This document shows, piece after piece, positions 1 to 43,259 of a DNA stretch of 43,259 bases (positions within the stretch are counted from its first letter, which is position 1; the number at the start of each line of letters is the position of its first letter). Position numbers and translations under genes: made by a program. The notes beneath the pieces were generated by a model. That model made no database searches, was not told the DNA's origin, and saw only the letters and a list, made by a program, of their open reading frames with translations. Source of the DNA: Aquificaceae bacterium (GTDB taxonomy: Bacteria > Aquificota > Aquificia > Aquificales > Aquificaceae); contig JALWEG010000024.1 of the NCBI GenBank assembly GCA_027014155.1, positions 1-43,259 of the forward strand, in the 5' to 3' direction.

Positions 1-2
1 CC

Positions 3-467
3 GCCCAGAACGAGCTGTTTGTGGGATACATGATACTGGACGCCCTCAGATTCAAACCGCCCTTGGGATTTTTCAGAAACTTCCTGCTGGAAAAGGAGGG
101 GGAGCACAGGGGGGAGCTTGACATAACGAAGGGGGGGATATTTCCCATAACTCAGGGAGTAAGAGCCTTAGCCCTCAAAGGCCAGGTAGAGGAAACGGGA
201 ACTCTGACGAGGATAGAAAAACTTACCGAAAAGGCACTACTGCCACCGGACATATCCCAAAACCTCAAAGAAGCCTTTGAGTTCCTGCAGCAGGTAAGAC
301 TCAAAAGCCAGGTCAAGAAGCTCCGCGAAGGCAAGAGACCGGACAACTACGTAAACCCGGAGGAGATGAGCAAGTTAGAGAGAGACCTCCTAAAAGACTC
401 CTTCAAAATAGTTGAGGAGTTCCAGGCATTCCTTGACAGAAGATACGCCACATACATACCCAGATGA
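3..467 (+). CDS. DUF294-type nucleotidyltransferase/CBS-family protein, C-terminal fragment
   Basis: The reading frame is open from the window edge, so only the last ~154 residues are present and the start lies outside. The fragment is mostly helical and contains a run like GELDITKGGIFPITQGVRAL, which resembles the C-terminal substrate-binding-type domain (DUF294_C) of proteins that carry CBS and GlnD-like nucleotidyltransferase domains. The missing upstream part should show those domains if this is right. The stop overlaps the next start as ATGA, so the two are probably translated together. DUF294 proteins are often found beside a DnaQ-like exonuclease, as here. The substrate of this family is not established. 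The assignment comes from family resemblance of the C-terminal part only. Confidence 0.6.
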   Translation, partial: AQNELFVGYMILDALRFKPPLGFFRNFLLEKEGEHRGELDITKGGIFPITQGVRALALKGQVEETGTLTRIEKLTEKALLPPDISQNLKEAFEFLQQVRLKSQVKKLREGKRPDNYVNPEEMSKLERDLLKDSFKIVEEFQAFLDRRYATYIPR

Positions 468-1114
468 ACCCGTTTCTGAACATAAAGAGGAAACTTTTAT
501 TAAGAAAGTATAAGAACTCACCTGCCTTCGGCAGGTATTTTAAAGATGTTGACCTAAATACAAAGGTCAAGGATGCGGAATTCGTAGTCTTTGACACAGA
601 AACCTCCGGACTGAGCCCCAAAAGAGCGCAGCTCCTATCCATAGGAGCCATAAAGATAAAGAGCCTCTCGCTAAATCTTTCGGAGAGCCTTCACCTGTTT
701 CTCAAACCCGAAGGCGAGATAGAACCTTCATCGGTTGAGGTTCACGGCATAAGACCCGTGGAGCTGATGAGACGGGGAGAGCCTGCCAAGGACGTTCTTG
801 AGAGGTTTCTAAGCTTCATAAAAGGCACCGTTCTCGTGGGATTCTACACCAAGTTTGACGTGAGCGTGGTCAGCAGATACACCCTAAAAAACTTCGGAAT
901 CCCCCTGCTCAACTACTACTTGGACACCTTTGAGATGTACTACAGACTCCACGCAAAGAGAGCGAGCCTTGAGGAAATAGCGAAGGAGCTGGAACTGCCC
1001 TCTGCGGCACGCCACAGCGCCTTAGACGACGCCTACACCACAGCACTCCTCTTTCTGAGGCTAATCCACAACTCCAAAAACAGCCCCCTGAAGCATCTGC
1101 CCCTGAGGTTGTGA
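464..1114 (+). CDS. DnaQ-like 3'-5' exonuclease (DEDDh family)
   Basis: This 216-aa protein has the DEDDh exonuclease signature: Exo I is DTETSG with D44 and E46, Exo II has D132 in YTKFD, and Exo III has H184 followed by D189 in RHSALDD. The domain fills residues ~38-200. The first ~37 residues are basic and not part of the catalytic fold. It resembles the epsilon subunit of DNA polymerase III but could be a stand-alone nuclease for DNA or RNA ends, because no polymerase subunit lies nearby. It overlaps the preceding DUF294-type gene by four bases, a known pairing that suggests a shared but undefined role. The start is the ATG of the ATGA overlap. Confidence 0.85.
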   Translation: MNPFLNIKRKLLLRKYKNSPAFGRYFKDVDLNTKVKDAEFVVFDTETSGLSPKRAQLLSIGAIKIKSLSLNLSESLHLFLKPEGEIEPSSVEVHGIRPVELMRRGEPAKDVLERFLSFIKGTVLVGFYTKFDVSVVSRYTLKNFGIPLLNYYLDTFEMYYRLHAKRASLEEIAKELELPSAARHSALDDAYTTALLFLRLIHNSKNSPLKHLPLRL

Positions 1115-1163
1115 ATACCGAAATGGCGCACCCAAACGGATAGGAAGATGAACAATCTTTTAG

Positions 1164-1169
1164 TATAAT
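1164..1169 (+). promoter_or_regulatory. Possible -10 element upstream of the ODP-MCP pair
   Basis: A consensus TATAAT lies 30 bases before the ODP start codon, with a purine-rich ribosome binding region (AAAGGGGG) in between. I see no good -35 hexamer 16-18 bases upstream, so this is a weak promoter call based on the -10 alone. Confidence 0.3.
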
Positions 1170-1199
1170 TTTGGGTGGAAACAAAAGGGGGACAAGAAT

Positions 1200-1970
1200 A
1201 TGGAAGATACAAGGGGCAAGCTGTTATACGACGACGGTGAGCACAAGTTTATATGGCTGGGTTGGGATGAGCACGAGGAGAAGGGGCTCGTTCAAACCAA
1301 TCAGTACCTTATCATAGACAGGGGCAAGGGCGTTCTCTTGGACCCCGGCGGGGTATCCGTTTTGCCGAGGGTGATGGCCGCAGTATCAACCTACATATCC
1401 CCGGAGGATATAGAAATCCTCTTCTACACCCATCAGGACCCGGACGTTAGCTCGGGTATATCCCTCTGGGTTAAAAACACTCCCGCCAAGGCTTACATAA
1501 GCAAGCTCTGGATAAGGTTCATGCCCCACTTCGGAAGCCTGGATTTGGACAGGATAGTCCCCATAGAGGACCATGGAGGAAGCGTAAGCCTGCCTTCGGG
1601 AGCCAAGATACATTTTATCCCCGCTCACTTCTTACACTCAACGGGAAACTTCACCCTCTTTGACGAGAGGTCTGGAATCCTATTTTCCGGGGATATAGGG
1701 GCGGCGGTGTTTCCCGAAGGGGAGAGATACGTATTCGTTGAAGACTTTGATAAGCACCTGCCCTACATGGAGGGCTTCCATAAGAGATATATGGCCTCAA
1801 GGCAGGCCTGCTCCCTGTGGGTGAGCTTGGTGGAGAGGTATGAACCCAAGATGATAGCTCCCCAGCACGGCGCTATATTTAGGGGTGAGAGTGTGAAGAG
1901 GTTCCTTGAGTGGTTCAGGAACCTTGAGAGCGGAGTGGACATAATAAGGAAAATCTACGGAGTGAGTTAA
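1200..1970 (+). CDS. ODP-type di-iron metallo-beta-lactamase-fold protein, probable O2/Fe(II) sensor
   Basis: The 256-aa protein has the metallo-beta-lactamase fold in the form found in flavodiiron proteins, without the flavodoxin domain. Candidate metal ligands are H78, D80 and D82 in HQDPD, H146 in HFLHS, D165 in SGDIG and H223 in PQHG. This matches the flavodiiron spacing, except that the usual Glu is D80 and the His normally following the third ligand is V83. A stand-alone domain of this type (ODP) is known in Treponema denticola as an oxygen/iron sensor working with a chemoreceptor. Here the next gene, one base downstream, is a soluble chemoreceptor, which strongly suggests the same use. 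The alternative is a stand-alone oxygen- or NO-reducing enzyme, but no rubredoxin or flavodoxin partner is visible. Confidence 0.8.
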   Translation: MEDTRGKLLYDDGEHKFIWLGWDEHEEKGLVQTNQYLIIDRGKGVLLDPGGVSVLPRVMAAVSTYISPEDIEILFYTHQDPDVSSGISLWVKNTPAKAYISKLWIRFMPHFGSLDLDRIVPIEDHGGSVSLPSGAKIHFIPAHFLHSTGNFTLFDERSGILFSGDIGAAVFPEGERYVFVEDFDKHLPYMEGFHKRYMASRQACSLWVSLVERYEPKMIAPQHGAIFRGESVKRFLEWFRNLESGVDIIRKIYGVS

Positions 1971-1971
1971 T

Positions 1972-2841
1972 ATGTTTGGAAAGAGCGAACCCAAAAGGGA
2001 ATATCCTATAAATACTCGGCAAGATGAGGAAATTCTGGCTAAAGACAAAACTATAAGGCAGCTGGCCGGCAAGCTGTGGAACTTTACAAATCTGGAGAAC
2101 ATAACCCGCTTCATTTTCGGCTTTTTCAATAAAAGCTTATCTTCCTTCAGGCTGAAGGGACACAATATAAGCTCCGCGGTAGAAGAGTTCTCGCAAACGA
2201 TAGTATCTATAGATAGAAACGTTCGTTCTATAAAGGAGAACATGGACAAGGTCATACAGGAGGCCAGAGAGGCGGAAGAGCAGGCGGTAGCCAACACCGA
2301 GAGGCTGCGGAATGCAGAAAGCTGTATGAGCGGCTTTATCATGAAGGCGGAAAGGGTAAACGAGTCCTTCGGGAAGATAAGGCGCTCAATAAGGGAGATA
2401 AACGAGATAGTTGACCAGACCACCATGCTGGCGCTGAACGCTTCAATAGAGGCGGCAAGGGTGGGCGAAGCCGGGAGGGGATTCGCCGTGGTCGCAGACG
2501 AGGTTAGAAAGCTGGCAGCAAAGACGGAGAACTTTGCCGGCTACATATCCGAGAGCGTGATTGAAGCAGAAAAGAGCATCAAGGAGTTCTCAGACGAGAT
2601 GAAGAACGTTTGCCAGAACATGCAGAGAACCATAGAGGACATAAACAAGATAGTGGAGTTTACCCAAACCAACAGGGCGGCCGCACAGCAGGTAGGAGAG
2701 CTTCTGAGTGAGGTCGTAAACTCCCTGAGGGAACAATCGGTAGCCGCACAGGAGATATCTAAGAACCTCTCGGAGTTCGTAAAGGAGATAGACACCTTGG
2801 AGAAACAGCTCAAGATTCTTTTAAGGTTTACCGAGAACTGA
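1972..2841 (+). CDS. Soluble methyl-accepting chemotaxis protein (partner of ODP)
   Basis: This 289-aa protein has no transmembrane segment and is almost entirely coiled coil. The conserved receptor hairpin tip, which binds CheA and CheW, lies at about residues 145-181 (IVDQTTMLALNASIEAA through DEVRKLA). The first ~60 residues have no recognised sensor domain, so the input probably comes from another protein. The gene starts one base after the stop of the ODP gene, so the two should be co-translated and act together as a cytoplasmic oxygen or redox taxis receptor. Its end overlaps the end of ileS on the other strand by 14 bases. No C-terminal CheR-docking pentapeptide is present. Confidence 0.88.
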   Translation: MFGKSEPKREYPINTRQDEEILAKDKTIRQLAGKLWNFTNLENITRFIFGFFNKSLSSFRLKGHNISSAVEEFSQTIVSIDRNVRSIKENMDKVIQEAREAEEQAVANTERLRNAESCMSGFIMKAERVNESFGKIRRSIREINEIVDQTTMLALNASIEAARVGEAGRGFAVVADEVRKLAAKTENFAGYISESVIEAEKSIKEFSDEMKNVCQNMQRTIEDINKIVEFTQTNRAAAQQVGELLSEVVNSLREQSVAAQEISKNLSEFVKEIDTLEKQLKILLRFTEN

Positions 2842-5626
2842 GCACCTGTGCACACCTTGAGCACACATCTCCCGAGAACTCCTCCTCCCTGAAGAAAATC
2901 CAGCACCTGGGACACTTCTTACCCTCGGCGTGGGATACCCCAACCCTAAGTCCCTTAAGCTCTTCAGAGTCGTAGAGCTCATCTCCGCCGCTTCCGAGTT
3001 CCACCTGACTGACCGTAAGGAAATAGTTCAGGTAATCCTTATACTTTTCCACCACAGGCTCAAAGCCGGCTATGTAAACCTTTGCCTGATAGGGGTGCTT
3101 AACCACTCCATTAGCCTTTGCTATCTCCAAGGCCACCATGACCTCGTCCCTAAGCCTCACAAGGTAGCCGTAATCCTTCTCCAATTCCTCGTCCGTTAGA
3201 CTTTCATTCGGAGAGGGTATCTCGCTCAAAAATACGGAGTCCGGCAGTGAGCCGTCTATCTTAACCAAATGCTGCCACACCTCCTCCGCCGTGAAGCTCA
3301 GGTAGGGTGCCACGGCAGTGACTAAAGAGGTGGCAAGTATGTACAGGGCCGTCTGCGCAGAGCGCCTTTCCCAAGACTTGGGTGCGTAAACGTATAGCCT
3401 GTCCTTTAGAACGTCCAGATAGAGAGCGGACAGCTCCGTTATGCAGAAGTTCCTAACCTCCTGATTTACCCTGTGGAAGTGATAATCTCTGTAGTGTTTA
3501 TGAATCTGTTCCAAAACCCTCTGGAGGCGTGAGAGAATCCACCTATCAAAGTGGTGCATATCCTTGAACTCAACCCGGTCCTCCGACGGCTTAAAGTCGT
3601 AAAGGTTCCCCAAGAAGTACCTGAAGGTGTTCCTTATCTTCTTGTAGTCCTCCACCACCCTTCTGAGAATCCCCTCACCCAGCTTGATGTCTTCGGTGTA
3701 ATCTTCCGATACCACCCAGAGCCTTACTATGTCAGCGCCGAACCGGTTAACCACCTCTTGGGGCGCAACCACGTTGCCCACAGACTTGGACATCTTCCGC
3801 CCCTTCTCGTCAACGGTAAAGCCGTGGGTCAGAACCTCTCTGTAAGGTGCGTATCCGTAAGAGCTCACGGACTCAAGCAGGGAGGACTGGAACCAACCCC
3901 TGTGCTGGTCTGAACCCTCAAGGTACATATCGGCTCTATCGTAGCCCAGGGGTCTTATCACGCAGGCGTGGGAGACACCCGAATCAAACCACACGTCAAG
4001 TATGTCCTCTTCCTTCTCAAACTCTCTTCCGCCGCACTTAGGACAGGCCACACCTTCGGGCAGAAGCTCCTCGGCGGATTTCTCAAACCAAAGATCCGCA
4101 CCGAAGGGGTTCTCCTCTATGAGCTTTGCCACGTGCTCAAATATCGCTTCATCTGAGACTACGCTCTGGCAGTTTTTGCAGTAAAAGACCGCTATGGGAA
4201 CACCCCAATACCTCTGCCTGGAAATGCACCAATCGGGTCGGTTCTCCACCATGCTGCGTATCCTGTTCTTGCCGTAAGAGGGTATCCACTTAACTCCATC
4301 TATCTCCTTGAGGGACTTTTCCCTCAGAGTTTCGGAGTTGACCTTCCTCTCCATTCCTATAAACCACTGGGTGGTAGCCCTGAATATAACGGGATTCTTA
4401 CACCTCCAGCAGTGGGGATAAGAGTGAGTTATAGTGTCCTCGTGAAGGAGGAAGCCTCCCTCTTTGAGCTTCTCAATTATCTTGCCGTTGGCCTCAAACA
4501 CCCTAAGGCCTATCAGAAAGTCCGGCGCTGGCTCTACGAACCTCCCTCCGTCGTCCAGCGGAGAGTAGGGCTCTATACCGAACCTCTTGCCTACGGTGTA
4601 GTCCTCCTGTCCGTGTCCGGGTGCCATGTGAACCAGGCCGGTTCCGGACTCCAGCTCAACGAACTCCGATGGGTAAACCTTCCATATCCTTTCAAGGGTG
4701 TCGCCTTCCAGATGGCCTCTGAGCCTCTCTTTATCAACGAAGGGGTGGGAGTACTCAAGTCCCAAAAGCTCCTTTCCCTTAACCACCTTAACGACCTCTC
4801 CCTCCAAACCGGTCTCACGCTTGAAGCTACCGAGGAGCTTTTCGGCAACGACCAGAGTTCCCTCCGGGGTTTTAAAGAAGGCGTAATCGTAATCCTCCCC
4901 CACCATTATCCCTAAGTTGGCGGGCAGAGTCCAGGGGGTCGTGGTCCATATAACCAGGTAGGTATCTTCCGAATCCACCAAAGGAAACTTAACGTATATG
5001 CTCGGGTCTTGCCTTTGGGCGTACTCCACCTCGGCCTCGGCTTCGGCGGTTCTGTCGTAAATACACCAGTAAACGGGCTTTTTACTCCTGAAGGCGAGGC
5101 CTCTGCTGAATACCCTCCCCAGCTCTCTAACCTCGGTAGCCTGATAGGAAGGGTTCATGGTAAGGTAAGGGTTCTCCCAATCCCCTAAGACACCTAACCT
5201 GATAAACTCCTCCTTTTGAATGCCTACGAACCTCTCTGCGTACTGTCTGCACATTCTTCTGAATTCCACCTTGGATATGTCTTCTTTGCGGAGCTTTCTC
5301 TTACGCAGTTCCTTCTCTACTTTTCTCTCTATCGGAAGTCCGTGGCAGTCCCAACCGGGTATGTAGAGAATCTTTTTACCGGTCAGGAGGTTGTACTTGT
5401 TTATTATGTCTTTCAAAATCTTATTTAGGGCGTGTCCTATGTGTATGTTGCCGTTTGCGTACGGAGGACCGTCGTGTAGGATAAACGCCTCCTTACCATC
5501 TTTTTCCTTAAGCACCCTTTTATATAAATCTTTCCACTTTTTCAAGATGTCCAACTCCCTGCTGGGAAGGTTGGCTTTCATAGGAAAGTCCGTTTTGGGC
5601 AGATTGAGGGTTTCTTTGTAGTCCAT
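2828..5626 (-). CDS. ileS: Isoleucyl-tRNA synthetase
   Basis: This class Ia aminoacyl-tRNA synthetase charges tRNA-Ile. It has 932 aa from the chosen start, close to the ~940 aa of bacterial IleRS. The HIGH motif is at residues 62-65, KMSKS lies around residue 600 (GRKMSKSVGN), and the C-terminal zinc finger has two Cys pairs (CPRC and CSRC). The open frame extends 20 codons further upstream, but the start at 5626 fits the family N-terminus (MDYKETLNLPKTDFPMK) and has GGAGG about eight bases before it. It shares a divergent intergenic region with hup, and its 3' end overlaps the chemoreceptor gene. Confidence 0.97.
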   Translation of the reverse strand: MDYKETLNLPKTDFPMKANLPSRELDILKKWKDLYKRVLKEKDGKEAFILHDGPPYANGNIHIGHALNKILKDIINKYNLLTGKKILYIPGWDCHGLPIERKVEKELRKRKLRKEDISKVEFRRMCRQYAERFVGIQKEEFIRLGVLGDWENPYLTMNPSYQATEVRELGRVFSRGLAFRSKKPVYWCIYDRTAEAEAEVEYAQRQDPSIYVKFPLVDSEDTYLVIWTTTPWTLPANLGIMVGEDYDYAFFKTPEGTLVVAEKLLGSFKRETGLEGEVVKVVKGKELLGLEYSHPFVDKERLRGHLEGDTLERIWKVYPSEFVELESGTGLVHMAPGHGQEDYTVGKRFGIEPYSPLDDGGRFVEPAPDFLIGLRVFEANGKIIEKLKEGGFLLHEDTITHSYPHCWRCKNPVIFRATTQWFIGMERKVNSETLREKSLKEIDGVKWIPSYGKNRIRSMVENRPDWCISRQRYWGVPIAVFYCKNCQSVVSDEAIFEHVAKLIEENPFGADLWFEKSAEELLPEGVACPKCGGREFEKEEDILDVWFDSGVSHACVIRPLGYDRADMYLEGSDQHRGWFQSSLLESVSSYGYAPYREVLTHGFTVDEKGRKMSKSVGNVVAPQEVVNRFGADIVRLWVVSEDYTEDIKLGEGILRRVVEDYKKIRNTFRYFLGNLYDFKPSEDRVEFKDMHHFDRWILSRLQRVLEQIHKHYRDYHFHRVNQEVRNFCITELSALYLDVLKDRLYVYAPKSWERRSAQTALYILATSLVTAVAPYLSFTAEEVWQHLVKIDGSLPDSVFLSEIPSPNESLTDEELEKDYGYLVRLRDEVMVALEIAKANGVVKHPYQAKVYIAGFEPVVEKYKDYLNYFLTVSQVELGSGGDELYDSEELKGLRVGVSHAEGKKCPRCWIFFREEEFSGDVCSRCAQVLSSR

Positions 5627-5659
5627 CAACGCTTCCTCCGTATTAGATTCCGTAGAAAA

Positions 5660-5686
5660 ATTATAAGTTAAAGAAAGGGCTTGCAA
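5660..5686 (-). promoter_or_regulatory. Candidate ileS promoter, divergent, sharing a -35 with hup
   Basis: On the minus strand TTGCAA (5681-5686) is followed after 15 bases by TATAAT (+ coordinates 5660-5665). The spacer is shorter than the preferred 17. TTGCAA is its own reverse complement, so the same hexamer also serves as a -35 for the hup promoter on the plus strand. Confidence 0.45.
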
Positions 5687-5709
5687 AGCTTATAAAAATT
5701 ATGTATTAT
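5681..5709 (+). promoter_or_regulatory. Sigma-70 type promoter of hup
   Basis: TTGCAA at 5681-5686 and TATTAT at 5704-5709 are separated by exactly 17 bases, with an A+T-rich spacer. Transcription would start near 5716, leaving a short leader with GGAGG at 5731-5735 before the ATG at 5744. Confidence 0.65.
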
Positions 5710-5743
5710 CAATTATCAGTTAAACTTTTTGGAGGGGTTAACC

Positions 5744-6016
5744 ATGACTAAAGCAGAGCTTGTTTCAGCTATTGCGCAAGCCGCAGACATTTCCAAGAAG
5801 GAGGCAGACGCTGCCCTTAAGGCGGCAGTTCAGGCTGTCTCTGAGGCGCTGCAGAGGGGCGAAAGGGTGGCCATTCCGGGATTCGGAATCTTCTCCGTAA
5901 AGGAAAGGGCTCCTAGGAAGGGTAGAAACCCCAGAACGGGAGAGGTAATAAATATACCCGCAAGGAAGGTGGTCGTCTTCAAGCCCGCAAAGGACTTAAG
6001 AGAGTCCGTAAAGTAA
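5744..6016 (+). CDS. hup: HU family DNA-binding protein
   Basis: This is a 90-aa histone-like nucleoid protein of the HU/IHF family that binds and bends DNA as a dimer. The N-terminus MTKAELVSAIAQAA and the arm region GRNPRTGE are typical, as is the beta-ribbon end IPARKVVVFKPAKDLR. The open frame begins five codons earlier, but the ATG at 5744 matches the family N-terminus and has GGAGG eight bases upstream. It has its own promoter and is followed by a G+C-rich hairpin, so it is probably a strong single-gene transcript. Confidence 0.96.
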   Translation: MTKAELVSAIAQAADISKKEADAALKAAVQAVSEALQRGERVAIPGFGIFSVKERAPRKGRNPRTGEVINIPARKVVVFKPAKDLRESVK

Positions 6017-6032
6017 GCTTCCCGGCTTCCAA

Positions 6033-6057
6033 AGGAGGGGGAACCTCTCCCCCTCTT
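6033..6057 (+). terminator. Hairpin after hup (weak intrinsic terminator)
   Basis: GAGGGGG (6035-6041) pairs with CCCCCTC (6049-6055) around a 7-base loop, and flanking bases can extend the stem. Only two T residues follow before TAAAC, so termination is probably partial. The hairpin ends five bases before the rsmE start and may also affect translation of rsmE. Confidence 0.5.
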
Positions 6058-6061
6058 AAAC

Positions 6062-6760
6062 ATGCATACCTTCTTCTCCGAAGAAAGGAGAGGGGATTAC
6101 CTATTTTTAAGGGATAAAGAGCTAAAGCATCTAAAGGTAAGAAGGATAGAGCAAAAGGAAAAGTTCAAGGTAATTTACGAAGACAGAACTTTCCTGTGCG
6201 AGCTGGAAAGGCTACACAAAGATAAGGCTCAATGCAGAATACTTGAAGAGCTTCCTCAGGAGAGTTTTCAGGTTAATATAACCCTGTATCAGGCAGTTCC
6301 GGAAAACCTAAAGACCTTTGAGGAGATAATCAGGGGCTCGGTTCAGGTGGGTGTAAAGCGTATAGTACCCGTTATATCGGACAGGAGCTTCAAGAAGAGG
6401 GAGGTCTTAGAGAGGAAACTTCAAAGGTGGGAAAAGATAGCAAAGGAGGAGATGAAGCTGTCTGGAAGGAGCCTACCCTTCAGAATTGAGAAGGTGGAAA
6501 GTCTGAGGGTCTTAAAGGCGGAGGCTCAGGTTAATCTGCTCCTTGATAACTTCAACGGCAAAGGGTCTATAAGAGACCTGAACTTTAAGGCTCAAAGCTA
6601 CTCCGTGGTGGTGGGCCCCGAGGGGGGTTTTACAGCTAAGGAGGTCTCTTCTCTCAGGGAAAGGGGGTTTGAGCCGGTTCTGCTACGACCTTACGTTATG
6701 AGAACCCAAACTGCGGCACTCCTGATGTGCGGTATGATAGCCAACCTGAGCGCTACTTGA
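6062..6760 (+). CDS. rsmE: 16S rRNA m3U1498 methyltransferase RsmE
   Basis: This 232-aa SPOUT-family enzyme methylates N3 of U1498 in 16S rRNA, using S-adenosylmethionine. The knotted SAM site is visible as VVGPEGGFTAKE and, near the C-terminus, LRPYVMRTQTAALL, which corresponds to the family motif L-x-P-x-(I/V)-(L/M)-R-(T)-x-TA. The N-terminal ~70 residues form the PUA-like RNA-binding domain. No clear Shine-Dalgarno sequence precedes the ATG, because a terminator-like hairpin occupies that place. Its last eight bases overlap the end of the convergent response-regulator gene. Confidence 0.93.
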   Translation: MHTFFSEERRGDYLFLRDKELKHLKVRRIEQKEKFKVIYEDRTFLCELERLHKDKAQCRILEELPQESFQVNITLYQAVPENLKTFEEIIRGSVQVGVKRIVPVISDRSFKKREVLERKLQRWEKIAKEEMKLSGRSLPFRIEKVESLRVLKAEAQVNLLLDNFNGKGSIRDLNFKAQSYSVVVGPEGGFTAKEVSSLRERGFEPVLLRPYVMRTQTAALLMCGMIANLSAT

Positions 6761-8087
6761 GCCTAATTCCGAACTCCCTTATCTTCCTATAAAGGCTTGA
6801 TACGTCTATTCCTATATCCTGAGCCGTCTTTTTAACATCGTAGCCGTGAATCTTGAGCCTGTTTTCAATAAACTTGCGTTCAAATTCCCTCTTTGCGCTC
6901 TTTAGCTCCTTTATCCCAAATAGATACTCAATGCTCTGAGCACTTCTGTAGGAGTCCATCTCGCAGACGTCTATATTTATCTCTCCGCTCTCCGAGAGTA
7001 TAACCAACCTCTCCATGAGGTTCTTAAGCTCTCTAACGTTTCCACGCCACTCGTGGTTCATAAGTATCTCTTTGGCCTCCTCTGAAAGGTGGAGCTTAGG
7101 CTTCTTGTACTCCTTTGAAAACCTATCAAGAAAGTATTCGGCCAAAGGTACTATGTCCTCCCTTCTCTCCCTTAAAGGCGGTATCTCTATGGTGAACACG
7201 GAAATCCTGTAAAAGAGGTCCTCTCTGAACCTGCCTTCCTCAACCTCCCTTCTTATATCCCTGTTTGATGCAGACAGGATTCTCACATCCACCTCTATCT
7301 TTTGGGTTCCTCCCAAACGGGTAAAGCTGCCGGTCTCAAGAACTCTCAAAAGCTTGGCCTGGGAAGATGTGCTCATCTCTCCTATCTCGTCTAAGAAAAG
7401 GGTGCCTCCGTCCGCAAGCTCAAACTTTCCCTTCTTCCTGGACACGGCTCCGGTAAACGCTCCCTTTTCGTATCCGAACAGCTCCATCTCCACCAGGTTT
7501 TCCGGTAAAGACGCACAGTTAACGTCAACGAACTGACCCTTTCTCTCGGATAGCCTGTGGATTATACGTGCAACCAACTCCTTGCCGGTTCCGCTTTCGC
7601 CCAAAATCAGGACGGGAGCCTTGCTCTTTGCCACCTTGTTTATCAGTTCCTTAACCCTAAGTATCGCTTCAGAAACCCCTACAAGCTCTAAATCCTCCTG
7701 TCCGAAGCTCGTTATGCGGCTCTCAGCCTCCTTAAAGGCGTGTTCCACTGACAGGAGCAGCTTCTCAGAAGAGAAGGGCTTTTCTAAAAAGTCGTAAGCT
7801 CCCAACTTTATAGCTCTAACGGCACTCTCTATGTTTCCGTGTCCCGTCATAACTATCACCACCGAATCGGGCGACTCTTTCTTTATACGGGATATAAACT
7901 CTATACCGTCCCCGTCGGGCATCCAAACGTCAAGAAGTATTACCGGATAAAGCTCCTTACTTATAGCTTCCCGAGCACAGGAAAGTGTGGGACATTCGTA
8001 CACACCGTAGCCCTCATCTTCCAACATGCCCCTCAGCAAGAACCTTATGTTCTCCTCGTCGTCAACCACCAGCACCTTCTTTTTCAT
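6753..8087 (-). CDS. Sigma-54-dependent response regulator, NtrX/NtrC type
   Basis: The 444-aa protein has three parts: a receiver domain with phosphoacceptor D53 and K102, an AAA+ domain with Walker A GESGTGKE (163-170), GAFTGA (209-214) and Walker B around 227-234, and a C-terminal Fis-type helix-turn-helix. GAFTGA is the contact to sigma-54, so it activates RpoN-dependent promoters. The C-terminal segment is closest in character to NtrX. No kinase is adjacent, but an NtrY-type kinase lies at 40603-42372 in the same window and is the obvious candidate partner. The gene starts close to the restriction-modification block. Its targets cannot be told from here. Confidence 0.9.
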   Translation of the reverse strand: MKKKVLVVDDEENIRFLLRGMLEDEGYGVYECPTLSCAREAISKELYPVILLDVWMPDGDGIEFISRIKKESPDSVVIVMTGHGNIESAVRAIKLGAYDFLEKPFSSEKLLLSVEHAFKEAESRITSFGQEDLELVGVSEAILRVKELINKVAKSKAPVLILGESGTGKELVARIIHRLSERKGQFVDVNCASLPENLVEMELFGYEKGAFTGAVSRKKGKFELADGGTLFLDEIGEMSTSSQAKLLRVLETGSFTRLGGTQKIEVDVRILSASNRDIRREVEEGRFREDLFYRISVFTIEIPPLRERREDIVPLAEYFLDRFSKEYKKPKLHLSEEAKEILMNHEWRGNVRELKNLMERLVILSESGEINIDVCEMDSYRSAQSIEYLFGIKELKSAKREFERKFIENRLKIHGYDVKKTAQDIGIDVSSLYRKIREFGIRLK

Positions 8088-8118
8088 CTTACATAGCTCC
8101 GACTGCAGACCATAGTAT

Positions 8119-8898
8119 TCACCAAAGTAAAATCTCGTCGTAGGTTATCTTAGCTCCTTCTCCGAGGGAGTTTATCTTTTCGAGCACTATATCGTGTATA
8201 TGTTTCAAGTAATCTTCTTTAAAGATTACAAAACCGTTATCGAGCTTCGAAAAATTTGCATTAAAGACCTTTAAGGTGCTCCTATATTTAGCCTTCGTGT
8301 GTTCCTTCACCCTCGGATTCTTTAGCTTACCCTCCAATTCTGTTGTATTCACAACCAAATAAGGCACTTCAACTACTACATCTACATACTTTCGCTGTCT
8401 TTTTGTAAATCTTCTGCTGGAGGCTTCCCTTCTGTAGGATACCTTCTTTATCTGAATGCCTACCTTTATACCGCCGAGTTCCAAGATAGCGTCTATACCC
8501 ATCGCATCCAGTTCTGCATAGGAAACGAGCTTTTCCACAAACAAGGAGTTCCAAAGATACTGAAAGTGAAACTGGGTAAGCACAGACATCCATATCCTAT
8601 ACAACCTCGCTTTGAAACCCTCCTCTACAAACTGAAGCGAACAACCGTAGAAGAACTTCTTTATGAATTTATATATATGCGGATTCAGCTTTTGGGACCA
8701 GTATATTTCAAAAATTTCATCGTAATCTCTAAAGTCTGTGGTATTCCAATAGTAGTGGTAAAACAGCTCTAAGGGTAGAAGCTCTTTAGGCAAATCTTGC
8801 TCTACGGTCTTTATGCGTTTTAATTGTGAATACTTCTGTATATCTATCTCAGCAAGGAACTTTTCAAACTTGCCAAGGTCTTCACTCCAATTTCTCAT
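8119..8898 (-). CDS. TaqI-like type II restriction endonuclease (predicted site TCGA)
   Basis: This 259-aa protein resembles the TaqI/TthHB8I endonuclease family (about 263 aa), with an N-terminal run FEKFLAEID...IKTVEQDLPKEL that fits my memory of TaqI. The likely PD-(D/E)xK-type core is ELDAMGIDAILELGG followed by IQIKK, giving D131, D136, Q149 and K151 as candidate catalytic residues. The two Asp five residues apart recall the essential D137/D142 pair of TaqI. It overlaps the upstream methyltransferase gene by 17 bases and is probably translated from the same transcript. The gene is A+T-rich compared with its neighbours and contains three TCGA sites, which points to acquisition from elsewhere. 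Confidence 0.82.
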   Translation of the reverse strand: MRNWSEDLGKFEKFLAEIDIQKYSQLKRIKTVEQDLPKELLPLELFYHYYWNTTDFRDYDEIFEIYWSQKLNPHIYKFIKKFFYGCSLQFVEEGFKARLYRIWMSVLTQFHFQYLWNSLFVEKLVSYAELDAMGIDAILELGGIKVGIQIKKVSYRREASSRRFTKRQRKYVDVVVEVPYLVVNTTELEGKLKNPRVKEHTKAKYRSTLKVFNANFSKLDNGFVIFKEDYLKHIHDIVLEKINSLGEGAKITYDEILLW

Positions 8899-10255
8899 TG
8901 CGTAGGAACCTATTTAGCTCACATAACTCTTCCTTTGTAGGCAACGGAAGTATCTTAAGTTGGGTAATACTGAGGTGATACGTTATATCCTTAAACACGC
9001 TTTTTATATACCTACTTACTATTTCTGAGTTCAGAAATTCAACCACCTCTTTATCCGTCAGGTTAAATTGCATATTCGTTAGAGTGTATTCTCTCAATAA
9101 GTGATATACATCTCCCATCCAAGGGTAAGCTTTATAATCGTATGCCGCTCCTAACCGTCTGTTTCCTCTGAACCCTAAACCCACAACTATATGGGGTTTA
9201 TCAAAGAAACTCCTCAAAGAGGTCTTTTTCTTATCTTCAATCCAATAACCCGTTATAGGTTCGTAAATAACCGTTCCTATCTTTAAATTTCGGCCGTTCA
9301 GAATGGGCAACAAGCCTCTTCCTTCTGGAATGCCGTCCATCTTTATGACATCTTCGTTATTTCTTATCTCCGGCGTCCTCGGCGATATCCTGATAGTGTA
9401 AACATCTCCTAATCTGAAACCGCAAACATCTTCCACAACTTTGCTAAGCTTGTCTGAGAACAAAATTATCTCACCTAACCACCTGTCGTATTTCCTTATT
9501 AGCTTCAGTTTTCCACCGGTGTAATCGTACAACTCCGCTTTATTGGCTTCTGATTTAGCTTTGGTAAACCTTAAAATCACAGTGCTTACATCTGCTTCCG
9601 GCTTGAATACACCGCTCCCCATGTATATGATTTCGGTTCTTCCTCGCATAGAAAGGAACTTCCGGAGTTTCTTAAACTCATCTAATATCATGAAGGTGGC
9701 CGGTACTATAAATATTAACTGGCCGTTATCTTTTAAGAGCTTAACAGATTTCTCTATAAACGCCCCGTAAACGTTATATTTGCCGAACCAAGTTTCATAA
9801 AGCTGTTTGTAAATCTTCTTTGTTTCATCGTCGACCCGTATTGTGTAATGTTGAGATAGGCTGGGTATTCCGTAAGGCGGATTGCCTATTATGATATCGA
9901 AGCGCTCTGAGGTATTCCAAAGCAGGTAATCACAGTTAATTACATCTATACTTTCATATAAGCCTTGCTTGTAGACGTATTCTACTATGTCTTTATTTAT
10001 TTCTATGCCTGCTTTGGTCGTAGCTTTATCGAATATATCTCTTCTACGATTTTTAATGCCAATCAAAAACTGGCAAACTCCACAAGCGGGTTCAAGAATC
10101 TTAATGTTTCCGGTATTTAGTTTCTTTTCATCTATCAGCTCAACCATAAAGTCAACCATCCACTCAGGTGTAAAGAATATGCCTAAATCCCTCTTAATGT
10201 CCTTTATTCTTTCATACGCAGCTGCCACATGAGCTTTAATGTCCAACTCTTCCAT
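8882..10255 (-). CDS. TaqI-like N6-adenine DNA methyltransferase (predicted site TCGA)
   Basis: The 457-aa protein matches M.TaqI across its length: motif X around FFTPEWMVDFM, motif I ILEPACGVCQF (53-63), catalytic motif IV NPPYG (125-129), then GKYNVYGAFIEKSVKLL and a C-terminal TaqI-like specificity domain (ILNGRNLK, AYPWMGDVYHLL). It should methylate the adenine of TCGA and so protect host DNA from the endonuclease encoded by the next gene. The order is methyltransferase first, which favours protection before cutting. Base composition is A+T-rich, and codon use (many ATA, TTA, AAA) differs from the flanking ntrX-like and aldehyde dehydrogenase genes. It contains three TCGA sites. Confidence 0.9.
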   Translation of the reverse strand: MEELDIKAHVAAAYERIKDIKRDLGIFFTPEWMVDFMVELIDEKKLNTGNIKILEPACGVCQFLIGIKNRRRDIFDKATTKAGIEINKDIVEYVYKQGLYESIDVINCDYLLWNTSERFDIIIGNPPYGIPSLSQHYTIRVDDETKKIYKQLYETWFGKYNVYGAFIEKSVKLLKDNGQLIFIVPATFMILDEFKKLRKFLSMRGRTEIIYMGSGVFKPEADVSTVILRFTKAKSEANKAELYDYTGGKLKLIRKYDRWLGEIILFSDKLSKVVEDVCGFRLGDVYTIRISPRTPEIRNNEDVIKMDGIPEGRGLLPILNGRNLKIGTVIYEPITGYWIEDKKKTSLRSFFDKPHIVVGLGFRGNRRLGAAYDYKAYPWMGDVYHLLREYTLTNMQFNLTDKEVVEFLNSEIVSRYIKSVFKDITYHLSITQLKILPLPTKEELCELNRFLRNEKLE

Positions 10256-10314
10256 TACACTGTTCCCATCACACCTGTTTAGAACTTAGCCACTATCAAA
10301 TCTTGAAACTTACC

Positions 10315-11745
10315 CTAAGTCAAATCAAATATTACCGTCTTTATCTCTGTGTAATCTTCTACGGCGAACTTGGGTCCCTCCCTGCCTATTCCGGAGTTTT
10401 TAAAGCCTCCGTAGGGCTGGTGGTCAACCCTGAAGGTGGGACCCTCGTTTATCAGGACTCCACCCACCTCCGCTCTCTTTATGAATTCCCAAGCCACCTT
10501 TATGTCGTTGGTGAAGACTCCCAGCTGGAGTCCGTATTCGGAGTCATTCACCATCTTTATGGCTTCCTCCACCTCCCTGTAGGGGTCAACTATCACCACC
10601 GGCGCGAAGGCTTCCTCTTTAAATAGCTTCGTCTCCGGAGAGACCAAGGACACGACGGTGGGTTCAAAGAGTGCTGTGTGCTCTGCACACGCAACACCTC
10701 CTATCTCCAGCCTTGCACCCTTCTGAACCGCCTCCTCTATCCACTCCCTCACCCTAAGGACGTCTCCTTGCGTTATCATGGGACCCACGTCCGTGCTCTC
10801 GTCCATGGGGTCTCCTACGCGAAGCGTCTTTACATGTTCTTTTAATCTTTTAGTGAACTCTTCAAAGACCTCTTCGTGGACGAAGACCCTCTGGACGGAT
10901 ATGCAGACCTGCCCCGCTATGGCGTATCCTCCCATAACGGCTCTCTGGACAGCCTTGTCTAAGTCTCCGTCCTTGTGAACCACTATGGCGGAGTTGGATC
11001 CCAGCTCAAGGACAACCTTTTTTATGCCAACCTGCCTCGTTATTATTTCTCCCACCTTTTTGCTGCCCGTGAAAGAGACCACTCTAACGTCTGGATGGGT
11101 GGTCATAGCCTTGCCCACATCTCCGTAGCCTGGTATGACCGATAGAGCCTTTGGGGGAAGCCCGGCCTCAAGGAGAACCTCCGCAAGCATTATGGGGGTA
11201 AGGGGTGTTCTTTCGGAAGGCTTTAGTATAACCGCGTTCCCGCAGGCTATAGCAGGGGCTACCTTGTGCATGGAGAGGTTGAGGGGGAAGTTAAAGGGCG
11301 TTATGGCGGACACTATCCCGACAGGAACTCTTATGTAGAAGCCCACCTTACCCACACCGTTGGGGTGTGCGTCTATGGGAAAAGTCTCTCCGTGTATCCT
11401 CTTCGCCTCTTCCGCCGAGAATATTAGTGTTTGGATAGCCCGTGCTACCTCCGTTCTCGCCTCCTTTATGGTCTTGCCCACCTCATAGACCAGCGTCTTG
11501 GCAAACTCCTCTGCTCTCTCTTCTAAAAGCTCGGCGGACCTCATAAGCACTTGATACCTCCGGTGGGCGGTCATGCTTGAGAGTTCTCTAAAGCCCTCCT
11601 TGGCTCTCTCTATTGCGGTATAGACGTCTTCCTCAGTCCCTTGGGGAACCTTGCCTATCACCTCTCCCGTGTAGGGATAAACCACCTCTATTTTCTGGGC
11701 GCTGTCCTTCCACTCTCCGCCTACGAGCATCTTTTTCTCAATCAT
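10315..11745 (-). CDS. NAD(P)-dependent aldehyde dehydrogenase
   Basis: This 476-aa enzyme of the aldehyde dehydrogenase superfamily has the catalytic Cys at C281 (GQVCISVQR), the general base E247 (LELGS), N153 (PFNFPL) and the cofactor-contacting K175 (LKPSERTP). The GQVCISVQR form occurs in lactaldehyde, succinate-semialdehyde and related non-phosphorylating dehydrogenases. The substrate cannot be decided from sequence alone, and nothing in the neighbourhood points to one pathway. A GGAGGTGG ribosome binding site precedes the start. It diverges from rsmI across only 42 bases. Confidence 0.85.
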   Translation of the reverse strand: MIEKKMLVGGEWKDSAQKIEVVYPYTGEVIGKVPQGTEEDVYTAIERAKEGFRELSSMTAHRRYQVLMRSAELLEERAEEFAKTLVYEVGKTIKEARTEVARAIQTLIFSAEEAKRIHGETFPIDAHPNGVGKVGFYIRVPVGIVSAITPFNFPLNLSMHKVAPAIACGNAVILKPSERTPLTPIMLAEVLLEAGLPPKALSVIPGYGDVGKAMTTHPDVRVVSFTGSKKVGEIITRQVGIKKVVLELGSNSAIVVHKDGDLDKAVQRAVMGGYAIAGQVCISVQRVFVHEEVFEEFTKRLKEHVKTLRVGDPMDESTDVGPMITQGDVLRVREWIEEAVQKGARLEIGGVACAEHTALFEPTVVSLVSPETKLFKEEAFAPVVIVDPYREVEEAIKMVNDSEYGLQLGVFTNDIKVAWEFIKRAEVGGVLINEGPTFRVDHQPYGGFKNSGIGREGPKFAVEDYTEIKTVIFDLT

Positions 11746-11787
11746 AAGAGACCCACCTCCGCAATATAATTTTACCGAACGGGAAGA

Positions 11788-12453
11788 ATGGCCAAGCTGT
11801 TTGTAGTCCCTACACCCATAGGCAACCTAAAGGATATAACCCTAAGGGCGTTGGAGGTCTTGAGGGAGGTTCGGTATTTAGCCTGCGAGGATACGAGGAG
11901 AACCCGGATGCTGCTGAGCCATTACGGAATAAGCGGCAAGAAGTTTCTGCCTTACTATCAACCCAAGGAAGACTTCCAGATTCCAAAGATACTGGAAGTC
12001 CTTGAAAAGGAGGACGTGGCGCTGGTGTCCGACGCCGGCACCCCCGGTATATCCGACCCGGGCTTCAGGCTAATTAGGGAATGTATAAGGGAAGGTGTTG
12101 AGGTGGAAGCTCTGCCGGGAGCGTCTGCACCGATTACGGCTCTCGTGGCTTCCGGACTGCCCACCGACAGGTTTCTCTTCCTCGGATTCCCTCCCAAGAA
12201 GGGAACCAAGGGTTTCTTTGAGAGGCTGAAGGTGTGCGAGGATACCACCTTTATACTTTACGAGTCCCCCAAGCGCTTGCTCAGGACGCTGATAATCCTC
12301 CAAGAGGTCTTTGGCAACCCTCAGGTATGTGTAACGCGGGAGCTTACCAAGCTCCACGAGGAGTACATAAGGGGGAGTTTAAAAGAGGTTATGCAGGAGC
12401 TAAAGGAGAGAAGTCAAATCAAGGGGGAAATCACGCTGCTCTTTAGAGTGTGA
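11788..12453 (+). CDS. rsmI: 16S rRNA C1402 2'-O-methyltransferase RsmI (short form)
   Basis: This tetrapyrrole-methylase-fold protein methylates the ribose of C1402 in 16S rRNA. Diagnostic stretches are VPTPIGNLKDITLRAL, the CEDTRRT motif, LVSDAGTPGISDPG and LPGASAPITAL. At 221 aa it is about 60 residues shorter than the E. coli enzyme (286 aa) and ends straight after the core domain (GEITLLFRV), so the C-terminal accessory region is absent. The frame ends in a normal stop with no sign of a frameshift. TATAAT at 11765-11770 lies 17 bases before the start and could be a -10 element, but no matching -35 is clear. Confidence 0.92.
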   Translation: MAKLFVVPTPIGNLKDITLRALEVLREVRYLACEDTRRTRMLLSHYGISGKKFLPYYQPKEDFQIPKILEVLEKEDVALVSDAGTPGISDPGFRLIRECIREGVEVEALPGASAPITALVASGLPTDRFLFLGFPPKKGTKGFFERLKVCEDTTFILYESPKRLLRTLIILQEVFGNPQVCVTRELTKLHEEYIRGSLKEVMQELKERSQIKGEITLLFRV

Positions 12454-12472
12454 TGTTAAGATTTTTATAAGC

Positions 12473-13552
12473 ATGCTCATCTGTGTAATAGGAAGCGGTG
12501 TAGTAGGTCTCACCTGTGCGCTGGACTTGGCTTTGGCAGGACACAAGGTAAAGGTGATAACGAGGAACTACGAAGAGGGTGCCTCTTGGGTGGCGGGCGG
12601 AATGCTGGCTCCCTTCTCCGAGGGGCTTGAGGGAGATATACTCAGGCTCTCTATAGAGAGCCTTAGGCTTTACGACGAGTACGTAAGCAGGGTTGAAGAG
12701 GTATCCGGGCACAGCATCTTTTATAGAAGGAACGGGATACTCAGAATCTTGGATTCGGGAGAGGTAGAAGCCTACAAAGCTCTTGCGGATAGCTACAGAG
12801 CCTTGGGTTTTGATAGCCAGCCCTTGGAAGGCTCTTCCCTTAGAGAGGCCTTTGGGCTCCTGTCTGAGGAGATTTCCTCGGCCATACTTTTCAAAGATGA
12901 GGGCAACGTTGACTCGCAGCAGCTTATGGACGCTCTGATATTCGCCATGCACCGCTTGGGGGTTGAGATAGTCCTTGACGAGGTTCACAAGATAAAAATA
13001 GAGGATGGCAGGGTGGAGGAGGTTATAGGCTTCAAGAACGGCTACGGGGCGGACTTCTACGTCTTTAGTCCCGGAGCGTGGGGGAGCGCCCTTTTGGGAA
13101 TACCCGTCTATCCCCTGAAGGGACAGATACTCAAGGTAAGGGGCCTTGACATAGACAGGGTTCTCTATTCTCCTTACGCCTATATAATACCCAAGGAGAA
13201 CTACACTCTGATAGGTGCCACGTCGGAAGATGTAAGCTTTGACCACAGGAGAACCTTGGGAGGGGTAAGGAGTTTGGGCAACAACGCCGCAAGGGTAGTT
13301 CCCTCCATAGACGAGTGCGAGTTTGTTGAGGTAAACGTGGGCTTTAGACCGGCCACGCCGGACCAGCTTCCCGTGTTTGATGTGGGAGAGAACTACGTCG
13401 TGTCCGCAGGCCACTTTAGAAACGGGATACTCTTGGCACCCGTTAGCTCAAAGGTGGTCGTTGACCTGTTGGAAAGGGGTGTGCGCTCGGAGTACTTTGA
13501 GCTTTTCCCGTCAAGAAGGTTTCAGAATGGAAATCATACTGACAAAAGCTGA
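12473..13552 (+). CDS. thiO: Glycine oxidase ThiO (FAD-dependent)
   Basis: This 359-aa D-amino-acid-oxidase-fold flavoprotein starts with a dinucleotide-binding motif (IGSGVVG, G7-x-G9-x-x-G12) and the family stretch GASWVAGGMLAPFSE. The C-terminal FAD-contact region FRNGILLAP is also typical. ThiO oxidises glycine to the imine that becomes part of the thiazole ring of thiamine. thiC lies 49 bases downstream on the same strand, so both branches of thiamine synthesis are represented here. It begins about 20 bases after rsmI and may be read from the same transcript. Confidence 0.88.
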   Translation: MLICVIGSGVVGLTCALDLALAGHKVKVITRNYEEGASWVAGGMLAPFSEGLEGDILRLSIESLRLYDEYVSRVEEVSGHSIFYRRNGILRILDSGEVEAYKALADSYRALGFDSQPLEGSSLREAFGLLSEEISSAILFKDEGNVDSQQLMDALIFAMHRLGVEIVLDEVHKIKIEDGRVEEVIGFKNGYGADFYVFSPGAWGSALLGIPVYPLKGQILKVRGLDIDRVLYSPYAYIIPKENYTLIGATSEDVSFDHRRTLGGVRSLGNNAARVVPSIDECEFVEVNVGFRPATPDQLPVFDVGENYVVSAGHFRNGILLAPVSSKVVVDLLERGVRSEYFELFPSRRFQNGNHTDKS

Positions 13553-13571
13553 TTTGCATATTAATTTTTAA

Positions 13572-14972
<1,401 letters not shown>

Positions 14973-14986
14973 GAGAGGAGAAGGCT

Positions 14987-15424
14987 ATGAAATCCTGGAC
15001 TTACTTCATTCAATTGGTAGGCAGGAATAAAAACGGGGACTCACAGGTAGAGGGTGCCCTCTACGTGGTGGCGGTCCCCACCGAAAGAGACCTCACCATG
15101 GCACAGAAGTTCTCCTGCTTTTCCGAGAGATATCTGCCGGAAGAGAACGCCGTAAATTACGGCAAGGCCTTTGCCGTCAGTGTGGACTTTGAGATAGAGC
15201 AGCCCGAGAGATACGACTTGGCCTTTCACAGGGAGGAGGACGACTTATATATATTTAAAGAAAATATAAGTATGAAGGAAGGTCTTAAGAGGGTGTACGC
15301 CATACTGATGGACGAGCTAAAGAGCAGGGGATACGGAGACGATTTTGATACCGTCATGGACATGGGCAACCCGTCGGAGAACTTCATGAGGGAGTGTCTC
15401 TTAGAGGCTATAAAAAATCCTTAA
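14987..15424 (+). CDS. Conserved-looking protein of unknown function (145 aa)
   Basis: I do not recognise this protein. It is a soluble, acidic 145-aa chain with a predicted mixed alpha/beta fold, no signal peptide, no membrane segment and only two Cys. It starts 15 bases after thiC with GAGGAG upstream, so it is probably expressed with thiC. It ends about 110 bases before the oxidoreductase operon, which has its own promoter. The middle segment (YDLAFHREEDDLYIFKENIS) changes to A+T-rich codons for a short stretch near 15241-15280. Confidence 0.7.
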   Translation: MKSWTYFIQLVGRNKNGDSQVEGALYVVAVPTERDLTMAQKFSCFSERYLPEENAVNYGKAFAVSVDFEIEQPERYDLAFHREEDDLYIFKENISMKEGLKRVYAILMDELKSRGYGDDFDTVMDMGNPSENFMRECLLEAIKNP

Positions 15425-15442
15425 GTCGGCATAAAACGATGT

Positions 15443-15471
15443 TTGAATTTCTGATTAATCTCATATACAAT
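15443..15471 (+). promoter_or_regulatory. Sigma-70 type promoter of the oxidoreductase operon
   Basis: TTGAAT (15443-15448) and TACAAT (15466-15471) are separated by 17 bases in the gap before the first oxidoreductase gene. The leader would be about 55 bases and carries GGAGG at 15520-15524, eight bases before the ATG at 15533. Confidence 0.6.
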
Positions 15472-15532
15472 AGGTTGGTGTGCAGGTAGATTTTACATAC
15501 TCATTTTTTGTATTAACACGGAGGTTCGTCCT

Positions 15533-16255
15533 ATGCAGGAAGAAAAGAAAGTCATAGTCCCCGGTCCGGCAGGTTATAATCCCCAGCCTGCGGCCTTTCT
15601 CGGGGTTGATTTACCTCCTCCGGGAAGAGCACTGCTTTACGGAGAAGAGGTTGATGAAGAGGTTGCCATGCGTGAGGCCGCGAAGGCCATGCTCACCAGA
15701 AAGAATCCTACCATCTTTCCGGGTCCCTTGGTTCTGTGGGGATGGAACGCCGCCGCCATGGAAAAGGCAAAGGCGGTACTTGAGCTTGCGATGGAGATTC
15801 CCAACTGTAGGATAATCCCCATGCCCGACTACAGACCCAAGTATCCCAAGATAGACCCCGAGGCCGAAATAAACCCCAATCATCCCAACCTTACCATACT
15901 CCACAACAAGATAGAAGCCTGCATATTTGTAGGAGTTCACTGCCATTACGCCAACCTATCTCTGAGAATGATAAGGGCCGGAACCAACTGTTTCACCATA
16001 GCCCTCTGTGCCGAGATGGGACACGAGGACGCCATGGTTTCCCTCAGAGACCAGCATGCGGAGGAGATAAGGAAGTTCAAAGACGTCTTGGTGCAGGTCA
16101 GAGAAGAGCTCAGTATAAAGTGGGAGCCCAAGCTTCCGCCAGAGAATCCTTCCCTGCCTAAGGAAGACTGGACTAAGGTCACTCCCTTTGACTTTGGAGA
16201 GTATGCCGCTCTGCTCATGCCCAGAAAGGGTGAGGTGGTAGAGGAGAGCGAATAA
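15533..16255 (+). CDS. 2-oxoacid:ferredoxin oxidoreductase D-type subunit (CODH beta/CdhB-like)
   Basis: The 240-aa protein is the first gene of a D-A-B-G-E cluster like those of Hydrogenobacter thermophilus. It does not resemble the usual delta ferredoxin subunit: it has no CxxCxxC motif and only a few scattered Cys. Its middle part (NPTIFPGPLVLWGWNAAAMEKA, split by helices, then IFVGVHCHYANLS) resembles the small CdhB/epsilon subunit of CO dehydrogenase complexes, a nucleotide-binding-like fold. The function in the complex is not established. It may be structural or tune electron transfer. The next gene follows after 18 bases. Confidence 0.75.
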   Translation: MQEEKKVIVPGPAGYNPQPAAFLGVDLPPPGRALLYGEEVDEEVAMREAAKAMLTRKNPTIFPGPLVLWGWNAAAMEKAKAVLELAMEIPNCRIIPMPDYRPKYPKIDPEAEINPNHPNLTILHNKIEACIFVGVHCHYANLSLRMIRAGTNCFTIALCAEMGHEDAMVSLRDQHAEEIRKFKDVLVQVREELSIKWEPKLPPENPSLPKEDWTKVTPFDFGEYAALLMPRKGEVVEESE

Positions 16256-16273
16256 TTAATTGGAGGTGCTGTT

Positions 16274-17443
16274 ATGCCTGAGCAAAAAGTCGTAGAACCA
16301 GAACACCTCCTTTTGGAGGCACCGAGGGAGAGGAAATTTATAACCGGCTCTCAAGCTTTTGCCGAAGCTGTCAAGAGAGCCAATGTAGATATAGCCATAG
16401 CCTATCCCATAACCCCCCAGTCGGAGACGATGCATCTTGTTGGAGACCTTTACGCACAGGGATACCTGAAAGATTACTACAGGGCAGAAGAAGAATACGG
16501 AGCCATGTCCGCCATAGCGGGCGCCGTAAGGGGAGGCGTGAGAGCCTTCACCGCCACCTCGGGACCCGGACTGCTGAGAGGTCTTGAGGCCATAGTTTCT
16601 TGGCCCGGCCACAGGATTCCCGCAGTCTTGGGTGTGATGACTAGGGTCGTGAACGCGCCCCTTTCCATACAGCCCGACAACGTAGAGCTGGCCTACCTGC
16701 TGCACTCGGGACTTATAGTCCTGCACGCAGAGAATCAACAAGACGTATTTGATTTTACCCTCGCTGGATTTCCCATATCCGAGAAGGTGGACGTCTATCT
16801 GCCCGTCGTGGTGGCCACGGAGGGCTTCTTCGTCACCCACGCTAAGGGATACGTTGAGCTGCCACCCGAAGACATGAAGCTTCCCCCCAGGGACCCATAC
16901 AAGGCTCCCGTTCCGCCCACCGACTGTGAGATACCTCCGGCGAGGATTCAGAGAGATGCTCCAGTTCAGAAGTCCAACTTCATGAGCTACCTAATCCACG
17001 CCGTATGGCAGCAGGAAATCTGGGCCGCCAACGAGAGGTCAAGGAAGTGGATTAAGCACTTCCTCGGAGGTCTGGTAGAGGTGGTGAACCCGGACGCCGA
17101 GGTGTTCATAGTGGCCTCGGGCTGTGCGGCGGCACAGGGCAGGGAGGCTCAAAGGTATGCGGAGTTGGAGGGCCTCAACGTCGGACTCGTTAAGGTAAAG
17201 TCCCTCAGACCTTTCCCCACTCAAGAACTCAGGGATACCCTCAAAAACGCAAAGGCCGTTATAGTTCCCGAACACAACATAGTGGGCTGGCTCGCCAAGG
17301 AAGTAAAGGCGGCCATACCCAACAGCGGTATAGTCGTAGACGGACCGAGGGTTTACGGAGGCATGACGCTCCCCGTGGAGCTGATAATGGAAGAGATTTA
17401 CAAAGCCTTCGGCATAAAGAAGGAAAAGAAGACCTTAGTTTAA
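16274..17443 (+). CDS. 2-oxoacid:ferredoxin oxidoreductase alpha subunit (pyruvate or 2-oxoglutarate)
   Basis: This 389-aa subunit carries the YPITPQSE motif of 2-oxoacid:ferredoxin oxidoreductases and a GPGL loop in its pyrimidine-binding domain. The C-terminal part (VFIVASGCAAAQGREA through LRPFPTQELRDTL) is the domain II/III region. In Aquificales this enzyme runs in the reductive direction, carboxylating acetyl-CoA to pyruvate or succinyl-CoA to 2-oxoglutarate in the reductive TCA cycle. Which of the two cannot be decided from sequence, because both five-subunit forms exist in Hydrogenobacter. GGAGG precedes the start and the beta gene follows after 19 bases. Confidence 0.9.
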   Translation: MPEQKVVEPEHLLLEAPRERKFITGSQAFAEAVKRANVDIAIAYPITPQSETMHLVGDLYAQGYLKDYYRAEEEYGAMSAIAGAVRGGVRAFTATSGPGLLRGLEAIVSWPGHRIPAVLGVMTRVVNAPLSIQPDNVELAYLLHSGLIVLHAENQQDVFDFTLAGFPISEKVDVYLPVVVATEGFFVTHAKGYVELPPEDMKLPPRDPYKAPVPPTDCEIPPARIQRDAPVQKSNFMSYLIHAVWQQEIWAANERSRKWIKHFLGGLVEVVNPDAEVFIVASGCAAAQGREAQRYAELEGLNVGLVKVKSLRPFPTQELRDTLKNAKAVIVPEHNIVGWLAKEVKAAIPNSGIVVDGPRVYGGMTLPVELIMEEIYKAFGIKKEKKTLV

Positions 17444-17462
17444 TTTTGTAAGGAGGTGTGCC

Positions 17463-18329
17463 ATGGGTCTTGAGTATGTAAAGATTTCACCGGGTTTTGA
17501 AAAATATATGCCCAGAGATTACGTTGACTTAGTTGAGTTCGGCCAGTTCGGCAAAGAGATAGATGTAATGCAGATGGGGCAGTTCAAGGAGCTGGTGGAA
17601 GAGCACCCCATGTGCGCCGGTTGCTACATGGCTTACTTCATCAGGGTGTTCTACACGGCTCTGCCCAAGCCAGAAGATACGATAGTTCTCGGAACGGCCG
17701 GATGTGCAAGGCTGGCCCTATCCCAGGCTGCGGTACCCTTTATCTACGGAAACTACGGAGATACCAACGCCGTTGCCTCCGGACTAAAGAGGGCTCTGTC
17801 CATAAGGTTCCCCGACAAAGAGAAGGACGTGGTGGTCATAGCCGGGGACGGAGGCCTCATGGACATAGGTTTTGGTATGACCATGCACTCCTGGTTCAGA
17901 AGGGAGAAGTTCACCACCATAATGGTGGACAACGAGGTTTACGGAAACACCGGAGGGCAGGAGAGCGGAATGTCTCCCAAGGGCATACAGCTCAAAATGG
18001 CACCCACCGGTAAGAAGTTTGACAAGATAAACGCCGTTGAGCTTGCCCAAACCGCAGGATGCGTTTACGTGGCGAGGATATCTCCCACCAATCCCAAGAG
18101 GATAGCCAAGGTCATAAGGAGAGCCATCTTGGCGGCGAGAAAGTTCGGTCCCACCTTCATTCACGCCTATACCTCCTGCAACATTGAGTATTCCATACCT
18201 ACCAGAGAGGTCCTTGCCGACGCAAGGCAGAGGGAGAAGAAGGACTTTAAGTTCTACGAGTGGATGACCGACGAGGTTAAGGAATATCTCAATGAGATAG
18301 AGAAGAAGGCCAAGGAGGTCAAGTCATGA
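17463..18329 (+). CDS. 2-oxoacid:ferredoxin oxidoreductase beta subunit (thiamine diphosphate and 4Fe-4S)
   Basis: The 288-aa beta subunit binds thiamine diphosphate through GDGG (128-131) and DN at 156-157 (VDNEVYGNTGGQ). Four Cys, C51 and C54 (MCAGC), C81 and C239, sit as in PorB subunits that hold a proximal 4Fe-4S cluster. It is the catalytic half that works with the alpha subunit. AAGGAGGTG precedes the ATG. The thiamine genes thiO and thiC just upstream supply the cofactor. Its stop overlaps the gamma start by four bases (ATGA). Confidence 0.93.
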   Translation: MGLEYVKISPGFEKYMPRDYVDLVEFGQFGKEIDVMQMGQFKELVEEHPMCAGCYMAYFIRVFYTALPKPEDTIVLGTAGCARLALSQAAVPFIYGNYGDTNAVASGLKRALSIRFPDKEKDVVVIAGDGGLMDIGFGMTMHSWFRREKFTTIMVDNEVYGNTGGQESGMSPKGIQLKMAPTGKKFDKINAVELAQTAGCVYVARISPTNPKRIAKVIRRAILAARKFGPTFIHAYTSCNIEYSIPTREVLADARQREKKDFKFYEWMTDEVKEYLNEIEKKAKEVKS

Positions 18330-19015
18330 AAAGGTATAACATAAGGATAGCCGGTGTCGGTGGGCAGGGGGTCGTGACCTCCGCCCACATCTTGGGAAAC
18401 GCCATGTCCGCGGCGGGCAAGTACGCGTCGCTGGTTCCCTTCTTCGGTTCTGAAAAGAGAATGGCTCCCGTTGAAGCTTACGTCAGAGCCTCGGACCAGC
18501 CCATATACGAGGTGGGCGAGGTGGTCTATCCCAACGTCATAATGATTTATCACCCCCAGGTCATAACCCACGGTAAATCCTACACCATGCCCTTCTACAC
18601 GGGCCTAAAGCCCGACGGCATGGTGATAATAAACTCCGATGTGGACATAATTCCCGACGAGGACAAGAAGATTCTTGAGGATTTGAGGGCTAAGATATAT
18701 TACATACCGGCTACGCAGATAGCCAGAGATATAGCCGGAACCGAGCTTGCCACCAATATGGCCATGATAGGCCTGTTTTTCGGCATCACCAAGCTGGTCA
18801 ACCTTGACCACATTGAGAAGGCCCTCGTGGAGAGGTTTCTCGGAGGGTCTTTCGTAGCCTCAGGTGGAACTACCGCCCTTGACAGCGCAATAGAGAAGAA
18901 GTTCAAGAAGAAGCAGGAGCTTTTAGCCAAAAATATGGAAGTTATAAAATATACTCTTAAGATGGCAGAGGAGAAAGGCTGGGTGGAGGAGGAAGAGGAA
19001 AAAGTAGCTACCTGA
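18326..19015 (+). CDS. 2-oxoacid:ferredoxin oxidoreductase gamma subunit
   Basis: This 229-aa subunit has the gamma-domain signature GVGGQGVVTSAHILG near its N-terminus and PFFGSEKRMAPVEAYVR, both typical of PorG/KorC, which contacts the CoA side of the complex. It is translationally coupled to the beta gene (ATGA) and is followed after 11 bases by the small ferredoxin-like subunit. The last ~25 residues are very acidic (EEEEEK). Confidence 0.92.
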   Translation: MKRYNIRIAGVGGQGVVTSAHILGNAMSAAGKYASLVPFFGSEKRMAPVEAYVRASDQPIYEVGEVVYPNVIMIYHPQVITHGKSYTMPFYTGLKPDGMVIINSDVDIIPDEDKKILEDLRAKIYYIPATQIARDIAGTELATNMAMIGLFFGITKLVNLDHIEKALVERFLGGSFVASGGTTALDSAIEKKFKKKQELLAKNMEVIKYTLKMAEEKGWVEEEEEKVAT

Positions 19016-19026
19016 GGAGGTTGTAA

Positions 19027-19251
19027 ATGTATTTCGTAGCGGAGGTTGACGAGAAGGAGTGCTCAAAGTACAACTGCAAACAGTGCGTTCTGTTCTGTCC
19101 GGAGCCCAACTGCCTGAACTTCAAGGAGAGCGGGCACACGGCTTGGGTCTGGTACGACAGATGTAAAGGTTGCGAGATATGCGTCTACGTGTGCTCGGAC
19201 CTTCTGAAGAGAAACTGCATAGAGATGGTGATGGTAAAGACCGGTGATTGA
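19027..19251 (+). CDS. 2-oxoacid:ferredoxin oxidoreductase ferredoxin-like (E) subunit
   Basis: A 74-aa protein with ten Cys. The first group is C12, C17, C20, C24 and C29; the second is CKGCEICVYVC (C46, C49, C52, C56) plus C64. The second group is a normal 4Fe-4S motif, while the first is irregular (C-x4-C-x2-C-x3-C). It most likely carries two clusters and passes electrons between external ferredoxin and the catalytic core. Being last in the cluster matches the E position in the Hydrogenobacter D-A-B-G-E order. GAGGAGG precedes the start. Confidence 0.88.
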   Translation: MYFVAEVDEKECSKYNCKQCVLFCPEPNCLNFKESGHTAWVWYDRCKGCEICVYVCSDLLKRNCIEMVMVKTGD

Positions 19252-19267
19252 GAGGGAAATCTCCCTC
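19252..19267 (+). terminator. Hairpin after the oxidoreductase operon
   Basis: GAGGGA (19252-19257) pairs with TCCCTC (19262-19267) around a 4-base loop directly after the stop codon. The sequence beyond is pyrimidine-rich, with several short T runs (CTTTTTCTTTTC near 19282). This is a modest intrinsic terminator candidate. Confidence 0.45.
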
Positions 19268-19352
19268 CTTTCCCCGCTTTAACTCTTTTTCTTTTCTATA
19301 ACCGCCTATATTTATAACAGAAGCCTTAAATCCGTGTGTAAGGGGGATTAGT

Positions 19353-19646
19353 ATGACGGAAGAGGTGAAGGCCAAGCTTCAAGAGCTGGCGCGTGAGCTT
19401 GAAAGCTCTATGGTGAATCCCGACGTAGAGATAGAGACCTGCTTTACGGAGGAGTGCTACCGTTCCAGGAGGTTTCCCTACGTTAGACTCAGATACATCA
19501 CCGACGAGCACAACGTTCACGAGAAGGACATAGAGATATCGCCCGACAACTGGAAAAAGAGCGTGGAGGAGCTAAAAGAGTATATAACCTTCATGATAGA
19601 GCAGTTTATGGAAGAGATAGACAGCGTGGAATACGGCGGAGAGTAA
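19353..19646 (+). CDS. Unknown small acidic protein upstream of the DAB genes (97 aa)
   Basis: I do not recognise this family. It is a soluble, acidic 97-aa protein: helix at residues 1-20, then a probable beta region with two Cys (C29, C35 in ETCFTEECYRS) and a long C-terminal helix (VEELKEYITFMIEQFMEEID). AAGGGGG stands before the ATG. It ends 21 bases before dabB on the same strand, so it is likely to be the first gene of the DAB operon. It could be an accessory or regulatory piece of that system, which is a guess from position only. Confidence 0.65.
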   Translation: MTEEVKAKLQELARELESSMVNPDVEIETCFTEECYRSRRFPYVRLRYITDEHNVHEKDIEISPDNWKKSVEELKEYITFMIEQFMEEIDSVEYGGE

Positions 19647-19667
19647 AGTAAAACCTGCACTCCCATC

Positions 19668-21320
19668 ATGCCTGCGGCACTTCTGCTCGTACTGCCCTTA
19701 CTTTCTGCTCTGCTTTTGGCCTTTGTAGGAAGGGACCAAAAGTCCGTTTACAGGATAAGTCTGAGCTTTAGCCTGCTAACTCTAATATCCTCCCTTGCAC
19801 TCCTTATCCTTTGGGAGGGTGAGAGCTATTCGCTACCCCTCTTTGGCTCCAGAACTCTGAAGCTGTACATAGACCCCCTCTCCCTAGTTATGGGGTTGAC
19901 CATAAGCTCCATAAGCTTCCTGGTGCACGCTTACTCGGTTAGATACATGCAGGACGAGCCCGGCTACAGGAGGTTCTTCCTCCTGTTGGACCTTATGACC
20001 TTTTCCATACTCTTGACCGTTTTGGCCGGCAACGCTCTGCTGATGTTCGTAGGTTGGCACCTGATAGGGGTGTTCCTGTACCTTCTGCTGGGCTACGAGC
20101 ACCAGAATCCCCAATCCGGAAGGTTTGCCCTCTGGACTTTCCTGACCCACAGATTTGGAGATATACCCCTGCTGGGGGCCCTGCTCCTGATATTCCAGGT
20201 TTACGGCTCCTTTGAGTTTGATAAACTCTACGCCTCCGCCTCAGGAGAGGCCGGAAACACACTCATGGCCGAACTTGCAGGTGTGCTCCTCATGATGTCC
20301 GCCTTCGCCAAGTCGGCTCAGGTTCCCCTGCACCTGTGGCTTCCCTACACCATGGGAGGACCAACCCCCGTATCCGCTCTCATGCACGCGGGAATAGTGA
20401 ACGCCGGTGGATTCCTGATAAACCGCTTCTCCTTCCTGTTTTTGAACGCAGAGGTCGGCCTTCACTTGGCCTTCTGGGTGGGGCTAATAACCGCGGTTTT
20501 GGGTTCTACCCTGATGCTTATGCAGAGCGACATAAAGAAGTCCCTGGGATACTCCACCGTCGGACAGATGGGCTACATGATAATGGAGTGCGGGCTGGGT
20601 GCCTTCGCCTTAGCCGTGTATCACCTTATAGCCCACGGTATATTCAAGGCGACCCTATTTATGGGCTCGGGGAGCGTTATCCATCAGGCGAGGAAGGACC
20701 CCAACATACCCGAGGACGAGATATACAAGTTCTTGGTTGAGAGACAGATGCCGCCGCCCAAACTGCCTTGGGTGGTATTCGCTCTGATAACCGTATCGGT
20801 TCCGCTGGCCATAGTGTTCCTCGCACACTGGGCCGTGGGCGTTGACGTGTTCAAGTATCAGGGAGCCCTGCTGCTGCTCTTTTTTGGCTGGATTACGGGA
20901 GCACAAACCATATTCAGCATATACAGGCTGAGGGCTCAAAACGTTTACAAGACACTGCTGTTCGTAATCCTCTCCTTCTCCGTGGTCGTTATGGGATACG
21001 TGGTGGTAGGACATTCCTTTGAGAAGTTTCTATACCCCGACGAGTCTTTTACCCACCGCATATACAAGAACGCCAATATAAACCCTGCCGTATTTGAGAT
21101 TCAGGCCTTGATTTTGACTTTGATTATAGTGCTGGGTTGGCTTCTGGTTTACTACAGGAGCATAAATAGGGGTGGACTCTTTGAGAGCCTCGGAGAGCTC
21201 AGGCTAACTCTATATACGCACCTATCAAGGGAGCTCTACGTAAGGGAGCTGTTCAAAAAGCTGGAAGGTGTACTTTTAAGGCTGTCCTCCGCCGTGAACA
21301 AATACCTGAGGTGGGTGTGA
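19668..21320 (+). CDS. dabB: DabB-like proton-conducting membrane subunit (NuoL/ND5 family)
   Basis: This 550-aa membrane protein with many transmembrane helices belongs to the NuoL/MrpA antiporter-like family. The signature KSAQVPLHLWLPYTMGGPTPVSALMHAG includes K215 and H240, the counterparts of the NuoL proton-path Lys and His. The Glu that is essential in NuoL (WEGVG) is replaced by His (W130-H131 in FVGWHLIG). The link to a DUF2309 protein two genes downstream identifies it as DabB, the subunit through which ion flow drives inorganic carbon uptake by DabA. No other complex I genes lie nearby. Its stop overlaps the next start by one base (TGATG). Confidence 0.87.
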   Translation: MPAALLLVLPLLSALLLAFVGRDQKSVYRISLSFSLLTLISSLALLILWEGESYSLPLFGSRTLKLYIDPLSLVMGLTISSISFLVHAYSVRYMQDEPGYRRFFLLLDLMTFSILLTVLAGNALLMFVGWHLIGVFLYLLLGYEHQNPQSGRFALWTFLTHRFGDIPLLGALLLIFQVYGSFEFDKLYASASGEAGNTLMAELAGVLLMMSAFAKSAQVPLHLWLPYTMGGPTPVSALMHAGIVNAGGFLINRFSFLFLNAEVGLHLAFWVGLITAVLGSTLMLMQSDIKKSLGYSTVGQMGYMIMECGLGAFALAVYHLIAHGIFKATLFMGSGSVIHQARKDPNIPEDEIYKFLVERQMPPPKLPWVVFALITVSVPLAIVFLAHWAVGVDVFKYQGALLLLFFGWITGAQTIFSIYRLRAQNVYKTLLFVILSFSVVVMGYVVVGHSFEKFLYPDESFTHRIYKNANINPAVFEIQALILTLIIVLGWLLVYYRSINRGGLFESLGELRLTLYTHLSRELYVRELFKKLEGVLLRLSSAVNKYLRWV

Positions 21321-22069
21321 TGCAAGATACGATGATTTCTTTAACCCTTCTGGCACTCTTTTCCTACACCCTGGTCAAAGGAGACTACAGACTGAAGCTG
21401 GCCTCCGCTGTGCTCGTTCCGCTACTCCTTATACTTGCAGTAAGGACCCAGGTGCTAAATCCGAGTAAAGAGGTATCGTACGTTCTCCTGAGCGTAGCGC
21501 TGATATACGCTTTGAGGAGTCTAACACCGCTGAACTTGGACAGATGGGTGGCCTACGTCTCCGTTGCCAACCTATCCTTAGCCCTCTCTCTACCCGTATC
21601 GGTGGGATACTTTCCGGTTCTCTCCCTCTCAGTTGTGCCCATTACGGTGGCCTCATCAATCATAATACTCAGGCTTATAAACAGGAGCTTCGGAAGCACC
21701 AATCTCAGAGTTCTTTCCGGAGCGCTGTGCAAATCTCCAAAGCTGGCCTACCTTTTTTTGAGCGGTGCGGCGTTGCTCAGCCTCGTGCCCCTGAATCCCC
21801 TCTTCTTTCCTTCGTTTATCTCCGCATACCTGAGCTTTACCTTGTCGTCCGCGGGCATATACGGAGCCGTCGCCTTAGCCCTGAGCTGGTTCCTGCTGGG
21901 CTGGAGTATGGTAAGGGTCTTTAACTCCTTTTACGGCAAGGGAAGAGAAGACCTCGTGGTCAAAGACCTGAGACCGACTCAAGGGGTAGTTCCCCTGCTG
22001 GGTTTCGTTCTGAGTGCGGGGGTGGGGGTGCTACTCTTCGTTAAATACCTTCCGGAGGCTTTGCCGTGA
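21320..22069 (+). CDS. Extra hydrophobic membrane protein between dabB and dabA
   Basis: The 249-aa protein is almost wholly hydrophobic, with about seven or eight probable transmembrane helices and a short basic loop (RLINRSFGSTNLRVLSG). I do not recognise a family. It may be a distant relative of the C-terminal helices of NuoL/MrpA-type proteins. The frame allows a GTG start at 21311, but the ATG at 21320 has GAGGTG seven bases upstream and forms a TGATG junction with dabB. Its end overlaps the dabA start by four bases. Tight coupling on both sides implies a third subunit of the DAB complex. Confidence 0.75.
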   Translation: MQDTMISLTLLALFSYTLVKGDYRLKLASAVLVPLLLILAVRTQVLNPSKEVSYVLLSVALIYALRSLTPLNLDRWVAYVSVANLSLALSLPVSVGYFPVLSLSVVPITVASSIIILRLINRSFGSTNLRVLSGALCKSPKLAYLFLSGAALLSLVPLNPLFFPSFISAYLSFTLSSAGIYGAVALALSWFLLGWSMVRVFNSFYGKGREDLVVKDLRPTQGVVPLLGFVLSAGVGVLLFVKYLPEALP

Positions 22070-25000
22070 AGGCGAGAACGGGAGAGCAACTTTACATAAG
22101 GAGTCTGATAGAGGTATCCTCGGAGGTAATTCCCTACTTCTGGCCTATGAGGAACTTCATACATCACAATCCCCTGTACGGACTGGAACACGTGAGCTTC
22201 AAGGAGGCCTTGAGCTTGGGCCGCGGCCTGTTCGGTGCGCGCACCTTTCTGCCGCGGGAGACTTACCGCAGATTCCTGAAAGAGGGAAAGCTTGAAGAGA
22301 GGTTTTTAAAGGAAGAGCTGAGAGCTTTCGTAAAGGCCCATGCCCCACCGACCCTGAGCGAGGAAGAGTGCTTTGAGCTGTCCCTGAACCTGCTGCTGCA
22401 TCTGGACGTCTCTTTGAAGAAACGACCGCCGGACTTGGAGTGCTGTGAAGGTGCCTTAGAGCTTTCCCAAAGGATAAAAACTCCCGATTACGTAGAGAGC
22501 TTCAAGAGGAACTTCATCGGCTCCCTGGGCAAAGATATGACCCTTTACGAGGCCTTTGATTTGCTGCTTGGCACCGATTTGGGAGAGACCATAAACGAGC
22601 TGGTGATAAGAGCCTGCACCGAGTTCTTAGACGAGGGGCAGGCGGTATGGAGTATGCCCCGCAGAAGGGAGGGCTTTTACAGAGCTTGGAGGAACATATC
22701 CCTTCGGGATAAGAGGCTAAGATTGGTAGGTTGCTGTGCCTTGGGAGAACTTCTGGGTGGTTGCGAAGAGCCCGAAGAGGCGGTTGAGATGGCATTGAAG
22801 CTTATGGAAATTCCCAAGGAGCTGTGGGAGCATTACTTTCCCCTGGAGCTGGCGAAGCTCCACGGCTGGGCGGGCTTTATAAGGTGGAGGGGACACGCCA
22901 AAGAGTATTACTGGCAGAGAAGGTATCCCGCCGACCTCGTTGACTTCTTGGCCGTGAGGCTAACCGTAACGCTCTCTCTGCTGAAAGATGCAGGAAAGAG
23001 ATTCGGGATTGAGCCAACCTTTTCGGGACTTTGCAGCTTCGTAAACGACAGGCCCGAGGAGGCATTTCTCAGATACGAACTCTTCTCCAACAGGGTTCTG
23101 CCCGCCTTTGCAGACGAGCTTCAGGAAGCTTTAGAGCGCAAAGACCCTAAGGAAATCGGAAGGCTATGTGCAGAGTACGTAAAGGCCAAGGCGACGGAGG
23201 AGGCCAAAGCCAAGGCCGTCTTTCTGATGAAGCTCTTCAAAAGCTCCGCTCTGCAGGATAGGCTCATGGAGATGGAGGAGGAGGAAGTAAACGGTTTACT
23301 GGAGTTCTTCCGTCTGCTGGAAGAGGAGGAGGGCTACCTGTGGTTAAAGGCGCACGAAAGGAGCAAGATGGAAAACCTCGTGAAAGGTATATCGCCGTCC
23401 TCTGTGGGGACAGAGAGCAGGCCCTTCACACAGGCTCTATTTTGCATAGACGTTCGCTCCGAGAGGTTCAGGAGGAATTTAGAAAGCTTGGGTTCTTACG
23501 AGACCTACGGCATAGCGGGCTTCTTCGGGGTGCCCATCAGCTTCATAGAGCTGGGCAAGGGACACGAAACCTACCTCTGTCCGGTTCTGATAAAGCCCAA
23601 GAACGTGGTCATAGAGCTGAGCAAAGACGCTCAAGAGGAAAAAGGTAAGCTGTGGCATCTGATTAAGGAGATTCTCCACGACCTAAAGTACAACGTTTTA
23701 ACACCTTACATAACCGTTGAGGCGATAGGTTTGCTCTTTGGCTTTGATATGGTGGGCAAGACCCTATTCCCCTTAGGCTACTCAAGGTTCAGGGAGAAGA
23801 TGGAAGGTAGCAAGGGAGATACCCGCCTCGTAATTGATAAGCTCTCCAAAGAGGAGGCCGTATCCATAGTCAGAACCCTGCAGATGGAGATAATAAAGAA
23901 GGCCTACAAACGGGAGCTGGCTCTGGAGGTAGGTCAGGGAGTTCTGGAGTTGACCAGAGCCGTGGCGCTGGAGGAGGCGGAGCTTGAAGCTCTCGTAAAG
24001 GAACTGGGTCTGGACAAGGAGAGGTTAAAAGCCTTCGTAGAGGAGCTGCGACAGAGCTACAAGGTGGATAAGGGATATACGAGGATACACGTGGAGAAGC
24101 TGGCGAAGGTGGGATTCACCCTTGAAGAACAGGTGCATTTCGTTGAGAAGGCTCTGAAGATGATAGGGCTTACGGAAAATTTTGGTAAGTTCGTTCTGGT
24201 TCTGGGACACGGGAGCAAGTCCGACAACAACCCCTACGAGTCGGCCTTGGACTGCGGAGCCTGCGGTGGAGACCACGGCGCCGTGAACGCAAGGGTGTTC
24301 TGCCTGATGGCCAACAATCCCCGAGTAAGGCGGAAGCTAAAAGAGAGAGGTATAGAGATTCCCGAAGACACCCACTTCCTCGCAGGTGAGCACAACACCA
24401 CCACGGACGGGGTGGAGCTATTGGATACCGACCTCGTTCCCGCCACCCACAGGATACTGCTGGATAAGGTGAGGGAGGACCTACTCAGAGCCGGAGAGCA
24501 GACCGCCTACGAGAGATGCAAGGAACTGCCCATGTCCCGGTGCACGCAGCCCGGCAAGGCCCTGAAGGAAGTGCTCAGAAACTCGGTGGACTGGACTCAG
24601 GTGAGGCCGGAATGGGGACTCTCGGGCAATTACGCCTTCGTGATAGGTAGGAGGGACATCACAAAGGAGCTTAACCTGAAGGGCAGAGTGTTCCTTCACT
24701 CCTACGATTACAGGATAGACCCCAAGGGCTTTTACTTGGAGAACATACTCTCCGGACCCCTGGTGGTGGGAGAGTGGATAAACATGGAGCACTACTTCTC
24801 GGCGGTTGACAACGAGCACCTGGGTAGCGGGAGCAAGATTTACCACAACGTGGTGGGCAGGTTCGGGGTGATGTCGGGCAATCTGAGCGACCTGCGGACG
24901 GGCCTTCCCGCACAAACGGTGCTCAAGGGAGACATGCCCCACCACGAGCCTGTAAGGCTCATAACTCTGATAGAGGCACCCTTAGAACTCGTAAAGAGGG

Positions 25001-25173
25001 TTCTCATGATGGTGCCCAAGGTCAGGGAGCTGGTTCACAACGGTTGGATAAACCTTGTAGTTCTTGACCCCGAAAGAGGAGATTTCTTCCTCTTTTCCGA
25101 AGGAGCCTGGAGGAGGTTTGACGATGAAAAATATCAACCTTTACAAGATGAAGAAGGTGGAGGTAATAGTTGA
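22066..25173 (+). CDS. dabA: DabA-like inorganic carbon uptake protein (DUF2309/UPF0753)
   Basis: This 1035-aa protein carries the four zinc ligands of the carbonic-anhydrase-like DabA site: C460 and D462 (FCIDVRSE), H715 (LGHGSKS) and C730 (LDCGACGG). Their spacing, C-x-D and H-x14-C, equals that of Halothiobacillus DabA (C351, D353, H524, C539). DabA with DabB converts CO2 to bicarbonate in one direction, powered by an ion gradient, at the inner face of the membrane. It is longer than the ~830-aa Halothiobacillus protein, with extra helical stretches (for example 650-700). The start is GTG in a GTGA overlap with the upstream gene. Its last 50 bases are shared with the PII-like gene. Confidence 0.93.
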   Translation: MKARTGEQLYIRSLIEVSSEVIPYFWPMRNFIHHNPLYGLEHVSFKEALSLGRGLFGARTFLPRETYRRFLKEGKLEERFLKEELRAFVKAHAPPTLSEEECFELSLNLLLHLDVSLKKRPPDLECCEGALELSQRIKTPDYVESFKRNFIGSLGKDMTLYEAFDLLLGTDLGETINELVIRACTEFLDEGQAVWSMPRRREGFYRAWRNISLRDKRLRLVGCCALGELLGGCEEPEEAVEMALKLMEIPKELWEHYFPLELAKLHGWAGFIRWRGHAKEYYWQRRYPADLVDFLAVRLTVTLSLLKDAGKRFGIEPTFSGLCSFVNDRPEEAFLRYELFSNRVLPAFADELQEALERKDPKEIGRLCAEYVKAKATEEAKAKAVFLMKLFKSSALQDRLMEMEEEEVNGLLEFFRLLEEEEGYLWLKAHERSKMENLVKGISPSSVGTESRPFTQALFCIDVRSERFRRNLESLGSYETYGIAGFFGVPISFIELGKGHETYLCPVLIKPKNVVIELSKDAQEEKGKLWHLIKEILHDLKYNVLTPYITVEAIGLLFGFDMVGKTLFPLGYSRFREKMEGSKGDTRLVIDKLSKEEAVSIVRTLQMEIIKKAYKRELALEVGQGVLELTRAVALEEAELEALVKELGLDKERLKAFVEELRQSYKVDKGYTRIHVEKLAKVGFTLEEQVHFVEKALKMIGLTENFGKFVLVLGHGSKSDNNPYESALDCGACGGDHGAVNARVFCLMANNPRVRRKLKERGIEIPEDTHFLAGEHNTTTDGVELLDTDLVPATHRILLDKVREDLLRAGEQTAYERCKELPMSRCTQPGKALKEVLRNSVDWTQVRPEWGLSGNYAFVIGRRDITKELNLKGRVFLHSYDYRIDPKGFYLENILSGPLVVGEWINMEHYFSAVDNEHLGSGSKIYHNVVGRFGVMSGNLSDLRTGLPAQTVLKGDMPHHEPVRLITLIEAPLELVKRVLMMVPKVRELVHNGWINLVVLDPERGDFFLFSEGAWRRFDDEKYQPLQDEEGGGNS

Positions 25174-25450
25174 GGGAGAACACTTAGACTTCATCACCGA
25201 CCTACTGGAGAGGGCGGGAGTGCACGGGTACACGATACTCCACAACCTTTCGGGTAAAGGCAGCCACGGCTTTCACGAGGGGCACCTGATGTTCAACGAG
25301 GAAGAGGTTTTGGTGATGGTCATAAGCGTAATGCCCGAGGAGAAGGTGGAGGCCCTGCTGGAAGGACTTCAGCCCTTCTTTAACAAGCACTCGGGAGTCG
25401 TATTCATATCGGAGGTTCAGGTGAGCAGACTTGAGAAATTCAAGAAGTAA
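25124..25450 (+). CDS. PII-like signal protein overlapping dabA
   Basis: A 108-aa protein with the ferredoxin-like beta-alpha-beta repeat of the PII superfamily (KKVEVIVEGEHLDFITDLLE, then LVMVISVMPEEKVEALLEG). The T-loop region is short and Gly/His-rich (SGKGSHGFHEGHL) without the Tyr used for uridylylation. The nucleotide-binding B-loop of classical GlnB/GlnK (TGKIGDGKIF) is not conserved. This looks like the carbon-associated branch (SbtB, CPII) rather than a nitrogen regulator. AGGAGG lies seven bases before the ATG, and the first 50 bases lie inside dabA, so its synthesis is coupled to DabA. It probably gates the transporter. Confidence 0.75.
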   Translation: MKNINLYKMKKVEVIVEGEHLDFITDLLERAGVHGYTILHNLSGKGSHGFHEGHLMFNEEEVLVMVISVMPEEKVEALLEGLQPFFNKHSGVVFISEVQVSRLEKFKK

Positions 25451-26093
25451 GCTTTTAAAGCTCTATGAGAGCCTGCTGGAAGCTTACGGAAGACAGAACT
25501 GGTGGCCTGTGGACGAGGAGTATCACCGCAGACACGGAAGCGACCCCAGGGAAGAGATAGTCGTAGGTGCCATACTGACCCAGAACACCTCTTGGAAAAA
25601 TGTGGAAAGGGCCTTGGAAAACCTTAAAGGGGAGGGACTCCTCAGCTTTAGGGGAATAACAAGCGCCCCCTTGCAGAAGTTGGAAGAGCTGCTCAGGCCT
25701 TCGGGCTATTACAGACAGAAGGCCCGGAGGTTGAAGGAGGTAGCCCAAACCCTCAGCCCGGTGTCCCGTCTTGAGAAGATAAGCAGAGAGGAGCTTATGC
25801 GGATAAAGGGCATAGGCCAGGAGACGGCAGACGCCATACTCCTTTACGCCTGCGGCAGACTCTCCTTCGTGATAGACGCCTACACCAAAAGAGTGGTAGA
25901 GAGGGTATTCGGCCTAAAAAAAGATGCCTACGAGGAGCTTAAACGCTGGTTTGAGGAAAACCTGCCTAAAGATTTAGAGCTATACAGGGAGTTCCACGCC
26001 CTCTTGGACGAGCACGCAAAGCGCTACTGCAAAAAGAGGGATCCCGAGTGTGCAGGCTGCCCCGTTGCTCAGATGTGCTTAAAATTAGAATAG
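25431..26093 (+). CDS. Endonuclease III-family DNA glycosylase
   Basis: This 220-aa helix-hairpin-helix glycosylase has IKGIGQETADAILLY (HhH), catalytic D149 (VIDAYTKRV) and a C-terminal 4Fe-4S motif of C200, C207, C210 and C216. The Lys that gives endonuclease III its lyase activity is replaced by E131, so it is probably a monofunctional glycosylase for damaged bases. The N-terminal NWWPV motif is common in the MagIII/thymine-glycosylase-like branch. The only in-frame start I find is TTG at 25431, which overlaps the PII-like gene by 20 bases. It precedes the patatin gene by three bases. Confidence 0.87.
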   Translation: MRNSRSKLLKLYESLLEAYGRQNWWPVDEEYHRRHGSDPREEIVVGAILTQNTSWKNVERALENLKGEGLLSFRGITSAPLQKLEELLRPSGYYRQKARRLKEVAQTLSPVSRLEKISREELMRIKGIGQETADAILLYACGRLSFVIDAYTKRVVERVFGLKKDAYEELKRWFEENLPKDLELYREFHALLDEHAKRYCKKRDPECAGCPVAQMCLKLE

Positions 26094-26096
26094 GTC

Positions 26097-26843
26097 ATGA
26101 AGATAAACCTCGTCCTTTCGGGAGGAATGGCGCGGGGAGTGGCCCACATAGGTGTCCTAAAGGCCCTTGAGGAAGCAGGACTTGAGGTGAAGGCCATAAG
26201 CGGTGTCAGCGCGGGCGCCATAGTGGGCACCTTTTACGCCGCCGGCTACACACCCGAGGAGATGCTGAAGATTCTGAAAGCGACCAGGTGGCTCAAAATC
26301 TTCAGACTCAGAGTGCCCAAGAAGGGACTGTTCTCATTGAGCAGAGCGGAAAAGGAGCTAAGAAGGTATCTGGATTACGAAAGGATTGAGGAGCTGAGCT
26401 TAAAGCTCTGGATATGCGCGACCGATTTCTTAGAGGGCAAGCCCATATACTTCTCCCGGGGTGAGCTTATACCCATACTCTTGGGCAGCTGCACGCTACC
26501 CGGACTTTTTGAGCCGATTATATACGACAGGTACCTCCTTATAGACGGGGGCGTGGTAAACAACCTGCCGGTGGAACCCTTCAAAAAGAGCAGAAGAAAA
26601 TTAATAGGCGTTGACGTCAATCCCACCGCCAAGGTCAGTGAAGCTAAAGGTATAGTCCACATTCTTGCCAGGAGCTTCCTCTTGGCGGTGCGCTCCAACG
26701 TGGACAAGAGGAAGGAGGCCTGCGACCTGGTGATAGTTCCCAACATAGAGAGGTTTTCTCCCCTTGATATAAATAAGATTGACGAGCTGTACACCTTGGG
26801 ATACAAGAAAACACTTCAGAAACTCAGGGAGCTGGGCGCATAG
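26097..26843 (+). CDS. Patatin-like phospholipase/acyl hydrolase
   Basis: This 248-aa protein has the patatin Ser-Asp dyad: nucleophile S38 in GVSAG and D150 in IDGGVVNNLP, plus the oxyanion Gly-rich loop SGGMARGVAH (residues 8-17). It resembles the RssA/YchK type of short cytoplasmic patatins. No signal peptide is seen. The natural substrate, lipid or acyl ester, is unknown. It lies between a DNA glycosylase gene and a MATE exporter with gaps of two to three bases, so all three are probably cotranscribed. Confidence 0.9.
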   Translation: MKINLVLSGGMARGVAHIGVLKALEEAGLEVKAISGVSAGAIVGTFYAAGYTPEEMLKILKATRWLKIFRLRVPKKGLFSLSRAEKELRRYLDYERIEELSLKLWICATDFLEGKPIYFSRGELIPILLGSCTLPGLFEPIIYDRYLLIDGGVVNNLPVEPFKKSRRKLIGVDVNPTAKVSEAKGIVHILARSFLLAVRSNVDKRKEACDLVIVPNIERFSPLDINKIDELYTLGYKKTLQKLRELGA

Positions 26844-26845
26844 GA

Positions 26846-28189
26846 ATGGACTCCAACAAGGTGCTCATAGACCCCCACGAGAGCAAGCTAAGAAACGTAA
26901 AAAAGATTTCCAAGCTCGCACTGCCCATAATAGTGGTTAACCTCCTCTACACGGTAGAGAGCACCTTTTCCCTTATACTGGTTTCTGGAATATCCACCGC
27001 GGCTATCGCCGCGGTAGGTTTCAGTCTGAATATCCTGTGGTTCATATACTCCCTCATGGCTCTATCCTACACGGGAACCTCCGTCCTGGTAGCTCAAAGG
27101 GTGGGAGCGGGCAATGACCCTTCCGGTGTCCTCAGCATAGGGCTCTTACTCTCTTTGCTGACCTCTCTACCTCTGACCTTCTGGGGGTTGGACTTGGCCC
27201 TGTGGTTGATGGGATTCTTAGGAGCTTCCGAGAGCGTTATATCTTTGGCAGGGGTTTACTTAGAGCCGATATTCTGGTTCATCAGTGTAGGATTTCTGAC
27301 TAATACCTACTACGGAGCTTTCAACGGCTTTGGGGATACCAAAACACCTATGAAGGTGGCCATCTTGATGAACGTGATAAACATATCCACCGCCTACCTG
27401 CTGATAAACGGCAAGCTGGGACTGCCCAGACTGGGTGTAGCCGGCGCCGGTTGGGGGATAGTGGCCTCGGAGATAGTGGCCTTCTTGATTTACTCCTACC
27501 TCTTCGGCGTTAAGAAGCGTCCCTTCCCCTTGAGGCCGTCCATAGATATGAAGCTTCTCGGTAGGTTCGTGCGCATAGGCGTTCCCACCGTCCTGGAGCG
27601 TTCTATAACCTCCCTATCCTTCAACGTATTTGTGGGCTTCTTGGCCAAGTTCGGAGACAAGGCCCTTGCGGCCCACCAGATAGGCATAAGGGTGGAGAGC
27701 GTATCCTTTATGATAGGCTTCGGTTTCATGGTGGCGGCCACCACCATAGCGGGACAGAACCTGGGAGCAAAAAACTACACAGGTCTCGCTTACGGCATCA
27801 GGCTCACGGCAAACCTGACGGCATCGGCGATGGGGATTCTGGGCCTGCTCTTGATAGCTATCCCGCAACCCCTGGTATCCGTATTCACCGACGACCCGGA
27901 GGTAATCCGGCTCGCCAGCTACTATCTGATTATAGTGGGCATATCTCAAGTTCCAATGGCTTACGCCGCAATACTTTCGGGAGCTCTAAAGGGAATGGGA
28001 AGAACTACCGTTCCCATGGTGGTCAATATAGGTTCCTTCTGGGGGTTCAGAATAGCCCCCTCTTACCTGATACTCAAGGTGATACCCTCTCCCCTCGTGC
28101 CATGGATGTTTATGACTGTAGAGACCTTTCTGAGAGCGCTGGTCTTCTTCTTGGCTTACAGGAGGGAAATCAAGAAGCTCAGGTCTTGA
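26846..28189 (+). CDS. MATE family multidrug/sodium exporter
   Basis: The 447-aa protein has about 12 transmembrane helices in two similar halves, as expected for MATE (NorM/DinF) exporters. Typical stretches are [15 protein letters not shown] in helix 1, the loop GFGDTKTPM, and the second-half start [14 protein letters not shown]. Transport would be driven by a sodium or proton gradient; the substrate is unknown. It starts two bases after the patatin gene and its end overlaps the convergent chemoreceptor gene by 11 bases. Confidence 0.92.
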
Positions 28190-29834
28190 AGCGTCCCATC
28201 TTCTCCTTGACTTCCTGAGTTGTGTCCGCAACCCTCGCCACCTCACCGCTCATGTTGTTTAGAGCCTCCGTGTTCCTATCGGATATGTTCTTCATCTCTT
28301 CCATGCTGCTCTCGGTCAAGGAGAGCGTCCTGCTCTGCTCCTCTATGGCCGTGGCTATGTCCTCTATGATTCTGTTCATCTCCGTGGAGAAGTCCTCTAT
28401 CCTCTTGTAGCTCAGAACCACGTCACCTGAGGCTCTCTGTCCGTCCTCTATGACCTTGAAAGCCCTCTCTACCAGCTCCGCTATGTCCTTGGCGGCTACC
28501 GCGGTGGTCTCTGCCAGTTTCCTTACCTCGTCGGCCACCACGGCAAAGCCCCTGCCGGCCTCTCCCGCCCTTGCGGCCTCTATCGCGGCGTTAAGAGCCA
28601 GAAGGTTCGTCTGCTCGGAAATCTCTATTATCCTGTTTGTGATGGAGTTTATATCCTTACCAACCGCGGCTATGTGTTCCATAGATTCCTGCATGAGGTC
28701 TATCTTGGACTTGCCTATCTTGGTGGCCTTATCCATGTCCTTGGCCATTCTCATGGCCTTATTCGTATCTTCGGATATCTGTTGCACCGCTTGGGCGCTC
28801 TCTTCCATGGAGGCGGTTATCCTCTGAATCATCTCGTTCAGGCTCTCGTTGTCCGAGCTTATGCCCTTTATGCTCTCTTTGAGCATCACCATGCTCTCGG
28901 CGATTTGATTAAATCCCACCTTAACATCGTTGAGTATTGTGCTCAGGTCGCCGATGGACTTGTTTATATTGGATTTGAGCTCCTCTATGTCCCCTCTGTA
29001 CTCCTCGTTTATCTTCTCCCTCAGGTCTCCCTCTGCAACCTTGTGCATGACTTCCCTTATCTTGGTTATGGCCCTGCCGAGCTGATGCACTATCTCCCCG
29101 AGGGCTTCATTTAGCCTGTCCAGCTCGTTGCCGAATTTCTCGGCCTTGAACTCCCTAAATACCATCTTTTGTGCAAGCTCGTCCACGCCGCTGGCTATAG
29201 TCTCCACCTGCCTGACTATACCCTTACCGATGATGTACATGATTACAGAAACTATAAATATAGACACAACGGGAACCGCTATGGCGGTCGTGGCTCCCTG
29301 ATTAATGGTCTTCACCATCTCGGTTTGACTTCTCTTTATAAGCTCTTTTCTGTGTTTAAGCAGTAGGTCTAAGGTTCCCAGTATGTCCCTAAAGCCCTTT
29401 TTCTCGGCCTCGGTCAAGGTCTGTCTCGCCTCGTCTATGGCTTCAAACTCAACCAGCTGCATAACCTGCTCCAAGTCGCTCTGATAGCCCAGTGCCCAGC
29501 TCAGGTCTTCCAGAAGCTCCCGCTCCCTCTTATCAAATGTCTTTTCATACTTTTTTATCTCCGCAAACATCTGGGCAAAATTCTTAAAGTGCTGTTTGAC
29601 CCTTTTCTTGGCCGCCTCATCGCTGGGGTCAAACATGTAATCCCTTATGGCTATGGCTACGTTCAAAATCTCTACCTTCATGTTTTTGTATATATTCATA
29701 TGTTCTAAATCTTCCTTTACATCTTCCGCTTTCTGTTTTACTTTACTTTCGGAAACGTACACCACCACCGCTATAACCGCGGTCATTATTATGAGAAGGA
29801 GATTTATAAGCTTTAGTTTAGTGGCTATCTTCAT
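28179..29834 (-). CDS. Transmembrane methyl-accepting chemotaxis protein
   Basis: This 551-aa receptor has TM1 at about residues 8-27, a ~155-residue all-helical periplasmic domain resembling a four-helix-bundle sensor, TM2 at about 182-203, then a HAMP region and a long signalling coiled coil with the hairpin tip at about 405-440 ([18 protein letters not shown]). There is no CheR-docking pentapeptide at the C-terminus. The ligand is unknown. It faces away from the flagellar flgN-flgK-flgL genes, and its short intergenic region may hold promoters for both directions. Confidence 0.93.
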
Positions 29835-29851
29835 ACCTTTGCCCCCTTACT

Positions 29852-29877
29852 TGAAATTTCATCTCAACTTCCGATAC
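29852..29877 (+). promoter_or_regulatory. Candidate sigma-28 (FliA) promoter of the flgN-flgK-flgL operon
   Basis: TGAAATTT (29852-29859) followed after 10 bases by TCCGATAC (29870-29877) resembles the FliA consensus TAAAGTTT-N11-GCCGATAA, with six of eight matches in each half. It lies 25 bases before the start of the first flagellar gene. The match is imperfect, and the call relies on the flagellar context. Confidence 0.4.
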
Positions 29878-29902
29878 TTTTTATTATAGGAGGGTTTGAG
29901 GA

Positions 29903-30163
29903 TTGAGTGTAGTTAAGAAGTTCAAGGAGAAGGCTTTTCAGGTGAAGGAGATACTGAAAAATCCCTTTGATACCAAGGATTTGGAGTTTAAAATGGCCGA
30001 ACTTTATGAGCTGATGAAGGGTATGAACAGAGAGGAGCTTCTGGAGGTCAGGGAGGATTACGAGGAGATAAAGAATCTGCTCAATAGAAACATAGAGATA
30101 GTGGCCGGAGGTCTCAAGCCCTTCCTGAAGCTGGAAAGGGGAGTTATATCAAGGAGGGTGTAG
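29903..30163 (+). CDS. Small helical protein before flgK, possible FlgN-type chaperone
   Basis: An 86-aa, charged, all-helical protein with a TTG start and a strong ribosome binding site (AGGAGGG eight bases before TTG). It abuts flgK, whose ATG follows the stop with no gap. Small helical proteins in this place are usually FlgN, the export chaperone for FlgK and FlgL. The sequence is too diverged for me to identify it directly, and it is shorter than typical FlgN (~140 aa). The function is inferred from position. Confidence 0.6.
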   Translation: MSVVKKFKEKAFQVKEILKNPFDTKDLEFKMAELYELMKGMNREELLEVREDYEEIKNLLNRNIEIVAGGLKPFLKLERGVISRRV

Positions 30164-31747
30164 ATGTTCGGGACGCTGAGTTTGATATCTGAGGCTTTGG
30201 ACGTCTTTAAGCGGGCCATAGACGTCAGGAACAGGAACATAATGAACGCCAACAACCCGGATTACGCCGAGGAGACGCCCAACCTCAACAGCGCCAACCC
30301 GGTGGGAGTGTACATAGAGGAGGTCAGGAGAGACCAGAACTTTTACTACGTGGAGCTTCGCAACAGAAAGCTCTCTTACGTATCCTACCTTGATGAGAGG
30401 ATAGGTTTTAATCAGAACGTTGAGGGCATATTTCAGGAGCTTACCCAAAGCATAGGTGTAGGAGACTACACCAACAGGCTCTACGAGAGGTATATAGACC
30501 TCATGAAAGAGCCCACCAACGACGGGGCCCAGAGCGACTTCTACCACACCGCCAAAACGGTGGTGGACTTTCTGAAAACTAAGGCCGGCGATTTGGACAG
30601 GCTCAAGTCCACCGCAGATTACACCCTCAGCAATTACGTCAAGAGGGTAAACGAACTCATAAACAAGATTTACACCCTGAACAAGGAGATAACCTTCGGC
30701 TACGCCATAAACTACGCCAAGGGGAAGGACTACAAAAACCTGCTTGACCAGAGGGACAGATACCTAAGAGAGCTATCCGAGATGATAAACATAACCATAG
30801 AGGAAGACGAGATAGGTAGGGTTAGGGTGGACACCTCCAAGGGATTCGCTCTCGTGGAGTATGAAAAGAACAAGTGGAGCCTTGAATACACCGGAGGTAA
30901 GCTCTACTGGAAATCCCCAGACGGTAAGAGAAACGAGATAGCCGAGCTTCTAACCGGAGGCAAGGTAAAGGGTGTTTGGGACACCATAAAGGACGTAAAC
31001 AGGTATAAGGGCGAGCTTGACGACATAGCCAAGCAATTGATATCAGAGGTAAAGATTCCGAGAGAGAACTCGGGCACCTGGTACCTTATAAAGAACGTGG
31101 ACAGCGACACCACGTCCTTGAACACCTACGGTATAGACGGCACTCTGGAGTTTTACGATAACTCCACCGACCCGCCTACACTGCTGGCGAGTATACCCAA
31201 CTACGGGACGAACTCTCTGAACGGATTGGCCGCCTTGATAAACGGTAATGCTACCTTAACGGCGGCGGGCTTTAGCGCTACGGTGGTGAGCAATCCCGAC
31301 GGAACCTTCTCCCTCAGAATAGATAACTCCGGCAACTACTCGGTGAAGGATACGGGGGGAAACATATACGAAAGCTCCCCCGTATTCACCGGCACCGGAC
31401 TTTCCGACATAGCTCTGGCTCCCAACCTCAGGGACAACCTCAGAGATCTGAAATACTCCCTTGCGGACGAGTTCTCCGAGTTTGCCAACGGCTGGTGGGA
31501 TAACACCAAGGCCAAGGTAAATACCTTGATAGACGATATAGCCTCTACCCAAAGCGACCTGAGGAAGGAAAAGGACGTGGAAGGTGCACTGCTGGACTCC
31601 ATCAACGATAAACTTCTGCAGATGCAAGGCGTGTCCATAGACAGGGAGTTTATGGAGATTATGAAGCTGCAGCGCTCCTATCAGGCTTCCGCCAAGGTGG
31701 TGAGCGCCATGGACGAGCTGCTGCAAACGACCTTAAATATGGTGTGA
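30164..31747 (+). CDS. flgK: Flagellar hook-associated protein 1 (FlgK)
   Basis: The 527-aa protein has the paired terminal regions of axial flagellar proteins. The N-terminus includes LISEALDVFKRAIDVRNRNI with NANNPDYA, and the C-terminus reads VSIDREFMEIMKLQRSYQAS. Between them lies a variable D2/D3 region rich in Thr, Asn and Gly. FlgK sits with FlgL at the hook-filament junction and is exported through the flagellar type III system, so no signal peptide is expected. AAGGAGGG precedes the start. flgL follows after 11 bases. Confidence 0.92.
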   Translation: MFGTLSLISEALDVFKRAIDVRNRNIMNANNPDYAEETPNLNSANPVGVYIEEVRRDQNFYYVELRNRKLSYVSYLDERIGFNQNVEGIFQELTQSIGVGDYTNRLYERYIDLMKEPTNDGAQSDFYHTAKTVVDFLKTKAGDLDRLKSTADYTLSNYVKRVNELINKIYTLNKEITFGYAINYAKGKDYKNLLDQRDRYLRELSEMINITIEEDEIGRVRVDTSKGFALVEYEKNKWSLEYTGGKLYWKSPDGKRNEIAELLTGGKVKGVWDTIKDVNRYKGELDDIAKQLISEVKIPRENSGTWYLIKNVDSDTTSLNTYGIDGTLEFYDNSTDPPTLLASIPNYGTNSLNGLAALINGNATLTAAGFSATVVSNPDGTFSLRIDNSGNYSVKDTGGNIYESSPVFTGTGLSDIALAPNLRDNLRDLKYSLADEFSEFANGWWDNTKAKVNTLIDDIASTQSDLRKEKDVEGALLDSINDKLLQMQGVSIDREFMEIMKLQRSYQASAKVVSAMDELLQTTLNMV

Positions 31748-31758
31748 GGTGAGAAGAG

Positions 31759-32958
31759 ATGAAGATGCCCGATTTCTTAATCTATTCGGTGTTCAAGAGG
31801 CAGGACGATGCCATTAAAAAGGAGATAACCGATAGAAGCGTTCAGATAAGCACCGGAAGAAAGTATAAAAACATATCCGATAACCCCGCGGCCACCTACA
31901 ATATAAACCAGCTCAAGAAGGAGATTTCCCAGCTCTCCCAGTTTTCAAGGAACAGGCTCTTTGCAGACATAAACATGACCTACGTGGATTACACCTTAGG
32001 TAAGATGGCGGATAAGGTTAAAGCTCTTTACGCCAAGACCATACAGGCAAAGAAGGATACGGTTAGACCCGACCAAAGGGTAGCCATGTCCGCGGAGTTC
32101 AGGGACGGTGTTGAGTTCCTCCTTGACAGAGCTAACGAGAGGGTGGGTGAGAACTTCATCTTCTCCGGAGCGGCTCTAACCACCAAACCCTTTGATACCG
32201 ATTTCAAGTATAACGGAAGCGATGAGAACTTCAAGGTTCAAATAGGAAACGATAACAAGGTGGACGTGTTCAAGAGGGGAGACCAAACCTTCACCACCAA
32301 CGTTTACGAGCTTGATACCACCTTCAACTCTCCTACGGATACCTTCACCCTGGGAGGGGACGGAACGGCAACCCTCAACATAACTTACAAGGGCAACACC
32401 TACTCAATAACCTACGACAACAACGCCTCAGACCCCACCAACCCCAGCAACCTGCAGGAGCTTGTAGATGCCATAAACAACGCCACCGGCGGCAAGGTAA
32501 GGGCGTTTGCCCACCAGCTGGACGACGGAACCTACACTCTGCGGATAATACCCGAAGATAACGTTGAGCCTCTGAACATATCCTTCAGCGGTGTAGGAGA
32601 CCCTTCGGAACAGCTGGGCAACTTTACCCAGAAGAACGTGTTTGAGATAGTTGATAGGGTTTATAAGAAGCTAAAGGGCGGGCTGTCGCCCGACGACTCG
32701 GACGTCATGGCCATGCAGAGGGCTTACGATAAGATAGTCTACGAACGCTCGGATACGGGAAGCCTTCTGTCCTCCGTAAAGCAGACTGAGGAGACCATGG
32801 AGTTCAAAGACCAAGAACTGAGAAGGGAAAAGTCCGAGGTGGAAGACGCAGACCTGTCCGAGAGCATTTACGAATACACCAAGTATCGTACAGCCTACGA
32901 AGCCCTCATGAGAATAGTCGCCGATACCAAGGACTTAACTATACTGAGGTATCTTTGA
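31759..32958 (+). CDS. flgL: Flagellar hook-associated protein 3 (FlgL)
   Basis: The 399-aa protein has the flagellin-like N-terminal helices (VQISTGRKYKNISDNPAA) and a C-terminal coiled coil (EYTKYRTAYEALMRIVADT). The middle is a Thr/Asn-rich surface domain. FlgL forms the second junction layer between hook and filament. It is the last gene of the flgN-flgK-flgL operon. Its stop is followed after 26 bases by the tail of a non-coding element lying in the opposite direction. Confidence 0.9.
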   Translation: MKMPDFLIYSVFKRQDDAIKKEITDRSVQISTGRKYKNISDNPAATYNINQLKKEISQLSQFSRNRLFADINMTYVDYTLGKMADKVKALYAKTIQAKKDTVRPDQRVAMSAEFRDGVEFLLDRANERVGENFIFSGAALTTKPFDTDFKYNGSDENFKVQIGNDNKVDVFKRGDQTFTTNVYELDTTFNSPTDTFTLGGDGTATLNITYKGNTYSITYDNNASDPTNPSNLQELVDAINNATGGKVRAFAHQLDDGTYTLRIIPEDNVEPLNISFSGVGDPSEQLGNFTQKNVFEIVDRVYKKLKGGLSPDDSDVMAMQRAYDKIVYERSDTGSLLSSVKQTEETMEFKDQELRREKSEVEDADLSESIYEYTKYRTAYEALMRIVADTKDLTILRYL

Positions 32959-32984
32959 GTAAAGAAGCACTAATATGGTAAGCT

Positions 32985-33190
32985 GTGAACTGTGACCTCC
33001 TCTTTCCACTCGGAGTGGAGAACTTCCAGCTTCACAGAAGGATATTCCCTCTCCATGGGCTTCAGTTCGGGACGATCCACCCTTACCACCCGTCAGGTGG
33101 GTGAACCCTAAAACCTTTTGTTTCTAACCGAATACCAAACCTTTCACCACTAAGGTGGAGACTGGCACCACACCCTTGTAGCTCTCCACC
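32985..33190 (-). repeat. Structured non-coding element, IS200/IS605 right-end / omega RNA-like relic
   Basis: Read on the minus strand this stretch is a chain of hairpins. CTCCACC/GGTGGAG pairs 33154-33160 with 33184-33190, CCACC/GGTGG pairs 33086-33090 with 33096-33100, and TCCACT/AGTGGA brackets CGG near 33005-33019. It contains the 10-mer GTGGTAAGGG, a GAAGC step and a final GTTCAC ending at 32985. The same order occurs, on the other strand, at 39596-39895. This matches the layout of IS605-family right ends, where TnpB guide RNAs are made. No tnpA or tnpB is in the window, so it would be a relic or a stand-alone RNA. Confidence 0.45.
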
Positions 33191-33199
33191 TAACCCTCC

Positions 33200-33228
33200 C
33201 TGACAGAAGGGGACTTAGGGCGTAGATT
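33200..33228 (+). promoter_or_regulatory. Candidate promoter directly before nurA
   Basis: CTGACA (33200-33205) and TAGATT (33223-33228) are 17 bases apart. The -10 ends only 11 bases before the GTG start of nurA, which itself lacks a Shine-Dalgarno sequence, so the transcript would have almost no leader. Confidence 0.35.
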
Positions 33229-33239
33229 TAGTTAAAGAT

Positions 33240-34217
33240 GTGGAGGTTCTAAAGGAGCTTAAATTCCACCTTGACACTTGGGAGTTTCTGAACTTAGACG
33301 ACTACCAGGACGAGGAGTCCGTCCAGATATACAGCTCTCTGGAGGAGACTTCGGACTGGAGGCCTATATCCTGTGAATCCAAAGAGGTGAAGGTCGCCTT
33401 TATAGATGGCGTCAGAAGGACGGAACACCTTCTATCGGTGGAAACGGCCACGGGAGTGTCGCGAGCGGCCTTCGTTTCGGTGGGAGCGGGTGCGGTCTTG
33501 ATGGACTACGGTAGGCTGAACACCCACAGGGAAGCCTTGGTAGATACCAGAGTGGATAGGTTCTTCGTGGTCGGCAAGGAGGTGGCCGTAAAGGTTAAAG
33601 AGCTGTCTTTTGAGTGGGAGGGTGGCCGTATAAGCTTCAAGGTAAAGAGTTCTGAAGGAGAGCTGACCAACAGGGTGAACGGACTTATGAGGGACCTGGA
33701 GTTTGAGGTGGCCAAGAGCGTTTTAAAGAGGGGGCTGAGCTTCGTGGTGGCGGACGGGACACTGCACTTCTTAACCAAAAAGGAGAAGCTTCCCATAGTC
33801 GGCTACGTCAAGAAGCACAGACATATATACATAGAGCAGGAGAAGATAGGTATTCTGGAAGATATTAAGGTGGGCGAGAGGACCCCCATAATAAGGATTC
33901 ACTCCCAGCCTTACATGGAGGGACCCGGTGAGGAGAAGTTTGATAAATACACCTGGTACGTTCGCATAAGCGACCACGGGGGACTGCACGGCTTTGCGAG
34001 GTTGGAGGTCTCCGCTGAACTGGGTATTGAAAGGGCGGTGGAGCTTGCCAACACCCTGTCCCCGATAATACCCCGTTTCGCCTCTGTGGAGATTCTGGAC
34101 GAGCGTGCTCCCCAAAACCTGCTGCCTATAAAGTACCTTGAGGGAATCCTTAGGAGACAACTGGGAAGCCACTCCTTGATAAGGAACGTAATCCGTAAGG
34201 AGTTGTTCAGTTCTTAA
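33240..34217 (+). CDS. nurA: NurA-type 5'-3' nuclease domain protein
   Basis: The 325-aa protein has NurA features: the first metal-binding motif FIDGVRRTE (D56), a second Asp in VVADGTLH (D172), YVKKHRH, and the C-terminal APQNLLPIKYLEGILR. NurA with the HerA translocase resects DNA ends in archaea and some thermophilic bacteria; herA is not in this window. The only usable start I see is GTG at 33240 without a ribosome binding site. The hairpin-rich element at 32985-33190 lies just upstream, so an original N-terminus or control region may have been altered by insertion. Confidence 0.8.
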   Translation: MEVLKELKFHLDTWEFLNLDDYQDEESVQIYSSLEETSDWRPISCESKEVKVAFIDGVRRTEHLLSVETATGVSRAAFVSVGAGAVLMDYGRLNTHREALVDTRVDRFFVVGKEVAVKVKELSFEWEGGRISFKVKSSEGELTNRVNGLMRDLEFEVAKSVLKRGLSFVVADGTLHFLTKKEKLPIVGYVKKHRHIYIEQEKIGILEDIKVGERTPIIRIHSQPYMEGPGEEKFDKYTWYVRISDHGGLHGFARLEVSAELGIERAVELANTLSPIIPRFASVEILDERAPQNLLPIKYLEGILRRQLGSHSLIRNVIRKELFSS

Positions 34218-34333
34218 GAGAATAAGGATATTCGCATATCTTTTAAGGAAATTAGAAACTTTTATGCTTTCTGGTGTTTGATAGGTCTTTAAATAATACT
34301 TCTCAAGCAAAAATCTATAAAGGAGGGATTCAA

Positions 34334-34828
34334 ATGAGGAAAGCGGCTTTGCTGGGCTCAGCTCTACTTTTAGGGGTAGCGGTAGGGTTTTCTAAGCCTG
34401 TCTTTATGGACGAGGAGTACGCTAAGGGTCTGTGTGAGGCTTGGAACAACACTCCGGAGTTGGTTGATAACTTGGGTAAAAGCAGCAGCTTTGCCAAGGT
34501 TCCCGAAAGGAAGCTTTTCCTATACAGGCTTGATTGCGGTGATAAGAAGCTCATTCAGCTGACCATAAAGAACGAAGGTGGAAAGGCCACCTGCGTTTAC
34601 GGAGGAGCGGCCAAAGACGAGCGCACCGACGACGACTTCCTCATGTATGCCGAGACCTCAAGGTGGCTGGAGATGGGCAAAAAGGAGTACGGACCCATGA
34701 AGGCCATGATGTTCGGAAGGTTGAAGTTTGAGGGTCCCAAGTGGGTAGCCATGAGAAACATGGGTCCCTTTGAGGCATTCCTTGACATAGTGGACTCCGT
34801 TGATTCGGACACCTCCAAATGCCCCTGA
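34334..34828 (+). CDS. Secreted SCP2-like protein of unknown function
   Basis: A 164-aa protein with a clear Sec signal peptide (RKAALLGSALLLGVAVGFS, cleavage probably after residue ~20). The mature part resembles the SCP2 sterol-carrier fold, with W116-centred helices and MKAMMFGRLKFEGPKW, the usual pattern ahead of the lipid-cavity strand and helix. It would act in the periplasm and may bind a lipid or hydrophobic metabolite. The frame is open 20 codons further upstream, but the ATG at 34334 has AAAGGAGGG before it and starts the signal peptide. Its stop overlaps the next gene by 10 bases. Confidence 0.7.
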   Translation: MRKAALLGSALLLGVAVGFSKPVFMDEEYAKGLCEAWNNTPELVDNLGKSSSFAKVPERKLFLYRLDCGDKKLIQLTIKNEGGKATCVYGGAAKDERTDDDFLMYAETSRWLEMGKKEYGPMKAMMFGRLKFEGPKWVAMRNMGPFEAFLDIVDSVDSDTSKCP

Positions 34829-35019
34829 AGGTAATCTACAGAGGCAAAGAGATAGAGATTCCGGAAAAGGAGATAAAGGCGGTTGAGCTTCTGAGTAGGC
34901 TCGGCCTCTCCCCTCTTTCCTCTCTCGTAATAAAGAACGGAGAGGTTGTTTCCGAAGAGGATATACTAAAAGAGGGTGACGAGGTCAGAGTTATAAATGC
35001 GATTTCTGGAGGAACTTAA
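34819..35019 (+). CDS. ThiS/MoaD-like sulfur carrier with C-terminal Gly-Gly-Thr
   Basis: A 66-aa beta-grasp protein (LKVIYRGKEIEIPEKEI, then DILKEGDEVRVINAISGG) of the ThiS/MoaD/TtuB group, which carry sulfur as a thiocarboxylate on a terminal Gly-Gly. Here one extra Thr (T66) follows G64-G65, so the protein must be trimmed before activation or does not act as a normal carrier. It is not beside thiamine, molybdopterin or tRNA-thiolation genes, so the recipient is unknown. It overlaps the upstream secreted protein gene by 10 bases and rodA by 23 bases. Confidence 0.78.
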   Translation: MPLKVIYRGKEIEIPEKEIKAVELLSRLGLSPLSSLVIKNGEVVSEEDILKEGDEVRVINAISGGT

Positions 35020-36112
35020 GAGCTTAGACTTTTATCTACTCTTCCTTGTATTCCTCATTCAGGCCTTCGGCCTCGTTGCGATATTCAGCGCCTCTTACGA
35101 CGGCGGCGTTTCTCTGCTCTTTAAAAAACAGCTGGTTTACGTCCTGCTTAGCTGGATAGTGATACTGGGCGTATCCTACGAGAGGGTTAGAAACCTATTG
35201 GACTACTCGCTCTATCTTTACCTTCTGGTTCTGTTCCTCTTGATACTGGTTATGGCCTTCGGCAAGGAGGTCTATGGAGCTAAAAGGTGGTTGGGTTTTG
35301 GTGTCTTCAATCTACAACCTTCGGAGCTTATGAAACCGGCGCTAATTCTTCTCTCCGCCCACGTGTTAGCCCACGTAAGAAGTTGGAAGGATAGGGAAAT
35401 TCTGCTGCTCGTCTTTGCGTACTCTACCGCTGCGGTTATCACCCTGAAGCAGCCCGATTTGGGCACGGCGGTGTCCTACTTCGTTCCCCTTGTGGCGATG
35501 CTCTTCATAAGGGGGGTGTCCATAAAGTTCTTCCTGGTCTCCTTAGCCTCGCTGATTTTGGCTCTTCCCATCATTTGGGAGCTTTTAAAGGAGTATCAGA
35601 AGAGGAGAATCTTGGCGGTCATAGACCCCTACAGCGACTACTTGGGTAGCGGTTATCAGATAATCCAATCGGTCATAGCCGTAGGCTCGGGTGGTATCAC
35701 GGGCAAAGGCTTTCTGCAGGGAACTCAGGCCCACCTTATGTTCCTTCCCGAAAAGCACACCGATTTCATATTCTCCGTCATCTCCGAGGAGTTCGGATTT
35801 CTGGGAGCGGGCGCTCTGGTCGTGGCCTTCCTACTCCTGACGGTCAGGATAGCCGTATATCTCCTCAACCCCCTAAGCCTGGGAGAGAGGTTGACCGTGG
35901 TGGGATTTCTGGCACTGCTCTTTTTCCAAACTACGGTTAACATGCTCATGACACTGGGACTGTTTCCCGTGGTAGGCATACCTCTGCCCTTCGTCAGCTT
36001 CGGGGGCAGTGCCATGATAACCTTCGGTTTCATCGTAGGCATACTCCAATCCATACACAGAGAGTATTCCAGAGAGAGCTTTTCCCTTTTTTCGGAAAAC
36101 AGGAGAACATGA
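34997..36112 (+). CDS. rodA: Rod shape-determining glycosyltransferase RodA (SEDS family)
   Basis: The 371-aa protein has about ten transmembrane helices and SEDS motifs such as KRWLGFGVFNLQPSELMKPALIL, read in parts, and FIFSVISEEFGFLGA and GIPLPFVSFGGSAM near the C-terminus. It polymerises glycan strands with a class B PBP for sidewall growth, and it could also be an FtsW-type protein. The start lies inside the ThiS/MoaD-like gene. No start codon is available after the GGAGG at 35009-35013. Its stop overlaps the hemW start by four bases. Confidence 0.88.
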   Translation: MRFLEELKSLDFYLLFLVFLIQAFGLVAIFSASYDGGVSLLFKKQLVYVLLSWIVILGVSYERVRNLLDYSLYLYLLVLFLLILVMAFGKEVYGAKRWLGFGVFNLQPSELMKPALILLSAHVLAHVRSWKDREILLLVFAYSTAAVITLKQPDLGTAVSYFVPLVAMLFIRGVSIKFFLVSLASLILALPIIWELLKEYQKRRILAVIDPYSDYLGSGYQIIQSVIAVGSGGITGKGFLQGTQAHLMFLPEKHTDFIFSVISEEFGFLGAGALVVAFLLLTVRIAVYLLNPLSLGERLTVVGFLALLFFQTTVNMLMTLGLFPVVGIPLPFVSFGGSAMITFGFIVGILQSIHREYSRESFSLFSENRRT

Positions 36113-37197
36113 TAGAGTCCCTTTACCTGCACATACCCTTTTGTTCCTACAAGTGTCCTTACTGCGACTTTGTGTCCGTCGTGGGAGGTGATGTGAGGGA
36201 ATATGTCAACGCCTTAAAGAGAGAGGTGGAGTTCTATAAGGACGAGGAGGTAATACTCAAAACCCTATATTTCGGTGGAGGAACACCTACTCTATTGAAG
36301 CCGGAGGAGATAGGTGCACTCATAGAACATATTACGAGCGTGTTCCCCTACCGAGAACCCCTTGAGATTACGGTAGAGTGCAACCCTGAAACCTACTCCT
36401 ACAAGGAGTTTAAGAGGCTAAACTCCTACGGAGTTAACAGGTTGAGCGTGGGAGTTCAAAGCTTTACCACCAAAGGCTTGAGGGCCTTGGGAAGAGTGCA
36501 TACACCTCAGGACTCGGTAAGGACGATACTTGGGGCCAAAGAGGCGGGCATAGATAACCTGAGCGTGGACATCATATACGCCTATCCGCAGCAGAGGGAA
36601 GAGGACGCGCTTGCGGAGCTGGAAGCTCTGGAAAAGCTCCCCCTTACGCACGTATCTGCCTACATGCTGACGGCCTACGAGAACACACCTATGGGAAAGC
36701 TCATAAGAGGGGGTTTACTGGCCACCCCAAAGGAGGAGGAGTTGGAGAGGATTTACAATCGCCTCTGGAGGGGACTGAAGGAGCTGGGCTTTGTCAGATA
36801 CGAGATATCCAACTGGGCTAAGGAAGGAAAGGTATGCCGGCATAACTTGAACTACTGGAAGAGGAGAGAGTTCATAGGTTTAGGCGTATCCGCGTGGGGC
36901 TTCATAAGGAATCGGCGATACGGCAACTTCAGGAATCTCGGCCACTACTTGGAGACGGTGATACGGGGTAAGAGGCCTGTGGGGAGGACAAAGAGCTTGG
37001 GAAAGAGGGAAGCCGTTGAGGAAGAGGTATTTTTAAGCCTAAGGCTCTGCGAAGGTATAGTCAGGGACAAAATAAACGTGCCTGAGAGGCTTTACCCCTT
37101 TTTGGAGTTTTCTCAGGAAAGGGTGGCGATTAAGGAAGAGTTCATGCTCCTTGCGGACGAGATAATAAGCGAGATTTTGGCGGCGCTGGACACTTAG
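36109..37197 (+). CDS. hemW: HemW-type radical SAM protein
   Basis: This 362-aa radical SAM protein begins with the cluster motif C12-x3-C16-x2-C19 (FCSYKCPYCDF) and has GGGTPT and VECNPE, which are typical of the HemN/HemW family. The fourth Cys of true coproporphyrinogen dehydrogenase HemN (CxxxCxxCxC) is Phe here, and the protein lacks HemN's N-terminal extension, so HemW, a heme chaperone, is the better call. The start forms an ATGA overlap with rodA, an arrangement that probably reflects only shared expression. Confidence 0.87.
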   Translation: MIESLYLHIPFCSYKCPYCDFVSVVGGDVREYVNALKREVEFYKDEEVILKTLYFGGGTPTLLKPEEIGALIEHITSVFPYREPLEITVECNPETYSYKEFKRLNSYGVNRLSVGVQSFTTKGLRALGRVHTPQDSVRTILGAKEAGIDNLSVDIIYAYPQQREEDALAELEALEKLPLTHVSAYMLTAYENTPMGKLIRGGLLATPKEEELERIYNRLWRGLKELGFVRYEISNWAKEGKVCRHNLNYWKRREFIGLGVSAWGFIRNRRYGNFRNLGHYLETVIRGKRPVGRTKSLGKREAVEEEVFLSLRLCEGIVRDKINVPERLYPFLEFSQERVAIKEEFMLLADEIISEILAALDT

Positions 37198-37206
37198 CAC
37201 GTTCCT

Positions 37207-37235
37207 TTGACATACAGAGGGAGGTCGCATAAATT
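37207..37235 (+). promoter_or_regulatory. Promoter giving a near-leaderless tatD-radical SAM transcript
   Basis: A perfect TTGACA (37207-37212) and TAAATT (37230-37235) stand 17 bases apart. The -10 ends nine bases before the ATG at 37245, and no Shine-Dalgarno sequence exists before that ATG. Transcription would begin within a few bases of the start codon. Confidence 0.5.
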
Positions 37236-37244
37236 AGTTTTCCC

Positions 37245-38609
37245 ATGATAGATACGCACTGCCATCTGGACCTGCTAAAGGACGAGGACTTTAGAGAGAG
37301 CGTCGCCGATGGGAGTTTGGAATATCTCCTGACGGTTGGCTACGATAGGAAGACTATAAAGAACGCTCTTTCCATAGCCCGAGAATACGAGCACGTTTAC
37401 TGCGCGGTAGGGTTTCATCCCCACGAGGCGGATAAGGTAGATGACGAAGATATTGCATGGCTGAAGGAGGTCGCGGTCAATAACCCCAAGGTTAAGGCTC
37501 TCGGTGAGATGGGGCTGGACTTTTACAAGAACTATTCCGACAAAAAGAGGCAGGAGGAGGTATTCAGAAAGCAGCTCAGCTTAGCCAGGAAGCTGGGACT
37601 TCCCGTAGTTATCCACATGAGGGACGCAGAGGAAGAGACTTTAAGAATTCTCAAAGAGGAGAGGGCCTACGAGGTCGGCGGGATAATGCACTGCTTCACC
37701 GGCTCCTACGAGGCTATGATGGGAGCCGTAGATTTGGGCTTTTATATATCCTATTCGGGAATTCTGACCTACAAAAACGCCAAAGGCGTCCGTGAGGTTG
37801 CAAAGAAAACACCTACGACGAGAATCCTCCTTGAGACCGATGCACCTTTCCTGGCTCCTCAGCCCGTCCGTGGAAAGCCCAATAAACCACCCTACATATG
37901 GCATACGGCGCGGGTGCTGGCAGAGTTGCTACCCAATACCTCCCTTGAGGACGTGGACAGAATGACCTCGGAGAATGCTAAGCTTATACTCAACCTTGGC
38001 AACAACGGCAAAAGGGAAACGATAACCTACGTGATAAACAACAAGCTCTATATAAACCTTACCAATAAGTGCAATCTGCACTGCGTATTCTGCCAAAGGG
38101 AGAGGGAAAGGAACTTCATGGTTAAGGGCCACTGGGTTTGGACCACGAGAGACCCTTCTGTTGAAGAGGTGATAAGGGAGATAAAGGACCCATCGCAGTA
38201 CGAGGAGGTGGTGTTCTGCGGATACGGGGAGCCTACCTTAAGGTTCTCGGCTCTGAAGGACATAGCCAAGTGGGTAAAGTCCAAGGGTGGCAAGGTAAGG
38301 GTGGACACCAACGGCCTCATTTTCACCTTCCTGCCCAAGGAGAGCCTCAAAGAGCTGAAAGGCTTGGTTGACGTTTGGTCGGTATCCTTGAACGCTCCCG
38401 ACGAGGAAACCTACGGCTGGCTCTGCAAGCCCGCTCAGGCGGACGCCTTCGGTAAGGTAGTTGAGTTTATAAGGCAAGCTCTGAGGGAAGGCTTTGAGGT
38501 GGTCGTCTCGGCGGTGGACTATCCGGGTGTAGATATAGGAAGAGTAAAAAAGCTGGTGGAGAGCTTGGGAGCCAAGTGGAAACTCAGGAGATACGAGGTA
38601 GTGGGCTGA
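37245..38609 (+). CDS. Fused TatD-family nuclease and TatD-linked radical SAM protein
   Basis: Residues 1-251 form a complete TatD metallo-hydrolase: H5 and H7 (THCHLD), E88 (GEMGLDFY), H124, H149 and D199 (ETDAPFLAP). Residues ~259-454 are a compact radical SAM domain with C276, C280 and C283 (CNLHCVFC), followed by GYGEPTLR. This second domain is the TatD-linked radical SAM family, usually a separate neighbouring gene. Here a short linker (NNGKRE) joins them in one frame. TatD proteins act as 3'-5' nucleases; the radical SAM substrate is unknown. The stop is one base from the cysteine synthase stop on the other strand. Confidence 0.9.
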   Translation: MIDTHCHLDLLKDEDFRESVADGSLEYLLTVGYDRKTIKNALSIAREYEHVYCAVGFHPHEADKVDDEDIAWLKEVAVNNPKVKALGEMGLDFYKNYSDKKRQEEVFRKQLSLARKLGLPVVIHMRDAEEETLRILKEERAYEVGGIMHCFTGSYEAMMGAVDLGFYISYSGILTYKNAKGVREVAKKTPTTRILLETDAPFLAPQPVRGKPNKPPYIWHTARVLAELLPNTSLEDVDRMTSENAKLILNLGNNGKRETITYVINNKLYINLTNKCNLHCVFCQRERERNFMVKGHWVWTTRDPSVEEVIREIKDPSQYEEVVFCGYGEPTLRFSALKDIAKWVKSKGGKVRVDTNGLIFTFLPKESLKELKGLVDVWSVSLNAPDEETYGWLCKPAQADAFGKVVEFIRQALREGFEVVVSAVDYPGVDIGRVKKLVESLGAKWKLRRYEVVG

Positions 38610-38610
38610 G

Positions 38611-39564
38611 CTACTCAAAGAGGGAGGTGGTAAGGTATTTCTCTCCTCCATCGGGGAATACGGTAACGATTACGGCCTTCTCTTTTCTTTGGGTCAACTC
38701 ACGCGCCAGCTTTATACAGGCCCAAAGAGCGGCTCCGGAGGACTGCCCTACAAAGATGGCCTCCTCTCTGGCGAGCCTCTTGGCCCACTCGTAGGCCTCT
38801 TCCGTGTCCACGAATATGGTTCTATCAAGGAAGTTCTCGTCAAATATTCCGGGCTTTATGGAGCTCTCAATGTGCTTTAGGCCCTCTATCCCGTGAAAGG
38901 GGTATGCGGGTTGGACACCTATCACCTGAACGTTGGGGTTGTAAACCTTCAACCTTCTGCCCGTTCCCATCACGGTTCCACCGGTTCCTATACCGGCTAC
39001 GAAGTGGGTAATCCTACCCTCCGTCTGGTTCCATATCTCTATGCCTGTAGAGTAAAAGTGTGCCTGCCAGTTGGCCGGATTGTTGTACTGGTCAAGATAG
39101 ACGTATCTGTCGGGGGACTTTTCCACCCTGTCTCTTACAAAGACTATGGCCCCGTCCGTGCCCTCAAGGGGGTCCGTGAAGTAAACCTTAGCCCCGTAGG
39201 CCTGTATTATCTTCTTCCTCTCCTCACTCACGTTGGCGGGCATGGCAAGCTCAACGGGGACTTTAAGAGCCGCACCCACCATGGCCAAGGCTATGCCCGT
39301 ATTCCCCGAGGTGGCATCAATGACCACCTTGCCCTCCTTTAGCCTCCCCTCCTCTTTCGCTCTCAGAAACATGCTCAGAGCGGGCCTGTCCTTGACGGAG
39401 CCTCCGGGGTTGAAGCTCTCAAGCTTCGCGTATATCTGAATATCCTCCGAGATATCGGGGGGGATTACCCCTCTTATCCTGACCAGGGGTGTGTTGCCAA
39501 CCAGGTTTAGAATGGAGTTCCTTATCTTTTTGTAAGGCTCATCGTGCTGGCCGAGAATCCACAT
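38611..39564 (-). CDS. Cysteine synthase family PLP enzyme
   Basis: The 317-aa fold-type II PLP enzyme has the lysine K58 in SFNPGGSVKDR, the substrate-binding TSGNTG loop and the phosphate-binding GTGGT. These are typical of CysK/CysM enzymes, which make cysteine from O-acetylserine (or a related activated serine) and sulfide or thiosulfate. The CysM-type length and loop make cysM plausible, but the donor cannot be set from sequence. The region directly upstream on this strand contains a run of nine T (minus strand) and the non-coding element described separately. Confidence 0.88.
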   Translation of the reverse strand: MWILGQHDEPYKKIRNSILNLVGNTPLVRIRGVIPPDISEDIQIYAKLESFNPGGSVKDRPALSMFLRAKEEGRLKEGKVVIDATSGNTGIALAMVGAALKVPVELAMPANVSEERKKIIQAYGAKVYFTDPLEGTDGAIVFVRDRVEKSPDRYVYLDQYNNPANWQAHFYSTGIEIWNQTEGRITHFVAGIGTGGTVMGTGRRLKVYNPNVQVIGVQPAYPFHGIEGLKHIESSIKPGIFDENFLDRTIFVDTEEAYEWAKRLAREEAIFVGQSSGAALWACIKLARELTQRKEKAVIVTVFPDGGEKYLTTSLFE

Positions 39565-39595
39565 CTATAAGATTTTATCTAAAAAAAAACACTCT

Positions 39596-39895
39596 AAGAC
39601 TCCTTCCGGTAGGAGATACGGAGTATCGCCCGTAAGGGCGTTAAAATAAAAGTTGACCGGAAAACATTCGTGGAGTAAATTAGCAAATAGTTAAATACCC
39701 CACCGCTCCCGAGAGGGAGATCAAAAGCTCTAAGGAGGGGTAGAAGAAGAACTAAGAAACGGAAAGTAGCTCCACTACCTATCTTCGGGTAGGTAGGCAG
39801 GAGTAGAGGCGGAGTGAACCCGCCTGTTGTGGTAAGGGACGCTACGAGTGTCCAAACCCACACGAAGCTCCGCCGCAGAAGGCGGAGAGGTTCAC
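39596..39895 (+). ncRNA. Candidate structured RNA, IS200/IS605 omega RNA-like, without TnpB
   Basis: This is the core of the only gene-free stretch above 300 bases (39565-39940). It folds into a series of strong stems: CTCC/GGAG at 39601-39615, CGCCC/GGGCG near 39627-39640, CTCCC/GGGAG near 39706-39719, a nine-pair stem closed by a UUCG loop (39775-39783 with 39788-39796), GGCGG/CCGCC (39808-39824) and CTCCGCC/GGCGGAG (39868-39887). It ends GAGGTTCAC at 39895. GTGGTAAGGG is shared with the element at 32985-33190. The final GAAGC-hairpin-GTTCAC layout resembles TnpB omega RNAs; a guide would begin at 39896. Alternatives are an unknown structured RNA or a MITE-like remnant. Confidence 0.5.
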
Positions 39896-39940
39896 ACTCT
39901 CCTTGACAACGGAGAGAGGCGCATACAAAATAAAGGTACC

Positions 39941-40606
39941 ATGAAACTCTTCCAGGAGCTTGAGGAGACCAAGGAGCTGGTGGTCAAGATGGCTAAGCTG
40001 GTTCAGCAGGCAATAGACAAGGCCATACGCTCGCTGAACGAACAGAACACCGAGCTGGCCGAGGAGATAATAAGGGGAGACGACCAGATAGACGGCCTTG
40101 AGGTTGAGCTGGAGAGAAGATGTATAAGAATGATAGCTCTATACCAGCCCGAGGCGGGAGACCTCAGGCTCATAATGGGGATATACAAGATAGTCTCGGA
40201 CTTAGAGCGCATGGGTGATGAGGCAGAAAACATCGCCGAGCGTTCCATAATGCTCGCTGCAGAGCCTCCCCTCAAGCCTTACGTGAACCTTACCCTCATG
40301 GCGGAGATGGTAAAGGAGATGGTGAACGACGGCGTTATAAGCTTCCTCCAAAACGACACGGTTTTAGCCCAAAAGGTGATAAACAAGGACGACATGGTGG
40401 ACGAGCTGTACCATCAATTGGAAAGGGAGCTGATAACCTACGTTATGGAGGACCCCAAGAACATAAAGAGGGTCATACACCTGTCCTTCGTGGCAAGGCA
40501 CTTTGAGAGGATAGCCGACCACGCCGAGAACATCGCAGAGGTCGCCATATACTCCGCGGAAGGGGAGATAGTCAAGCACAAACACAGCCAAGAAGACCAG
40601 CTTTGA
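39941..40606 (+). CDS. phoU: PhoU-family phosphate signalling protein
   Basis: A 221-aa all-helical protein with the two PhoU three-helix repeats and their metal/acidic signatures: DLERMGDEAENIAE in the first and HFERIADHAENIAE in the second. PhoU restrains phosphate uptake and modulates a membrane kinase. The open frame runs 31 codons upstream, but that part overlaps the non-coding element, and the ATG at 39941 matches family N-termini and has AAAGG before it. The NtrY-type kinase gene overlaps its stop (TTGA), so the two are expressed together. No pst transport genes are in the window. Confidence 0.92.
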   Translation: MKLFQELEETKELVVKMAKLVQQAIDKAIRSLNEQNTELAEEIIRGDDQIDGLEVELERRCIRMIALYQPEAGDLRLIMGIYKIVSDLERMGDEAENIAERSIMLAAEPPLKPYVNLTLMAEMVKEMVNDGVISFLQNDTVLAQKVINKDDMVDELYHQLERELITYVMEDPKNIKRVIHLSFVARHFERIADHAENIAEVAIYSAEGEIVKHKHSQEDQL

Positions 40607-42372
40607 ACAGAAAGGCGCTCCTTTGGCTCTTCCTGCTGCTTTCGCTCCTGGCTATAAACTTAGCCTTCCTTTATAACCTCAAAAACCTCACCTACGCCAA
40701 CTACTACCTGCTGCTCTTGGTAATAAACCTTGACCTCCTGGTTCTCGTGATATCCTTCGCAGTAATACTCAGAAAGCTCATAAAGATTTACATAGAGGGA
40801 AGGAAGAAGCTCCGTAGCAAGCTTACCAACATACTCATGCTCTTTATGTTCTTCCCTATACTCCTCTTGAACATGACCATAATACTCGTTCTGCTCCAGT
40901 CCACCAAGACCTACATAAGCAGCAGAACCACCGACCTGTCCGCCAAAGCCCAGAAGCTCTACGAGCAGTTGAACCGTGTGGAGAGGCGGAGGATAGAGGA
41001 GTACGAAACCGTGGCCAAGACCCTCATAGAGCTGGGACACGAGAGGGAGCTTACCCGTTTAGGCAATTTCCTGAGCGTGAAGAAGGTTAAGGTGTGTCCC
41101 CACAGGCTGCTGGAGTACGAGGAGGGTTATGACCTATGCGTAAACACCAAAAGGGGGAGCTACAGGATAACCCTCACCAAAGACCTGCAGATGGCTAAAA
41201 GCTTAGAGGAGTTCGGCAAGCTGGCCTTGGACTTCAGAGCCTTCGTAAAGACGAGGGACATAATATCGGGGATATTCGTCTTCTTCATAGTCTTTCTCAC
41301 TCTGATAACCCTTCTGTCCACCGTTTGGCTGGCCGTCCTGATAGCCAGAAGGTTCAGCGAGCCTATAGAGGAGCTTTCCAGCAAGGCGAGGAAGATAGCC
41401 CAGGGAGAGTTTGACGTGGAGGTGGAGGTAAAGAGAACCGGTGACGAGATAGAGAGCCTCTTTGAGGACTTCAAGGCCATGAGGGACAACCTCAGACAGA
41501 TATACGGCCAGCTCCAGAGGGAGAGGGACCTCCTGACCAAACTCTTTGACGCCATTCCGGTGGGTATAGCTTACGTGGGAGCGGACGGCGATAACCTGAA
41601 GGTGAACGACACCTTCAGGAGGCTCTACGGAAACGGCAAAGTGGAGGAGGAGAGGTTAAAGACCCTTGAGGCCCAAAACCTCAGGTGGCAGAGGATAGAC
41701 ACCAAAGAAGGGAGTGTATACATACTTGAGGACATAGAGCCGATAATACTGGCCGAGAGGTTCAAGATATGGCAAGAGGCCGTAAAGCGCATAGCCCACG
41801 AGATAAAGAACCCCCTGACCCCCATAAGGCTGAGCCTGGAAAGGATATACAGGCTCACCTCCAAGGAGGAGATAGACCGTTCCCAGATAGTCCAATTGAT
41901 TCAACTGATTCTCAAAGAGATAGACAGGATAAACAACCTCATACACCAGTTCAGATATGTGTCCTCTTCCAGAGGATTGAACAAGAGGAAGATGAGGCTT
42001 AAATCCCTCCTTGAGGAGATAAAGAGCCTCTACACCAACGTTGACATCTCCGTAGAGGGGGACGCGGAGCTTGAGGCAGACCCCTCAGCTCTGAGAGACC
42101 TCTTTTATAACCTCGTTAACAACAGCATAGAGTGGGGAGCGAGCAGGATAAGGGTGAGGATAGGAGATAGGGAGCTTGAGTACTCGGACAACGGTGAGGG
42201 AATGGATGCCGAGGAGCTAAAGAATCTCTTTATGCCCCACTTTAGCAAGAACCCCAAGGGAATGGGAGTAGGCATGGCGGCCGTCAGGAAGATAGTGGAA
42301 GACCACGGCTGGAAGATAGAGGCCTCCTCCAAGAAGGGAGCGGGACTTACCATAAGGATTACCTTCTCTTGA
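40603..42372 (+). CDS. NtrY-type sensor histidine kinase
   Basis: The 589-aa kinase has N-terminal transmembrane helices (about 5-24, 34-56, 77-98 and 220-247), a HAMP domain (248-300), a PAS-like region (310-370), the phosphoacceptor H399 in AHEIKNPLTPIRLS, and an ATPase domain with NLVNNSIEWGA (N box) and YSDNGEGM. The membrane layout and HEIKNPLTPI are characteristic of NtrY. The start is TTG, overlapping the phoU stop. PhoU probably modulates it. The sigma-54 response regulator at 6753-8087 is the natural partner, but the link is inferred. Confidence 0.86.
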   Translation: MNRKALLWLFLLLSLLAINLAFLYNLKNLTYANYYLLLLVINLDLLVLVISFAVILRKLIKIYIEGRKKLRSKLTNILMLFMFFPILLLNMTIILVLLQSTKTYISSRTTDLSAKAQKLYEQLNRVERRRIEEYETVAKTLIELGHERELTRLGNFLSVKKVKVCPHRLLEYEEGYDLCVNTKRGSYRITLTKDLQMAKSLEEFGKLALDFRAFVKTRDIISGIFVFFIVFLTLITLLSTVWLAVLIARRFSEPIEELSSKARKIAQGEFDVEVEVKRTGDEIESLFEDFKAMRDNLRQIYGQLQRERDLLTKLFDAIPVGIAYVGADGDNLKVNDTFRRLYGNGKVEEERLKTLEAQNLRWQRIDTKEGSVYILEDIEPIILAERFKIWQEAVKRIAHEIKNPLTPIRLSLERIYRLTSKEEIDRSQIVQLIQLILKEIDRINNLIHQFRYVSSSRGLNKRKMRLKSLLEEIKSLYTNVDISVEGDAELEADPSALRDLFYNLVNNSIEWGASRIRVRIGDRELEYSDNGEGMDAEELKNLFMPHFSKNPKGMGVGMAAVRKIVEDHGWKIEASSKKGAGLTIRITFS

Positions 42373-43259
42373 CATATTCCAGATAAACGTCCTCTCCCAA
42401 CCTCTTCAAACTCCTCAAAGACAGATTCAAACTCTCTGAGACCTTCCTTATGCCCAAATCCCCTATCCCCTTACCTTCGCCCAAGAACTTGGGAGCTTGA
42501 AATACGCAGACCCTATCAAATAAGCCGGCCTTCAGAAAGCCCGTGAGCGTGTAGCCTCCGCCCTCCACCATGAGGTGCATGACCTCCCGCTCGTAGAGCA
42601 CCTCCAACACCTGCCTCAGGTCAAAGTCCCCCCCTACGGGTTCAAGCCTCACAACTTCCACGTTTTCCTTTTTCTTTAAAGAGCCCACCTCCCTTCGGGA
42701 GGTAATTATTATCACCCTCCCCTCCTGCAAAACCTTTGCGTCCTCCGGCGTGTCCAAGTGGGGGTCTAAGATTACCTTCAGGGGTTGGTGCGAGGTCTTT
42801 ACGTGTCTCACGGTCAACCGAGGGTCGTCCGCAAGGACGGTCCCCACCCCCACTAAGATTGCGGTGGCCTCCGAGCGAAGCCGGTGAGCGTGGCGACGGC
42901 TCTTTTCTGAGGTTATCCACTTGCTATCGCCGCTCGGAGTGGCAAACCTGCCGTCTATGGACTGAGCCATCTTCAGGGTTATGTAAGGCCTTTTCTGGGT
43001 TATGTAGGTGAAAAAGTCCTCGTTCAGCCTGCGCGCCTCCTCCTCACAGAGGCCCACATCAACCTCTATTCCCGCCCGCCTAAGCCTCTCCACACCCCGG
43101 CCCGATACCTGAGGGTTGGGGTCAAGGGTGGCAACCACCACCCTCTTTACTCCGGCCTCAATCAGTGCGTTGGTGCAGGGTGGAGTCCTGCCAAAGTGGG
43201 AGCAGGGCTCAAGGCTGACGTAAACGGTGGCGCCCCTCGCCCTTGTGCCCGCCCGGGAG
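42359..43259 (-). CDS. ribD: Bifunctional riboflavin biosynthesis protein RibD (5' end outside window)
   Basis: The frame is open to the window edge, so about 300 C-terminal residues are present. The start of the visible part carries the deaminase zinc motif (EPCSHFGRTPPC), then the reductase domain with TLKMAQSIDGRFA and EGGGYTLTGF. RibD deaminates and then reduces the pyrimidine intermediate of riboflavin synthesis. Its 3' end overlaps the NtrY-type kinase gene by 14 bases. No riboswitch can be judged, because the 5' end is missing. Confidence 0.93.
   Translation of the reverse strand, partial: SRAGTRARGATVYVSLEPCSHFGRTPPCTNALIEAGVKRVVVATLDPNPQVSGRGVERLRRAGIEVDVGLCEEEARRLNEDFFTYITQKRPYITLKMAQSIDGRFATPSGDSKWITSEKSRRHAHRLRSEATAILVGVGTVLADDPRLTVRHVKTSHQPLKVILDPHLDTPEDAKVLQEGRVIIITSRREVGSLKKKENVEVVRLEPVGGDFDLRQVLEVLYEREVMHLMVEGGGYTLTGFLKAGLFDRVCVFQAPKFLGEGKGIGDLGIRKVSESLNLSLRSLKRLGEDVYLEYVKRR

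Follow-up and report, generated by a model that had tools for sequence, protein, structure and literature searches.

Extreme avoidance of TCGA in an Aquificaceae genome that carries a TaqI-type restriction–modification gene pair

The TaqI system of Thermus aquaticus is a Type IIP restriction–modification (R-M) system that recognises 5'-TCGA-3' (PMC5587805); its nuclease, the prototype of the family, cuts that word. Work on orthodox Type II systems has described avoidance of the recognition site that grows with the lifespan of the system; in the same work, avoided words without a present system are read as traces of lost systems, and compositionally atypical R-M loci go with weaker avoidance (Rusinov et al. 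2015, PMC4687349). We analysed a 43,259-nucleotide stretch of DNA (the window), one of the 67 contigs of a 1.86-Mb Aquificaceae genome, in which two adjacent genes resemble the TaqI pair (Table 1).

Table 1 Features of the window
Feature	Position	Strand	Details
TCGA-free flank	1–8118		IleRS, RsmE, sigma-54 response regulator and others
TaqI-type restriction endonuclease gene, 259 aa	8119–8898	−	PF09573 RE_TaqI, E=8e-62, above cut-off
Three TCGA sites	8180–8250 (8180, 8240, 8247)		Nuclease gene, 3' part
M.TaqI-type adenine-N6 DNA methyltransferase gene, 457 aa	8882–10255	−	Eco57I and TaqI_C domains
Three TCGA sites	9831–10032 (9831, 9897, 10029)		Methyltransferase gene, 5' part
TCGA-free flank	10256–43259		Aldehyde dehydrogenase, RsmI, ThiO, ThiC, DabA and others

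We found that the window nuclease belongs to the same Pfam family as the TaqI enzyme, matching RE_TaqI (PF09573) with 209 bits against a cut-off of 26.1, and that it is also matched by PADLOC REase_II (E=7e-60). Its relatives in other phyla are 53–73% identical, and comparison with solved structures gave no meaningful match. The methyltransferase, with its PF07669 and PF12950 domains, can be aligned with M.TaqI over most of its length: residues 20–437 match M.TaqI chains of known structure, including 2ibs (phmmer E=1.7e-76), and the NPPY motifs of the two proteins align. As in the TaqI system, the genes are separate and adjacent; the methyltransferase gene lies upstream and overlaps the nuclease gene by 17 bases. 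Unlike the TaqI system, the pair sits in a host of a different phylum (Aquificota), and both genes are A+T-rich for that host. By family membership the pair is a complete TaqI-type Type II R-M system, for which recognition, methylation and cleavage of TCGA are predicted, with indirect support from the purge described below. A preliminary description of this DNA had called the genes TaqI-like, and the PF09573, REase_II and Eco57I/TaqI_C matches and the M.TaqI alignment bear this out.

Six TCGA sites were found in the window, all inside the two R-M genes, and none in the remaining 41,122 bases. A maximal-order Markov model predicted 74.8 sites outside 8119–10255, and synonymous-codon shuffling predicted 124.6 in the other open reading frames. 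The preliminary description had reported the same six positions, each exact by count, and the same absence from the other ~41 kb. Its argument that this is not the loss of a dinucleotide also holds: TCGG (170 copies), TCGT (133), TCGC (72), ACGA (173), CCGA (159) and GCGA (78) are all present in numbers. It was right that TCGA is purged but overlooked that two other words are purged equally. CTAG occurs 3 times against 91.6 expected (positions 5913, 16641 and 19884) and GATC 7 times against 120 (4093, 10997, 13932, 26040, 31445, 33074 and 39719), so that TCGA is one of three lost words; GTAC is reduced to an observed/expected ratio of 0.46. No tRNA genes were found in the window. Each TCGA site in the nuclease gene has three single-base synonymous escapes and each in the methyltransferase gene has one to three; protein constraint was ruled out as the cause of the six retained sites, since each of them could be removed by a single synonymous change.

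We sampled the rest of the genome as ten further stretches, 163 kb in all, again with maximal-order Markov expectations; PMC4687349 used Karlin's method. TCGA occurred 9 times against 287 expected, GATC 28 times against 452 and CTAG 10 times against 388. The purge of TCGA beyond the window thus holds genome-wide when counted against a Markov expectation. The confinement of TCGA to the R-M genes is true of the window but not of the genome, where these nine other sites were found. Two of the nine sit in tRNA T-loops and four in spacers belonging to two CRISPR arrays; of the other three, one lies at the 3' end of a queuine tRNA-ribosyltransferase-like gene (named from its translation) and two in A+T-rich genes (read from translations). 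The T-loop TTCGA is kept in 8 of the 20 tRNA genes that we read. Purging of T-loops through TTCAA in place of TTCGA was considered and rejected, because the tRNA species read both here and in a congener share the same base. Structural RNA thus escapes the purge, and newly gained foreign DNA, as in CRISPR spacers, carries the word. The two arrays (L026 11930-12213 and L031 5489-5992) have a repeat of about GTCGCAATCCCTTTCTTTGCAGGGATAACTGCAAC with a spacing of 71–99.

The congener, G063, shares 72.7% protein identity (AAI) with this genome, and we found neither a TaqI-type nuclease nor an M.TaqI-type methylase in it. Its TCGA is near normal (an initial sample gave 118 of 140 expected, or 0.84, and 312 kb gave 0.70), and it is purged of GATC, CTAG and GGCC. 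Because the two congeners purge different words, the way in which sites were lost can be followed one base at a time. Across 57 ortholog pairs, 63 TCGA sites of the congener could be aligned and none is kept here; for the mirror word GGCC, 6 of 215 sites here are kept in the congener. Third codon positions account for 43 of the 51 single-base changes at aligned TCGA sites, and the changes comprise C to T (19), C to A (8), C to G (7), G to A (6), G to C (4), G to T (3) and a few others. Directed C-to-T loss of TCGA was ruled out, as the changes run to every base. In a codon-slot test, NTC stood before GA-codons in 0 of 407 cases here and before other G-codons in 222 of 824; in the congener it stood before GA-codons in 46 of 423. 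Changes to all bases, mostly at third positions, together with the codon-slot test, indicate selection on the word and not directed mutation. Compared with the congener, this genome has lost nearly all of its TCGA through ordinary substitutions, most of them synonymous.

We then consider the class, surveyed as about 80 genomes with enough sampled sequence, most of them represented by one stretch no longer than 20 kb. The class is a mosaic in which each genome purges its own subset of CTAG, GATC, TCGA, GTAC and GGCC; CTAG is low in most genomes, and TGCA, AGCT, AATT and TTAA are purged in none. With kinship among these related genomes ignored, carriers of a TaqI-type nuclease had TCGA observed/expected ratios of 0–0.38, lower than those of non-carriers, whose median was 0.56 (p=0.004). 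On the same terms, carriers of an MjaI-type (CTAG) nuclease all had CTAG ratios of 0–0.07 (p=0.0009), and the association of DpnII carriage with GATC was not significant (p=0.10, kinship again ignored). The TaqI-type nuclease of the class is paired with two unrelated methylase types. Among non-carriers of the nuclease, 29% have TCGA below 0.15, so present carriage of the TaqI-type gene family is not required; TCGA systems of other kinds, or ones since lost, are probably widespread in the class. Of the relatives without the nuclease, the congener (0.70–0.84) speaks for a link between nuclease and purge, and the purged non-carriers count against it. Two 20-kb stretches (L042 1-20000 of G009 and L043 1-20000 of G018) contain no TCGA, and searches of both genomes turned up neither a TaqI-type nuclease nor an M.TaqI-type methylase; we read this absence as the mark of another TCGA-specific system or of a lost one. 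Separately, genome G008 carries an M.TaqI-type methylase gene, 60% identical and ended by the contig end (L196 8671-9621), has no TCGA depletion (1.41) and yielded no nuclease when its genome was searched.

We consider it likely, with a probability of roughly 0.8, that this genome is a case of extreme restriction-site avoidance produced by long selection through TCGA cutting. A TCGA-cutting system, whether the present one or earlier systems with the same specificity, would have acted over a long time; under-methylated chromosomal TCGA would occasionally have been cut, and site-free alleles would have won. The word would persist where it is hard to change, as in tRNA T-loops, or in newly gained DNA such as CRISPR spacers. 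The six sites of the R-M genes may have been kept mainly because the pair is replaced or moved faster than purging finishes. The genome-wide purge, the unpurged nuclease-less congener and the class-wide association with the nuclease all fit the long exposure of the chromosome to TCGA cutting that the preliminary description had suggested. Against the explanation by long avoidance count the purged non-carriers and also the purge of GATC and CTAG, for which we found no cognate gene here: DpnII-, MjaI- and D12-type genes were searched for in this genome and none was found.

The part of this explanation that concerns the R-M genes depends on their age. By codon shuffling, TCGA occurs in them 6 times against 6.5 expected, which agrees with the normal density claimed earlier; GATC occurs 0 times against 3.4, CTAG 0 against 3.8 and GTAC 2 against 7.4. 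The absence of GATC and CTAG, as in the host, argues against a foreign origin in the very recent past, and these losses with the partial loss of GTAC count against recency in our preferred explanation. The GC content of the R-M genes is 0.389 against 0.512. Across 17 loci, however, R-M GC tracks host GC (r=0.89) and lies consistently some 8 points below it, so A+T-richness by itself is no proof of recent arrival. In purged hosts, the three R-M loci closest to their host in GC hold no TCGA (14.8 expected) and the GC-distant loci hold 23 against 47.7, a division into near and far that was set after the data were seen and for which the rank correlation is weak (Spearman p=0.13). The proposal that the R-M genes are recent arrivals is favoured by the GC-near loci and weakened by the standing A+T-richness and the GATC and CTAG already lost. 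That they came from a donor without a history of TCGA cutting does not hold as worded, because any donor of the pair carried a TCGA-cutting enzyme; it could mean only a short stay. In an empty-site comparison, no match to the aldehyde dehydrogenase was found in the congener, and the two neighbours of the R-M pair are not adjacent in other relatives. A search of viral contigs found no mobile carrier of the pair, and the only flanking repeats at the locus were short and chance-like.

A tentative alternative, which we judge unlikely, is that selection does not act against the R-M genes' own sites, however long the pair has been resident. The purge would strike TCGA left unmethylated after loss of the system or on uptake from cells that lack it; DNA bearing the R-M genes would always come from a methylating cell, and so its own sites would be spared. 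The contrast within these genes between retained TCGA and host-like GATC, CTAG and GTAC favours this alternative, as do the synonymous escapes open to all six sites. The R-M genes of G005, in which an unrelated PF01555 methylase accompanies the TaqI-type nuclease, show a similar contrast (TCGA 4 of 4.6 expected, GATC 0 of 5.1, CTAG 0 of 3.8, GTAC 1 of 5.9). With purged hosts pooled, R-M genes held 18 of 48.5 expected own sites and the same genes held 6 of 54.5 for other purged words (p=0.007). DpnII-type methylase genes of G118, G119, G122 and G039 likewise keep GATC in hosts at 0.3–0.57. However, TCGA is absent from the R-M genes of L018, L016, L193 and L191 (8.0, 4.1, 2.8 and 2.6 expected), and the DpnII loci of G002 and G104 lack GATC; such own-site-free loci in purged hosts rule out a strict exemption as a universal rule. 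Moreover, purging of CTAG and GATC is so common in the class that genes received from a donor within it would show this pattern too. In two DpnII-type methylase genes (L212 563-1447 and L213 600-1447) we also observed GATC clusters of six or seven per 0.9 kb, with none or one GATC in the neighbouring nuclease gene. The general form of the idea, that R-M genes are an exempt zone and hosts purge a word except in genes that travel with the protecting methylase, seems doubtful to us; if true, genomes would avoid the word because systems are lost or unmethylated DNA is taken up, and leaky methylation within carrier cells would not be the cause. Between a residence too short for purging and exemption by a linked methylase, we slightly favour the former.

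Mutational or repair bias is often proposed for the loss of CTAG, and a bias independent of restriction might likewise have removed TCGA. The equally low CTAG and GATC of this genome, the low CTAG of most class genomes and the many nuclease-less genomes that are TCGA-poor are consistent with it. We nevertheless consider it improbable: TCGA is near normal in the congener, replacements are spread over all bases with no single directed change, carriers differ from non-carriers in TCGA, and the R-M genes are unaffected though replicated by the same machinery. Regulation of the R-M genes through methylation of the six sites would account for their restriction to these two genes but is very improbable, as the sites lie within open reading frames and the 59-base gap upstream of the methylase gene contains no TCGA, their number (6 against 6.5) shows no excess over shuffling, and relatives carry 0–5 sites at different positions.

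The cause of restriction-site avoidance in genomes is still debated. The two congeners provide a clean natural experiment, with TCGA purged here and GGCC in the other within one genus at 72.7% protein identity, and setting a system's own site against the other purged words within R-M genes is a way to test why restriction sites are avoided. Among titles and abstracts, with incomplete coverage of the literature, we found none that dealt with a system's own sites within R-M genes. This genome is a genuine and very strong case of a phenomenon already described, and it raises one side question that can be tested. As in Rusinov et al. 2015 (PMC4687349), the word of a resident Type II system is under-represented genome-wide, and other words are avoided for which no present system was found. 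It differs from that study in three respects: the loss of TCGA is near total (0.03, against a threshold of 0.78), it accompanies an atypical R-M locus whereas atypical loci in that study avoid less, and the R-M genes themselves keep TCGA.
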